Virus record (IMG/VR): IMGVR_UViG_3300043661_000050
Location: 1 to 34,281 of that record
Direction: 5' to 3' (one strand)
Source: a virus
Length of the DNA stretch: 34,281 nt
Shown in pieces: positions 1-34,281 of this stretch (positions within the stretch are counted from its first letter, which is position 1; every line of letters begins with the position of its first letter). The notes beneath the pieces are model-generated. The model was not told the DNA's origin and did not search any database. It saw nothing but the letters and a program-made list of their open reading frames with translations. Position numbers and translations under genes: made by a program.

Positions 1-165
1 AGGGCCGCACCGCTGGACGACCAGCGTCAGGCCCTTGCTGCCCTGGCCGCGATCCCGGTCCTCCAGCCAGACGCGCCAGCCGTCCCGCTCGCGGTACTCC
101 AGCCGGTCAACCAGGGCCTTGAGCGCTGCCGGGTAGGGCGCGACCTGCGCCATTGACTGTTCCAC
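1..165 (-). CDS. Unknown phage-type protein, 3' part cut off by window edge
   Basis: The N-terminal 55 residues of a leftward gene that runs off base 1. The chosen start is the GTG at 165, preceded by GGAGGAG with 9 bases between; an ATG lies at 153. The visible part reads MAQVAPYPAALKALVDRL after that ATG, then a charged, tryptophan-containing stretch. It follows the 161-residue gene by 23 bases and continues the head operon beyond the connector genes. I do not recognise a catalytic motif. Similar N-termini are, from memory, common in actinophage and integrative-element proteins of unknown role. Confidence 0.6.
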   Translation of the reverse strand, partial: MEQSMAQVAPYPAALKALVDRLEYRERDGWRVWLEDRDRGQGSKGLTLVVQRCGP

Positions 166-188
166 GTCTCACCGCTCCTCCGGTTGCG

Positions 189-674
189 CTACTCGGTGCC
201 GGTGCCCCACAGGAACCGCAGCTCCCGTTCGGAATGCTTGCTCGGCACCGGGTGATGCTCCCGGTAGATGGCCTTCAGCTCCTCCTCAGACAGCCGGTGC
301 TGGCGCGGGGGCCGGTCGTACGCCGTTTCCCCGTCTGAGGTCACTGACGGGTGCCCTGAGGCCCGCAGGTTGTCGTACAGGACCGGCGCGTGGGTGGCCA
401 CGCCGCCGTCCTCGGCGAGGTCTTCCATCGCCGAGATGACCGCTGGCTCGCCGCCGTCGTCCAGGACGGTGCGGGCGTAGTCCTCAAGGTAGCGGCGGTA
501 GTTGTCCATCAGCGGCTGCGTCAGGTACAGCGCGTGACCGCCCCTGGGATGCCGGAAATCGAGCGAATTGTGCTGTATGGCGGCGTAGATCTGCGAGACC
601 TCGACTTTGCCGGTCAGGTCTCCGTGGCCCACCAGTTCCGACAGCTCGTCCATCCGGTCGGCGAAGCTGGCCAC
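189..674 (-). CDS. Head-module protein of unknown function (161 aa)
   Basis: A soluble 161-residue protein, acidic in the N-terminal half and basic near the end, without signal peptide or membrane segment. Its GTG start shares one base with the TAG stop of the connector gene upstream, so the two are translationally coupled. The segment HPRGGHALYLTQPLMDNY resembles neck or minor tail proteins placed directly after head-tail connectors in actinophages, but I cannot name a family with confidence. The position (after capsid and connector, before the left edge) fits a neck, closure or tail-terminator role; this is inference from order only. Confidence 0.65.
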   Translation of the reverse strand: MASFADRMDELSELVGHGDLTGKVEVSQIYAAIQHNSLDFRHPRGGHALYLTQPLMDNYRRYLEDYARTVLDDGGEPAVISAMEDLAEDGGVATHAPVLYDNLRASGHPSVTSDGETAYDRPPRQHRLSEEELKAIYREHHPVPSKHSERELRFLWGTGTE

Positions 675-1183
675 TACTGCCAGCCGTCCCGCAGCAGCGA
701 CCCTGGAGCGCCGGCTGCCGTGATACCGCCGCGACCGTCCCGCTCAACTCCCGAGTCCTCAAGCCGGAACGTCCGCGGAATCGTGTTGATCACGTGGCCG
801 GGCGACTCTACCGGGTCGTTCGGCGCCACGGGCGCCACCTCGATGTTGCCGTTGACGATGTCCTTGAGGGTCGCCATCGCGTCGGTGTAGCCGAGCATGA
901 CCGGGTCGTACTGGTCGAGGCTCTTGCCCTTGCGGTAGGTCAGCGTCGCGTAGAACACCGCGAGCTGCACCGTGATCCCGGCCACCAGGTCCGGTATCAC
1001 CGCTACCGGGTCGTTCGCGTCGACGGTGTAGGAGGTCCCGGTGTAGGCGCTGACTTTCGTCGACGCCCGGCCGATGGCCTCGCTGAGCTGGAAGTCCTCC
1101 AGTTGCGCGCAGGTCCCGGTGCCCGCGTCGGTGCCGGACACCGCGTCGCGGATGTCGGAAGGCTGGCAGTACATGGCGGTCAC
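674..1183 (-). CDS. Head-tail connector, gp6/DUF1320 (Gp36)-like
   Basis: A protein of about 169 residues that should form part of the connector ring between portal and tail. The start MTAMYCQPSDIRDAVSG, a helical middle with an aromatic VFYATLTYRKGKSLD segment and a YTDAMATLKDIVNGNIEV segment fit the all-helical connector fold seen in Mu Gp36 and HK97 gp6 relatives. The C-terminus ends in the small-residue motif GGITAAGAPGSLLRDGW. I chose GTG at 1183, nine bases before the ATG at 1174, because a GGGGGG run precedes it; GTG 1192 is also possible. The open frame extends much further upstream but overlaps an opposite-strand gene and reads as non-coding there. Confidence 0.65.
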   Translation of the reverse strand: MTAMYCQPSDIRDAVSGTDAGTGTCAQLEDFQLSEAIGRASTKVSAYTGTSYTVDANDPVAVIPDLVAGITVQLAVFYATLTYRKGKSLDQYDPVMLGYTDAMATLKDIVNGNIEVAPVAPNDPVESPGHVINTIPRTFRLEDSGVERDGRGGITAAGAPGSLLRDGWQ

Positions 1184-1207
1184 GGGCCGCACCCCCCCGG
1201 CAGGAAC

Positions 1208-1213
1208 TACGCT
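1208..1213 (+). promoter_or_regulatory. Candidate leaderless -10 (TACGCT) for the gene at 1220
   Basis: TACGCT fits the actinobacterial TANNNT -10. Six bases separate it from the ATG, which would place the transcription start on the start codon. No good -35 is visible. Confidence 0.5.
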
Positions 1214-1219
1214 GCGACG

Positions 1220-1438
1220 ATGACTGCGGGAGACGAGCGCGGCTGGTGGGATGTCCCTCCGCTGGCGATGTGGAGATGCCCGGAGTGCCGGGAACTCAGC
1301 CCGCCAGCCGAGTGGCCGGAACGCGAGCCGTCCTGCGAGGACTGCGGCAGTCATGACGGCAGGGAGTGCCCGCGATGCGGCGAGGTGTTCGAGCATGCCT
1401 GGGGAGCCGGCCGGATAGCGGAGGCTAGCTGCGGTTGA
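1220..1438 (+). CDS. Small zinc-ribbon protein (72 aa)
   Basis: A 72-residue protein on the strand opposite to the head operon. Cysteine pairs CPEC (about residues 19-22), CEDC (about 39-42) and CPRC (about 50-53), with a nearby CGSHDGRE segment, indicate one or two zinc ribbons. There is no Shine-Dalgarno sequence; TACGCT stands six bases before the ATG, which suggests a leaderless message and its own promoter. Its 3' end overlaps the tail of the opposite gene 1351-1602. Function unknown: zinc ribbons of this size may bind nucleic acid or protein. Accessory gene inserted between phage structural genes. Confidence 0.65.
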   Translation: MTAGDERGWWDVPPLAMWRCPECRELSPPAEWPEREPSCEDCGSHDGRECPRCGEVFEHAWGAGRIAEASCG

Positions 1439-1602
1439 CTGCGCGCCTGGTCAGCAGCACGCTGCGCCGGGGCTCGCGACCTCCCCGCCCGTCCGTCTTC
1501 GTCCAGGCCCTTGACGCTTACGACGGCCGCGAGCGGCTGCATGATGTCGTGCTCGCCTTCGAGCGGCAGGCCGCAGACCGTCGTGCCGGGCATCACGGGC
1601 AC
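1351..1602 (-). CDS. Hypothetical protein, second gene of a small operon
   Basis: An 83-residue frame whose GTG start lies three bases after the stop of the gene at 1606-1935; an ATG follows at 1593. The first 35 residues (MPGTTVCGLPLEGEHDIMQ, then AAVVSVKGLDEDG) look coding. The remainder is low complexity, rich in Ala, Arg and Gln, and runs 88 bases antisense into the zinc-ribbon gene, so the true 3' end may be nearer 1440 if there is a sequence error. Function not recognised. Confidence 0.45.
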   Translation of the reverse strand: MPVMPGTTVCGLPLEGEHDIMQPLAAVVSVKGLDEDGRAGRSRAPAQRAADQARSQPQLASAIRPAPQACSNTSPHRGHSLPS

Positions 1603-1605
1603 GGC

Positions 1606-1935
1606 TCAGCCGCCGTCCAGCGCCCGGATAGTCGGGCACGGCCACGCGAACTGGCAGTTGACGCAGTGCTCGCCGAGTCCGGAGATGCGGTGAACTTTCC
1701 TTACCCGGGCGACTGCTGCGACCGGGGCGCAGCACGCTTTCGCGTCCGGGAGGCGGTGCGGCGGGAGCGGAATGCCGTGGTCGGTCACGTGCAGCACGGC
1801 GCGGCCTGCGTCTGCCAGCCTGCTGTCCGGCATTGCCGCCCAGTTCCGGGCGAGATCCGCAACGAGGTCCAGGGTGCAGGCCATGCGCTCTGCCCGTCCG
1901 TCTTCGTACGTGCGGCCAGGTGATTCACCGTCCAC
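1606..1935 (-). CDS. Small cysteine-containing phage-type protein (109 aa)
   Basis: The C-terminus HCVNCQFAWPCPTIRALDGG is a recurring pattern, known to me from actinophages and integrative elements, where a CxxC-x4-PCPTIRAL tail ends a small protein of unknown role. A CC pair and several His residues upstream suggest metal binding. The GTG start has no Shine-Dalgarno sequence; TAGCGT stands six bases before it, so a leaderless transcript is likely. The hexamer begins with the TAG stop of the preceding 37-residue gene. It heads a two-gene unit with 1351-1602. Confidence 0.65.
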   Translation of the reverse strand: MDGESPGRTYEDGRAERMACTLDLVADLARNWAAMPDSRLADAGRAVLHVTDHGIPLPPHRLPDAKACCAPVAAVARVRKVHRISGLGEHCVNCQFAWPCPTIRALDGG

Positions 1936-1941
1936 GCCGCC

Positions 1942-1947
1942 ACGCTA
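1942..1947 (-). promoter_or_regulatory. Candidate leaderless -10 (TAGCGT) for the gene starting at 1935
   Basis: TAGCGT on the minus strand, followed by GGCGGC and the GTG start. Its first three bases are the stop codon of the upstream small gene. Confidence 0.5.
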
Positions 1948-2058
1948 GCAGCGCGGGAGGGTGCCGTAGCGCCGCGTGACGTACTCCAGCGCCCACCTGA
2001 CCTGCGCCCGGCACTGCCGCCGGCCACGCCAGCGACGGACGTACGCGCGGATCACCAT
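1945..2058 (-). CDS. Very small basic protein (37 aa)
   Basis: A 37-residue frame, MVIRAYVRRWRGRRQC at its start and ending in YGTLPRC. It has about eleven arginines, several aromatics and two cysteines. Its ATG overlaps the TGA stop of the gene upstream (ATGGTGA), typical of translational coupling in this operon. No database family is recognised. The arginine-rich composition suggests nucleic-acid or protein binding in the capsid or connector region, but in GC-rich DNA Arg-rich frames also arise by chance, so the call rests mostly on the tight coupling. Confidence 0.4.
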   Translation of the reverse strand: MVIRAYVRRWRGRRQCRAQVRWALEYVTRRYGTLPRC

Positions 2059-2270
2059 GCCGTCGCCGCAATCTGCCTCCGCTCAGACCGCAGCACGTCG
2101 TACAGCGCTCGCCACGGTGTCTTCGCGCTAGCGCCGAACGGCACCGGAAAAGCCCTAGAGCGCGTGATGAGGCAGTTCCACGAGCACCAGTTCTCAGACG
2201 GCGCGTAGTAGAACTCGTAGCGGCCAAGCTTCCAGTAACGCGCCGGAAGGCCCCATGCGGTGACTTTCAC
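2052..2270 (-). CDS. Small hypothetical protein (72 aa)
   Basis: A 72-residue protein with a convincing N-terminal half rich in aromatics (MKVTAWGLPARYWKLGRYEF, then YYAPSENWCSWNCL) and two cysteines in CSWNC. The GTG start lies seven bases after the stop of the 184-residue gene, in the same leftward operon. No membrane segment, no recognised domain. The position after the capsid genes suggests a head completion or accessory role, but nothing in the sequence proves it. Confidence 0.5.
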   Translation of the reverse strand: MKVTAWGLPARYWKLGRYEFYYAPSENWCSWNCLITRSRAFPVPFGASAKTPWRALYDVLRSERRQIAATAW

Positions 2271-2277
2271 GGGTGCC

Positions 2278-2832
2278 CTACCTGTCCCGCGCCGCGTCCG
2301 GGTCCACCGACAGGTCAGTCTGCGGGTCGTTCGCCTCCGGCGCGCTCTCCGGCCCTGCCGGGTCCGCGAACTCGACCGTCTTGACCTCCGCCGACGCCGA
2401 CGCGTCCGGGTCGGTCTTCACCGCCGAGCTTCCCGCCGGGTCCGGGCGCGCCTCGAACTGCTGCGCCAGCGGCTGCCGGCCGAACAGGTCACGCGCCCTG
2501 ATCCTCGGCGCCGGGTCGTTCTGCTGCTTCGCCGGGCGGATCACCGGGACCTTGTGGCGGGTCAGGAACCGCTGCGCCTGCTCGTCGGTCAGGTGCACGA
2601 TCTCGCCTTTGTGGACGATGTCCGCGAGTTTCTCCGAATCGGAGATCCGGCCGATCGACAGGTTCGTCAGCGCCTCGTACGGGCTGCCCTTCGGTGCCTG
2701 CGCCGCGGTGACGAACGCGATCGCCTGCTGCCGGGTGATGCCGTACTTGGCTTCCAGGTCGGCCATGAACCTCTCGCCGGCCGGGGCCTGAGCCGGGGTG
2801 CTGTCCTTGGTCGCGGTACGTGATGCGGGCAT
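2278..2832 (-). CDS. Capsid-associated protein of unknown function (184 aa)
   Basis: A 184-residue acidic protein, the first gene after the major capsid gene in transcription order. I chose ATG 2832 because GAGGAG stands eight bases upstream; the open frame extends to 3168 but that part is antisense to two other small genes. The N-terminus (residues 25-55) looks helical. The middle holds HKGEIVHLTDEQAQRFLTRH, a pattern seen in small post-capsid proteins of actinophages (xLTDEQAxRxL). The C-terminal 60 residues are low complexity, rich in Asp, Pro, Ala and Ser. Likely a head-tail or capsid accessory protein. Confidence 0.6.
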   Translation of the reverse strand: MPASRTATKDSTPAQAPAGERFMADLEAKYGITRQQAIAFVTAAQAPKGSPYEALTNLSIGRISDSEKLADIVHKGEIVHLTDEQAQRFLTRHKVPVIRPAKQQNDPAPRIRARDLFGRQPLAQQFEARPDPAGSSAVKTDPDASASAEVKTVEFADPAGPESAPEANDPQTDLSVDPDAARDR

Positions 2833-2898
2833 GGCGGTTTCTCCTCGGGGCGGCAGGAAGCCCGCCGCGAGGACGGGCGACAGCTGGGGCAGCGGGGC

Positions 2899-2904
2899 TA
2901 CGCT
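2899..2904 (+). promoter_or_regulatory. Candidate leaderless -10 (TACGCT) for the gene at 2911
   Basis: The same hexamer and the same six-base distance to ATG as at 1208. It lies in the 78-base divergent gap between two oppositely transcribed genes. Confidence 0.5.
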
Positions 2905-2910
2905 GCGGGG

Positions 2911-3066
2911 ATGGAGCCGTGGGTACGCGCAGTCCGCGCCGAGGCACCGGAATGCGCGCCGAAGGACATCTGGGAAGGCGTCCGCGGCGAGCTGGCGAAC
3001 CTGTGGGGCGACCTGGACCAGGCGATCCGCGACGCCTGCGACGGCACCTGGCATCGTGACGCCTGA
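2911..3066 (+). CDS. Small hypothetical protein (51 aa)
   Basis: A 51-residue frame starting MEPWVRAVRAEAPECAPKD and continuing with an acidic helical stretch that contains three Trp. There is no ribosome-binding site, but TACGCT stands six bases before ATG. The stop overlaps the GTG of the following gene by 11 bases, so the two form a unit. Divergent from the 184-residue head gene. Function unknown; accessory gene within the head module. Confidence 0.5.
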   Translation: MEPWVRAVRAEAPECAPKDIWEGVRGELANLWGDLDQAIRDACDGTWHRDA

Positions 3067-3476
3067 CACCTGGGCGACGCACCTGGAACGCCATGCGGCC
3101 CTGTGCCGCCGCTGGGGCAGGCCCGAGACGGTCCGCGACACCGCAGCTGCGCTGCGGACGCTCGGCATCGCCGATGTCAGCCCGGACGATGCCGTCGCGT
3201 TCCTGTACTCATCTGCGGAAGCGGCGCAGGCATTCGCGGCGTCGAACCTGGAGCATTACGGCTACCGGTCGTTCGGTCCCGTGGTCGCTGACGCCGGGGT
3301 GCTCGGCGCGGTTTACGTGCCGATGCGCCCGCTCCTGTTACCGGAAAGTGCAGGCGCGGGGGTCCTTGCATCGAACAGGCTATCGGATCGCGGTGCCAGA
3401 GGAGCGCTACGACTCGTATGCCGCCGTACTGCCGGATGTCCGCGTCACCCTATACGCCCGACAACAGCGTAATTGA
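3056..3476 (+). pseudogene. Small protein gene interrupted by an apparent +1 frameshift
   Basis: From GTG 3056 a well-formed protein is read for about 95 residues (TPDTWATHLERHAALCRRWG, later LEHYGYRSFGPVVADAG and VYVPMRPLLL). Near 3345 the sense moves into the next frame, which continues GYRIAVPEERYDSYAAVLPD and ends VRVTLYARQQRN at 3476. In the original frame the text after 3345 is Arg- and Gly-rich noise and stops at 3472. One extra base in the sequence would explain this, through mutation or read error; programmed +1 shifting is less likely, as I see no slippery site. The 3' end meets the capsid gene tail to tail with a short overlap. Function unknown. Confidence 0.5.
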
Positions 3477-4361
3477 TAGAGGTTGGTCCAGTCCAATAGC
3501 TGCTGACCGTTGCGTGTCTGATCTGTACGCCTTGCGAGATTCCTCCCGATACAGCGGCCCGGCTATGAACGGCAGCTCGTCGGCAATGAACCCGCACCGG
3601 TTGCGCTGCATGACGATCGCGTTGCCCGCGGGCACCTGCCGCGAGACCAGGACGTCAAGGTTGAAGATCTTGTTGGGCAGCACGCCGGTGTACTGGAGGT
3701 TCTCCGACGCGATGTCGCCGATGTAAGGCGCGGCGAAGCTGCTGGACTGGAGCAGCGTGTTCTTGGTCCCGTGGTTGATGATCATCGTGTCGGCTTCGAA
3801 CCCGAGGAACTGGTTGAACCCGATCGCTGAGGTTATCTGCGCGTTCTCGACAAGATAAACGGCGTTGGCGATGTCGCCGCGTATTGTCGCGTTCGATGAT
3901 GCCCACGGGTTGGCGACGGCCAGGGTCTGGATGCCCGCGTTCGCGATCACCGCGCTGTAGAAAGCGGTGTTCCACGAGTAGATCATCGTGTTCTTGACCT
4001 GCGTGAGCTGCCTGGTCACGGGGTCGATGACCTGCCGGCGGCGCATCTCGTCGGACACCAGGATCGCCATTGCCCGCTCGTGGGTGAAGACCACCCTCGG
4101 GATGCCGACCGACGTGGGGACGACGGGGACTTCCGCGAATTCGGCGCGGATTTCCGGGGTGTCGTCGGCGTACAGCGGCGTGGACTCGCTGTAGCGCACC
4201 GCGCCGGAAGTCGCCAGGCCGCCTGCGCGCAAGACGGCGTCGACGATGAACTCGTTCTGAGTCATCTCGAGAATGAGCGCGGGAATGACCAGCGGGTCTT
4301 TCAGCAAAGCGTCGACGGTTATGCGCGGGCCGTCACCAGAGCTGTATGCCGGAGTTGGCAC
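3450..4361 (-). CDS. Phage major capsid protein
   Basis: A 303-residue protein, probably the shell subunit. After a short N-terminal arm it has the hydrophobic segment DALLKDPLVIPALILEMTQN, then VVFTHERAMAILVSDEMRRR (long-helix region) and the beta-rich C-terminus NLDVLVSRQVPAGNAIVMQR with FIADELPFIAGP. This pattern (a helix followed by a surface-displayed P-domain-like beta region) is typical of HK97-fold capsids of actinophages. It follows the decoration-like gene and the protease-scaffold gene, the usual order. The GTG start is preceded by AGGAG at seven bases. No N-terminal delta domain is visible, which fits a separate scaffold protein. Confidence 0.8.
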   Translation of the reverse strand: MPTPAYSSGDGPRITVDALLKDPLVIPALILEMTQNEFIVDAVLRAGGLATSGAVRYSESTPLYADDTPEIRAEFAEVPVVPTSVGIPRVVFTHERAMAILVSDEMRRRQVIDPVTRQLTQVKNTMIYSWNTAFYSAVIANAGIQTLAVANPWASSNATIRGDIANAVYLVENAQITSAIGFNQFLGFEADTMIINHGTKNTLLQSSSFAAPYIGDIASENLQYTGVLPNKIFNLDVLVSRQVPAGNAIVMQRNRCGFIADELPFIAGPLYREESRKAYRSDTQRSAAIGLDQPLSITLLSGV

Positions 4362-4402
4362 GGGTTGTCTCCTAGGTTCTCAGGGGCTGTGCTGGCCGGC
4401 GC

Positions 4403-4858
4403 TCAGGGGAACAGCCGCATGCGGCCGACGACGCTGGCGGAGATGGTGACGCCGCCGGGCTGGGTGCAGCGGCCGACGATCAGGGCGGCGTTGGTGTCGG
4501 TGCCTGATACCCACGGGGTGACCGCGCCGGCGGCGGCGGACTTCAGGAGCTGGCCGCAGGCGGCGTTGGCGGCGTAGGTGACGTGGATGTCGGCGGGGCC
4601 GGCGTAGACGGCGGTGTAGTCCGGCAGCACCGAGATGTCCACCAGCGGATCCCCGTAGCTGGTCGTGGCCCCGGCCTGGTTGGGGATCGGGGCGGCGTCG
4701 ATGCCGGCGACGCCGAGGACCGTGGTCGCGCCCGCGCCGGCCGGTGACACCGTGGTCGCGGGGCTGGCGTCGGGGGCGACGAGCTGGCCGCCGGCTACCA
4801 GCGCTGACACCTGGTAGCTATCCGGTCCCAGCCTGTAGTGGGGCAGAGTACCCGCCAC
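4403..4858 (-). CDS. Head decoration-like protein (151 aa)
   Basis: A 151-residue protein low in charge and rich in Ala, Gly, Val and Thr, with beta-forming repeats (ATTVSPAGAGATTVLGVAG) and no membrane segment. Small beta-rich proteins directly upstream of the capsid gene, after protease and scaffold, are usually decoration or cement proteins (gpD- or DUF2190-like). The GTG start has GGAAG about ten bases upstream. The assignment rests on composition and gene order; no catalytic residue is expected. Confidence 0.6.
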   Translation of the reverse strand: MAGTLPHYRLGPDSYQVSALVAGGQLVAPDASPATTVSPAGAGATTVLGVAGIDAAPIPNQAGATTSYGDPLVDISVLPDYTAVYAGPADIHVTYAANAACGQLLKSAAAGAVTPWVSGTDTNAALIVGRCTQPGGVTISASVVGRMRLFP

Positions 4859-4938
4859 GGGGAGTCACTTCCTTTGCGTTTGAGGGCGTGCTGAAAAGCC
4901 CGCGCGGCGGCGGGTGCGGTCAGTGAGCGGGGGACGGC

Positions 4939-5580
4939 CTAGATGCCGGCCATGTTCCGGACGGCGGACACCAGCTCGCGGCGCTCGGCCGCCTCGGTCT
5001 CGGCCTTCGCCGTGTCGTCGTCCGCGCCTTCGGCGGATCCGAGCTCGGCGGACAGGTCGAGCATGCGGACGGTCTTGCCGATCTCCGTCAGGACCCGGCG
5101 GACGATCGCGCCGGCGTCGGCGCGCTTGCCGTTGGCCAGTTCCACCACGCGGCCCTCGCCTTCGAGCAGGGTGCGGGCCAGGTCGGTGATGCGCGGCGGG
5201 ATGCCGTGGACGCGGGCCAGGGTGTCGCGCTCGGCCTCGTACGCGGCGGTGGCCAGGCGGCTGGTGACGCGGGCCAGGGCGATCTCGTTCTGCTCGGCGC
5301 GGGCGTTGGCCAGGTCGATCTGCGTCTGCGCCTCAGCGGACAGCGCCGCGCCGGCGGCAGCCAGTTCCCTGTCCGCGTCCGGCTCGGTGCCGCTGTCGCC
5401 TTCGGCCCCGACTTCGGCGAGCAGGGCCTCCAGCTCCGCGTCGGTCAGCTCAGGCGCGTCGCCCTCGGTGCCGTCCTCGTCGTCAGCGGGCGCGGGGTCG
5501 GCGAGCAGTGCGTCGAACCTCTCCTCGGGGAGGTCGAGCAGCTTCGCCAGCCGGGCCTCCTGCGCTTCGTTCAGGGCCAT
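4939..5580 (-). CDS. Nested scaffold protein from an internal start
   Basis: The in-frame ATG at residue 206 of the protease-scaffold gene is preceded by GGAGG with an eight-base spacer, a far better site than that of the full-length GTG. Starting here gives a 213-residue acidic coiled-coil protein without the protease domain. This is the arrangement of lambda C/Nu3 and related phages, where the scaffold is made in excess from a nested start. The ribosome site is seen directly; its use is inferred. Confidence 0.55.
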   Translation of the reverse strand: MALNEAQEARLAKLLDLPEERFDALLADPAPADDEDGTEGDAPELTDAELEALLAEVGAEGDSGTEPDADRELAAAGAALSAEAQTQIDLANARAEQNEIALARVTSRLATAAYEAERDTLARVHGIPPRITDLARTLLEGEGRVVELANGKRADAGAIVRRVLTEIGKTVRMLDLSAELGSAEGADDDTAKAETEAAERRELVSAVRNMAGI

Positions 5581-6195
5581 GTGAGTGTCCTCCGTGTCAG
5601 AAGTGCCGGGGTCGGCTGGTGAAGGCCGGGAACGGCCTGATGCGGGATCGGCGGCCACGTCAGGTGCGGCTGCGGCGAATTCCAGGGCCGTGAGGTCGAT
5701 GACCTCGCCGCCGTCGCCGCCCGCGGCCTCGATCGCCTGCCACGGGCGCATGCCGGTGATCCGGGGGTCCAGCGTGCCGAGGACGTGCTTGATCGCGGCG
5801 GGGAAAAACCGCTTGTCGGCGCGCTCGTAATCCTCGACGATCTTGGCTGAGATGCCTAGTTCCGGGCCGTCAGCCAGCAGCGCGTCACCGGCCGAGTTCG
5901 CGGCGACGATGATGTCGAGCCCGTCGTCGGTCAGCTCCAGGCCGTTCACCCAGCCGCGGCGGCGCTCAGGGTCCTCGGTGTGGGCGTTGTCCTTGTCGGC
6001 GATCATGAACGGCACGCGGTCGTATGCCCGTTCGCTGAACGACTTGGCCAGCCCGGCGAGGTACTCGCGGGTGAAGTCGATCATCCGGCCCTTGTAGCTG
6101 ATCTTCCCGATGGGCAGGAGCTGCTTTCGCCACAGCGACGCGCCGGACGGCCGGACCTTCCCGCGGTCTACGGGGGTGAGCATGGTCGTGGTCAC
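4939..6195 (-). CDS. Prohead protease fused to scaffold (Mu gpI-like)
   Basis: A 418-residue two-part protein. Residues 20-160 match phage head maturation proteases of the Mu gpI kind: MIADKDNAHTEDPERRRGWV carries a candidate catalytic His72, LGISAKI carries Ser116, and VLGTLDPRITGMRPWQA is a signature that follows. Residues 206-418 are an acidic, coiled-coil scaffold domain (ARLAKLLDLPEERFDALLAD and many Ala/Glu heptads). Scaffold is needed for procapsid assembly and is then cleaved. The GTG start overlaps the stop of the small gene upstream (GTGA). An internal ATG at 5580 with a strong ribosome-binding site would give the scaffold alone. Confidence 0.75.
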   Translation of the reverse strand: MTTTMLTPVDRGKVRPSGASLWRKQLLPIGKISYKGRMIDFTREYLAGLAKSFSERAYDRVPFMIADKDNAHTEDPERRRGWVNGLELTDDGLDIIVAANSAGDALLADGPELGISAKIVEDYERADKRFFPAAIKHVLGTLDPRITGMRPWQAIEAAGGDGGEVIDLTALEFAAAAPDVAADPASGRSRPSPADPGTSDTEDTHMALNEAQEARLAKLLDLPEERFDALLADPAPADDEDGTEGDAPELTDAELEALLAEVGAEGDSGTEPDADRELAAAGAALSAEAQTQIDLANARAEQNEIALARVTSRLATAAYEAERDTLARVHGIPPRITDLARTLLEGEGRVVELANGKRADAGAIVRRVLTEIGKTVRMLDLSAELGSAEGADDDTAKAETEAAERRELVSAVRNMAGI

Positions 6196-6374
6196 GTGCC
6201 ATCACCGAACCCTTCGGCTGCTCTCGCGAGGGCACGGAACTCGGCGGCCAGCATGCGCAGGGCTGGCTCGGTGCGGCCCGGTGCCTCATCCGAGCCCCGT
6301 GCCGCGCTGCGGTCGGCTTCGCCGTCGAGGACTTCGGCGCGCACGCGCAGCGCCGTGATGACCTGAGCGCTCAT
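6192..6374 (-). CDS. Small head-operon protein (60-63 aa)
   Basis: A small helical protein beginning MSAQVITALRVRAEVLDGE and ending AEFRALARAAEGFGDGT, with two amphipathic helices and no cysteines. A GGAGG lies 11 bases before ATG 6374 and only two before ATG 6383, so 6374 is preferred. The stop overlaps the GTG of the protease gene by four bases, showing coupling. Function unknown. Its upstream region overlaps the leaderless promoter of the divergent gene at 6405. Confidence 0.5.
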   Translation of the reverse strand: MSAQVITALRVRAEVLDGEADRSAARGSDEAPGRTEPALRMLAAEFRALARAAEGFGDGT

Positions 6375-6392
6375 CGGCGGCATCGCCTCCGT

Positions 6393-6398
6393 TACCGT
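6393..6398 (+). promoter_or_regulatory. Candidate leaderless -10 (TACCGT) for the gene at 6405
   Basis: TACCGT, six bases before ATG. It lies in the short gap between divergent starts. Confidence 0.5.
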
Positions 6399-6404
6399 TC
6401 AGGG

Positions 6405-6761
6405 ATGAGCGGACTTGCGCGGCGAGACCTGGCCCGCGGGGATGGCCTGTCACCAGCGGCCGGCGGCGGCCTCTACCGGCCCGACTGGGTGATGTGCGGA
6501 ACGCCGCACGCCGATGGCGTGATGGTGATCGCCAGCAAGCGGCTCAGCCGCGCCGAGCTTGAGATGCGAGCGCGCTACCAGGACATGTACGGCGGATACA
6601 CGCCGGTCGCCTCGGCCTTGACGAGCATGGAGATCACGCTGACGACATGGCTGGGGCCTGACACGCTCAGGATCACCGGCCCGGACTATCCGGCCGTGAT
6701 GGAGGAGCTGTTCAGGACGTGGTCACCTGGCGAGCCGGTTCGTCCCGCAATTGAGGGCTGA
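6405..6761 (+). CDS. Unknown protein, paralogue of the gene at 7057
   Basis: A 118-residue protein on the strand opposite to the head genes. Its core begins YRPDWVMCGTPHADGVMVIA, then KRLSRAELEMRARYQDMYGG, and it ends LFRTWSPGEPVRPAIEG. The same framework (Y-x-PDWVM-x-G-x-P near the N-terminus, and LF-x-x-W-x-PG then PAIEG) recurs in the protein at 7057, so the two are paralogues, probably from a tandem duplication with the zinc-ribbon gene lying between. No Shine-Dalgarno sequence; TACCGT six bases before ATG suggests a leaderless message. No catalytic motif is recognised. Confidence 0.65.
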   Translation: MSGLARRDLARGDGLSPAAGGGLYRPDWVMCGTPHADGVMVIASKRLSRAELEMRARYQDMYGGYTPVASALTSMEITLTTWLGPDTLRITGPDYPAVMEELFRTWSPGEPVRPAIEG

Positions 6762-6793
6762 TCAGGCCGCAGCATTCGCCCCGCCGTCTCCGT

Positions 6794-6799
6794 TACGGT
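6794..6799 (+). promoter_or_regulatory. Candidate leaderless -10 (TACGGT) for the gene at 6806
   Basis: TACGGT, six bases before ATG 6806. This distance argues for 6806 over the GTG at 6800. Confidence 0.5.
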
Positions 6800-6805
6800 G
6801 TGAGG

Positions 6806-7054
6806 ATGGACGCGCCGGGCTGGCAAGCGCCGCGGGCAGGTGAGATGCTCACTTGCCCCGCATGCGGCAGCAAGGATTACGAGATCCGTTTCGGCGGCAG
6901 TGATCCGGTCGCCGCGCCGCCGTCGGTCACCTGCGCCGCATGCCGCAAGACCTGGCAGCTCAGGGCATCCTGGCCGGACGGCCACACGCGGCTGATACCC
7001 GAGTGGGAGCCGGCGGCAGGCGATGACCAGAGCATCACTATCGGGAAGCTGTAA
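6806..7054 (+). CDS. Zinc-ribbon protein (82 aa)
   Basis: An 82-residue protein with the knuckles CPAC (about residues 17-20) and CAAC (about 45-48), a classic small zinc ribbon, followed by RKTWQL and a short acidic tail. It lies between the two paralogous genes and is followed two bases after its stop by the GTG of the second, so both are probably on one message started at the leaderless site. It could be a nucleic-acid or protein adaptor; the substrate is unknown. Confidence 0.65.
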   Translation: MDAPGWQAPRAGEMLTCPACGSKDYEIRFGGSDPVAAPPSVTCAACRKTWQLRASWPDGHTRLIPEWEPAAGDDQSITIGKL

Positions 7055-7056
7055 CC

Positions 7057-7437
7057 GTGAAGACCGACTACAAGCCCGACTGGGTGATGCTCGGAGTTCC
7101 CAGGGCACCCGGTATGGGAGTGCGGCTGTACGCCTGCAAGGAACTGCCGTCAGCGGACTTCCAGATCACCGAGGCCGGCTTTGAGGCCGCGTGGGCGCTG
7201 GACGTGACGATGAAGAACGTCCTGGTCATCGACAAGCCGACCTACGGTGAGGCGATAGCGCGGCTGTTCGAGATCTGGCAGCCCGGCAGCGAGCGTCCGG
7301 CGATTGAGGGGAAGCGGGCGCTTCCGGCTGGCAGCGGGCGGACAGATGCCGGGCCGGCGCAGGGTGGCGTCACGCTCGGGCCGCTGCCAGTACCTGCGCC
7401 GGCAGGCACCGAGGGAAACCCCGTCACGCAGCCTTAG
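7057..7437 (+). CDS. Unknown protein, paralogue of the gene at 6405
   Basis: A 126-residue protein. The first 85 residues repeat the framework of the 6405 product: YKPDWVMLGVPRAP, a KELPSADFQ segment, then LFEIWQPGSERPAIEG. A Pro/Gly/Ala-rich tail of about 40 residues has no counterpart in the paralogue. The GTG start is two bases after the stop of the zinc-ribbon gene. Its 3' end overlaps the opposite gene 7424-8320 by 14 bases. Family unknown to me. Confidence 0.6.
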   Translation: MKTDYKPDWVMLGVPRAPGMGVRLYACKELPSADFQITEAGFEAAWALDVTMKNVLVIDKPTYGEAIARLFEIWQPGSERPAIEGKRALPAGSGRTDAGPAQGGVTLGPLPVPAPAGTEGNPVTQP

Positions 7438-8320
7438 CGGTCGCCGGCTCGGCCGCAGCCTTCGCGTGCATCACCGCTGCCCGCTTGGCCAGTGCCATCG
7501 CCTGCTTCGGCGACAGCCCCTTCCTGATCAGCTTGGCGTACACCAGCGCGACCTCAGCGGACATGGCCTGAGCCTTCGGCGCCGTCTTGCCAGCAGCTTT
7601 CCCCGCGCCGCCCTGCGAGGTCACGCGCGGCCCGTCCGGCGCTGACACCGCCGGCGTGGAATGCGGCAGCGCGGCCGCCAGGTCCAGCGTGTCCTGATGC
7701 TCGGCCGCGTAGCCTCTCAGGTTCGCGATCCCGCCGCCCGCAGGTGTCGCCGCGCCGCCGTTCTGCGCGGCCGGGAAACCCGCCGCCGGCCTGGCTGCCG
7801 CGATCTTGTTGTGGTAGGCGATCAGCCCCGCCATCGCCCCGGCCATGCTGCCCGACGCCGGGGTCCTGGTGCCGTTGGCGTGCGTGGCCTGCCAGCCGCT
7901 GCCCGCCGGGGAGAGCGTCCCGACCTTCATCCCGGTCGACTTGTGCTGGACCATGACCACGCCCGGCGCTGACCGGGACGCCTGGACGTCAGCCGCGCCC
8001 CGGATGACCGGCATCCTGCGCGCTGTCCTGGTCGCCATCTCGATTGCCTCTCCGTCGCCTGCGCCCTGGAACGCCCACGTGCCTTTCACGCCCGGCGCGT
8101 CCGTGGCCTTGAGCTGCTTCGCCCGCCTGACGATCAGTGCCTTGAGCGCGGGCCACTTGGCCGGGTCTACGCGGCCTTTCGCCCGGATCGCCTTTTTCAG
8201 GTAGGCGAGATCGGGGATAGGCGCGGTCCCGCCGGCGAGAGCCTGCCCTTCGGCGGCGAGTTTCCTGCGGCCTGCCGCGCGCTGCGGTGCCGGGGTCTTC
8301 ACTTGCCCCCCCGCGCTCAC
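7424..8320 (-). CDS. Head-module protein of unknown function (298 aa)
   Basis: An Ala-, Lys- and Gly-rich protein. Residues 36-70 contain PIPDLAYLKKAIRAKGRVDP followed by KALIVRRAKQL, a short helical module that I know as recurrent in actinophage capsid and prohead-protease proteins, where it lies beside structural domains. The centre (residues 105-160) is beta-rich with IRGAADVQASRSAPGVVMVQ and a GTLSPAGSGWQATHANGTR segment. The C-terminus is a lysine/alanine helix. The GTG start overlaps the stop of the HAD-like gene by four bases. A structural or assembly-related role is likely from its place between the ParB-domain protein and the protease. Confidence 0.6.
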   Translation of the reverse strand: MSAGGQVKTPAPQRAAGRRKLAAEGQALAGGTAPIPDLAYLKKAIRAKGRVDPAKWPALKALIVRRAKQLKATDAPGVKGTWAFQGAGDGEAIEMATRTARRMPVIRGAADVQASRSAPGVVMVQHKSTGMKVGTLSPAGSGWQATHANGTRTPASGSMAGAMAGLIAYHNKIAAARPAAGFPAAQNGGAATPAGGGIANLRGYAAEHQDTLDLAAALPHSTPAVSAPDGPRVTSQGGAGKAAGKTAPKAQAMSAEVALVYAKLIRKGLSPKQAMALAKRAAVMHAKAAAEPATAKAA

Positions 8321-8784
8321 GCGTAGCCCTGAACCTGCGCGGGAGGATCGCCGTCGCGAGCCGCGCGAACGGCATCTCTCACCTTGTCGAGCCCGGTCCT
8401 GCTGTCAGGCAGCGGCGTACCCGGGTCGCCCAGCGACAGGAAGTCCAGCGCCTGCGCCCAGCTCTCGAACCTGACGCCCCGGTCATCGATGTAGGCGACC
8501 GCCGGCAGCTTGCGGCTCGTGACCAGCAGGTAGCCGCGCTCGTTCCAGAGGCCCTTTCGCGGAACGCGGGTCACGCACTCGATGCCGTGCCCCGACCGGT
8601 CCTCGATCCACCGCGCGACCTGCCGGGGTTTGCGCGAGGTATGGATGAAGACCCCGTAGCGCTGCATCAGCCGCGTCAGCCCGGCGACGGCACCCGGCAC
8701 GAAATCGCCGTAGATCGAGCCGTCCTGCCAGCCGCGCTTGTAGTCGTGGATTACGCCGTCAAAGTCCACGGCGACAGTGGTCAC
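8317..8784 (-). CDS. HAD-fold hydrolase-like protein (155 aa)
   Basis: A 155-residue protein with the haloacid-dehalogenase motif I VAVDFDGVIHDY, giving candidate nucleophile Asp7 and acid Asp9. Motif II is probably FIHTSRK (Thr49/Ser50) and the metal-binding acids are the pair Asp100-Asp101 in VAYIDDRGVRFESW. HAD enzymes hydrolyse phosphate esters; phage members of this short type may act on nucleotides or on 5'/3' phosphates of nucleic acid, but the substrate cannot be read from the sequence. It is coupled to the downstream gene by a GTGA overlap. All key acids are present, so it is probably active. Confidence 0.75.
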   Translation of the reverse strand: MTTVAVDFDGVIHDYKRGWQDGSIYGDFVPGAVAGLTRLMQRYGVFIHTSRKPRQVARWIEDRSGHGIECVTRVPRKGLWNERGYLLVTSRKLPAVAYIDDRGVRFESWAQALDFLSLGDPGTPLPDSRTGLDKVRDAVRAARDGDPPAQVQGYA

Positions 8785-8922
8785 GATTCGATCCTCTCGG
8801 CGCGCAGTGGATCGCGGTGCCGCCGCCCGGGATGCTCGCCAGCCCTGGCGACGCGCTGTCGGTTGACATGCTGCCCGCGCGTACCTCGATTTTGCTGTCG
8901 GTGCCCGTAGACGACCGCTAGA

Positions 8923-10194
8923 TCACAGCGCCTTGGCCTGCGCGTCCAGCTTGGCCGCCTCAGCGTCCAGTGCCCTGGCCTGCGCGCGCAGCGTCACCAC
9001 GTGAGAGCGCATCGAGGCGATGGACCTGGCACGGGCAGCGATCGTGACGCCTGCCGCCGAAGTGGTCACGGCCTTGGCTGCGGTGCTGGCCTTCGCGGTC
9101 GTAGCGGTCGCTGCCTTCGTGCCCGAGGCGGACGCGGCAGCGGTCTTCGCGGCAGCCGCGCGTGCGGCTTTCTGCGTCTTCACGGCGGCGCGGAGCGCGG
9201 CGACGCCGGCGGTGATCTCGCGGCGGACCTGCGCGGCGCGGTCCCGGTACGTGGCCGCCTGCGCGCGGAGCTGCGCCGCCCTGGCCGCTCGCCGGCCGTG
9301 GCTCATGCCCGCGCCCGGTGCCGGTTTCGCTGACGCGGTGCTGGCGGCGCTGCCGAACTGGCCGCCTGCCGGTGTTCCCGGCGGGACACGGGGGTGAGCG
9401 CCGGCGTCCCATGCCAGCTCGATGCCGCCCGGCTCGCCCGCGTGGGCGTGGGCCGTGGCTTTCGCGGCTTCCCACTGGCCGAGGGCGGCTGCGGCTGCGG
9501 CGCGGACCCCGGGTGAGACTTTCCCCTGCCCGCGTGCCCACCGCTGGACCGCGCCGATCGCGAGCTGGATAGCGGACGACTCGTCTTCGGCGCGCCCGGT
9601 CCGCAGCAGGGCGTGAGCGATGTTCTGGATGTAGGAGGGGAGGCTGAGTCCCTTGACCCGGAACAGTCCCGGCCCTGACGGTGACCCGAACGGGTGAGGG
9701 GTCACCGCGAGCGCCGGGGTCTGCGCGCTCAGCTCGACCGCCGGACCGTCGCCGGCGAGCTGCCGGGAGTGCGCCGATTCCCACGGCCCGTGCGCTGCCG
9801 CCGCTGTCCCGACGTACGCGCTGACCCAGCCGTCCGCCTCGCTCGCGGTGATACGGCTGTGGCCGTCGACCGCGAACAGCTTGCCGCCGCCTGCCGGGCG
9901 CACCAGGATCACCGGCTTGCGGTGCCCGGCCGCGATCTTCTTGCGCATCGACTGGAGCTTGGCCTTGTCCGCCGCCGCCGCCGCCCACTCGGCTTTCCCG
10001 CTGGCCCGGTCGACCTGCGACAGGGGAACGCGGGCCGGGCCGGCCCATGACAGCGCGGCGACCCATGCCAGGGCGTTCGGCGGGTAGTCGCGCCTGAGCT
10101 GCGCCCGTACCCGGCTGGCGATGTCCGGGGCGGCCGGGGTTTTCAGCGCGGCGGAAGGATCAGCGAGGGCAGCAGCGGGCGCGGCCATGCTCAC
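8923..10194 (-). CDS. ParB/Srx-domain phage structural protein (423 aa)
   Basis: A multi-domain protein. Residues 50-130 form a ParB/sulfiredoxin-like domain: helix MRKKIAAGHRKPVILVRP, then KLFAVDGHSRITASEADGW, where DGHSR is the phosphate-binding and catalytic loop of the fold. Residues 176-245 (VKGLSLPSYIQNIAHALLRT, then AIGAVQRWARGQGKVSPGVR) are a helical module found in many actinobacterial prophage structural proteins. VPPGTPAGGQFGS (269-281) is a linker frequent in phage head proteins. The last 140 residues are Ala-rich coiled coil. GTG 10194 has GAGG six bases upstream; ATG 10188 is an alternative. It may be a minor head protein carrying an ATPase or nuclease-like domain. Confidence 0.7.
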   Translation of the reverse strand: MSMAAPAAALADPSAALKTPAAPDIASRVRAQLRRDYPPNALAWVAALSWAGPARVPLSQVDRASGKAEWAAAAADKAKLQSMRKKIAAGHRKPVILVRPAGGGKLFAVDGHSRITASEADGWVSAYVGTAAAAHGPWESAHSRQLAGDGPAVELSAQTPALAVTPHPFGSPSGPGLFRVKGLSLPSYIQNIAHALLRTGRAEDESSAIQLAIGAVQRWARGQGKVSPGVRAAAAAALGQWEAAKATAHAHAGEPGGIELAWDAGAHPRVPPGTPAGGQFGSAASTASAKPAPGAGMSHGRRAARAAQLRAQAATYRDRAAQVRREITAGVAALRAAVKTQKAARAAAAKTAAASASGTKAATATTAKASTAAKAVTTSAAGVTIAARARSIASMRSHVVTLRAQARALDAEAAKLDAQAKAL

Positions 10195-10204
10195 CGCCCG
10201 CCTC

Positions 10205-10210
10205 TATGAT
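10205..10210 (+). promoter_or_regulatory. Candidate leaderless -10 (TATGAT) for the gene at 10218
   Basis: TATGAT, one base from the consensus TATAAT, seven bases before ATG 10218. Confidence 0.55.
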
Positions 10211-10217
10211 GGCCCGC

Positions 10218-10529
10218 ATGACCAAGCCCCCGGCGCTGCTGAAAGCGGCCTTCCCGGACCCGCAGAAGGCAGCGGACCGGCTCGTGCCGCTCGGCTGGTG
10301 CAACCAGTGCGTCGGCGAGGCCAAGCAGGCCGAGGCATCCGGAGCGCCGCAGGCACCGCAGATCAGCGCCGCCGTGACCTTGATCCTGTCGGTGCAGCAG
10401 GTGCCGCTTCCGCAGGGCATGAGCATGGCCGTGGTGCCGCTGCCGGCGTGCTGGCGGCATATCGTGCTGTCGCGCAGTTCCGGGCTGCTCGCCGCGGCTG
10501 GCGCCGTTCCCGGCGTGCGGACGGGCTAG
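10218..10529 (+). CDS. Small cysteine-containing protein (103 aa)
   Basis: A 103-residue protein starting MTKPPALLKAAFPDPQKAAD. It holds GWCNQCVGEAKQ (a CxxC knuckle) and later PACWRH, so a zinc site from CxxC plus Cys/His is plausible. The middle is beta-rich (ISAAVTLILSVQQVPLP). I chose ATG 10218 because TATGAT is seven bases upstream; the earlier in-frame ATG at 10206 lies inside that hexamer. Divergent from the ParB-domain gene. Small CxxC proteins of this kind are common in actinophages; role unknown. Confidence 0.55.
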   Translation: MTKPPALLKAAFPDPQKAADRLVPLGWCNQCVGEAKQAEASGAPQAPQISAAVTLILSVQQVPLPQGMSMAVVPLPACWRHIVLSRSSGLLAAAGAVPGVRTG

Positions 10530-10667
10530 CAACGGCACCAGCGCGGCGGCGATGAACCCTGCTGCCCGGTGTTTCATGAGCCGAAACCGAAACCGGAAAG
10601 GCCGTCCCGCGATCTCCGCGGGCACCATGCCGGACAGCAAGCCTGAGGCAAACAGTAGCGCGCGCGC

Positions 10668-10859
10668 TCAGCCCGCCAGCGCGGCCAGGTCGAACTCCCC
10701 GGCCTTGACCGCCGCGGTGAACGCCTCCCACCCGGCGGGGGTGAACGCGAGGATCTCGTCTTCGGGCCAGCGGCTGCGGCGCATCGTCACCCGGCCGTCC
10801 CGCAAGGCCACCTCGGCGCTGTCCTCGTCGCCGCGTCGCGATGGCCTGCGCCAGGTCAT
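10668..10859 (-). CDS. DUF397-family small protein (63 aa)
   Basis: A 63-residue protein that matches DUF397: a basic start MTWRRPSRRGDEDSAEVAL, then VTMRRSRWPEDEILAFTPAG and the diagnostic WEAFTAAVKAGEFDL. In Streptomyces, DUF397 proteins usually pair with XRE-type regulators and are often horizontally spread. Here no XRE gene is adjacent; instead the ATG overlaps the TGA stop of the MuF-like head gene (ATGA), so it is made with the head proteins. Its role in that setting is unknown. Confidence 0.75.
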   Translation of the reverse strand: MTWRRPSRRGDEDSAEVALRDGRVTMRRSRWPEDEILAFTPAGWEAFTAAVKAGEFDLAALAG

Positions 10860-11524
10860 GCGGCTTCTCCGGCCGACGGCAGGATCGCGGCACCGCGAAA
10901 CGGGCGAACCGGGATACAACGGCATGTAGCGCCGTGGACCATGCCAGGATAAGCAGGGTGCCCTTCCACGACCGGCGGCCGGGCGGCGCGGAAGTTGCTG
11001 CCTGACGCCGCGCGGCAGCCGGGCGTGCACGCGGCGTCGGTGACCGCCTGCCAGCCCAGCAGCGGCCCGTACAGAGACGCCGCCGAGTCCACCCGCGACC
11101 CTGCCAGCATCCGCTGCTGCGACGCCGCCGCATGCTGGGCCAGGTACCGCTGCTCGGCCGCTGCCGCCGCCTGAACAGCCTCAGCGACAGGAAGGCCGCG
11201 CGACTGCGCTGCCGTGGCCGCCTGCTGGACCCGCTGCGCCGCCGACAGGAAGAACTGCGCCCTCCGCAGGGTGCTGGCCCGCACTGCCCACCGTGACGCC
11301 GGCCCGGTTCCCTCGGTGACCGCCTGCGGCCACGCCATCACCAGCCGGACGGCCGCTGCCAGCGCGAGGTACCCGACTCCGGCGGCGGCCATCAGCGTGC
11401 CCAGTGCCGCGACTGCTCCCGCTACGGTGACCGCGCCTGCCAGGACCGGGATGATCGCGGCGATGAGCTGCGCCTGAGACGGCTTGCGCTGCCGGGGCGG
11501 TGCTTGCGCGGTCGCTGCGGGCAC
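10856..11524 (-). CDS. MuF-like minor head protein
   Basis: A 222-residue protein with an Ala-rich N-terminal half, including hydrophobic stretch 20-62 and coiled-coil-like helices around 95-140. The C-terminus carries the phage MuF signature: W158, CTPGCRAASG (Cys166, Cys170), a PPVVEGHPAYPGMVHGATCR segment with Pro193-Gly194, His197 and the pair Cys201/Cys203. MuF proteins bind the portal and the inside of the procapsid, and follow the portal gene as here. It is shorter than most (often 250-400 residues). The GTG start has only a weak ribosome site. Confidence 0.75.
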   Translation of the reverse strand: MPAATAQAPPRQRKPSQAQLIAAIIPVLAGAVTVAGAVAALGTLMAAAGVGYLALAAAVRLVMAWPQAVTEGTGPASRWAVRASTLRRAQFFLSAAQRVQQAATAAQSRGLPVAEAVQAAAAAEQRYLAQHAAASQQRMLAGSRVDSAASLYGPLLGWQAVTDAACTPGCRAASGSNFRAARPPVVEGHPAYPGMVHGATCRCIPVRPFRGAAILPSAGEAA

Positions 11525-11544
11525 CGGTTTCCACCGCCTGGTCC

Positions 11545-11550
11545 TAGGCT
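11545..11550 (+). promoter_or_regulatory. Candidate leaderless -10 (TAGGCT) for the gene at 11557
   Basis: TAGGCT six bases before ATG 11557, in the gap between the MuF gene and the plus-strand cluster. Confidence 0.5.
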
Positions 11551-11556
11551 GGGCGG

Positions 11557-11692
11557 ATGGTGCCCGGCGACGCCCGGTGCGGCTGGGGCAAGCGCGCTCG
11601 CTTCACCAGGTGCGGCCTGCGAGCGTTGCGGACGCGATGCCGAGGCGTTCGCGCGGAAGGTGCTAAAGCTTCGCCGTAGTCTGCGGCCGTGA
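11557..11692 (+). pseudogene. Small zinc-ribbon gene with an apparent +1 frameshift
   Basis: The ATG with a well-placed TAGGCT hexamer starts a frame reading MVPGDARCGWGKRARFTRCG. About 20 codons in, the coding sense moves to the next frame, which continues ACERCGRDAEAFARKVLKLR and ends in a TGA overlapping the following GTG (GTGA). The second frame has no start codon of its own downstream of 11504. Together they give a small CxWG...CERC zinc-ribbon protein. One extra base near 11612-11618 would explain it. Mutation and sequence error cannot be told apart here. Confidence 0.4.
11677..11682 (+). promoter_or_regulatory. Candidate leaderless -10 (TAGTCT) for the gene at 11689
   Basis: TAGTCT six bases before GTG 11689. 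The TAG would also stop the unshifted frame of the gene upstream. Confidence 0.4.
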
Positions 11693-11943
11693 GCCGATCC
11701 GAGTACCCGTGGGAACTGGTCATCACCCTGGGCAGGCCCTTCACCGTCTGCGTAGGTGACAAAGACGTGACAGCCCGCGACGGCGAGATCGTGATCCCGT
11801 TCGATAACCGGGCCTCAGCCGAGGCCGCCGCGCGGGAAACCAGCGTGAGCGTGCGGCAGGGCCGGGTCGTCATCGCCGGGGAAGTGATCGCTGCCGTCCG
11901 GGAGATTACCGATGGGGCGACGGCCGAGGGAGGTGCGCCGTGA
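11689..11943 (+). CDS. Small hypothetical protein (84 aa)
   Basis: An 84-residue, mostly beta protein: YPWELVITLGRPFTVCVGDK, then DGEIVIPFDNRASAEAAARE and VVIAGEVIAAVREITDGA. It has no membrane segment and one cysteine. The GTG overlaps the stop of the preceding frame, and its own stop overlaps the GTG of the next gene, giving a three-gene coupled set. A TAGTCT hexamer six bases upstream may add an internal leaderless start. Family not recognised. Confidence 0.6.
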   Translation: MSRSEYPWELVITLGRPFTVCVGDKDVTARDGEIVIPFDNRASAEAAARETSVSVRQGRVVIAGEVIAAVREITDGATAEGGAP

Positions 11944-12152
11944 CGGCAAGGACAGGTGACTGGCTGCAGACGATGGCAGCCGAACTCAAGGCCGTGAGAG
12001 ACGGCCCGTGCCACTGCCCGGCCCTCCACGCGGTGACCGGGACGTGCCCTGAGACGGCGCAAACCGCCGTGCAGGCCGGTGATGCCACGGTGCGGATGTG
12101 CCGCTCGTGCGCGGTGGCCGAGCGTGACCAGCAGGCCAGGACGCTACGCTGA
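11940..12152 (+). CDS. Small Cys/His-rich protein (70 aa)
   Basis: A 70-residue protein with CHCPALHAVTGTC in the middle and CRSCAVAERDQQA near the end: six cysteines and histidines in a spacing suited to a zinc site. The start GTG overlaps the preceding stop (GTGA). It is the last gene of the plus-strand trio lying between the MuF and portal genes. Role unknown. Confidence 0.55.
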   Translation: MTARTGDWLQTMAAELKAVRDGPCHCPALHAVTGTCPETAQTAVQAGDATVRMCRSCAVAERDQQARTLR

Positions 12153-12241
12153 GGCTACCCCCGGGGCGCGCAAGCGGGCCGGCGAAGCGGTACCAGCGAA
12201 CCGGCTAGGGACTACTAAACTGCGCCGCCTGCCCTGCCTGA

Positions 12242-12430
12242 TCAGCGGCGGCGGCCGGCGCAAGTAGCGGGAACGGCCTCGGGGATCCCTGGCTCTCTGA
12301 GTCCTCGCACCCCGTGCTGGCAGTCGCACCACGTCAGCTCCAGCGCGGCGAACGCCCGCGGGTCCAGCGGATCAAGACGGTTCTGCCGGCACAGCTCATG
12401 ATGCGCGACGCGGCACGGCTGGCAGATCAC
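12242..12430 (-). CDS. Small zinc-finger-like protein (62 aa)
   Basis: A 62-residue protein beginning MICQPCRVAHHELCRQNRLD and continuing ALELTWCDCQHGV. The ligands CxxC-x3-HHxxC and CDCQH suggest one zinc site. The C-terminal 20 residues are Pro/Arg rich and may not be structured. No Shine-Dalgarno sequence is present; TAGGGT stands six bases before the GTG and starts with the TAG stop codon of the portal gene. So it may be made from its own leaderless message although it lies in the head operon. The 89 bases between its stop and 12152 hold nothing that I can identify. Confidence 0.6.
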   Translation of the reverse strand: MICQPCRVAHHELCRQNRLDPLDPRAFAALELTWCDCQHGVRGLREPGIPEAVPATCAGRRR

Positions 12431-12436
12431 CCCGTC

Positions 12437-12442
12437 ACCCTA
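12437..12442 (-). promoter_or_regulatory. Candidate leaderless -10 (TAGGGT) overlapping the portal stop
   Basis: On the minus strand TAGGGT is followed by GACGGG and GTG 12430. Its TAG is the stop codon of the portal gene. Confidence 0.45.
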
Positions 12443-14845
12443 GCTCTGCGGCTGGATGCCCATCACCGGCACGTCGAACGGCTGCGCCATGTTCTCCGGC
12501 AGCGGCTGCCTGGACGCCCCCTTCAGGGCCTGCTGCGCCACCCTCGCAGCCGCCGACACGCCGCCCGCGAGATGCCCGAGCGCTGCCGCTGACTGCGCCG
12601 GCATTCCCTCCGGTGCCTGCGCCTGGGCCTGCGCCTGCCGGTCCGCCGCGCCCTGCTGCACGATCTTCGTCACCGCGCTGACGTCAAGGTTCAGGAACGT
12701 TGCCAGCCGCTCGGTGATGATGTCCAGGATCCCGGCCGGGACCTGCAAGGCGGGCGCGACCGCCAGGGCCTGGAACAAGGTCACGAGCTGGCTGCCGGAC
12801 TCATCCGACAGCGCCCCGAACGAGAACTTCGGGTAGGACGCGCCGGGGCCGAAGTTGAGCGTGACCAAGGGGGCGATCACGTCATGGGTGAAGCTCGCCG
12901 CGATCTCCAGCGAGATCGCCTGCCGACTCTTGAGGAAGAACGCGGACTGGTCCTGGCTCAGCGCGAGCGACCCGCGTCCCATCGCCGCCAGCGACGACAG
13001 CCCGGTGAACCCCGCCAGGACGCTCGCGGTCTGCCAGGTCTCCAGGAACGACAGCGCCGCCGCGAACTGGTCGCCGCCCTTCCCGTCCGCCGCGAGAATC
13101 TCGAACGTCTTCTCCCCGGACGGCGGGCGCTGGAACCCGACCACGCCTGAGGCCCGCATCGACGCGATGTCGTCGGCCTTGGCGTTGGCTTCGCGCTGGT
13201 CCTGCCCGTAGACCACGACTTTGGGGAGGCTCTGCTGCTCAAGGAAGGCCAGCCAGAGGAATATCAGCTTCAACTTCGTCTGATAGCAGTTGTGAGTGAC
13301 GATGAAGTCATTCGTCAGGAACAGGCCATCCGGCTCGGCCACCGTAATGCACCGGCAGTCCTTTTCCTCAGTCTGCTCGATGCTGACAACATGGGTCCTT
13401 GCCCAGCGAGGACCGCGCCGCCAGAGAAGCGCCTTGCGCGGCAGCGCAAACGGGCATTCCTCGGTGAATATCTCCACTCGCGGGCATCGTCCGGCGATGG
13501 CACGGGACACGGCCGAACCGCCGAGTGACCTGACGAGACGCGCCAGGTCGAAGGCGAGCTGAGGCGACTTGGTGTAGTACCTGGAGCTGTTGCCGCCGCC
13601 GCTGATGCCCATCTCGATCGAGCCGTCAGTGTCCATCAGCCCGCGCAGCAGGTCAAGCCGCTGCTCAGCCGGGGCCGTCAGGTACATCTCCGGAATGAAC
13701 CGCTCCGGGCTCTTGCGGTTCACGCCCAGCGCGACGAGGGCGTCCCGGAAATGGTTCTTGCGGTACGCCGCGACGGGCCGGAAGTGATAATCGCCCTTTG
13801 TGCCGGCTGAGCCAGGTTCAAGCTTCATCGATGCCGGCAGGCGCCGCTGTACTTCCTTGGCGATCCACTCATCGGGCTCCTGGCAGGCGAAGGTCGGAGT
13901 CCCGGCGCGCTCGCCAGCGGTATTCGTCCGGATCGAGCCGTCACCGAGCCACGCGCCCAGGACATACGGGTCGATCGGCAGATCGCGCACCGGGTACTCC
14001 ACCGGTTCGCATCGCGGCACCGCGAAGCGCCACTGACCGGACGCCGTCCCGCGACGCCGCAGGCCGGCGTCCATCAGGTCGCTGGTGCTCATCACCTGGT
14101 ACTGGAAGCCCGGCGAGCGCTGCGAGTCGTAGACGCCCCACAGGTGGTCGGCGTCGCATTCGACCGATGTGCCGTCCTTGAATGCGACGCGGTACATCAT
14201 CCGCTTGCCGCGCGGAATCACGTCGGTGACCTCGGTCGGCTTGCCGTTCACGCCGAACACGAGATCGCCCGGCCTGAGCTGGCCGATCTTTACGGGACCA
14301 CCAGGCGTCTGCACTTCTGAATTGTACGCTAGCGCCCAGTAGCACAAATCCAGTTCGCTCGTGCCGGTCAGCGGCTGCCGGTGCCGCCCGTTTATGTGAA
14401 CGAATGACTTGACCTTCGGGATGTCCACGTAACCGGGGGTCTTGCCCTGCCTGGTGGTCATCACCGAGCCGCCGAACAACCAGACCTGCTGCCGGAATCC
14501 GAGCATTGACGCGGTGCGCGCGTCTCGTTTCAGCTCGCACGTAGCCGCCGGGCGGTAAGCCAGCTTGCCGTAGACGACCTTGCCGTCTTCGTCCCTGATG
14601 TGCCAGACCTTCTCGAAGAAGGCCTTGCGGTAGACCTGCGCCGACGTGACCTGGCCGACGACGTCTTGCAGCGGCGTTTTCATGCCGCCCGAGGTTTCCG
14701 GCGCGACGAGCACCGAGTGGGCGAATTCGCACTCGCCCTTGTCATCGTGGCCGGGCTCGATCGCCCGCGACGCCTGCCGGATCGGCAGCGTCAGCACGGC
14801 CTCCAGTGCCGCGGCCTGCCCGTCCCGCACGAGCATCTGGGACAT
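12440..14845 (-). CDS. Phage portal protein containing a class 3 intein
   Basis: The 801-residue reading frame is a portal subunit interrupted by an intein at residues 171-519. The exteins join as SELDLCYW and CYQTKLKLIFLWLAFLEQQ, restoring the conserved portal core that forms the DNA channel of the head. The N-extein has MLVRDGQAAALEAVLTLPIR and EKVWHIRDEDG; the C-extein ends in an Ala/Gln-rich tail. The start ATG 14845 is probably not the original one: eleven sense codons and a TAA lie just upstream, then 52 more matching codons (separate entry). It may now be made by reinitiation or be defective. It follows terminase genes and precedes the MuF gene, as expected. Confidence 0.8.
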   Translation of the reverse strand: MSQMLVRDGQAAALEAVLTLPIRQASRAIEPGHDDKGECEFAHSVLVAPETSGGMKTPLQDVVGQVTSAQVYRKAFFEKVWHIRDEDGKVVYGKLAYRPAATCELKRDARTASMLGFRQQVWLFGGSVMTTRQGKTPGYVDIPKVKSFVHINGRHRQPLTGTSELDLCYWALAYNSEVQTPGGPVKIGQLRPGDLVFGVNGKPTEVTDVIPRGKRMMYRVAFKDGTSVECDADHLWGVYDSQRSPGFQYQVMSTSDLMDAGLRRRGTASGQWRFAVPRCEPVEYPVRDLPIDPYVLGAWLGDGSIRTNTAGERAGTPTFACQEPDEWIAKEVQRRLPASMKLEPGSAGTKGDYHFRPVAAYRKNHFRDALVALGVNRKSPERFIPEMYLTAPAEQRLDLLRGLMDTDGSIEMGISGGGNSSRYYTKSPQLAFDLARLVRSLGGSAVSRAIAGRCPRVEIFTEECPFALPRKALLWRRGPRWARTHVVSIEQTEEKDCRCITVAEPDGLFLTNDFIVTHNCYQTKLKLIFLWLAFLEQQSLPKVVVYGQDQREANAKADDIASMRASGVVGFQRPPSGEKTFEILAADGKGGDQFAAALSFLETWQTASVLAGFTGLSSLAAMGRGSLALSQDQSAFFLKSRQAISLEIAASFTHDVIAPLVTLNFGPGASYPKFSFGALSDESGSQLVTLFQALAVAPALQVPAGILDIITERLATFLNLDVSAVTKIVQQGAADRQAQAQAQAPEGMPAQSAAALGHLAGGVSAAARVAQQALKGASRQPLPENMAQPFDVPVMGIQPQS
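13289..14335 (-). mobile_element. Class 3 intein with LAGLIDADG endonuclease, in the portal
   Basis: This in-frame 349-residue insert starts with Ala instead of Cys/Ser (ALAYNSEVQTPGGPVKIGQL) and ends VTHN before Cys520 of the C-extein. Block B is SVECDADHLWGVYD with Trp236, block F is DCRCITVAEPDGLFL with Cys499, and block G has Thr517. The Trp/Cys/Thr triad with a non-nucleophilic first residue defines class 3 inteins, which splice through the block F cysteine. Between them lie two LAGLIDADG motifs, YVLGAWLGDGSIR and LRGLMDTDGSIE, each with its acidic residue, so homing activity is possible. All splicing residues are present, so it should be active. Confidence 0.85.
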
Positions 14846-14878
14846 GTCGCGGCTGGTCCACTCGCCGTAGTCGGATGC

Positions 14879-15037
14879 TTACGGTAAGAAAACGCCACCA
14901 TCCCCGTAAAATGCGAACATTCGGTCCATACTATCGTATTGCGTACCAATTTCCCCGCGCAGCAAGTCACGGCGCGTGGCCGGCTTCAGGTCGGGAAGCG
15001 CGACAATCTTCGCTGCCGCGGAGTCGGGAGGTGACAT
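14879..15037 (-). pseudogene. N-terminal part of portal, cut off by in-frame TAA
   Basis: From ATG 15037 a sensible 52-residue peptide is read: MSPPDSAAAKIVALPDLKPA, then GEIGTQYDSMDRMFAFYGDG and GVFLP, ended by TAA at 14879-14881. The very same frame continues beyond the stop with ASDYGEWTSRD and then the portal start at 14845. The text before and after the stop reads like one protein N-terminus, so I take this as the broken 5' end of the portal gene. It might instead be a separate small gene. No strong ribosome site precedes 15037. The region 14880-14960 is clearly more AT-rich than the neighbours. Confidence 0.55.
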
Positions 15038-15079
15038 CTCTTACCCATCACCCCCGATCACCGGTGAGACCATCGGGTC

Positions 15080-15367
15080 ATGGGACACCAGGTCATCAGG
15101 CAGCCAGACGGCAAGCTCGCCGTGTTCTCATCCGGAACCGACTCGTGGATTGTCACGAACGCCACGGCGGAAGACCTGGGAAACTACTACGCGGCGAGGG
15201 CTGCTGAAGACGCTCGCCGCAGCGCGCTGGAAACGGCCGCTCATGTCCTCGCCGGGGAAGCGCGACGGGTCTACTGCCAGTTCGTCCTGCCGTTCGAGGA
15301 GGCGAACCGGGAGAGCCGGGAGCACGGTGGCGACTGGTGGCAGGACGGCGAGTGGCAGCGACCTTAG
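15080..15367 (+). CDS. Small hypothetical protein (95 aa)
   Basis: A 95-residue protein starting MGHQVIRQPDGKLAVFSSGT and continuing DSWIVTNATAEDLGNYYAAR, then an acidic C-terminal helix ending GDWWQDGEWQRP. The beta-hairpin followed by a long helix is a pattern that I associate with small proteins of Streptomyces elements, role unknown. No clear ribosome site; the hexamer GACCAT stands six bases before ATG, a poor match to TANNNT. It is divergent from the portal N-terminal piece and overlaps the next opposite gene by four bases at its end. Confidence 0.6.
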   Translation: MGHQVIRQPDGKLAVFSSGTDSWIVTNATAEDLGNYYAARAAEDARRSALETAAHVLAGEARRVYCQFVLPFEEANRESREHGGDWWQDGEWQRP

Positions 15368-15594
15368 TTGCTGACGCCTACCTTCATGCCGGGCACGCCG
15401 CGCAGCACGTTCGCCGGCGTCGTGTCATCGGCAGCCCCGCCCGGTGCCAGGACGATCTTCCCGGCGGCCAGCAGCGCGACAGTGGACGGCGCGAGGGGGT
15501 TGAGCGGCACGGTGTTCCCGGCAGGGCACGGCCAGGAGTCGACTGCCGAGCGGACCTGGAGGTCTGCAAGGGCGGTGTAGAGGACCGTGGTCAT
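15364..15594 (-). CDS. Small hypothetical protein of the head operon (76 aa)
   Basis: A 76-residue protein, MTTVLYTALADLQVRSAVDS at the start and then WPCPAGNTVPLNPLAPSTVA, ending GMKVGVSN. It is hydrophobic in parts but without a clear membrane helix. ATG 15594 is preceded by GGCGGTG; GTG 15600 is an alternative. It follows the RHH-like gene by 12 bases (6 bases for GTG 15600). It might be a small virion or regulatory protein; nothing recognisable. Confidence 0.45.
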   Translation of the reverse strand: MTTVLYTALADLQVRSAVDSWPCPAGNTVPLNPLAPSTVALLAAGKIVLAPGGAADDTTPANVLRGVPGMKVGVSN

Positions 15595-15606
15595 GATCAC
15601 CGCCGG

Positions 15607-16029
15607 TCAGGTCTTGATGAGCTTGCAGACCTTGCACCAGGAGCCGGCCGGGATGCGGTGCGGGCAGCCGTCCTCGGCCATGCCCCAGTCGGCGGCGGCT
15701 TTCGCGTGCGCCGCGCGAAGATCGCCGGTCACGTCAGCGTCCGGGCTGGCCCACGGGCGGTCATCTGGCGGCAGCGGGCCGAGGCGGAACGGGATGACTT
15801 GCGGCTTGCCGTCATGGCCCGGCCCGGCGAGCGCGATGGTTCCGGGCGGCATGCGGGGGTCTACCGTGATCCGCAGCCCGAAGGGACCCGGCGCGTCGTC
15901 CGGCGCGGCGAGCGCGGCGGTGAACGCGGCGAGGCACCAGACGGAACGGGTGAGCGCGCCGCGCTTGATGTCGATGGCCGCGAGCAACTCGGCGGGTACC
16001 CGGAGCTGTAGTACAGGGCTGTTAGCCAT
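15607..16029 (-). CDS. Ribbon-helix-helix-like regulator with zinc-type tail
   Basis: A 140-residue protein. Residues 1-45 fit a ribbon-helix-helix DNA-binding domain: VLQLRVPAELLAAIDIKRGA (strand then helix) followed by LTRSVWCLAAFTAALAA (second helix). The rest is Pro-rich and ends with DGCPHRIPAGSWCKVCKL, a C-x-H-x8-C-x2-C zinc-binding pattern. Its -10 TACAAT is seven bases before the ATG, so a leaderless message is likely. Three copies of TGTA-S-TACA lie over this promoter and the divergent one, which suggests that this protein controls itself and the gene at 16079. RHH assignment is from pattern only. Confidence 0.6.
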   Translation of the reverse strand: MANSPVLQLRVPAELLAAIDIKRGALTRSVWCLAAFTAALAAPDDAPGPFGLRITVDPRMPPGTIALAGPGHDGKPQVIPFRLGPLPPDDRPWASPDADVTGDLRAAHAKAAADWGMAEDGCPHRIPAGSWCKVCKLIKT

Positions 16030-16060
16030 GCTGCCGATTGTACTACAGGGCTGTACTACA
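16007..16060. promoter_or_regulatory. Three-copy operator TGTA[C/G]TACA between divergent genes
   Basis: The 9-base palindrome TGTA-C/G-TACA occurs at 16007-16015, 16039-16047 and 16052-16060. Copies one and two are followed by GGGCTGT. Copy one lies in codons 5-8 of the RHH-like gene, copy two overlaps the -10 of that gene and copy three lies just before the -10 of the opposite gene. Short spaced palindromes are typical of RHH operators. Regulation is inferred. Confidence 0.6.
16037..16042 (-). promoter_or_regulatory. Candidate leaderless -10 (TACAAT) of the RHH-like gene
   Basis: TACAAT on the minus strand, seven bases before ATG 16029, overlapping the second TGTACTACA copy. Confidence 0.55.
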
Positions 16061-16066
16061 AGGTGG

Positions 16067-16072
16067 TATGCT
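16067..16072 (+). promoter_or_regulatory. Candidate leaderless -10 (TATGCT) for the gene at 16079
   Basis: TATGCT six bases before ATG 16079, preceded directly by the operator repeats. Confidence 0.55.
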
Positions 16073-16078
16073 GGCGCT

Positions 16079-16474
16079 ATGTGCTACGACCGGAAAGGCC
16101 GGCTGATTGACCTGGCTGAGTGGGCGCGCCTGCACGAGGATCGCGACTACCTGTCCGTCGCGCAGCACTGGGCTCGCGGCTGGATGATCTCCACCGTGTG
16201 GCTCGGCCTTGACCACGGCGCCGGCCTGGCAGGTGCCCCGGTCATCTTCGAGACCATGATCTTTCCGCCGGGGGACGTTGCCCTTCCGGCCGATGCCGAC
16301 CTGTACCAGGAGCGCTACTGCACTGAGGCTGCCGCGCGCGCCGGGCATGACCGGGCACTCGCGTGGCTCGCCGGGAAGCTCGGCGATGACGTGATGGCCG
16401 ATATCGCCGGCCCGCTGGTTCGCGGGAGCAGCGACGAGCACTGGGATGGCGATATCGGCCGCATCGAGTCCTAG
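16079..16474 (+). CDS. Actinophage-type conserved protein of unknown role (131 aa)
   Basis: A 131-residue protein of a family that I recognise from actinophages and integrative elements: MCYDRKGRLIDLAEWARLHE, then WMISTVWLGLDHGAG and APVIFETMIF, ending with an AGHDRALAWLAGKL helix. The core VSTVWLGLDH...PxIFETM is the family hallmark; its function is, to my knowledge, not established. The message is probably leaderless (TATGCT six bases upstream), divergent from the RHH-like gene with shared operators. Its last four bases overlap the terminase stop on the other strand. Confidence 0.75.
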   Translation: MCYDRKGRLIDLAEWARLHEDRDYLSVAQHWARGWMISTVWLGLDHGAGLAGAPVIFETMIFPPGDVALPADADLYQERYCTEAAARAGHDRALAWLAGKLGDDVMADIAGPLVRGSSDEHWDGDIGRIES

Positions 16475-18144
16475 CGCCAGGCGTGCACGTTCGGCCGCTG
16501 CGGCCTTCCGTCATCCTCTTGCGGCGCGAACGAGTCCAGGTCCCACCCGTCACGGTTCTCGGCCTGCTCCAGCTCGCGGGGCGTCATCCTCGGCCGCCGC
16601 TTGCCCCGCGTGTCCTGCGCCAGGGCTTCCAGGTCAGCGGCTGCCGCCCACTGGCGCGCGCTCGGCGCATGCGGCGCCGACGACGGCCAGAACGCGATCA
16701 CGCAAGCGTCGCCGTCGTCGGTGGATCTCCCCAGCCGCCTGGCGATATCTTCCTTGGATTCCACCTGGATCTTCGCGCCGGACAGGACCCGCCACTTCGG
16801 CGCGGACAGGTCACCGAGGAGCATCTCATCATCAGGCAGGCAGACACCGGAACCCGCTGACGGGTCGAGCCGCTCGCGCATGGACCACCACGCGGCCGAC
16901 CGGACCTGGCTGAACCCCAGCTCGCCCGTCGCGTCACGGTGCTTAGTGCCGGCCGCCGCGGTGAACGCCTCCACGCGGGCTTCCTGCTCGCGCAGGCGGT
17001 CGTACACGCCGCCGCCCAGGCCGTCGACCTCGATGACCGCGGTGCGGCTCTCGTCGGCGTTCAGGACGCCCTTGACGTGCCCGGCGGTCTGCATCGTGTC
17101 TTCCTTGACGAACCGCCGCAGCTCGGTCAGCACCGGGCCGTTGCGGATCGCCAGGACCGTCTTGTCGCTGCCGAACCGGGCCACGTCCACGCCGACCGTC
17201 CGCGGCCACTCCAGTTCCAGTCCCGGCCAGCCCGCGGCTTCCATCTCCAGCCACCGGGCCACGGCGGCCTCGGCCCACGCCAGCGGGATGACGGAGTCCT
17301 CGTCGCCGGCGTGGAACTCGCCGAGAACCCGGTTGACGTAGATCGCCGACTCCGCGCCCCACTGCCGCTTGCGCTGCGCGGCCCAGTCCGCGCTGATCCG
17401 CCCGGCCTCGACGGCCTCGGCGAGCGTGACGTGGACGGGATGCCAGTCCTCGTAGCCGGGACGGCGGGAGCAGATGTCGTGGAAGCGGCCGTTCGGCGCG
17501 CCCGGCGTCGACAGCGCCAGCGCCAGCGCTTCCCCGGTGCCGGCGAACGCGCCCTCGCACGCGTCGAACGTGCCGGCGGGGATGGCCTTGGACTCGTCGT
17601 AGACGAACAGCAGCGAGTCGGCGTGCGCGCCCTCGATCAGCGCAGCGTTAGCGGACGCGCCGGCGAACGCCGCGCCGTGAGCCAGCCGCAGGTTCAGGTT
17701 CTGCAACTCGTGCGCGCGGGAGAACGGGCCGCTCTCGCGTACCCGGTCCCAGCGGATCCGCCCGGCCCACTTGTGCAGCTCAGGCCACAGGTACTGGACA
17801 AGCTGATGCCATGACCCGGCCGTCGTCGGGATCTTCCAGTCCACCCCGGCGGCGTCTCGGGTCAGCGCGAACCACAGGATCGTCACCGACGCGATGCAGC
17901 CCTTGCCGAGCCCGTGCGGGCCGCGCACCGCGATGCGCTTCTTGCCCGGCAGGTCGCCGATGACGGCCTGCTGGTAGGCGGCCAGGCCGTCGCCGCGCCA
18001 GTCGATGCAGTCCGCCGCGAACGCCAGCGGGTCATCGTAGTACTTCGCCACGCCCCGCTTGATCCGGGACGCGCGGCGCTGGAGATCCCGCAGGTAGCGC
18101 AGCCGGTCAGGCGCTGCCTGTATGAGCGGGATCGTTGACGGCAA
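16471..18144 (-). CDS. Terminase large subunit
   Basis: A 557-residue packaging motor that translocates DNA into the procapsid and cuts it. The ATPase part has Walker A GPHGLGKG (75-82) and Walker B LLFVYDE (178-184), with the LALSTPGAPNGRF coupling motif near 210-221. The nuclease part shows the RNase H-like acids GVDVARFGSDKT (Asp320), VIEVDGLGGG (Asp374) and DDGDACVIAFW (Asp476-Asp479). Length is typical. The start is TTG 18144, with GGAG eight bases upstream, inside the end of the small subunit gene (38-base overlap). No intein is present here, unlike the portal. Confidence 0.88.
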   Translation of the reverse strand: MPSTIPLIQAAPDRLRYLRDLQRRASRIKRGVAKYYDDPLAFAADCIDWRGDGLAAYQQAVIGDLPGKKRIAVRGPHGLGKGCIASVTILWFALTRDAAGVDWKIPTTAGSWHQLVQYLWPELHKWAGRIRWDRVRESGPFSRAHELQNLNLRLAHGAAFAGASANAALIEGAHADSLLFVYDESKAIPAGTFDACEGAFAGTGEALALALSTPGAPNGRFHDICSRRPGYEDWHPVHVTLAEAVEAGRISADWAAQRKRQWGAESAIYVNRVLGEFHAGDEDSVIPLAWAEAAVARWLEMEAAGWPGLELEWPRTVGVDVARFGSDKTVLAIRNGPVLTELRRFVKEDTMQTAGHVKGVLNADESRTAVIEVDGLGGGVYDRLREQEARVEAFTAAAGTKHRDATGELGFSQVRSAAWWSMRERLDPSAGSGVCLPDDEMLLGDLSAPKWRVLSGAKIQVESKEDIARRLGRSTDDGDACVIAFWPSSAPHAPSARQWAAAADLEALAQDTRGKRRPRMTPRELEQAENRDGWDLDSFAPQEDDGRPQRPNVHAWR

Positions 18145-18694
18145 GCTCGGACTCCAGCCGCGCGATGTTGGCCTCCACCGCGTCGGACGTGATGACCTCG
18201 ACGCGGGAGTGCACCGGCTCGTCGTAGCTGTACGCCCTGGACCGGCGCTCGATCAGCCGCAGGATCACCGTGCTGTGCACGGCAACCGGCCCGTCATCCA
18301 GCACGTCCTCGAACACCGGGATGACCTTGCCGTCCGGGTCCAGCCGCTCGATTCCGTCCTCATCGCGCTCGATGCCCGTGAAGCGCCGGACCACGCGGCC
18401 GTTGGAGACAGTCACGTGCCGGCGCTCCAGCGCTGCCCAGTTCAGCTCTATCAGGCGGTCGATGCGCTCCAGGTCCAGCCGCTTCGCCTCACGTGCGCCC
18501 GGCGTCACGATCGCGGCGAACGCCCGCTCTATGGCTTCGCTGACGCGCCCGCGTGACCCGAAGCCGAGTTCCGCCGCGATCCGCTCATGCGTCCAGCCCT
18601 GCCCGTGCAGTTCCGCGGCGCGCATGTCACGGGCCGCGGACTGCACGGTGCGCCTGAACCGGCCGTTGCCGGCGCGTGTTCCGCTGGCCATCAT
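18107..18694 (-). CDS. Terminase small subunit
   Basis: A 195-residue protein directly upstream of the large subunit. Residues 23-58 form the DNA-binding helix-turn-helix (RAAELHGQGWTHERIAAELG, then RGRVSEAIERAF). The middle (70-100) is a long helix suited to ring formation, and the C-terminal acidic tail probably touches the large subunit. Small terminases recognise the packaging site. ATG 18694 is followed directly by a second ATG; the ribosome site is weak (GGCGG). Confidence 0.75.
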   Translation of the reverse strand: MMASGTRAGNGRFRRTVQSAARDMRAAELHGQGWTHERIAAELGFGSRGRVSEAIERAFAAIVTPGAREAKRLDLERIDRLIELNWAALERRHVTVSNGRVVRRFTGIERDEDGIERLDPDGKVIPVFEDVLDDGPVAVHSTVILRLIERRSRAYSYDEPVHSRVEVITSDAVEANIARLESELAVNDPAHTGSA

Positions 18695-18750
18695 GTTCCG
18701 CCCGTCAGGCCCGGCGGGCCGGCACCACGATCAGCAGGACCGCCGGGACG

Positions 18751-19332
18751 CTAGTTGGACGTGCTGCCGTCGGATGCCGGCGGCGCGGCGGGTACCAGGC
18801 CCTGCACCGCTGCCACGCCCGCGGTTACCTGCGCGGCGACGGCGACAGCGCCGGGAGTGGTGCCGTCAGCGGAGCCGTTCACCAGGGCGTCGAGCGCGGT
18901 GAGGTCCAGCGCCGGGTTGGCGGACTGGAGCGTCGCGATCTCCGCGGCGACAGCGGCGACGGCGGCGGTGTTGGCCTGCTCGGCGGTCACGATGCCCGCG
19001 AACGCGGCGGTCAGCGCCTGGACATCGGTGTTGAGCTCTGCCTGGGACATGAGGATCTTCTCCAGTTGCTGGTTGACGGTTGCGAGTTGCGTGAGGATGC
19101 GCTCGCCTAGGGTAGCGGGCACTGGCTGCGCGGCGCCGAGCCAGTCCGCGAACACTTCCGCGGCGTGCAGGACCATCTGCCCGGTCAGCTCGTCGCCGGG
19201 GTCACGGCGCGCCGAGTACAGGACCGCGGCGGCGCGAAGGCCCTCCGCGCGGTAGTCCGGCTCGAAAGAGTGAAGTTCCCCGGTGCCTATCTCGAAAGCG
19301 GGTTCTATCTCGAAGGCTGGTTCTGCGGTCAC
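18751..19332 (-). CDS. Alanine-rich coiled-coil protein of unknown function (193 aa)
   Basis: A protein of 193 residues. It begins MTAEPAFEIEPAFEIGTGEL, with PAFEI duplicated, then has the helical segment GQMVLHAAEVFADWLGAAQP and the heptad-rich LGERILTQLATVNQQLEKIL region (about 95-150), and ends in an Ala/Val-rich tail. I chose GTG 19332 because GGGAGG lies six bases upstream; the ATG at 19347 overlaps the stop of the HTH gene. It is placed between an HTH gene and the small terminase. No known domain; possibly a virion-internal or assembly protein. Confidence 0.6.
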   Translation of the reverse strand: MTAEPAFEIEPAFEIGTGELHSFEPDYRAEGLRAAAVLYSARRDPGDELTGQMVLHAAEVFADWLGAAQPVPATLGERILTQLATVNQQLEKILMSQAELNTDVQALTAAFAGIVTAEQANTAAVAAVAAEIATLQSANPALDLTALDALVNGSADGTTPGAVAVAAQVTAGVAAVQGLVPAAPPASDGSTSN

Positions 19333-19343
19333 CGGGGCCTCCC

Positions 19344-19577
19344 TCATGCCGCTGACAGGACGCGTCTCATGCGCTCGCGCTCGGCCGCGTGCCGCTCGTA
19401 CTCGACCCTGATGACCTCGGCCGGCTGGAGCCACACGCGCCTGCCTTCGCGGCGCACGTCCTGGAGGTAGCCCAGCGAGATCCACCTGGTGATCGTCTTG
19501 GGGCTCACGCACACGAGCGTCCCGGCGTCATCGCGGCTGATCCGGCCGTCTCCCGGACGCGGGCAGATCCCGACCAC
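19344..19577 (-). CDS. Helix-turn-helix protein, excisionase/MerR-like (77 aa)
   Basis: A 77-residue protein, first gene of the head module. The core ISRDDAGTLVCVSPKTITRW and ISLGYLQDVRREGRRVWLQP is the winged-helix pattern of MerR/Xis-like (HTH_17) domains, with an AEVIRVEYERHAAERERM helix after it. GTG 19577 is chosen since GGAGG lies five bases upstream and the terminator hairpin ends just before. It may control head-gene expression or act in packaging-site recognition; its position beside a promoter candidate suggests regulation. Confidence 0.65.
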   Translation of the reverse strand: MVGICPRPGDGRISRDDAGTLVCVSPKTITRWISLGYLQDVRREGRRVWLQPAEVIRVEYERHAAERERMRRVLSAA

Positions 19578-19594
19578 CAGCACCTCCGGGCATG

Positions 19595-19628
19595 AAAAAA
19601 GCCCGCGCCGGCGACTGCCTGGCGCGGG
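19595..19628 (-). terminator. Intrinsic terminator between transfer and head modules
   Basis: On the minus strand CCCGCGCC (19628-19621) pairs with GGCGCGGG (19609-19602) over an 11-base loop, followed by C and six Ts. It ends the transfer operon after the gene at 19680, or attenuates a head promoter just upstream. Confidence 0.8.
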
Positions 19629-19647
19629 ACACAGTGCTCCGCGTTTG

Positions 19648-19676
19648 AGTCTAGGGCTAGACAGCACCCGCCGCAA
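19648..19676 (-). promoter_or_regulatory. Candidate head-module promoter with palindromic operator
   Basis: On the minus strand TTGCGG (19676-19671) and TAGACT (19653-19648) are 17 bases apart. The palindrome GTCTAG-GG-CTAGAC at 19649-19662 covers the -10. Transcription would start about 19641 and meet the terminator hairpin before the first gene. Confidence 0.45.
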
Positions 19677-19679
19677 CAC

Positions 19680-20651
19680 TCACGCGCTGACGGCGTTCAG
19701 CAGCCTGGCCGCGTCCCTGACCGGTGTCCCGGCTCGCGCGGCGAGCTGCGCCGGGGTGACCCTTTCGCGCCAGTACCGGGCGTTCATCGACGTCCACTGC
19801 CGGTACTCCCCGGCCGTCATCAGGTGCCCGCAGCGGGTGCACTCGGAGGCGTACGCCGGGTCGCCGTCGTGCTGGGGCGGCGCGGCGCGGCGCAGCGACC
19901 GGCGCTCGCACGAGCGGCACGTCACCCCGTGCAGCACCTCGGGCGCCGGGTCGGTCTCCCCGAGGACCGCGCGGCCCGCGTACTCCAGCCGCATCACCTC
20001 GTTGCCCGCGTCCGCGCCGCACAGGCCCAGGGTCGCGGTGTCCCCGGCCGCGCCGAGCACGATCGCGTCCGGCACCACGACGGCCAGCAGCGACGGCCAC
20101 GGCCGCGTCACCGGCCCGGGCGGCAGCGCCAGCAGGTCGTCCAGGTACGCGGCGAGCACGGGCACCGCGTCGTCCAGCAGCGTCCCCGCGCCCGCGGTGA
20201 GCTGCCGCGCCCTGGTCCGCTGGGTGTCCGGGGGCGCCAGTTTCCGAGCCGTCGCGACGCGCTCGTGCCAGGAGCACGCCACGTCGACCAGCAGCCGCAT
20301 CAGCTCATCGACATCCACCCGGACCGGGACGCCCGGGCCGAACGGCAGCCGCACCAGCACCTCCGCGCTCAGCCGCTCCAGCGCCGCGCCCGCCAGCCTC
20401 CCGTGCAGGGCCGGGAACGCTTCCAGGCACCCGCCGATGATCGCCTCGTCCACCGCGCAGAACACGCCAGTGCAGGATGCGGGCTCGCGGCCCCAGGTGC
20501 CGTCGTCGCGCTCGGCGCGGGACGCGGACGCGCACCACTGGCCCCGGGCGCAAACGCGGTCGCCGTGCGCTTGCTCCTGCTGCTGACGGTCTGGCCGGTA
20601 GCTGTCATGGTCACGGAAGGAAACCTCCCAGTAGTTACCCTGACGGCCCAC
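19680..20651 (-). CDS. Zinc-finger protein of actinomycete integrative elements (323 aa)
   Basis: A 323-residue protein. The N-terminal part has four cysteines (CARGQWC, then CTGVFC). The middle carries VLVRLPFGPGVPVRVDVDEL followed by ACSWHERVATARKLA, a signature that I recall from a protein family common in actinobacterial integrative elements and phages. The C-terminus has a zinc ribbon (CRSCERR and CTRCGHLM) and a helix-turn-helix-like VTPAQLAARAGTPVRDAARL. The GTG start has GGAGGT five to six bases upstream. It is last in the transfer operon, before the terminator. DNA binding is likely; the precise role is unknown. A direct repeat CACCAGTCA (20649-20657 and 20679-20687) lies over its start. 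Confidence 0.7.
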   Translation of the reverse strand: MGRQGNYWEVSFRDHDSYRPDRQQQEQAHGDRVCARGQWCASASRAERDDGTWGREPASCTGVFCAVDEAIIGGCLEAFPALHGRLAGAALERLSAEVLVRLPFGPGVPVRVDVDELMRLLVDVACSWHERVATARKLAPPDTQRTRARQLTAGAGTLLDDAVPVLAAYLDDLLALPPGPVTRPWPSLLAVVVPDAIVLGAAGDTATLGLCGADAGNEVMRLEYAGRAVLGETDPAPEVLHGVTCRSCERRSLRRAAPPQHDGDPAYASECTRCGHLMTAGEYRQWTSMNARYWRERVTPAQLAARAGTPVRDAARLLNAVSA

Positions 20652-20743
20652 CAGTCACCTCCGGCGCAGCAGTGATGGCACCAGTCATACCAGCAGGGAA
20701 GCAGTGACAGGAGGCAGGGACGGACCTTTGCGTGACAGCCCGG

Positions 20744-21235
20744 TCAGTCCTCGCGTAGTACGAGACGCACGGCCATCAGGATCTGGCCGAGGTAGTTCCT
20801 GGCGGGTTCGGCGACGCAGGCGGCGCGGTCACAGCGGCACTCGCCCCAGTAGTTGTCGTGCCAGGTGTTCCCCTCGACCAGCAGGGTGCCGCCAGTCCGG
20901 GCCAGCCGGTCAGCTAGCGCCGGGTTCTGCCAGAACTTCGCCATGACGACATCCGACATGACGCGCTTGCGTACGCGGTCCCAGTCTTCGATGAGCGCGA
21001 CCTTCCGGCCTGCCGCCTTTGCGTCTGTCGCCGTGCGGCAGCGGGCGATAGCCATCCGCTCGCTGATATCCCCGGTCTTCTGCGCTTGGAAGGCGTGCTC
21101 TGCCGTGGGGTAGCTAAACCCGTCGTCAAGTACCACGGGTGACGGCGAGAAGTTGGACAGGAAGCGCCACTCCCCGGCGAACTCGCCGATGAGTGGCACC
21201 GGGCCGGATCCCGGACGGTGCGCAGGCTCGCTCAC
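20744..21235 (-). CDS. NADAR-family protein
   Basis: A 163-residue protein matching the NADAR (YbiA-like) family end to end: GEWRFLSNFSPSPVVLDDGF, YPTAEHAFQAQKT, a GRKVALIEDWDRVRKRVM region, KFWQNPALADRL, then LVEGNTWHDNYWGEC and NYLGQILMAVRLVL. The conserved Glu in AEH, the W-x-x-x-R segment and the WHD-x-x-WG motif are present, so it should be active. Family members are N-glycosidases of riboflavin intermediates or remove ADP-ribose from DNA bases as antitoxins to DarT1-type toxins. No toxin gene is adjacent. GAGAGG precedes the GTG start by nine bases. Confidence 0.85.
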   Translation of the reverse strand: MSEPAHRPGSGPVPLIGEFAGEWRFLSNFSPSPVVLDDGFSYPTAEHAFQAQKTGDISERMAIARCRTATDAKAAGRKVALIEDWDRVRKRVMSDVVMAKFWQNPALADRLARTGGTLLVEGNTWHDNYWGECRCDRAACVAEPARNYLGQILMAVRLVLRED

Positions 21236-21280
21236 GTCGCTGATCCTCTCACCTTCGGTGACTGGTGCCGCGGGAACATG

Positions 21281-22270
21281 TCAGCGCCGCGCCATCTGGA
21301 CCACGCTGCGGTTGCGCTTGGCCAGCCGCAGCGCCTCCCGCGCCTTGTCGGTGCTGACGTGCAGATCCCGCTTCACCCGGACCTGCGTCACGGCCGCGTC
21401 GCCGTGCGCTTCGAGCATCGCCGCGACGTACGGCTCAAGCTCGCTCCCGGACATGCTCCGGGACTTGCTCGCGGCGAGCCTGAGGACCGGCGCGGCACGT
21501 GCCCCGGGGCGAGGCTCCGGGCGTGCCTGAGGCGAGGCCCCGGGCACGGTGCCAGGCTCGCCGGGGGACGTGCCCCGGGCGATGCCGGCGACAGCTTCGG
21601 AATCGGCCTTCGCGGCGAGCGCGGGCAAGTTCAGCTCACGCAGCACCCACGTCCGCACGACGGCCTCCCAGCCGGACGTACGGCCGGCGCCGGCCCTCAC
21701 GGTCACCTCGGTGCGCACCTCATCGGGCAGCCGCCCGGCGAGCACCTGGCGGCGCAGCAGGACCGGAACCTGCCAGCGCCACAGCCGCCCCCGCCGGTCA
21801 CGGCACAGGTCGATGGCGTGCTGCCGCGCGTCGGCCAGCGCGGCAGCGAGGACGATGTCGTCCTCGCTGCGCGACAGCGACCGCACCGCGGCCTCCCCGG
21901 CCAGCAGCGGCAGGAAGAACGCGACCGTCACCACGCCGTGGCCGGTCATGCCCGGCAGGCTCCCTCGGGAGGCGTAGACATTCAGCAGCAGCGACGCGCC
22001 CGCGAACGGGTACGGCGCGGCGCGCAGCCACCCCATCGGCTTGCCCGCCCATTGCAGCAGCAGGTCCAGCAGGTACAAGACGATGAAGCTGCCCTCCGTC
22101 GCCGCTGGCACCGTCCACGCCCACCAGCCGAACGACGGGCGCACCAGCGAGGTGACGGTCAGGAACATGTCGGCGAAGAACAGCGGGGCCAGCAGCGCGC
22201 CGGCGGCGATGATGACAGCGCGCAGCACCCGCCACGCCGCCGGCCGGGTTCCCCGCGCATGTGAGGTCAT
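21281..22270 (-). CDS. DUF2637 membrane protein, SpdB-like spread protein
   Basis: A 329-residue protein with about four membrane segments in the first 145 residues (VLRAVIIAAGALLAPLFFAD, SFIVLYLLDLLLQWA, AGASLLLNVYAS, GVVTVAFFLPLLAGEAAV), the DUF2637 architecture. It continues with a charged linker rich in Pro and Gly, and a C-terminal helix-turn-helix-like part (VTQVRVKRDLHVSTDKAREA). In Streptomyces conjugative elements such proteins sit beside TraB and are linked to intramycelial spread. ATG 22270 has GGAGG nine bases upstream; ATG 22279, which overlaps the preceding stop, is the alternative. Confidence 0.8.
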   Translation of the reverse strand: MTSHARGTRPAAWRVLRAVIIAAGALLAPLFFADMFLTVTSLVRPSFGWWAWTVPAATEGSFIVLYLLDLLLQWAGKPMGWLRAAPYPFAGASLLLNVYASRGSLPGMTGHGVVTVAFFLPLLAGEAAVRSLSRSEDDIVLAAALADARQHAIDLCRDRRGRLWRWQVPVLLRRQVLAGRLPDEVRTEVTVRAGAGRTSGWEAVVRTWVLRELNLPALAAKADSEAVAGIARGTSPGEPGTVPGASPQARPEPRPGARAAPVLRLAASKSRSMSGSELEPYVAAMLEAHGDAAVTQVRVKRDLHVSTDKAREALRLAKRNRSVVQMARR

Positions 22271-22275
22271 GTCGC

Positions 22276-22377
22276 TCATCCTCCGGTGCCGCTGCGGATC
22301 AGCCTCGCGCCTGCGCCCTCGCGACTCTGCGCGCGGGCCTTCTCCAGGTTTGCCTGGTACCAGGCTCTTGTGGTCAC
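22276..22377 (-). CDS. Very small coupled gene (33 aa)
   Basis: A 33-residue helical peptide beginning MTTRAWYQANLEKARAQSRE. Its GTG is one base after the stop of the membrane-protein gene upstream, and its TGA overlaps an ATG of the DUF2637 gene (ATGA). Such tight coupling on both sides supports a real gene. No homologue is recognised; the frame is open further upstream, where it overlaps the previous gene. Confidence 0.45.
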   Translation of the reverse strand: MTTRAWYQANLEKARAQSREGAGARLIRSGTGG

Positions 22378-22378
22378 G

Positions 22379-22564
22379 TCAGAGCCGGTGGCCGACGCGG
22401 AAGCCACCTGGGAGTCGCACGCTAGCCCACCATCCTCTGCCGTAGGTGTAGTACAGGTTCGGGTGCGCCCCGTGCGCCCGGTAGTGCCTCCGGTGCGAGC
22501 GCGCACCGCCGAGCAGGTGCGCCACGGCCAGGGTGACGACAGCGAGGGCAACGACGGCGATCAT
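22379..22564 (-). CDS. Small membrane protein (61 aa)
   Basis: A 61-residue protein with one N-terminal membrane helix (MIAVVALAVVTLAVAHLLGG) followed by a basic, His- and Tyr-rich tail (SHRRHYRAHGAHPNLYYTYG). ATG 22564 has AGGAG eight bases upstream. It lies between the HNH gene and the DUF2637 gene in the transfer operon, where conjugative elements often have small Spd-type membrane proteins. That role is inferred. Confidence 0.6.
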   Translation of the reverse strand: MIAVVALAVVTLAVAHLLGGARSHRRHYRAHGAHPNLYYTYGRGWWASVRLPGGFRVGHRL

Positions 22565-22575
22565 GGGAATGGCTC

Positions 22576-23532
22576 CTATCGGCTGCGGCGGGTGACGCCG
22601 CCAGACGGGCGGCGGGCGCGGTCACGCTGGGTGAGATCGGCGGGGTACGGGTAAGCCCGGTCACGCTCGGTTACGTCCGGGCGGTCACGCTCTGCGACAT
22701 CTCGCGTCCTAGGATGTCCTGAATGTCCTAGCGTGTCCTGGTGGGAGGGCCGCCCGAAGGGCGCTGTGCCGGCCTCCCCACCTAGGCTGGCGGCGGGCTT
22801 GCGGCGTGGCCGTGACCCTTTGTCACCGCGCCGCAGCCGCTTACGGACCGTGGTGGCTACGCGCTGTGACCACCGTCGCCGCTGGGCCTGGGCCTGCGCT
22901 CTCGTCCCCCGGTAGCCGCCGTGCTTCACAGCCAGGGAAAACACCCAGTCTGTCCCGGTATAGCCGAAATGCTGCGCGACCTTCAGCAGGTTCTCGCCGC
23001 CGCGGAGCATGTCCCCCGCATCCCGGCCGACCTGCTCGACGCAGGGAACGCAGCGGCGCCCGGGGTTGCGCGTCCTGCCGCCGCACCGGGCGTGGTTGAC
23101 GCAGTCATGGGCCGGCGGGGACACCGGCAGCGGGCCGCCGTTGTTGCGGACCTTGTCCGCGTGCTGGTCACGGCCGGTACCGCGGAACAGGTTGCCGCCG
23201 CGGGCGCGCGACTCCTCCTCGCTGCCGGGCCGCCACCGGTTGTTCCGGGGGTCGTCGTCGTAGTGCCGTGACTGCATGCCGTCGGGGCACGGGCCGGCGA
23301 AGGTCTCCAGCACGACCCTGTGCGCCTGGCGGGTCACCCGCCTGCCCTGGGCGTCCCAGTACTTCACCAGGACGTAGCCGTCCTTGCCGATAGTGGTCGC
23401 GATGGGCTGGCCCTTCAGGCGGCGCCCGGACGGTGACACGCGGTCGACGGACCGGAAGTTGCCGTCCCATGAGCATTCGTAACCGGGGCCGCCGGGGATG
23501 GCCTCCCAGCGCTCAGGCGTCGTGTCGCTCAC
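22576..23532 (-). CDS. NUMOD4-HNH homing endonuclease-like protein
   Basis: A 318-residue protein. Residues 8-35 are a NUMOD4 motif (ERWEAIPGGPGYECSWDGNF, RSVDR). Residues 50-105 are an HNH_3 nuclease: KDGYVLVKYWDAQGRRVTRQ, AHRVVLETFAG with His71, SRHYDDDPRNNRW with His90 and Asn97/98. A cysteine cluster (HDCVNHARCGGRT, RRCVPCVEQ; about 142-169) and a helix-turn-helix-like NLLKVAQHFGYTGTDW follow, then a long basic tail. Such enzymes make site-specific breaks and spread by homing; in conjugative elements they may also nick DNA. Its GTG overlaps the TraB stop by four bases. Confidence 0.75.
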   Translation of the reverse strand: MSDTTPERWEAIPGGPGYECSWDGNFRSVDRVSPSGRRLKGQPIATTIGKDGYVLVKYWDAQGRRVTRQAHRVVLETFAGPCPDGMQSRHYDDDPRNNRWRPGSEEESRARGGNLFRGTGRDQHADKVRNNGGPLPVSPPAHDCVNHARCGGRTRNPGRRCVPCVEQVGRDAGDMLRGGENLLKVAQHFGYTGTDWVFSLAVKHGGYRGTRAQAQAQRRRWSQRVATTVRKRLRRGDKGSRPRRKPAASLGGEAGTAPFGRPSHQDTLGHSGHPRTRDVAERDRPDVTERDRAYPYPADLTQRDRARRPSGGVTRRSR

Positions 23533-25367
23533 CGGACCCTCGCTCTCTGCACCTCGTAGGCGCGCATCTCGGCCAGGTCGTACAGGTAGGCGTTGCCGCG
23601 GCGGACGCCGAGCGGCTTCGGGTGCTCGCTCTCGCGGGTGCTCGCCTTGCGGGCGGCGGCGAGCGTGCGGCGGATGACGCCGGCCGCGATCATCTCCTCC
23701 AGGGTCGCGCTGCCCGCCGGGTACAGAGGCTCGGGTCTGAGACTTTCTGAGAGTTCGCCCAGGTCAGAGCCGCCTGTAAGCATGGGTGCGGGTTCTGAGA
23801 CAACCGGGACAGGGCTCATCCCGCCGATGCACGGCATGTCGTGGCGGGGGATCGCGACCGTACCTGCGGTGGCGAACGCGCGGGCCTCTTCCTCGGTGAC
23901 GTAAGCCATCTGGAACTCGCGGACCGCTGAGCTGGTGACCAGCAGGTGACGCCCCAGGCGGCCGCTGGAGGCCGGGCGCGGATGGTCGTCGCCGACGAGC
24001 ATCTTCCACGTTGACTCGGACGGGTCGTGGAACGCGAGCGCGCCCAGGTTCTCGCGGGCATCAGCGCCCGCGCCCGCGCCGGAGGTGGCCCTGACCGAGA
24101 GTCGCTGCCCGATCTGGCACTGGTTCAGGCGGACCTGGCGGCCGACGAAACTGATCTCGTCCATAGCCTCAGACGCCGGGGAGCGCTTCGGGTCGCCCTT
24201 GGCCCGGATGGCGCGCCACAGGGCGGCGATCCGGTTCTGGGTGGCATTCAGCTCCTCGGCGATGATGAAGATCCGGGGGCCGACATCGCCGGTTACATTG
24301 CCGCGGATGTCAGCCGAGGCGAGTGCGACCTTGTTGCGGCGCCCGGTCTCCTCCGCCAGCCACTCGCACATGTCATGGATCTCCTGCGGCGTGCCGGCGT
24401 AGGCGACGTTCGGCAGGCCCCGCGCCCACATGTGAGAGATGAGCTTGTAATCGAGGAAGACGAGCAGCGCGCCGTGATGGGCCATCTGCGCGGCCCACAG
24501 CCGCGCCAGCGCCGACTTGCCGTCCCCCGTGCGCATCGACACGCCGAGGTGCGGCGTCTCCCTGTCGACGCTGAGCCTGACGATGGCGCCCTTACGGCCG
24601 ATGCCGGTGATGATCTCGTGCTGCTTCGCCTTACGGATCTCGGGCAGGATGTCGGCGAACATCACCGTCCGGGGCGGCGGCTGGGATCGCAGGAACGTGA
24701 CCTGCGGTTTACGGCCCTGAAGGTCCCACTGCGCGTCCGGGTTCTCAATCGGCAGCTTGGAGGTGACGGCCCGCAGCACCTCGTCGCGGTCCTTGCCTGC
24801 GCCCGTGAACGCGGCCGGCAGCCCCAGGACGACCCTGCTGTAGTCCGGGGCGACCTCAAGCCGCGTCGGCGGCGCGCCGAGCGTGGGGGCGACGGCGACC
24901 CGGAGCGGGCGCACGTAGCGGGCGTGGTGCAGCGCCAGCGCGACGGGCCGGCTGCGCGCCGGGTGCTGGCCGAACTGCGCCAGCCTGCGCGCGGCGAGGA
25001 CCGCCAGCACGACGGCCCCTGCGAGGGCTCCGCCGGCGACCGCTGCCACGGCCGGGCCGGGTGCCTCCAGCAGAAGCCACGCCAGCAGCGGCGCGCCGAG
25101 CGAGAAGCCGGCGCGGATCGCCGCGCGCCGCCGCCGCGGCCAGTGGTGCCAGGACACGGCGTGGCCGGTGACGTGCAGCACCTTGGTGCTCTTTCGCGCC
25201 CAGGTGGCGTTCGTCCGGTGGCGCCCGTCCATCGCGTGGCCCGACAGGAAGCGCCAGGTCATGACGTGCATGCCGTTGCGCCTGCCGCGGCCGGTCACCT
25301 CGGTGACCGCCCCGGACAGCGCCAGCAGGGCGACGGCACCCAGCGCGGCGAGCAGGAGGAAGGTCAT
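23529..25367 (-). CDS. FtsK/SpoIIIE-like DNA translocase, TraB type
   Basis: A 612-residue protein with an N-terminal membrane helix (MTFLLLAALGAVALLALSGA), a second hydrophobic pair around 85-125, and a RecA-like motor. The Walker A loop is MRTGDGKSA (278-286), the FtsK-type aspartate strand is LLVFLDYK (301-308) and Walker B is RIFIIAEELN (365-374). The C-terminus (about 545-612) looks like a winged helix that may read DNA. In actinomycete conjugation a single hexameric TraB ring pumps double-stranded DNA between hyphae. The length is typical. It is in an operon with the DUF2637 protein, as in such elements. Confidence 0.8.
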   Translation of the reverse strand: MTFLLLAALGAVALLALSGAVTEVTGRGRRNGMHVMTWRFLSGHAMDGRHRTNATWARKSTKVLHVTGHAVSWHHWPRRRRAAIRAGFSLGAPLLAWLLLEAPGPAVAAVAGGALAGAVVLAVLAARRLAQFGQHPARSRPVALALHHARYVRPLRVAVAPTLGAPPTRLEVAPDYSRVVLGLPAAFTGAGKDRDEVLRAVTSKLPIENPDAQWDLQGRKPQVTFLRSQPPPRTVMFADILPEIRKAKQHEIITGIGRKGAIVRLSVDRETPHLGVSMRTGDGKSALARLWAAQMAHHGALLVFLDYKLISHMWARGLPNVAYAGTPQEIHDMCEWLAEETGRRNKVALASADIRGNVTGDVGPRIFIIAEELNATQNRIAALWRAIRAKGDPKRSPASEAMDEISFVGRQVRLNQCQIGQRLSVRATSGAGAGADARENLGALAFHDPSESTWKMLVGDDHPRPASSGRLGRHLLVTSSAVREFQMAYVTEEEARAFATAGTVAIPRHDMPCIGGMSPVPVVSEPAPMLTGGSDLGELSESLRPEPLYPAGSATLEEMIAAGVIRRTLAAARKASTRESEHPKPLGVRRGNAYLYDLAEMRAYEVQRARVR

Positions 25368-25385
25368 GACCTGGCGCTTCCTGTG

Positions 25386-26186
25386 TCAGTGAGCGCGGTT
25401 CAGGCGCGGCAGGCGGATGCGGGACTGGCGGGGTGCGCGGGGCGGGCGGGTGATCTCCGATGGCAGCAGGACCCTGGTCTTGCCGGGCGCCGCGGTCATC
25501 GCCGGCGCGTCGGCCGGGACCTGGGCGCGTGTGGCCGCCCGCGCGGCGGTACGTCCCGCTGGCCGTGACGGGCGCGTGCCGTCAGGCTTGCGCTCGTACT
25601 CGGGACCGCCGGGCAGCTCCGTGCTGTGACCGGGACCGGCAGGTGCCGTCGCGGCCCGCGCGCGTTCCGGCACCGGGGTGCCCTCACGGCCCGCGCGGGC
25701 GTCTCGCGCGCGCTGCCTCAGGTCACGGCCCCGCAGTACCGCACCGGGCTGGCGCGGCGCGGGCGCACGGCCTGCGGCGATGAAGTCGGCGGAGTGATCG
25801 CGGGCCCGCTCGTGCTCGCTGCGCTGCGGTTCCCGGCCGCGCAGCGCGCCGGCGCGGGCGTGCTGCGGCGCGACGGCCTCGCGGGCGGCGCGGTTGTGCT
25901 CCAGGGCGTGCGCCGCGAACATGCGCCTGTCGTGGAACGGCGGGTGGTCGCAGCCGTGGCACTCCATCGGGCGGCCGTACCGGACGCGGCGCCACATGGC
26001 CGTGGCGCGCTTGCGGGCCGGCACGGCGGGCCGCCCGCCGCTGCGGCGGGCAAGGATCTTCTGTATCTCCTTGTGGGCGGCGAGCCTCACCGAGTGGAAC
26101 GGCGAGCGAAGCGACTGGATCGCGCGGTTCAGCCGCCAGCGGTCGGCGAGAGGCAGGGGCTTGTAGCCGGGGTCTGACTTGGCCAT
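25386..26186 (-). CDS. Transfer-operon protein with C2H2-like finger (266 aa)
   Basis: A very basic 266-residue protein between the two ATPase genes. Residues 76-98 hold CHGCDHPPFHDRRMFAAHAL-EH, a CxxC...HxxxH pattern suited to one zinc ion. The N-terminus (DRWRLNRAIQSLRSPFHSVR) is helical and basic; residues 115-240 are low complexity (Arg, Ala, Pro). GAGGAG precedes ATG 26186 by eight to nine bases. The start lies 58 bases inside the coupling-protein gene. Likely a DNA- or partner-binding accessory of the transfer apparatus; not a known family. Confidence 0.6.
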   Translation of the reverse strand: MAKSDPGYKPLPLADRWRLNRAIQSLRSPFHSVRLAAHKEIQKILARRSGGRPAVPARKRATAMWRRVRYGRPMECHGCDHPPFHDRRMFAAHALEHNRAAREAVAPQHARAGALRGREPQRSEHERARDHSADFIAAGRAPAPRQPGAVLRGRDLRQRARDARAGREGTPVPERARAATAPAGPGHSTELPGGPEYERKPDGTRPSRPAGRTAARAATRAQVPADAPAMTAAPGKTRVLLPSEITRPPRAPRQSRIRLPRLNRAH

Positions 26187-27934
26187 CGCGTGCTCTCCTC
26201 GGTCGGTGCAGGGTTACGGTCGGTGATCGCGGGCGGCGCGGGTTCCGCTGGCACGGGGATGGCGTCACGGCGCGGGGCCTCGATCGCCTGCGGCTGGCGC
26301 TGAGCGGGCGGCGGGGCGGTCCAGCCGGCCGGGGCGCGCTGGTAGCCGGGACGCTCCCACGCGGGCGCCAGGCGCACCAGCAGCGGCCGGGCACTGCGGT
26401 GCAGCAGGACCGCCTGCCACGGCCGGAGGGTCCGGATCTGCTCCGGGGGGAACAGCCGCTCCTGCCTAGGCTGGCGGGTCTTCCCGCCGTCCGGGCCGCG
26501 GACGTGCTCCCAGGAATCCCGGTGGCCGCATACCGCGGACAGGGCCTCCAGCTCGGCGTGGTCGGTCCGGCCGCCGAGCACGAGCTGCACCGAGGCGTTG
26601 TCGCGGATCACCTTCGCGCCGGACTCACCCCAGCAGGACACGAGCTGGGCGGGGGACTGGACGCCGGTCACGATCGTGATCCCGTGGCCGCCGGCCTCGG
26701 CGGACCAGCGGTCCAGCGGGATCCGGCAGGTGATCGCGGGCTCGTCGGCGACCAGGGACAGCGGCGGGTCGAGCCGGCCGCCGGGCATCACCGACGCCAG
26801 CCGCTTGGCGGTGTCCCACACGTGCGCGGTCAGGGCGGCGAAGTACGGCGCCACCGAAGAATGGGGCCGGTCGGTGGCGATCAGGTACAGGGTCCCGGAG
26901 CCCAGCAGGAAATCCACCGCGTCGAACCCGTCGCCGTCCGGGCAGGCGATGGCGGCCATCACCGGGTCGGCCATCCACGACAGCGCGCCCGACGCCGCCG
27001 CGGCGATGCCGTCGAGCTGCTCGCCGTCGCCGGATGTCATCGCCGCCAGCTCGTGTGCCCACCCGGCCGCGGCGTCCGGGCCGGCGAGGATGGCAGCGGG
27101 CTCGGGGGAGCGGGGGTCGCGCGCCCACCGTGCCGCCTCGTGCATCGTCGCCCCGGCGAGCGCCGCGGCGTGCATCATCAGGCGCAGCAGGTCCGCGCCG
27201 CGGGCGTCCCACCATGCGTCCTTGCCGCCCTTGTCGGACGGCGCGGCGGCCATCAGGTACCCGGCGCGCTCGATCGCGACCGCCGGATGCTCGCAGCCTT
27301 CCAGCGGCGACCACGTCAGTGTGGTGGGGATGCAGCCGTCACCGCCGGGGTTCAGGGTGATGACCTGGCCTCTGCCGGCGCGGGCGATGACGGTGTGAGC
27401 GTAGACATCAACCCTGGTGGAGGTCGTGACCGCCGCGCCGGGAGCGTCCAGGATCACCCCGGACATCCACCCGGTCTTGCCAGACCTCGGCGGCGCGTAC
27501 AGAAGGTAGAAGTCCTCGTGACTGCCCATCAGCGTGCGGGCAGGCTTGCCGCCCTTGCCGATGATGACCCCGGCCTCGGCCGGGGTCAGGCCCCTGGTGC
27601 TGCCGCCGGCCGAGGGACGGGTCACCTTCGCCCGCTTGCGCGCGGCGGCGACCGACAGGCTGGCGCGGACCTCCGACGCGGACGCGGTGCCCTGGTAGGC
27701 GCGCCTGCGCCGCTCGGCTGCCTTCCCGCCAGAGCGGCGCACGCGGATGGCGTCCAGGCCGTCACGGCCGCGCAGCGCGACGATGCCGCCCGCGGTCATC
27801 CAGGCGTACGGGACCGGGGGGAGCACGTGGGCGTACTGGATGACGGCAGCGGCGGTGAGAAGGGCAGCGGGCCGGCCGGCGGACCTGAGCGCGGCGCGGG
27901 CCTGCCTAGCGGGCTCGGGCTTCCTGATCTTCAC
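26129..27934 (-). CDS. TraD/VirD4-like coupling ATPase
   Basis: A 601-residue protein. Near the N-terminus is a hydrophobic segment (AALLTAAAVIQYAHVLPPVP, YAWMTAGGIVAL) consistent with membrane anchoring. The motor has Walker A YAPPRSGKTGWM (about 147-154) and Walker B LSLVADEPAI (about 392-401), then ITIVTGVQSPAQL, which matches the sensor region of TraD/TraG/VirD4 proteins. Coupling proteins feed DNA or protein into a transfer channel. I chose GTG 27934, which overlaps the previous stop as GTGA in the repeated junction cassette; the frame is open to 28030. The Pro-rich C-terminus overlaps the next gene. Confidence 0.75.
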   Translation of the reverse strand: MKIRKPEPARQARAALRSAGRPAALLTAAAVIQYAHVLPPVPYAWMTAGGIVALRGRDGLDAIRVRRSGGKAAERRRRAYQGTASASEVRASLSVAAARKRAKVTRPSAGGSTRGLTPAEAGVIIGKGGKPARTLMGSHEDFYLLYAPPRSGKTGWMSGVILDAPGAAVTTSTRVDVYAHTVIARAGRGQVITLNPGGDGCIPTTLTWSPLEGCEHPAVAIERAGYLMAAAPSDKGGKDAWWDARGADLLRLMMHAAALAGATMHEAARWARDPRSPEPAAILAGPDAAAGWAHELAAMTSGDGEQLDGIAAAASGALSWMADPVMAAIACPDGDGFDAVDFLLGSGTLYLIATDRPHSSVAPYFAALTAHVWDTAKRLASVMPGGRLDPPLSLVADEPAITCRIPLDRWSAEAGGHGITIVTGVQSPAQLVSCWGESGAKVIRDNASVQLVLGGRTDHAELEALSAVCGHRDSWEHVRGPDGGKTRQPRQERLFPPEQIRTLRPWQAVLLHRSARPLLVRLAPAWERPGYQRAPAGWTAPPPAQRQPQAIEAPRRDAIPVPAEPAPPAITDRNPAPTEESTRWPSQTPATSPCLSPTAGG

Positions 27935-28176
27935 CGTGACCGCCCCCGCCTCGGCCGCGCCCGAGGCCAGTCCACGCGCATCGCGATCCCGCTGCGCTCC
28001 CATGCCGTGTCGCCGCGCTCGCAATTGCACGGACCCTCGGTGCGCGGGTTCGCCGGATGGTCAGGCTTGGTGTTGGTATAGAGACTGCGGCGGTAGTCCT
28101 CGCGGTCGTAAAGGTCCAGGTAGCGGCGGGTCTCCTCGCTGATGCCTGCCTGCTGCTCGTACCTGCCCTTGCTCAC
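27931..28176 (-). CDS. Small transfer-operon protein (81 aa)
   Basis: An 81-residue charged protein, MSKGRYEQQAGISEETRRYL then DLYDREDYRRSLYTNTKPDH and a CNCERGDTAW segment, ending RRGRSR. Its GTG start and its stop both lie in copies of the GGAGGTCACGGTGA-type junction. No known domain. It directly precedes the coupling ATPase. Confidence 0.65.
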   Translation of the reverse strand: MSKGRYEQQAGISEETRRYLDLYDREDYRRSLYTNTKPDHPANPRTEGPCNCERGDTAWERSGIAMRVDWPRARPRRGRSR

Positions 28177-28469
28177 CGTGACCTCCCGCGCTTCTGCTGG
28201 CGAACCCCGGGATCACGGGCACCTTCCTGCGGGGGCGCGGTCACGGTGAGCCGGTAGCCGCGGGGTCCGGGCTCGGCGCGGATGAGGCCGGCGCGGATGG
28301 CACGGTCCACGGCCTGGTAACCGTATTTCAGCGACCCGTGCGGGCCTGCCGCCCGCGCGGGGACGATCTTGGGGCAGCCTGGCGCGGCGGCGACGGCGGC
28401 GACGGCGGCCTTCATGGCCGGCCCGGCGCGGCTCCGCGATCGTGCCCGTCCCCTCGGGAAGACGCTCAC
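28173..28469 (-). CDS. Small winged-helix-like protein (98 aa)
   Basis: A 98-residue protein. After a basic N-terminus (MSVFPRGRARSRSRAGPAMK), residues 48-78 read SLKYGYQAVDRAIRAGLIRA-EPGPRGYRLTVT, which looks like a winged-helix DNA-binding fold with recognition helix AVDRAIRAGL and a wing. The tail ends KRGRSR. It starts and ends in junction cassettes. Possibly an operon regulator or transfer accessory; start chosen because of the GGAGG seen five bases before GTG. Confidence 0.6.
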   Translation of the reverse strand: MSVFPRGRARSRSRAGPAMKAAVAAVAAAPGCPKIVPARAAGPHGSLKYGYQAVDRAIRAGLIRAEPGPRGYRLTVTAPPQEGARDPGVRQQKRGRSR

Positions 28470-28675
28470 CGTGACCTCCTCAGGCGCGCCGGCGCCCACC
28501 CGGGCAGCCGCTCCACGGTCACCCGGAGGTCGGGGTTGCGTGCCGCTGCGGCCAGGCGCGCGGCCAGGTCGACCAGGCCGTGGCACTCGCGGAAACCGGG
28601 CGAGCCGAACGTCAGCGGGTTGACCCGGCTGCCGCTCGCGCTGGTCACGGTGACGATGTGGGTGAGGCTGCTCAT
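28466..28675 (-). CDS. Small transfer-operon protein (69 aa)
   Basis: A 69-residue protein, MSSLTHIVTVTSASGSRVNP then FGSPGFRECHGLVDLAARLA, ending LRRSR. It has a beta-hairpin followed by a helix and one cysteine. The ATG lies in a GGAGGTCACGATGA junction with the upstream gene, and the stop in the next cassette. No family is recognised. Confidence 0.6.
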   Translation of the reverse strand: MSSLTHIVTVTSASGSRVNPLTFGSPGFRECHGLVDLAARLAAAARNPDLRVTVERLPGWAPARLRRSR

Positions 28676-29004
28676 CGTGACCTCCTGCGCGCCGGGGCGC
28701 TGCGGCAGGCATCCGGGCCGTGCTCCCAGGCGGCGGACGGCGCGGGCCGGCGCTCGCGCTGCGGGATCGTGCCATGCTCACGCAGCCGGGCGAACGCCGC
28801 GTCCCGCCGGCGGTAGACCTCACCGTCATCGCGGCGGGGCCTGCCGGTCGCCGGGTTAATCCGGTTCCGGTACACCGGCAGCGACGAGCGCAGCCGGCGG
28901 GTGCGGCGCTCCAGGACGAAGCCCTTACCGGTCTCCAGGTACCGGCGGCGACGGTAGTTGCCGACGCCCTCGGGGAAGGCGCGGGACCAGACGGGAAGCT
29001 TCAC
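28672..29004 (-). CDS. Basic transfer-operon protein (110 aa)
   Basis: A 110-residue protein with pI clearly above neutral: MKLPVWSRAFPEGVGNYRRR, VLERRTRRLRSSLPVYRNRI, then DDGEVYRRRDAAFARLREHG. About one residue in four is arginine. This suggests nucleic-acid binding; there is no known domain. The GTG start is in a junction cassette (GGAGGTCACGGTGA) and the stop in the ATGA variant. Confidence 0.6.
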   Translation of the reverse strand: MKLPVWSRAFPEGVGNYRRRRYLETGKGFVLERRTRRLRSSLPVYRNRINPATGRPRRDDGEVYRRRDAAFARLREHGTIPQRERRPAPSAAWEHGPDACRSAPARRRSR

Positions 29005-29192
29005 CGTGACCTCCCTCTCGGGCGGGAGAAAAAGGCCGAGACGATCTCCTTGCGAAGAACCGCGGGGCGGTCATCGGGCAGGTCCGCAGTCGCCCTGATC
29101 GCCCGGCTGAACGCCCCGTCCTCGGGAAACTCGCGCGCCAGCCGGTCAATCTCGGCGTCACGCCCGGCGCCGGCCAGTTCGGGGTTGCTCAT
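29001..29192 (-). CDS. Small acidic-basic protein (63 aa)
   Basis: A 63-residue protein, MSNPELAGAGRDAEIDRLAR then EFPEDGAFSRAIRATADLPD, ending FFSRPRGRSR. Helical; no cysteines. Its ATG overlaps the stop of the membrane-protein gene (ATGA), and its end forms the first junction cassette of the series. Function unknown. Confidence 0.6.
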   Translation of the reverse strand: MSNPELAGAGRDAEIDRLAREFPEDGAFSRAIRATADLPDDRPAVLRKEIVSAFFSRPRGRSR

Positions 29193-29578
29193 CGCTGCTC
29201 GCCGTCCTTGATTGCCCTGAGCACCGGCACGCCCTCAGGCTGCGCCGTGCCGTGGAAATGGAAGTGCACGTGCTGTGCGGGTGCCGCGATCTGCGGGCGC
29301 TGCGGGCCTGCGCGCAAGCGCTGCTCGCTGCGGTATGCCGCGACCTGCTCGGGCAGCGGGGGCAACTGCCGGCCGTGCCTGCGCCACACCACCACGACGG
29401 CAGCGGCAGCGGCGGCAACGACGGCCGCTACGCAGGCGAGCACGATCTCCGCCAGCGAGGTCAGCGCGGCGGCGAGGGTGGTGAGCGCTCCCGAGCCGGC
29501 CAGCAGCACGGCGGCGATGACGGCTACCGGCACCAGGGCGCTGCCGCCGGTTCCGGTCGTTTTCCAGGTCCCGTTCAC
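29189..29578 (-). CDS. Membrane protein of the transfer operon (129 aa)
   Basis: A 129-residue protein with two membrane helices (SALVPVAVIAAVLLAGSGAL and LACVAAVVAAAAAAVVVVW) and a basic cytoplasmic tail that contains the unusual HVHFHFHG, a possible metal site. It resembles the small membrane proteins of actinomycete conjugative elements in size and placement only. The GTG start overlaps the preceding stop, and the stop overlaps the next ATG. Confidence 0.65.
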   Translation of the reverse strand: MNGTWKTTGTGGSALVPVAVIAAVLLAGSGALTTLAAALTSLAEIVLACVAAVVAAAAAAVVVVWRRHGRQLPPLPEQVAAYRSEQRLRAGPQRPQIAAPAQHVHFHFHGTAQPEGVPVLRAIKDGEQR

Positions 29579-29808
29579 GAGCCGTCCTTTCCCGCGCCGA
29601 AGATGACCGCGAGCAGCCGGCGGCGTTCCCGCGTCCCGTGGCAGGCGGGGCAGCGGCCGTACGCCCGGTCAGTCGAGCCGGGGTTACGGCCGGCCCGGCG
29701 GCGGCAGAACGGGCACGGCGCGTAGGGCCGGCGGCGGGCGTCCCAGCGCAGGACGAAGAACGCCGGGACGCTCATGGCGGCCAGGACGATGCCGGCCTCG
29801 CCGCTCAT
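29575..29808 (-). CDS. Small zinc-ribbon membrane-associated protein (77 aa)
   Basis: A 77-residue protein. The N-terminus MSGEAGIVLAAMSVPAFFVL could be a membrane helix, followed by CPFCRRRAGRN and RCPACHGTRERRR, two knuckles of a zinc ribbon similar to DnaJ-type CxxC repeats. Coupled on both sides (ATGA and GTGA overlaps). Possibly a membrane-held adaptor for the transfer proteins; inference only. Confidence 0.6.
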   Translation of the reverse strand: MSGEAGIVLAAMSVPAFFVLRWDARRRPYAPCPFCRRRAGRNPGSTDRAYGRCPACHGTRERRRLLAVIFGAGKDGS

Positions 29809-30053
29809 GCCGGTGCCTCAGCGCGCCACTGGCGCCCGAACTCGCGGATGTCCACCGACCGGCCCGAGCCGATCGCCGTCAGGAGATCGGCGACGAAGGC
29901 AGCGGGGAACCGGTACGCCGAGCGCGCGCGGTGGCCGGGGATGTCACCGTCCGCGAACATGCGGATGATCGTCACCGGGGATACGCGCAGCGTGGCGGCT
30001 GCCTCCGCTGCCGTGAGCCATGTGCCGTCCGGAGCGACTGCCTGAGCTGTCAT
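29805..30053 (-). CDS. Excisionase-like helix-turn-helix protein (82 aa)
   Basis: An 82-residue protein, first gene of the transfer operon. WLTAAEAAATLRVSPVTIIR followed by MFADGDIPGHRARSAYRFPA is the HTH_17/MerR-like winged helix of excisionases and small activators. AAAGGA lies seven bases before ATG 30053, and a good promoter is found 40 bases upstream. As first gene of an operon in an integrative element, opposite a GntR repressor, an excisionase or transfer-activator role is plausible. The cognate integrase is not in the window. Confidence 0.7.
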   Translation of the reverse strand: MTAQAVAPDGTWLTAAEAAATLRVSPVTIIRMFADGDIPGHRARSAYRFPAAFVADLLTAIGSGRSVDIREFGRQWRAEAPA

Positions 30054-30084
30054 CCGTGATCCTTTGCTGTACGCGCTAAGGCTT

Positions 30085-30096
30085 CTGTAGCTACAG
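30085..30096. promoter_or_regulatory. Perfect palindrome CTGTAGCTACAG on the transfer promoter
   Basis: A 12-base perfect palindrome that overlaps the -10 of the transfer operon. It is a likely operator for the divergent GntR protein. Confidence 0.55.
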
Positions 30097-30120
30097 TAAC
30101 ACTCACCCGGCCCCGGTCAA
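30093..30120 (-). promoter_or_regulatory. Promoter of the transfer operon
   Basis: On the minus strand TTGACC (30120-30115), a 16-base spacer and TACTGT (30098-30093). It points to the excisionase-like gene at 30053. Confidence 0.6.
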
Positions 30121-30171
30121 GCCTTCGTCCAGGCTCGCCCTGTCGGGCGCAGGCCCTTCTCCTGTACTGTG

Positions 30172-30192
30172 CTGTTTGTACGTACCGAACAG
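30172..30192. promoter_or_regulatory. Imperfect inverted repeat before the GntR gene
   Basis: CTGTT (30172-30176) and AACAG (30188-30192) are symmetrical arms around TACGTA, 15 bases before the GntR start. The arms share CTGT/ACAG with the palindrome at 30085, so self-control by the same protein is possible. The promoter of gntR itself is not clear. Confidence 0.45.
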
Positions 30193-30207
30193 CCATAAGG
30201 GGCACCG

Positions 30208-30966
30208 ATGCGCGAGCCGCACCTGCACGAGACGGTCGCGGCCGTCCTGCGGGACGCGATCAGGAGCGGGAAGCTCGCGCCCGGCGGCGATGTGCCCGCC
30301 GAGGAGGAGCTTGCCCGCGAGCACGGAGTGAGCCGCGACACGGTACGGCGGGCGATCGGCACCCTCGAACGCGAGGGACTGCTCACCGCCGGTCACGGCC
30401 GCGCGGGGCGCAGGGTGCAGACACGCGACGTGCTCACCTTCTGGGGATCGCGCAGCGAGTCGATCGCCCGCGCCGGCGAGCGGGAGCGCGCTGGCGTGGA
30501 CGCCTGGGTGGCGGACTGCGCCGAGCAGGGCCACGAAGGCACGCAGTCAATCGCCGTGGCGGTCGAGCACCCGGATCCCGCCATGATCAGGCGCCTGGGG
30601 CTGGCACCCGGAGAGGCCGTCGTAGTGCGCAAGCGCGTCCGCTACCTCGACGGCCGGCCGAGCAACATCAGCGACACGTACTACCCGCACTCGATCGCCG
30701 GGGACACGCCCATCATGCATCCCGCCGACGTGACCCAGGGCATCGTCCAGCTCATGCTGGACATGGGCCACCGGCAGGTCCGTTACGACGACGAGCTGGA
30801 GACCCGCATGCCGGCTCCGGACGAGGTAGAGGCCCTCCGCATCCCGCCGGGCTGGCCCGTGCTGGTGCAGACCCGCACCGGCTTCACCGCCGAGCGCCCG
30901 GTGAAAGTGAGCATCACCATCTGGCCGGGGGACCGGGCGCGCCTGGTCTACGAGCTGCCAGCATGA
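30208..30966 (+). CDS. GntR-family repressor with UTRA domain (KorSA/TraR-like)
   Basis: A 252-residue regulator. Residues 5-70 are the winged helix: TVAAVLRDAIRSGKLAPGGD, then ELAREHGVSRDTVRRAIGTL and EREGLLTAGHGRAGR. Residues 100-245 form a UTRA ligand-binding domain (VVRKRVRYLDGRPSNISDTY is its core). In Streptomyces integrative elements such as pSAM2, proteins of this type repress transfer and their own gene. It is divergent from the transfer operon with palindromes between. AAGGGG lies six bases before ATG. The effector is unknown. Confidence 0.85.
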   Translation: MREPHLHETVAAVLRDAIRSGKLAPGGDVPAEEELAREHGVSRDTVRRAIGTLEREGLLTAGHGRAGRRVQTRDVLTFWGSRSESIARAGERERAGVDAWVADCAEQGHEGTQSIAVAVEHPDPAMIRRLGLAPGEAVVVRKRVRYLDGRPSNISDTYYPHSIAGDTPIMHPADVTQGIVQLMLDMGHRQVRYDDELETRMPAPDEVEALRIPPGWPVLVQTRTGFTAERPVKVSITIWPGDRARLVYELPA

Positions 30967-31580
30967 TCCTCACCCGCGCCACGGCCGCCGACCTGCCGGA
31001 AGTGCTGGCCCTGCTCAACGATGCCGCCGCAAGGCTGCACGCCCGCGGCATCAGCCAGTGGCCGCGCCAGTTCGGCCAGGACCGGATAGGCCCGATGGTC
31101 GGGCGCGGTGACGTGCTGCTCGTGCGTGACGGCGGCATCCCGGCCGCGACGGCAGCGGTGACGGCGGCCGGCGACCCGGACTTCTGGACCGCGCGCGAGC
31201 TGGCCGAGCCCGCGTCGTACGTGTCCAAGGCCGCCCGGGCCGGCGGTTACGCCGGTCTCGGGGAGATGCTTCTGCGGTGGATCACCGACGCAGCCGACGC
31301 CAGGGGCGACCGGTGGGTCCGCCTCGATGCCTGGCGGGACAATCCCGGCCTGCACGCCTACTACGCGCGACGGCGATGGCAGCACGTGCGCACGGTGCCC
31401 GCGCCGCACCGTAACTCGGGGGCGCTGTTCCAGCGGCTGGCGCTGCCGGACCCGCCGGCGCGGGCAGCGTTCACCTCGGATGCCGGCCTGCCGCCCCAGC
31501 CCGCTCCCGCGCGGCAGCCGGTGGTGATCCGCACGGCGATGGGCGTCGCTTACTCGCCGTCTGACCACGGGGTAGCGTGA
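30963..31580 (+). CDS. GNAT-family N-acetyltransferase
   Basis: A 205-residue protein. The N-terminus MILTRATAADLPEVLALLND is a classical GNAT start; motif A is in KAARAGGYAGLGEMLLRWIT (acetyl-CoA loop) and motif B in RLDAWRDNPGLHAYYARRRW. A Pro-rich tail of 45 residues follows. Its ATG overlaps the GntR stop (ATGA), so it is co-transcribed with the repressor. The substrate cannot be told; GNAT genes next to gntR occur in actinomycete elements and may act on drugs, nucleotides or proteins. Confidence 0.8.
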   Translation: MILTRATAADLPEVLALLNDAAARLHARGISQWPRQFGQDRIGPMVGRGDVLLVRDGGIPAATAAVTAAGDPDFWTARELAEPASYVSKAARAGGYAGLGEMLLRWITDAADARGDRWVRLDAWRDNPGLHAYYARRRWQHVRTVPAPHRNSGALFQRLALPDPPARAAFTSDAGLPPQPAPARQPVVIRTAMGVAYSPSDHGVA

Positions 31581-31798
31581 GTCGCACCAGTACGAGGCGC
31601 CTGGCGGGAGAAGCCGTGAGCCGCACCCGCATAGAGATCGACCTCAACGTCCGGGTGCGCGGCGGCCAGGCTTTCGCCGGCTACGAGGACACCGACGGCG
31701 CGGTGGCAGCCGGGGATGCGGTGGTGACGGAGGTCGACCGGGAACGCCGCCTGATCTTTCTCGCCGTGGACTGGCAGTCGCTCCGGGAGGAGTCCTAG
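31577..31798 (+). CDS. Small hypothetical protein (73 aa)
   Basis: A 73-residue protein, with beta-rich core TRIEIDLNVRVRGGQAFAGY and RERRLIFLAVDWQSL. The GTG at 31577 overlaps the GNAT stop; a second GTG at 31616 would give a 60-residue protein. Third gene of the GntR operon. No family recognised. The 72 bases that follow contain no clear terminator. Confidence 0.6.
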   Translation: MSRTSTRRLAGEAVSRTRIEIDLNVRVRGGQAFAGYEDTDGAVAAGDAVVTEVDRERRLIFLAVDWQSLREES

Positions 31799-31870
31799 CT
31801 GCTACGGTCGGTACCACGACCAGATCATCCGCGTAAGACGCACGGCTACTTACGGACTTACGGAGGACCG

Positions 31871-31981
31871 ATGACGGCGCCAGCCGAGCGCAGCAGAACA
31901 GGGAGCCCTGGCGTCACCGCGCCGGGTCTTTCTGCTGTCAGCCGTCGCCCCGGCAGAGGGCATCCCACGCCTGGCAGGTAA
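31871..31981 (+). CDS. Possible very small protein (36 aa)
   Basis: ATG 31871 is preceded by GGAGG with five bases between, a better site than most in this window. The frame reads MTAPAERSRTGSPGVTAPGL and ends in a Pro/Arg-rich tail at TAA 31981. It is low complexity and overlaps the opposite gene at its end, so it may be a leader peptide or chance. Confidence 0.25.
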   Translation: MTAPAERSRTGSPGVTAPGLSAVSRRPGRGHPTPGR

Positions 31982-32132
31982 GGCACCCGGTGCCGGCGCA
32001 CTGGTCAGCGTGCAGCTCGGCCGTGTACAGGCCGGCCACGGCTCGCTTGCGGGCGCGCCGTCCGCTGCGTAACGCGGCGGCTAAACGCGAGTACCAGGGG
32101 AGGCTGGGGGAGGCTGCGGCGTGGCGGGGCAT
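31938..32132 (-). CDS. Small cysteine protein (64 aa)
   Basis: A 64-residue protein, basic in the first half (YSRLAAALRSGRRARKRAVA) and with a Cys/His cluster at the end: ELHADQCAGTGCLTCQAWDA then LC. No ribosome site; TAGGAT stands six bases before ATG, so it is probably leaderless. Divergent from the leaderless gene at 32177; the two -10 hexamers are 20 bases apart. Function unknown, probably metal binding. Confidence 0.55.
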   Translation of the reverse strand: MPRHAAASPSLPWYSRLAAALRSGRRARKRAVAGLYTAELHADQCAGTGCLTCQAWDALCRGDG

Positions 32133-32138
32133 GGCGCG

Positions 32139-32144
32139 ATCCTA
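32139..32144 (-). promoter_or_regulatory. Candidate leaderless -10 (TAGGAT) for the gene at 32132
   Basis: TAGGAT on the minus strand, then CGCGCC and ATG. Confidence 0.5.
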
Positions 32145-32164
32145 GCGCCCGGATGGGCGCCCGC

Positions 32165-32170
32165 TAGGCT
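32165..32170 (+). promoter_or_regulatory. Candidate leaderless -10 (TAGGCT) for the gene at 32177
   Basis: TAGGCT then GATCCC and GTG 32177. It is the same hexamer as at 11545. Confidence 0.5.
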
Positions 32171-32176
32171 GATCCC

Positions 32177-32632
32177 GTGTGGTGCGACAGCTTCGACGCT
32201 GACTTGCTGAAGGTAGTACCCGGCGCGGCGGAAGCCCTGGGCGAGACTGCCGGCCTCGAGCTGACGACCTTTAGCAGGACGACCGGCGGGAAGATCAATG
32301 CGCCGTCGTGCTGGCACGCGGACGCGGGGCTCGCGTCGTTCTTCTGGACCGGCCCGCAGCACAAGCCTGGTCCCTTCTACTACACGAACCAGCCGGAGGC
32401 GGCATGCACGTTCCTGGAGGCCGTCCGCGATGAGTGGGTCCACTCGGCGGTCGTGGTCGTCGACGGCTGGGTGGTGTGGTGTCCTCCGGTGCGGCTGATG
32501 GAGCGGCTGATGTATGACCTGCGGGGGTGGACAGTGCTGGACGGCGGCGAGCGGGAGAAGATCCGGGGCGATGTGCTCGCTTCGCTGAGGAGCGCGGCTA
32601 TGCGGGTTGCCCGGATCCCGGCAGGTAGATAA
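32177..32632 (+). CDS. Hypothetical protein (151 aa)
   Basis: A 151-residue soluble protein starting MWCDSFDADLLKVVPGAAEA, then APSCWHADAGLASFFWTGPQ, YYTNQPEAACTFLEAVRDEW and VVVVDGWVVWCPPVRLMERL. It is rich in Trp and Cys, without CxxC pairs. No family recognised. GTG start without ribosome site, TAGGCT six bases upstream. Followed after 47 bases by another small gene on the same strand. Confidence 0.6.
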   Translation: MWCDSFDADLLKVVPGAAEALGETAGLELTTFSRTTGGKINAPSCWHADAGLASFFWTGPQHKPGPFYYTNQPEAACTFLEAVRDEWVHSAVVVVDGWVVWCPPVRLMERLMYDLRGWTVLDGGEREKIRGDVLASLRSAAMRVARIPAGR

Positions 32633-32679
32633 TACCTGCCCCTGGGTCACTTCCCCGAGCGCGTGCTCTACTGGACCGC

Positions 32680-32901
32680 ATGGGCGTCTCGGTGTTCGCG
32701 TCCGGTGCCAGGCCCTCTCGCTGCCGGTACGGGCACGAGTGGGGGCCGGGCAGGATCCTTGTCGGGTGGACGCCGTGCGACTGCCCGGCGGCGATGGCGA
32801 ACCCTGGCGGCCAGGGCCACCACTACGTCAGGTGTGATCCTCCGGCGGCCCGGTGCCCGCAAGTCTGGTATGACCCGCCGTGCCGCGCTACCGTGGGGTG
32901 A
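32680..32901 (+). CDS. Small Cys/His-rich protein (73 aa)
   Basis: A 73-residue protein, MGVSVFASGARPSRCRYGHE then a CDCPAAMANPGGQGHHYVRC segment and RCPQVWYDPPC. Cys and His residues in this spacing suggest a zinc-binding domain. TCTACT stands seven bases before ATG, a poor TANNNT match, and there is no good ribosome site. It ends two bases before the terminator stem. Confidence 0.55.
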   Translation: MGVSVFASGARPSRCRYGHEWGPGRILVGWTPCDCPAAMANPGGQGHHYVRCDPPAARCPQVWYDPPCRATVG

Positions 32902-32903
32902 GT

Positions 32904-32971
32904 CCCCGCGCCGGCTCCATCGGGGAAGAGTGCCTTGCTGACACTCGGCATTTCCGGCGCGGGGCTTTTTT
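32904..32971 (+). terminator. Intrinsic terminator with a long loop
   Basis: CCCCGCGCCGG (32904-32914) pairs perfectly with CCGGCGCGGGG (32954-32964), then C and six Ts. The 39-base loop is unusually long and holds one arm of a separate 15-base inverted repeat. Confidence 0.8.
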
Positions 32972-33035
32972 CTTGCCGGATGCGCTTGACAGGGCGGGCT
33001 CCATTCGGGCACTATTAGGTGTGTCAGCAAGGCAC
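32930..33035. repeat. 15-base inverted repeat across the terminator and a leader
   Basis: GTGCCTTGCTGACAC at 32930-32944 and its exact reverse complement GTGTCAGCAAGGCAC at 33021-33035, 76 bases apart. The first arm is in the terminator loop and the second at the expected 5' end of the next message. Confidence 0.85.
32986..33015 (+). promoter_or_regulatory. Promoter for the gene at 33054
   Basis: TTGACA (32986-32991), an 18-base spacer and CACTAT (33010-33015). Transcription would start at about 33021, at the second arm of the inverted repeat. This region is less GC-rich than its surroundings. Confidence 0.6.
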
Positions 33036-33053
33036 CGCCCGAAGGAGCAAAAG

Positions 33054-33397
33054 ATGACCGAGATCGTCCCCGGAACCTACGAGGTCCGGTTCGCCGGCCC
33101 GCGCCTGTCCGACAAGCGCTTCCGCGACGCGCTGGACATGATCAAGAATACCGGCGCCGCATACGACCAGGGCACCCGCAAGTGGACCGTCACCCTCACG
33201 CAGCCCGAGACGCAGATCACACGTGCGGCGCCTGCATCGACGGCGTGCCGGTCTTCTCATACGACTGTGCCTCCGACGGGACCTGCAAGCGCTGCGGCGG
33301 CACCCTGGAAGTCACCGTCACGCCGGAGATGGCCGGCGCGGACGAGCTGTACTGGCTGGAGCGCAGTTACGACGCCGAGGTCACCAGGACCGGCTGA
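33054..33397 (+). pseudogene. Zinc-ribbon gene read in two frames
   Basis: From ATG 33054 (GGAG about nine bases upstream) a convincing protein is read: MTEIVPGTYEVRFAGPRLSD, KRFRDALDMIKNTGAAYDQG, TRKWTVTL. From about 33200 the sense is one frame back: DHTCGACIDGVPVFSYDCAS then GTCKRCGGTLEVTV and a Tyr/Glu-rich end at TGA 33397, with CGAC and CKRC as zinc knuckles. So either one gene has lost frame (-1) or a second gene starts at GTG 33182 inside the first. The first frame runs on to 33500 as low-complexity text. No slippery heptamer is seen. Confidence 0.5.
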
Positions 33398-33558
33398 GCC
33401 ATCGGCATGCTGGGCGCCGTGGCACCTGGAGCCGGTCACCGAACGCGAGAACCTGCGGCGAGCCGGCAGGACGACTCGTGCCCGCACAGCTACCCGCTGA
33501 CCAACCGGCGCGCTAAGACCAGTCCCCGCCACGACGGCGGGCGAAAGGAGCAAGTGAC

Positions 33559-34071
33559 ATGAGTACCACGAAGACCTTTGAATGCGCATTCTGCGGCCAC
33601 GCTGGTGAGCTTGTGACAGCCCGGCGGCTCGGGTGGACTGGAGCCGTGCGCCCGACCGGCGAGGACGTCGCTGACGCGGAGCGGCTGGGCATCCTGACGA
33701 TATGCCGGGATGATGCCGCCTGCGCGGGCAGGTACATCGTCAGGTACGTCTTGGAGCACCCGGGGTGCTCCAAGTGGGACCTCGCGAAGCACCTTGATCC
33801 CGCGTACGCCGCTCCGGAGGGCTACCGCGCGGTCAATGACGCGATGCTGGCCGGGCTGATCGAGGCGCAGCCCGGCCAGCACGTCGGGGAGACGCTGCAC
33901 GTCAGCACGTCCGCTAGCTGCCGCGCCGGGGACTGCGAGGCGGCGGCGGTAACGGGATGCGCTGGCTGCTTGCAGCGGTACTGCGCGGACCACGTGACGG
34001 ACAGGCTGGGACGGGTCGAGTGCCTGGACTGTGACCGGCTTAGGTACCGGCAGCCGTCCTGGACGCGCTGA
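33559..34071 (+). CDS. Zinc-binding protein with winged-helix-like middle (170 aa)
   Basis: A 170-residue protein. The N-terminus has CAFCGHAGELVTARRLGW (first knuckle) and a TICRDDAACAGRY segment. The middle YVLEHPGCSKWDLAKHLDPA followed by GYRAVNDAMLAGLIEAQPGQ resembles a winged helix. The C-terminus has SCRAGDCEAAAVTGCAGCLQ, YCADHV and ECLDC, a second metal-binding unit with about seven Cys/His. AAAGGAG stands about nine bases before ATG. Probably a DNA- or protein-binding regulator; the family is not named. A strong hairpin follows the gene. Confidence 0.65.
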   Translation: MSTTKTFECAFCGHAGELVTARRLGWTGAVRPTGEDVADAERLGILTICRDDAACAGRYIVRYVLEHPGCSKWDLAKHLDPAYAAPEGYRAVNDAMLAGLIEAQPGQHVGETLHVSTSASCRAGDCEAAAVTGCAGCLQRYCADHVTDRLGRVECLDCDRLRYRQPSWTR

Positions 34072-34096
34072 CGCGGCTCGCCGCATCGCTAAGACG

Positions 34097-34127
34097 CCCC
34101 GTGCCGGTTACTTCCCCCGGCACGGGG
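34097..34127 (+). terminator. Strong hairpin after the gene at 33559
   Basis: CCCCGTGCCGG (34097-34107) and CCGGCACGGGG (34117-34127) form an 11-pair stem with a 9-base loop. No T-run follows; such U-less hairpins end many actinomycete genes. Confidence 0.6.
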
Positions 34128-34216
34128 CGCAGGGCGAGGACCACGGCCCGCGCCGGCATTCCGAGAGTTACCGGCGCGTTGCTGTTTAAGCGGCCGATAA
34201 GAGAGAGGCTGACCAG

Positions 34217-34281
34217 ATGCCAAGACCATCCATGCCCCCCGGGCTGACGATGACCGTGTACAGGTACGCGGTCAAGGGCGA
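34217..34281 (+). CDS. Start of a gene running off the right edge
   Basis: The ATG at 34217 has GAGAGAGG upstream at a good distance. Only 21 codons are visible, MPRPSMPPGLTMTVYRYAVK and one Gly. It may be a member of a small-protein family of actinomycete elements with an xPPGLTxTVYxYxV start, but this is too short to assign. Confidence 0.45.
   Translation, partial: MPRPSMPPGLTMTVYRYAVKG

Follow-up and report, generated by a model that had tools for sequence, protein, structure and literature searches.

A Cys+1 class 3 intein and candidate UUA-programmed bypassing in a Mu-type phage portal gene

The portal gene of the window (the whole stretch of DNA analysed, 34,281 nt, IMG/VR virus record IMGVR_UViG_3300043661_000050) is best explained by a mobile class 3 intein together with UUA-programmed translational bypassing, a joint explanation to which a probability of roughly 0.82 is given on sequence comparison. 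Judged by its residues and relatives, the intein is an unusual member (Cys+1, portal host, mobile) of a known class; to this the portal gene would add a UUA bypass system, probably a variant of a little-known kind. To our knowledge, translational bypassing has very few known uses: T4 gene 60, Magnusiomyces mitochondria, and some candidates. Features of the window are listed in Table 1; loci of the related records are given as L numbers.

Table 1 Features of the portal gene, its intein, the putative bypass element, and the terminase gene in the window
Feature	Position	Strand	Basis
Conserved portal N-terminal segment AKIVALPDLK...GDGGVF, outside the called ORF	14888..15013	-	homology to L014, L037
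Take-off codon TTC	14888-14890	-	before TTACCGTAAGCATCC
Putative UUA bypass element TTACCGTAAGCATCC, 15 nt	14873..14887	-	frameshift-aware alignment, frame translation
Resume codon GAC	14870-14872	-	after TTACCGTAAGCATCC
N-extein of portal, residues 1-170 of the listed ORF	14336..14845	-	intein-free portal alignment
Class 3 intein, 349 aa, with LAGLIDADG homing endonuclease domain	13289..14335	-	exact insertion relative to intein-free portals; AF2; PDB matches
Ala, residue 171 = intein residue 1	14335-14333	-	codon position
Trp B:12, residue 236 = intein W66	14138..14140	-	alignment with relatives
LAGLIDADG motif 1, LGAWLGDGS	13934..13960	-	alignment with relatives
LAGLIDADG motif 2, LRGLMDTDGS	13619..13648	-	alignment with relatives
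Cys F:4, residue 499 = intein C329; predicted first nucleophile	13349..13351	-	alignment with relatives
Thr G:5, residue 517 = intein T347	13295..13297	-	alignment with relatives
His G:6 and Asn G:7, residues 518-519 = intein H348, N349	13289..13294	-	alignment with relatives
Cys+1, residue 520	13286..13288	-	Cys in every portal record examined
C-extein of portal, including stop; Cys+1 first	12440..13288	-	Portal_Mu 530-697
Terminase large subunit; without intein and without gap in the window	16471..18144	-	PHROG 2 match

The portal ORF (14845-12440, minus strand, 801 residues) was matched to Portal_Mu (PF06074; 4.7e-25), over residues 530-697 in the C-extein, and to the portal family PHROG 113; the two matches place it among the Mu-type portals and bear out the portal host of the original prediction. 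The insert proposed there (residues 171-519, 13289-14335) was found exact by codon positions, with 349 residues in frame. Its proposed junctions, LCYW and CYQTK, are matched by a continuous portal core in intein-free homologues: the join ...CYW-CYQTK... has zero inserted residues in 14 intein-free IMG/VR portals (54-73% identical), and 28 more intein-free records, found through the C-extein of a relative, run continuously into Cys at the join, the insert being absent from 42 of 42 intein-free portal records examined. Portals lacking exactly these residues, which had been named as a check, were thus recovered. In a scan of genome contigs for the pattern HNCYQTK, neither a portal nor an intein match was obtained for any stretch. 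The AF2 model of the intein (pLDDT 93.5) has a HINT and LAGLIDADG fold, and among its PDB matches PI-SceI is first, with the class 3 DnaB inteins 6bs8 and 6rix lower; a chance origin of the insert is excluded because of this fold. Both endonuclease motifs noted originally are present, with both catalytic Asp kept (intein D132, D237), and the two acidic motifs together with the domain fold and PI-SceI match assign the domain to the LAGLIDADG family. The insert is almost certainly an intein in a Mu-type portal. The AF2 model of the intein-free L014 portal (pLDDT 42) was too poor for locating the site in a portal structure.

The window terminase is 55% identical to that of Streptomyces phage TurkishDelight, and among cultured phages the nearest portals, at 37-38%, belong mostly to phages of Streptomyces; from these similarities a link of the window phage to a Streptomyces host is loosely inferred. 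Elsewhere in the window, also on the minus strand, are an ORF with an HNH endonuclease match (22579-23532; phrog_1492, 1.3e-20) and an ORF with a match to a phosphoheptose isomerase phrog (8320-8784; 8e-12).

Assignment to class 3 follows from the first residue, which is Ala and not Cys, Ser, or Thr, and from the triad W66, C329, and T347 of the intein, aligned with 29 relatives; H64 (B:10), H348, and N349 (codon 13291-13289, minus strand) are invariant. In the alignment with other inteins that had been suggested as a check, the catalytic residues fall in invariant or near-invariant columns, and the Ala and the Trp236-Cys499-Thr517 triad stand as originally described. The Cys at +1, listed there among the class 3 features, is present, but is not support for the class: Ser or Thr is usual, though not strict, at this position, and was found in 84 of 89 class 3 inteins surveyed in viral contigs, the five with Cys being four portal inteins and L009. 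In L009 (4001 onwards), a terminase-like protein, the class 3 intein is followed by apparent further inteins starting CSTKDTN and CIDGDSL, and its +1 Cys may be Cys1 of the next intein. In the portals, Cys is conserved at the join in intein-free records, and the +1 Cys therefore belongs to the portal, the intein having adapted to it. Class 3 inteins were originally described as known mostly from terminases and DnaB-type helicases of actinobacteria and their phages, with a portal host less usual; the class is not confined to actinobacteria (e.g., Burkholderia IcmO), phages of Brevundimonas, Vibrio, and Salmonella have similar inteins in their helicases, and portal inteins have already been reported (PMC5050341).

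Splicing of the window intein very likely follows the class 3 route. Cys499 (F:4) would attack the Trp170-Ala171 bond, aided by His234 (B:10), Trp236, and Thr517; the acyl group would then move to Cys520 (+1), Asn519 would cyclise, and an S-N shift would leave ...LCYW-CYQTK.... A class 2-like route, in which Cys+1 itself acts on the N-terminal junction and Cys499 is not needed, would fit the combination of Cys+1 with a non-nucleophilic residue 1 (PMC5222942), but is considered quite improbable, as the full WCT triad is kept in five of five aligned portal inteins and as Bvi IcmO (Burkholderia vietnamiensis), the only class 3 intein with Cys+1 known in 2016 and the sole characterised WCT intein of this kind, strictly requires Cys F:4 (PMC5222942). 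That the intein is a degenerate, non-splicing relic is still harder to accept: it is basal in its clade and under weak constraint (dN/dS 0.46-0.48 against relatives), but its open ORF retains every catalytic splicing residue and both catalytic Asp of the endonuclease, its fold is modelled with confidence, and there is constraint on the C-extein (dN/dS 0.23-0.29 against L014 and L037).

With the class 3 inteins MP-Be DnaB, Msm DnaB-1, and Mch DnaB1 the window intein shares the triad, a non-nucleophilic residue 1, the THN end, and the fold, and like most class 3 inteins it carries a LAGLIDADG domain (PMC7891396); it differs from the DnaB inteins in having Cys+1 instead of Ser/Thr+1 and in its portal host. 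Bvi IcmO likewise combines WCT with a natural Cys+1 but is a mini-intein on a plasmid gene, whereas the portal inteins, which have endonucleases, constitute a clade of phage portals. Inteins in phage portals are likewise known as the PORT inteins of cluster C1 mycobacteriophages (PMC5050341).

Allelic Cys+1 inteins occupy the same portal site in five other IMG/VR portals (L037, L087, L088, L089, L285; L087 and L169 are the same contig, as are L089 and L167, and the L088 sequence recurs in L172 from another metagenome). The inteins of the window, L037, L087, L088, and L089 make up a single clade (100/99), in which the window is basal; L285, found later, was not in the tree and is by eye closest to L087. 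The L037 intein groups with those of L088 and L089 (99/95), while its N-extein groups with that of intein-free L014 (99/94), and intein presence on the portal tree forces at least four changes. The L088 portal sits among the intein-free L253 and L255, being 97% identical to L253 after the gap described below, with identity dropping from ~95% to 68% over 120 nt before the insertion; this ~120-nt diverged stretch of L088 and L172 may have come from another donor by co-conversion. In L172 the same stretch is unusually rich in AT, and most of its differences from L253 are synonymous. Conflict between intein tree and portal tree is the pattern that homing predicts, the sporadic distribution of the intein points indirectly the same way, and we infer that the portal intein is mobile: its LAGLIDADG domain would cut intein-free portal genes at the join, and the intein would so spread by homing. 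In the phage whose intein-free portal is the closest (L014), a different ORF, of 950 residues, gave intein-like matches (L086, G002:C1:31788-33059).

The second part of the explanation rests on short inserts in the same genes. In related portals the frame is broken, or stops are introduced, by inserts of 4-15 nt, almost all of which begin with TTA in frame; frameshift-aware alignment revealed TTA-headed skips at several sites in many portals, a few being headed by a stop, and no skip in seven gap-free ones (L014, L016, L018, L020, L025, L026, L028). All five intein-bearing relatives have a break in the portal frame 33 nt past the intein (take-off codon, gap, and landing codon: L037, CTT, TTAGCGG, CTC; L087, CTT, TTAGG, CTT; L088, CTT, TTAGACAGAAA, CTC; L089, CTT, TTAGCGGG, CTT; L285, CTT, TTACG, CCC, with a poor landing match), and with the insert skipped the sequence is exactly that of the intein-free protein. 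A gap at this post-intein site was absent from all intein-free portals examined. A tie of the gap to the intein alone was considered and dropped, similar gaps being present at other portal sites with and without inteins; further TTA-headed inserts lie near the portal N-terminus, again with or without inteins. In L285 the first codons read ...TAC TGA TCC GGG GAC GTC..., with a stop at the YY-G site, where L258 and L259 have TGA-headed gaps.

The same design is present in terminase genes. A search of the relatives with window proteins of other genes yielded one further gap, in TerL of L169 (reverse strand), where GGA, TTAA, GGA lies in the P-loop at about base 3770, between RGPHG and LGKS. In cultured phage phiHau3 (L288, NC_018836) the frame of the large terminase gene, annotated as misc_feature and not as CDS, breaks at about 2611-2623 with GGC, TTACTCC, GGT; this terminase (phiHau3 / StrepC.1) is a published UUA bypass candidate (PMC5009743).

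Across 34 elements UUA directly follows the take-off codon in 30 and a stop codon does so in 4 (in the window, TTC is followed by TTA). Landing on a codon of the same tRNA was found in 16 of the 34 (2.8 by permutation), and take-off and landing triplets match at 73 of 102 positions (34.8 by permutation; 0 of 20,000 permutations as high), the table having been curated by eye after alignment, with elements of related contigs not independent and L285 left out. Take-off codons vary (TTC, ACC, ACT, CAA, GGT, GGC, TAC, TAT, CTT). The sequence past the gap is constrained (dN/dS 0.12-0.18 for L088 against intein-free relatives; 0.115 for an intein-free pair), and over the 19 codons between two gap sites pS is ~1 (saturated) and pN is 0. 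UUA-programmed bypassing is, we hold with good confidence, the best reading of the inserts in the relatives.

Programmed -1 or +1 frameshifting would account for inserts that mostly change the frame and sit at a rare codon. It is nevertheless judged improbable: insert lengths fall in all mod-3 classes (4/15/15), several inserts contain in-frame stops, and no single shift direction restores all of them where one hop rule does, which counts against frameshifting. Matching take-off and landing triplets, often a 3-nt direct repeat, could also be the target-site duplication of a tiny mobile or repair-derived insertion, with the genes broken or split; this is quite improbable, as in the curated set TTA keeps the phase of the codon before it, as TTA is absent as a codon elsewhere, and as purifying selection acts on the segments before, between, and after the gaps. 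In L087 frame 0 continues for ~100 codons beyond the post-intein gap, so local reinitiation does not fit this locus; a split gene with reinitiation, simple frameshifting, small introns, and assembly error were all considered and rejected for the gaps. Assembly or sequencing errors are scarcely credible: these contigs are all metagenomic, but the same gaps recur in contigs of different metagenomes (L088/L172; L265/L267/L282; L256/L257), and cultured phiHau3 shows the same design.

In the window itself, TTACCGTAAGCATCC begins with TTA in frame and contains an in-frame TAA, after which the portal continues as DYGEW...; this insert was not part of the original prediction. The element is among the weaker ones, with 15 nt (a multiple of 3) and a landing TCC that matches the take-off TTC at 2 of 3 positions, and the claim of bypassing for it rests on the relatives of the window. 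The sequence upstream is conserved (pS 0.63, pN 0.19 against L014 over 42 codons, 14888..15013, a short segment), so the true N-terminus would lie upstream of ATG 14845, and the portal gene probably starts elsewhere than at this ATG. TTA is found in 0 of 6539 other codons of 18 window ORFs (8.5 expected) and was not found as a codon in the scored ORFs of 28 other loci. A scan of the window TTAs by codon scoring gave no frame change at any TTA; the portal element escaped it, presumably owing to a weak codon signal at the N-terminus.

Translation could instead start at ATG 14845, shortly past the insert, with the upstream segment and TTA insert a relic or leader, and the window gap does keep the frame. 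We regard this as unlikely: the upstream codons keep their protein identity to L014 at the pS and pN given above, gap-free relatives have one continuous ORF there, and at this position many relatives have TTA gaps whose landing codons match. Bypassing is considered probable in the window portal also. The peptidyl-tRNA at TTC would detach while the slow UUA occupies the A site, slip over the gap, and re-pair just before GAC, giving ...GGVF-DYGEW.... Were UUA decoded, the ribosome would meet TAA two codons on; were it not, the tRNA would hop. As a decoded UUA would stop translation, production of the portal would be confined to conditions of poor UUA decoding, such as vegetative growth in Streptomyces.

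The closest parallel is the phiHau3 terminase, with an in-frame UUA right after the take-off codon, a 7-nt gap, same-tRNA landing (GGC/GGT), and a role as packaging gene; here, by comparison, many phages have such gaps in the portal gene, at several sites, and in five contigs they lie beside an intein. In T4 gene 60 and Magnusiomyces byp a non-coding gap is likewise skipped between matched or near-matched codons, the A site holding a codon that is slow, a stop, or unused (PMC5009743), the slow codon being an unused one in Magnusiomyces and UUA in Streptomyces (PMC5009743). The T4 gene 60 bypass is linked to a homing endonuclease (PMC5009743), as in the intein-bearing portals, but has a gap of 50 nt and UAG, against 1-12 nt and UUA here.

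The portal clade of Cys+1 class 3 inteins with endonucleases allows the order of branched intermediates to be tested in natural inteins beyond Bvi IcmO. For the phages as a whole we somewhat favour a lineage that uses UUA solely as a skip signal and not for leucine, with short gaps bypassed in the portal and, in some phages, the terminase, in which DNA packaging would be conditional on low UUA decoding (a bldA-type switch) and portal inteins would home between these genes. If this is true, natural UUA gaps with varied take-off codons would make the phiHau3 proposal experimentally rich, portal and terminase genes in such phages would likely be annotated as truncated or split, and phage packaging would be linked to host control of UUA decoding.
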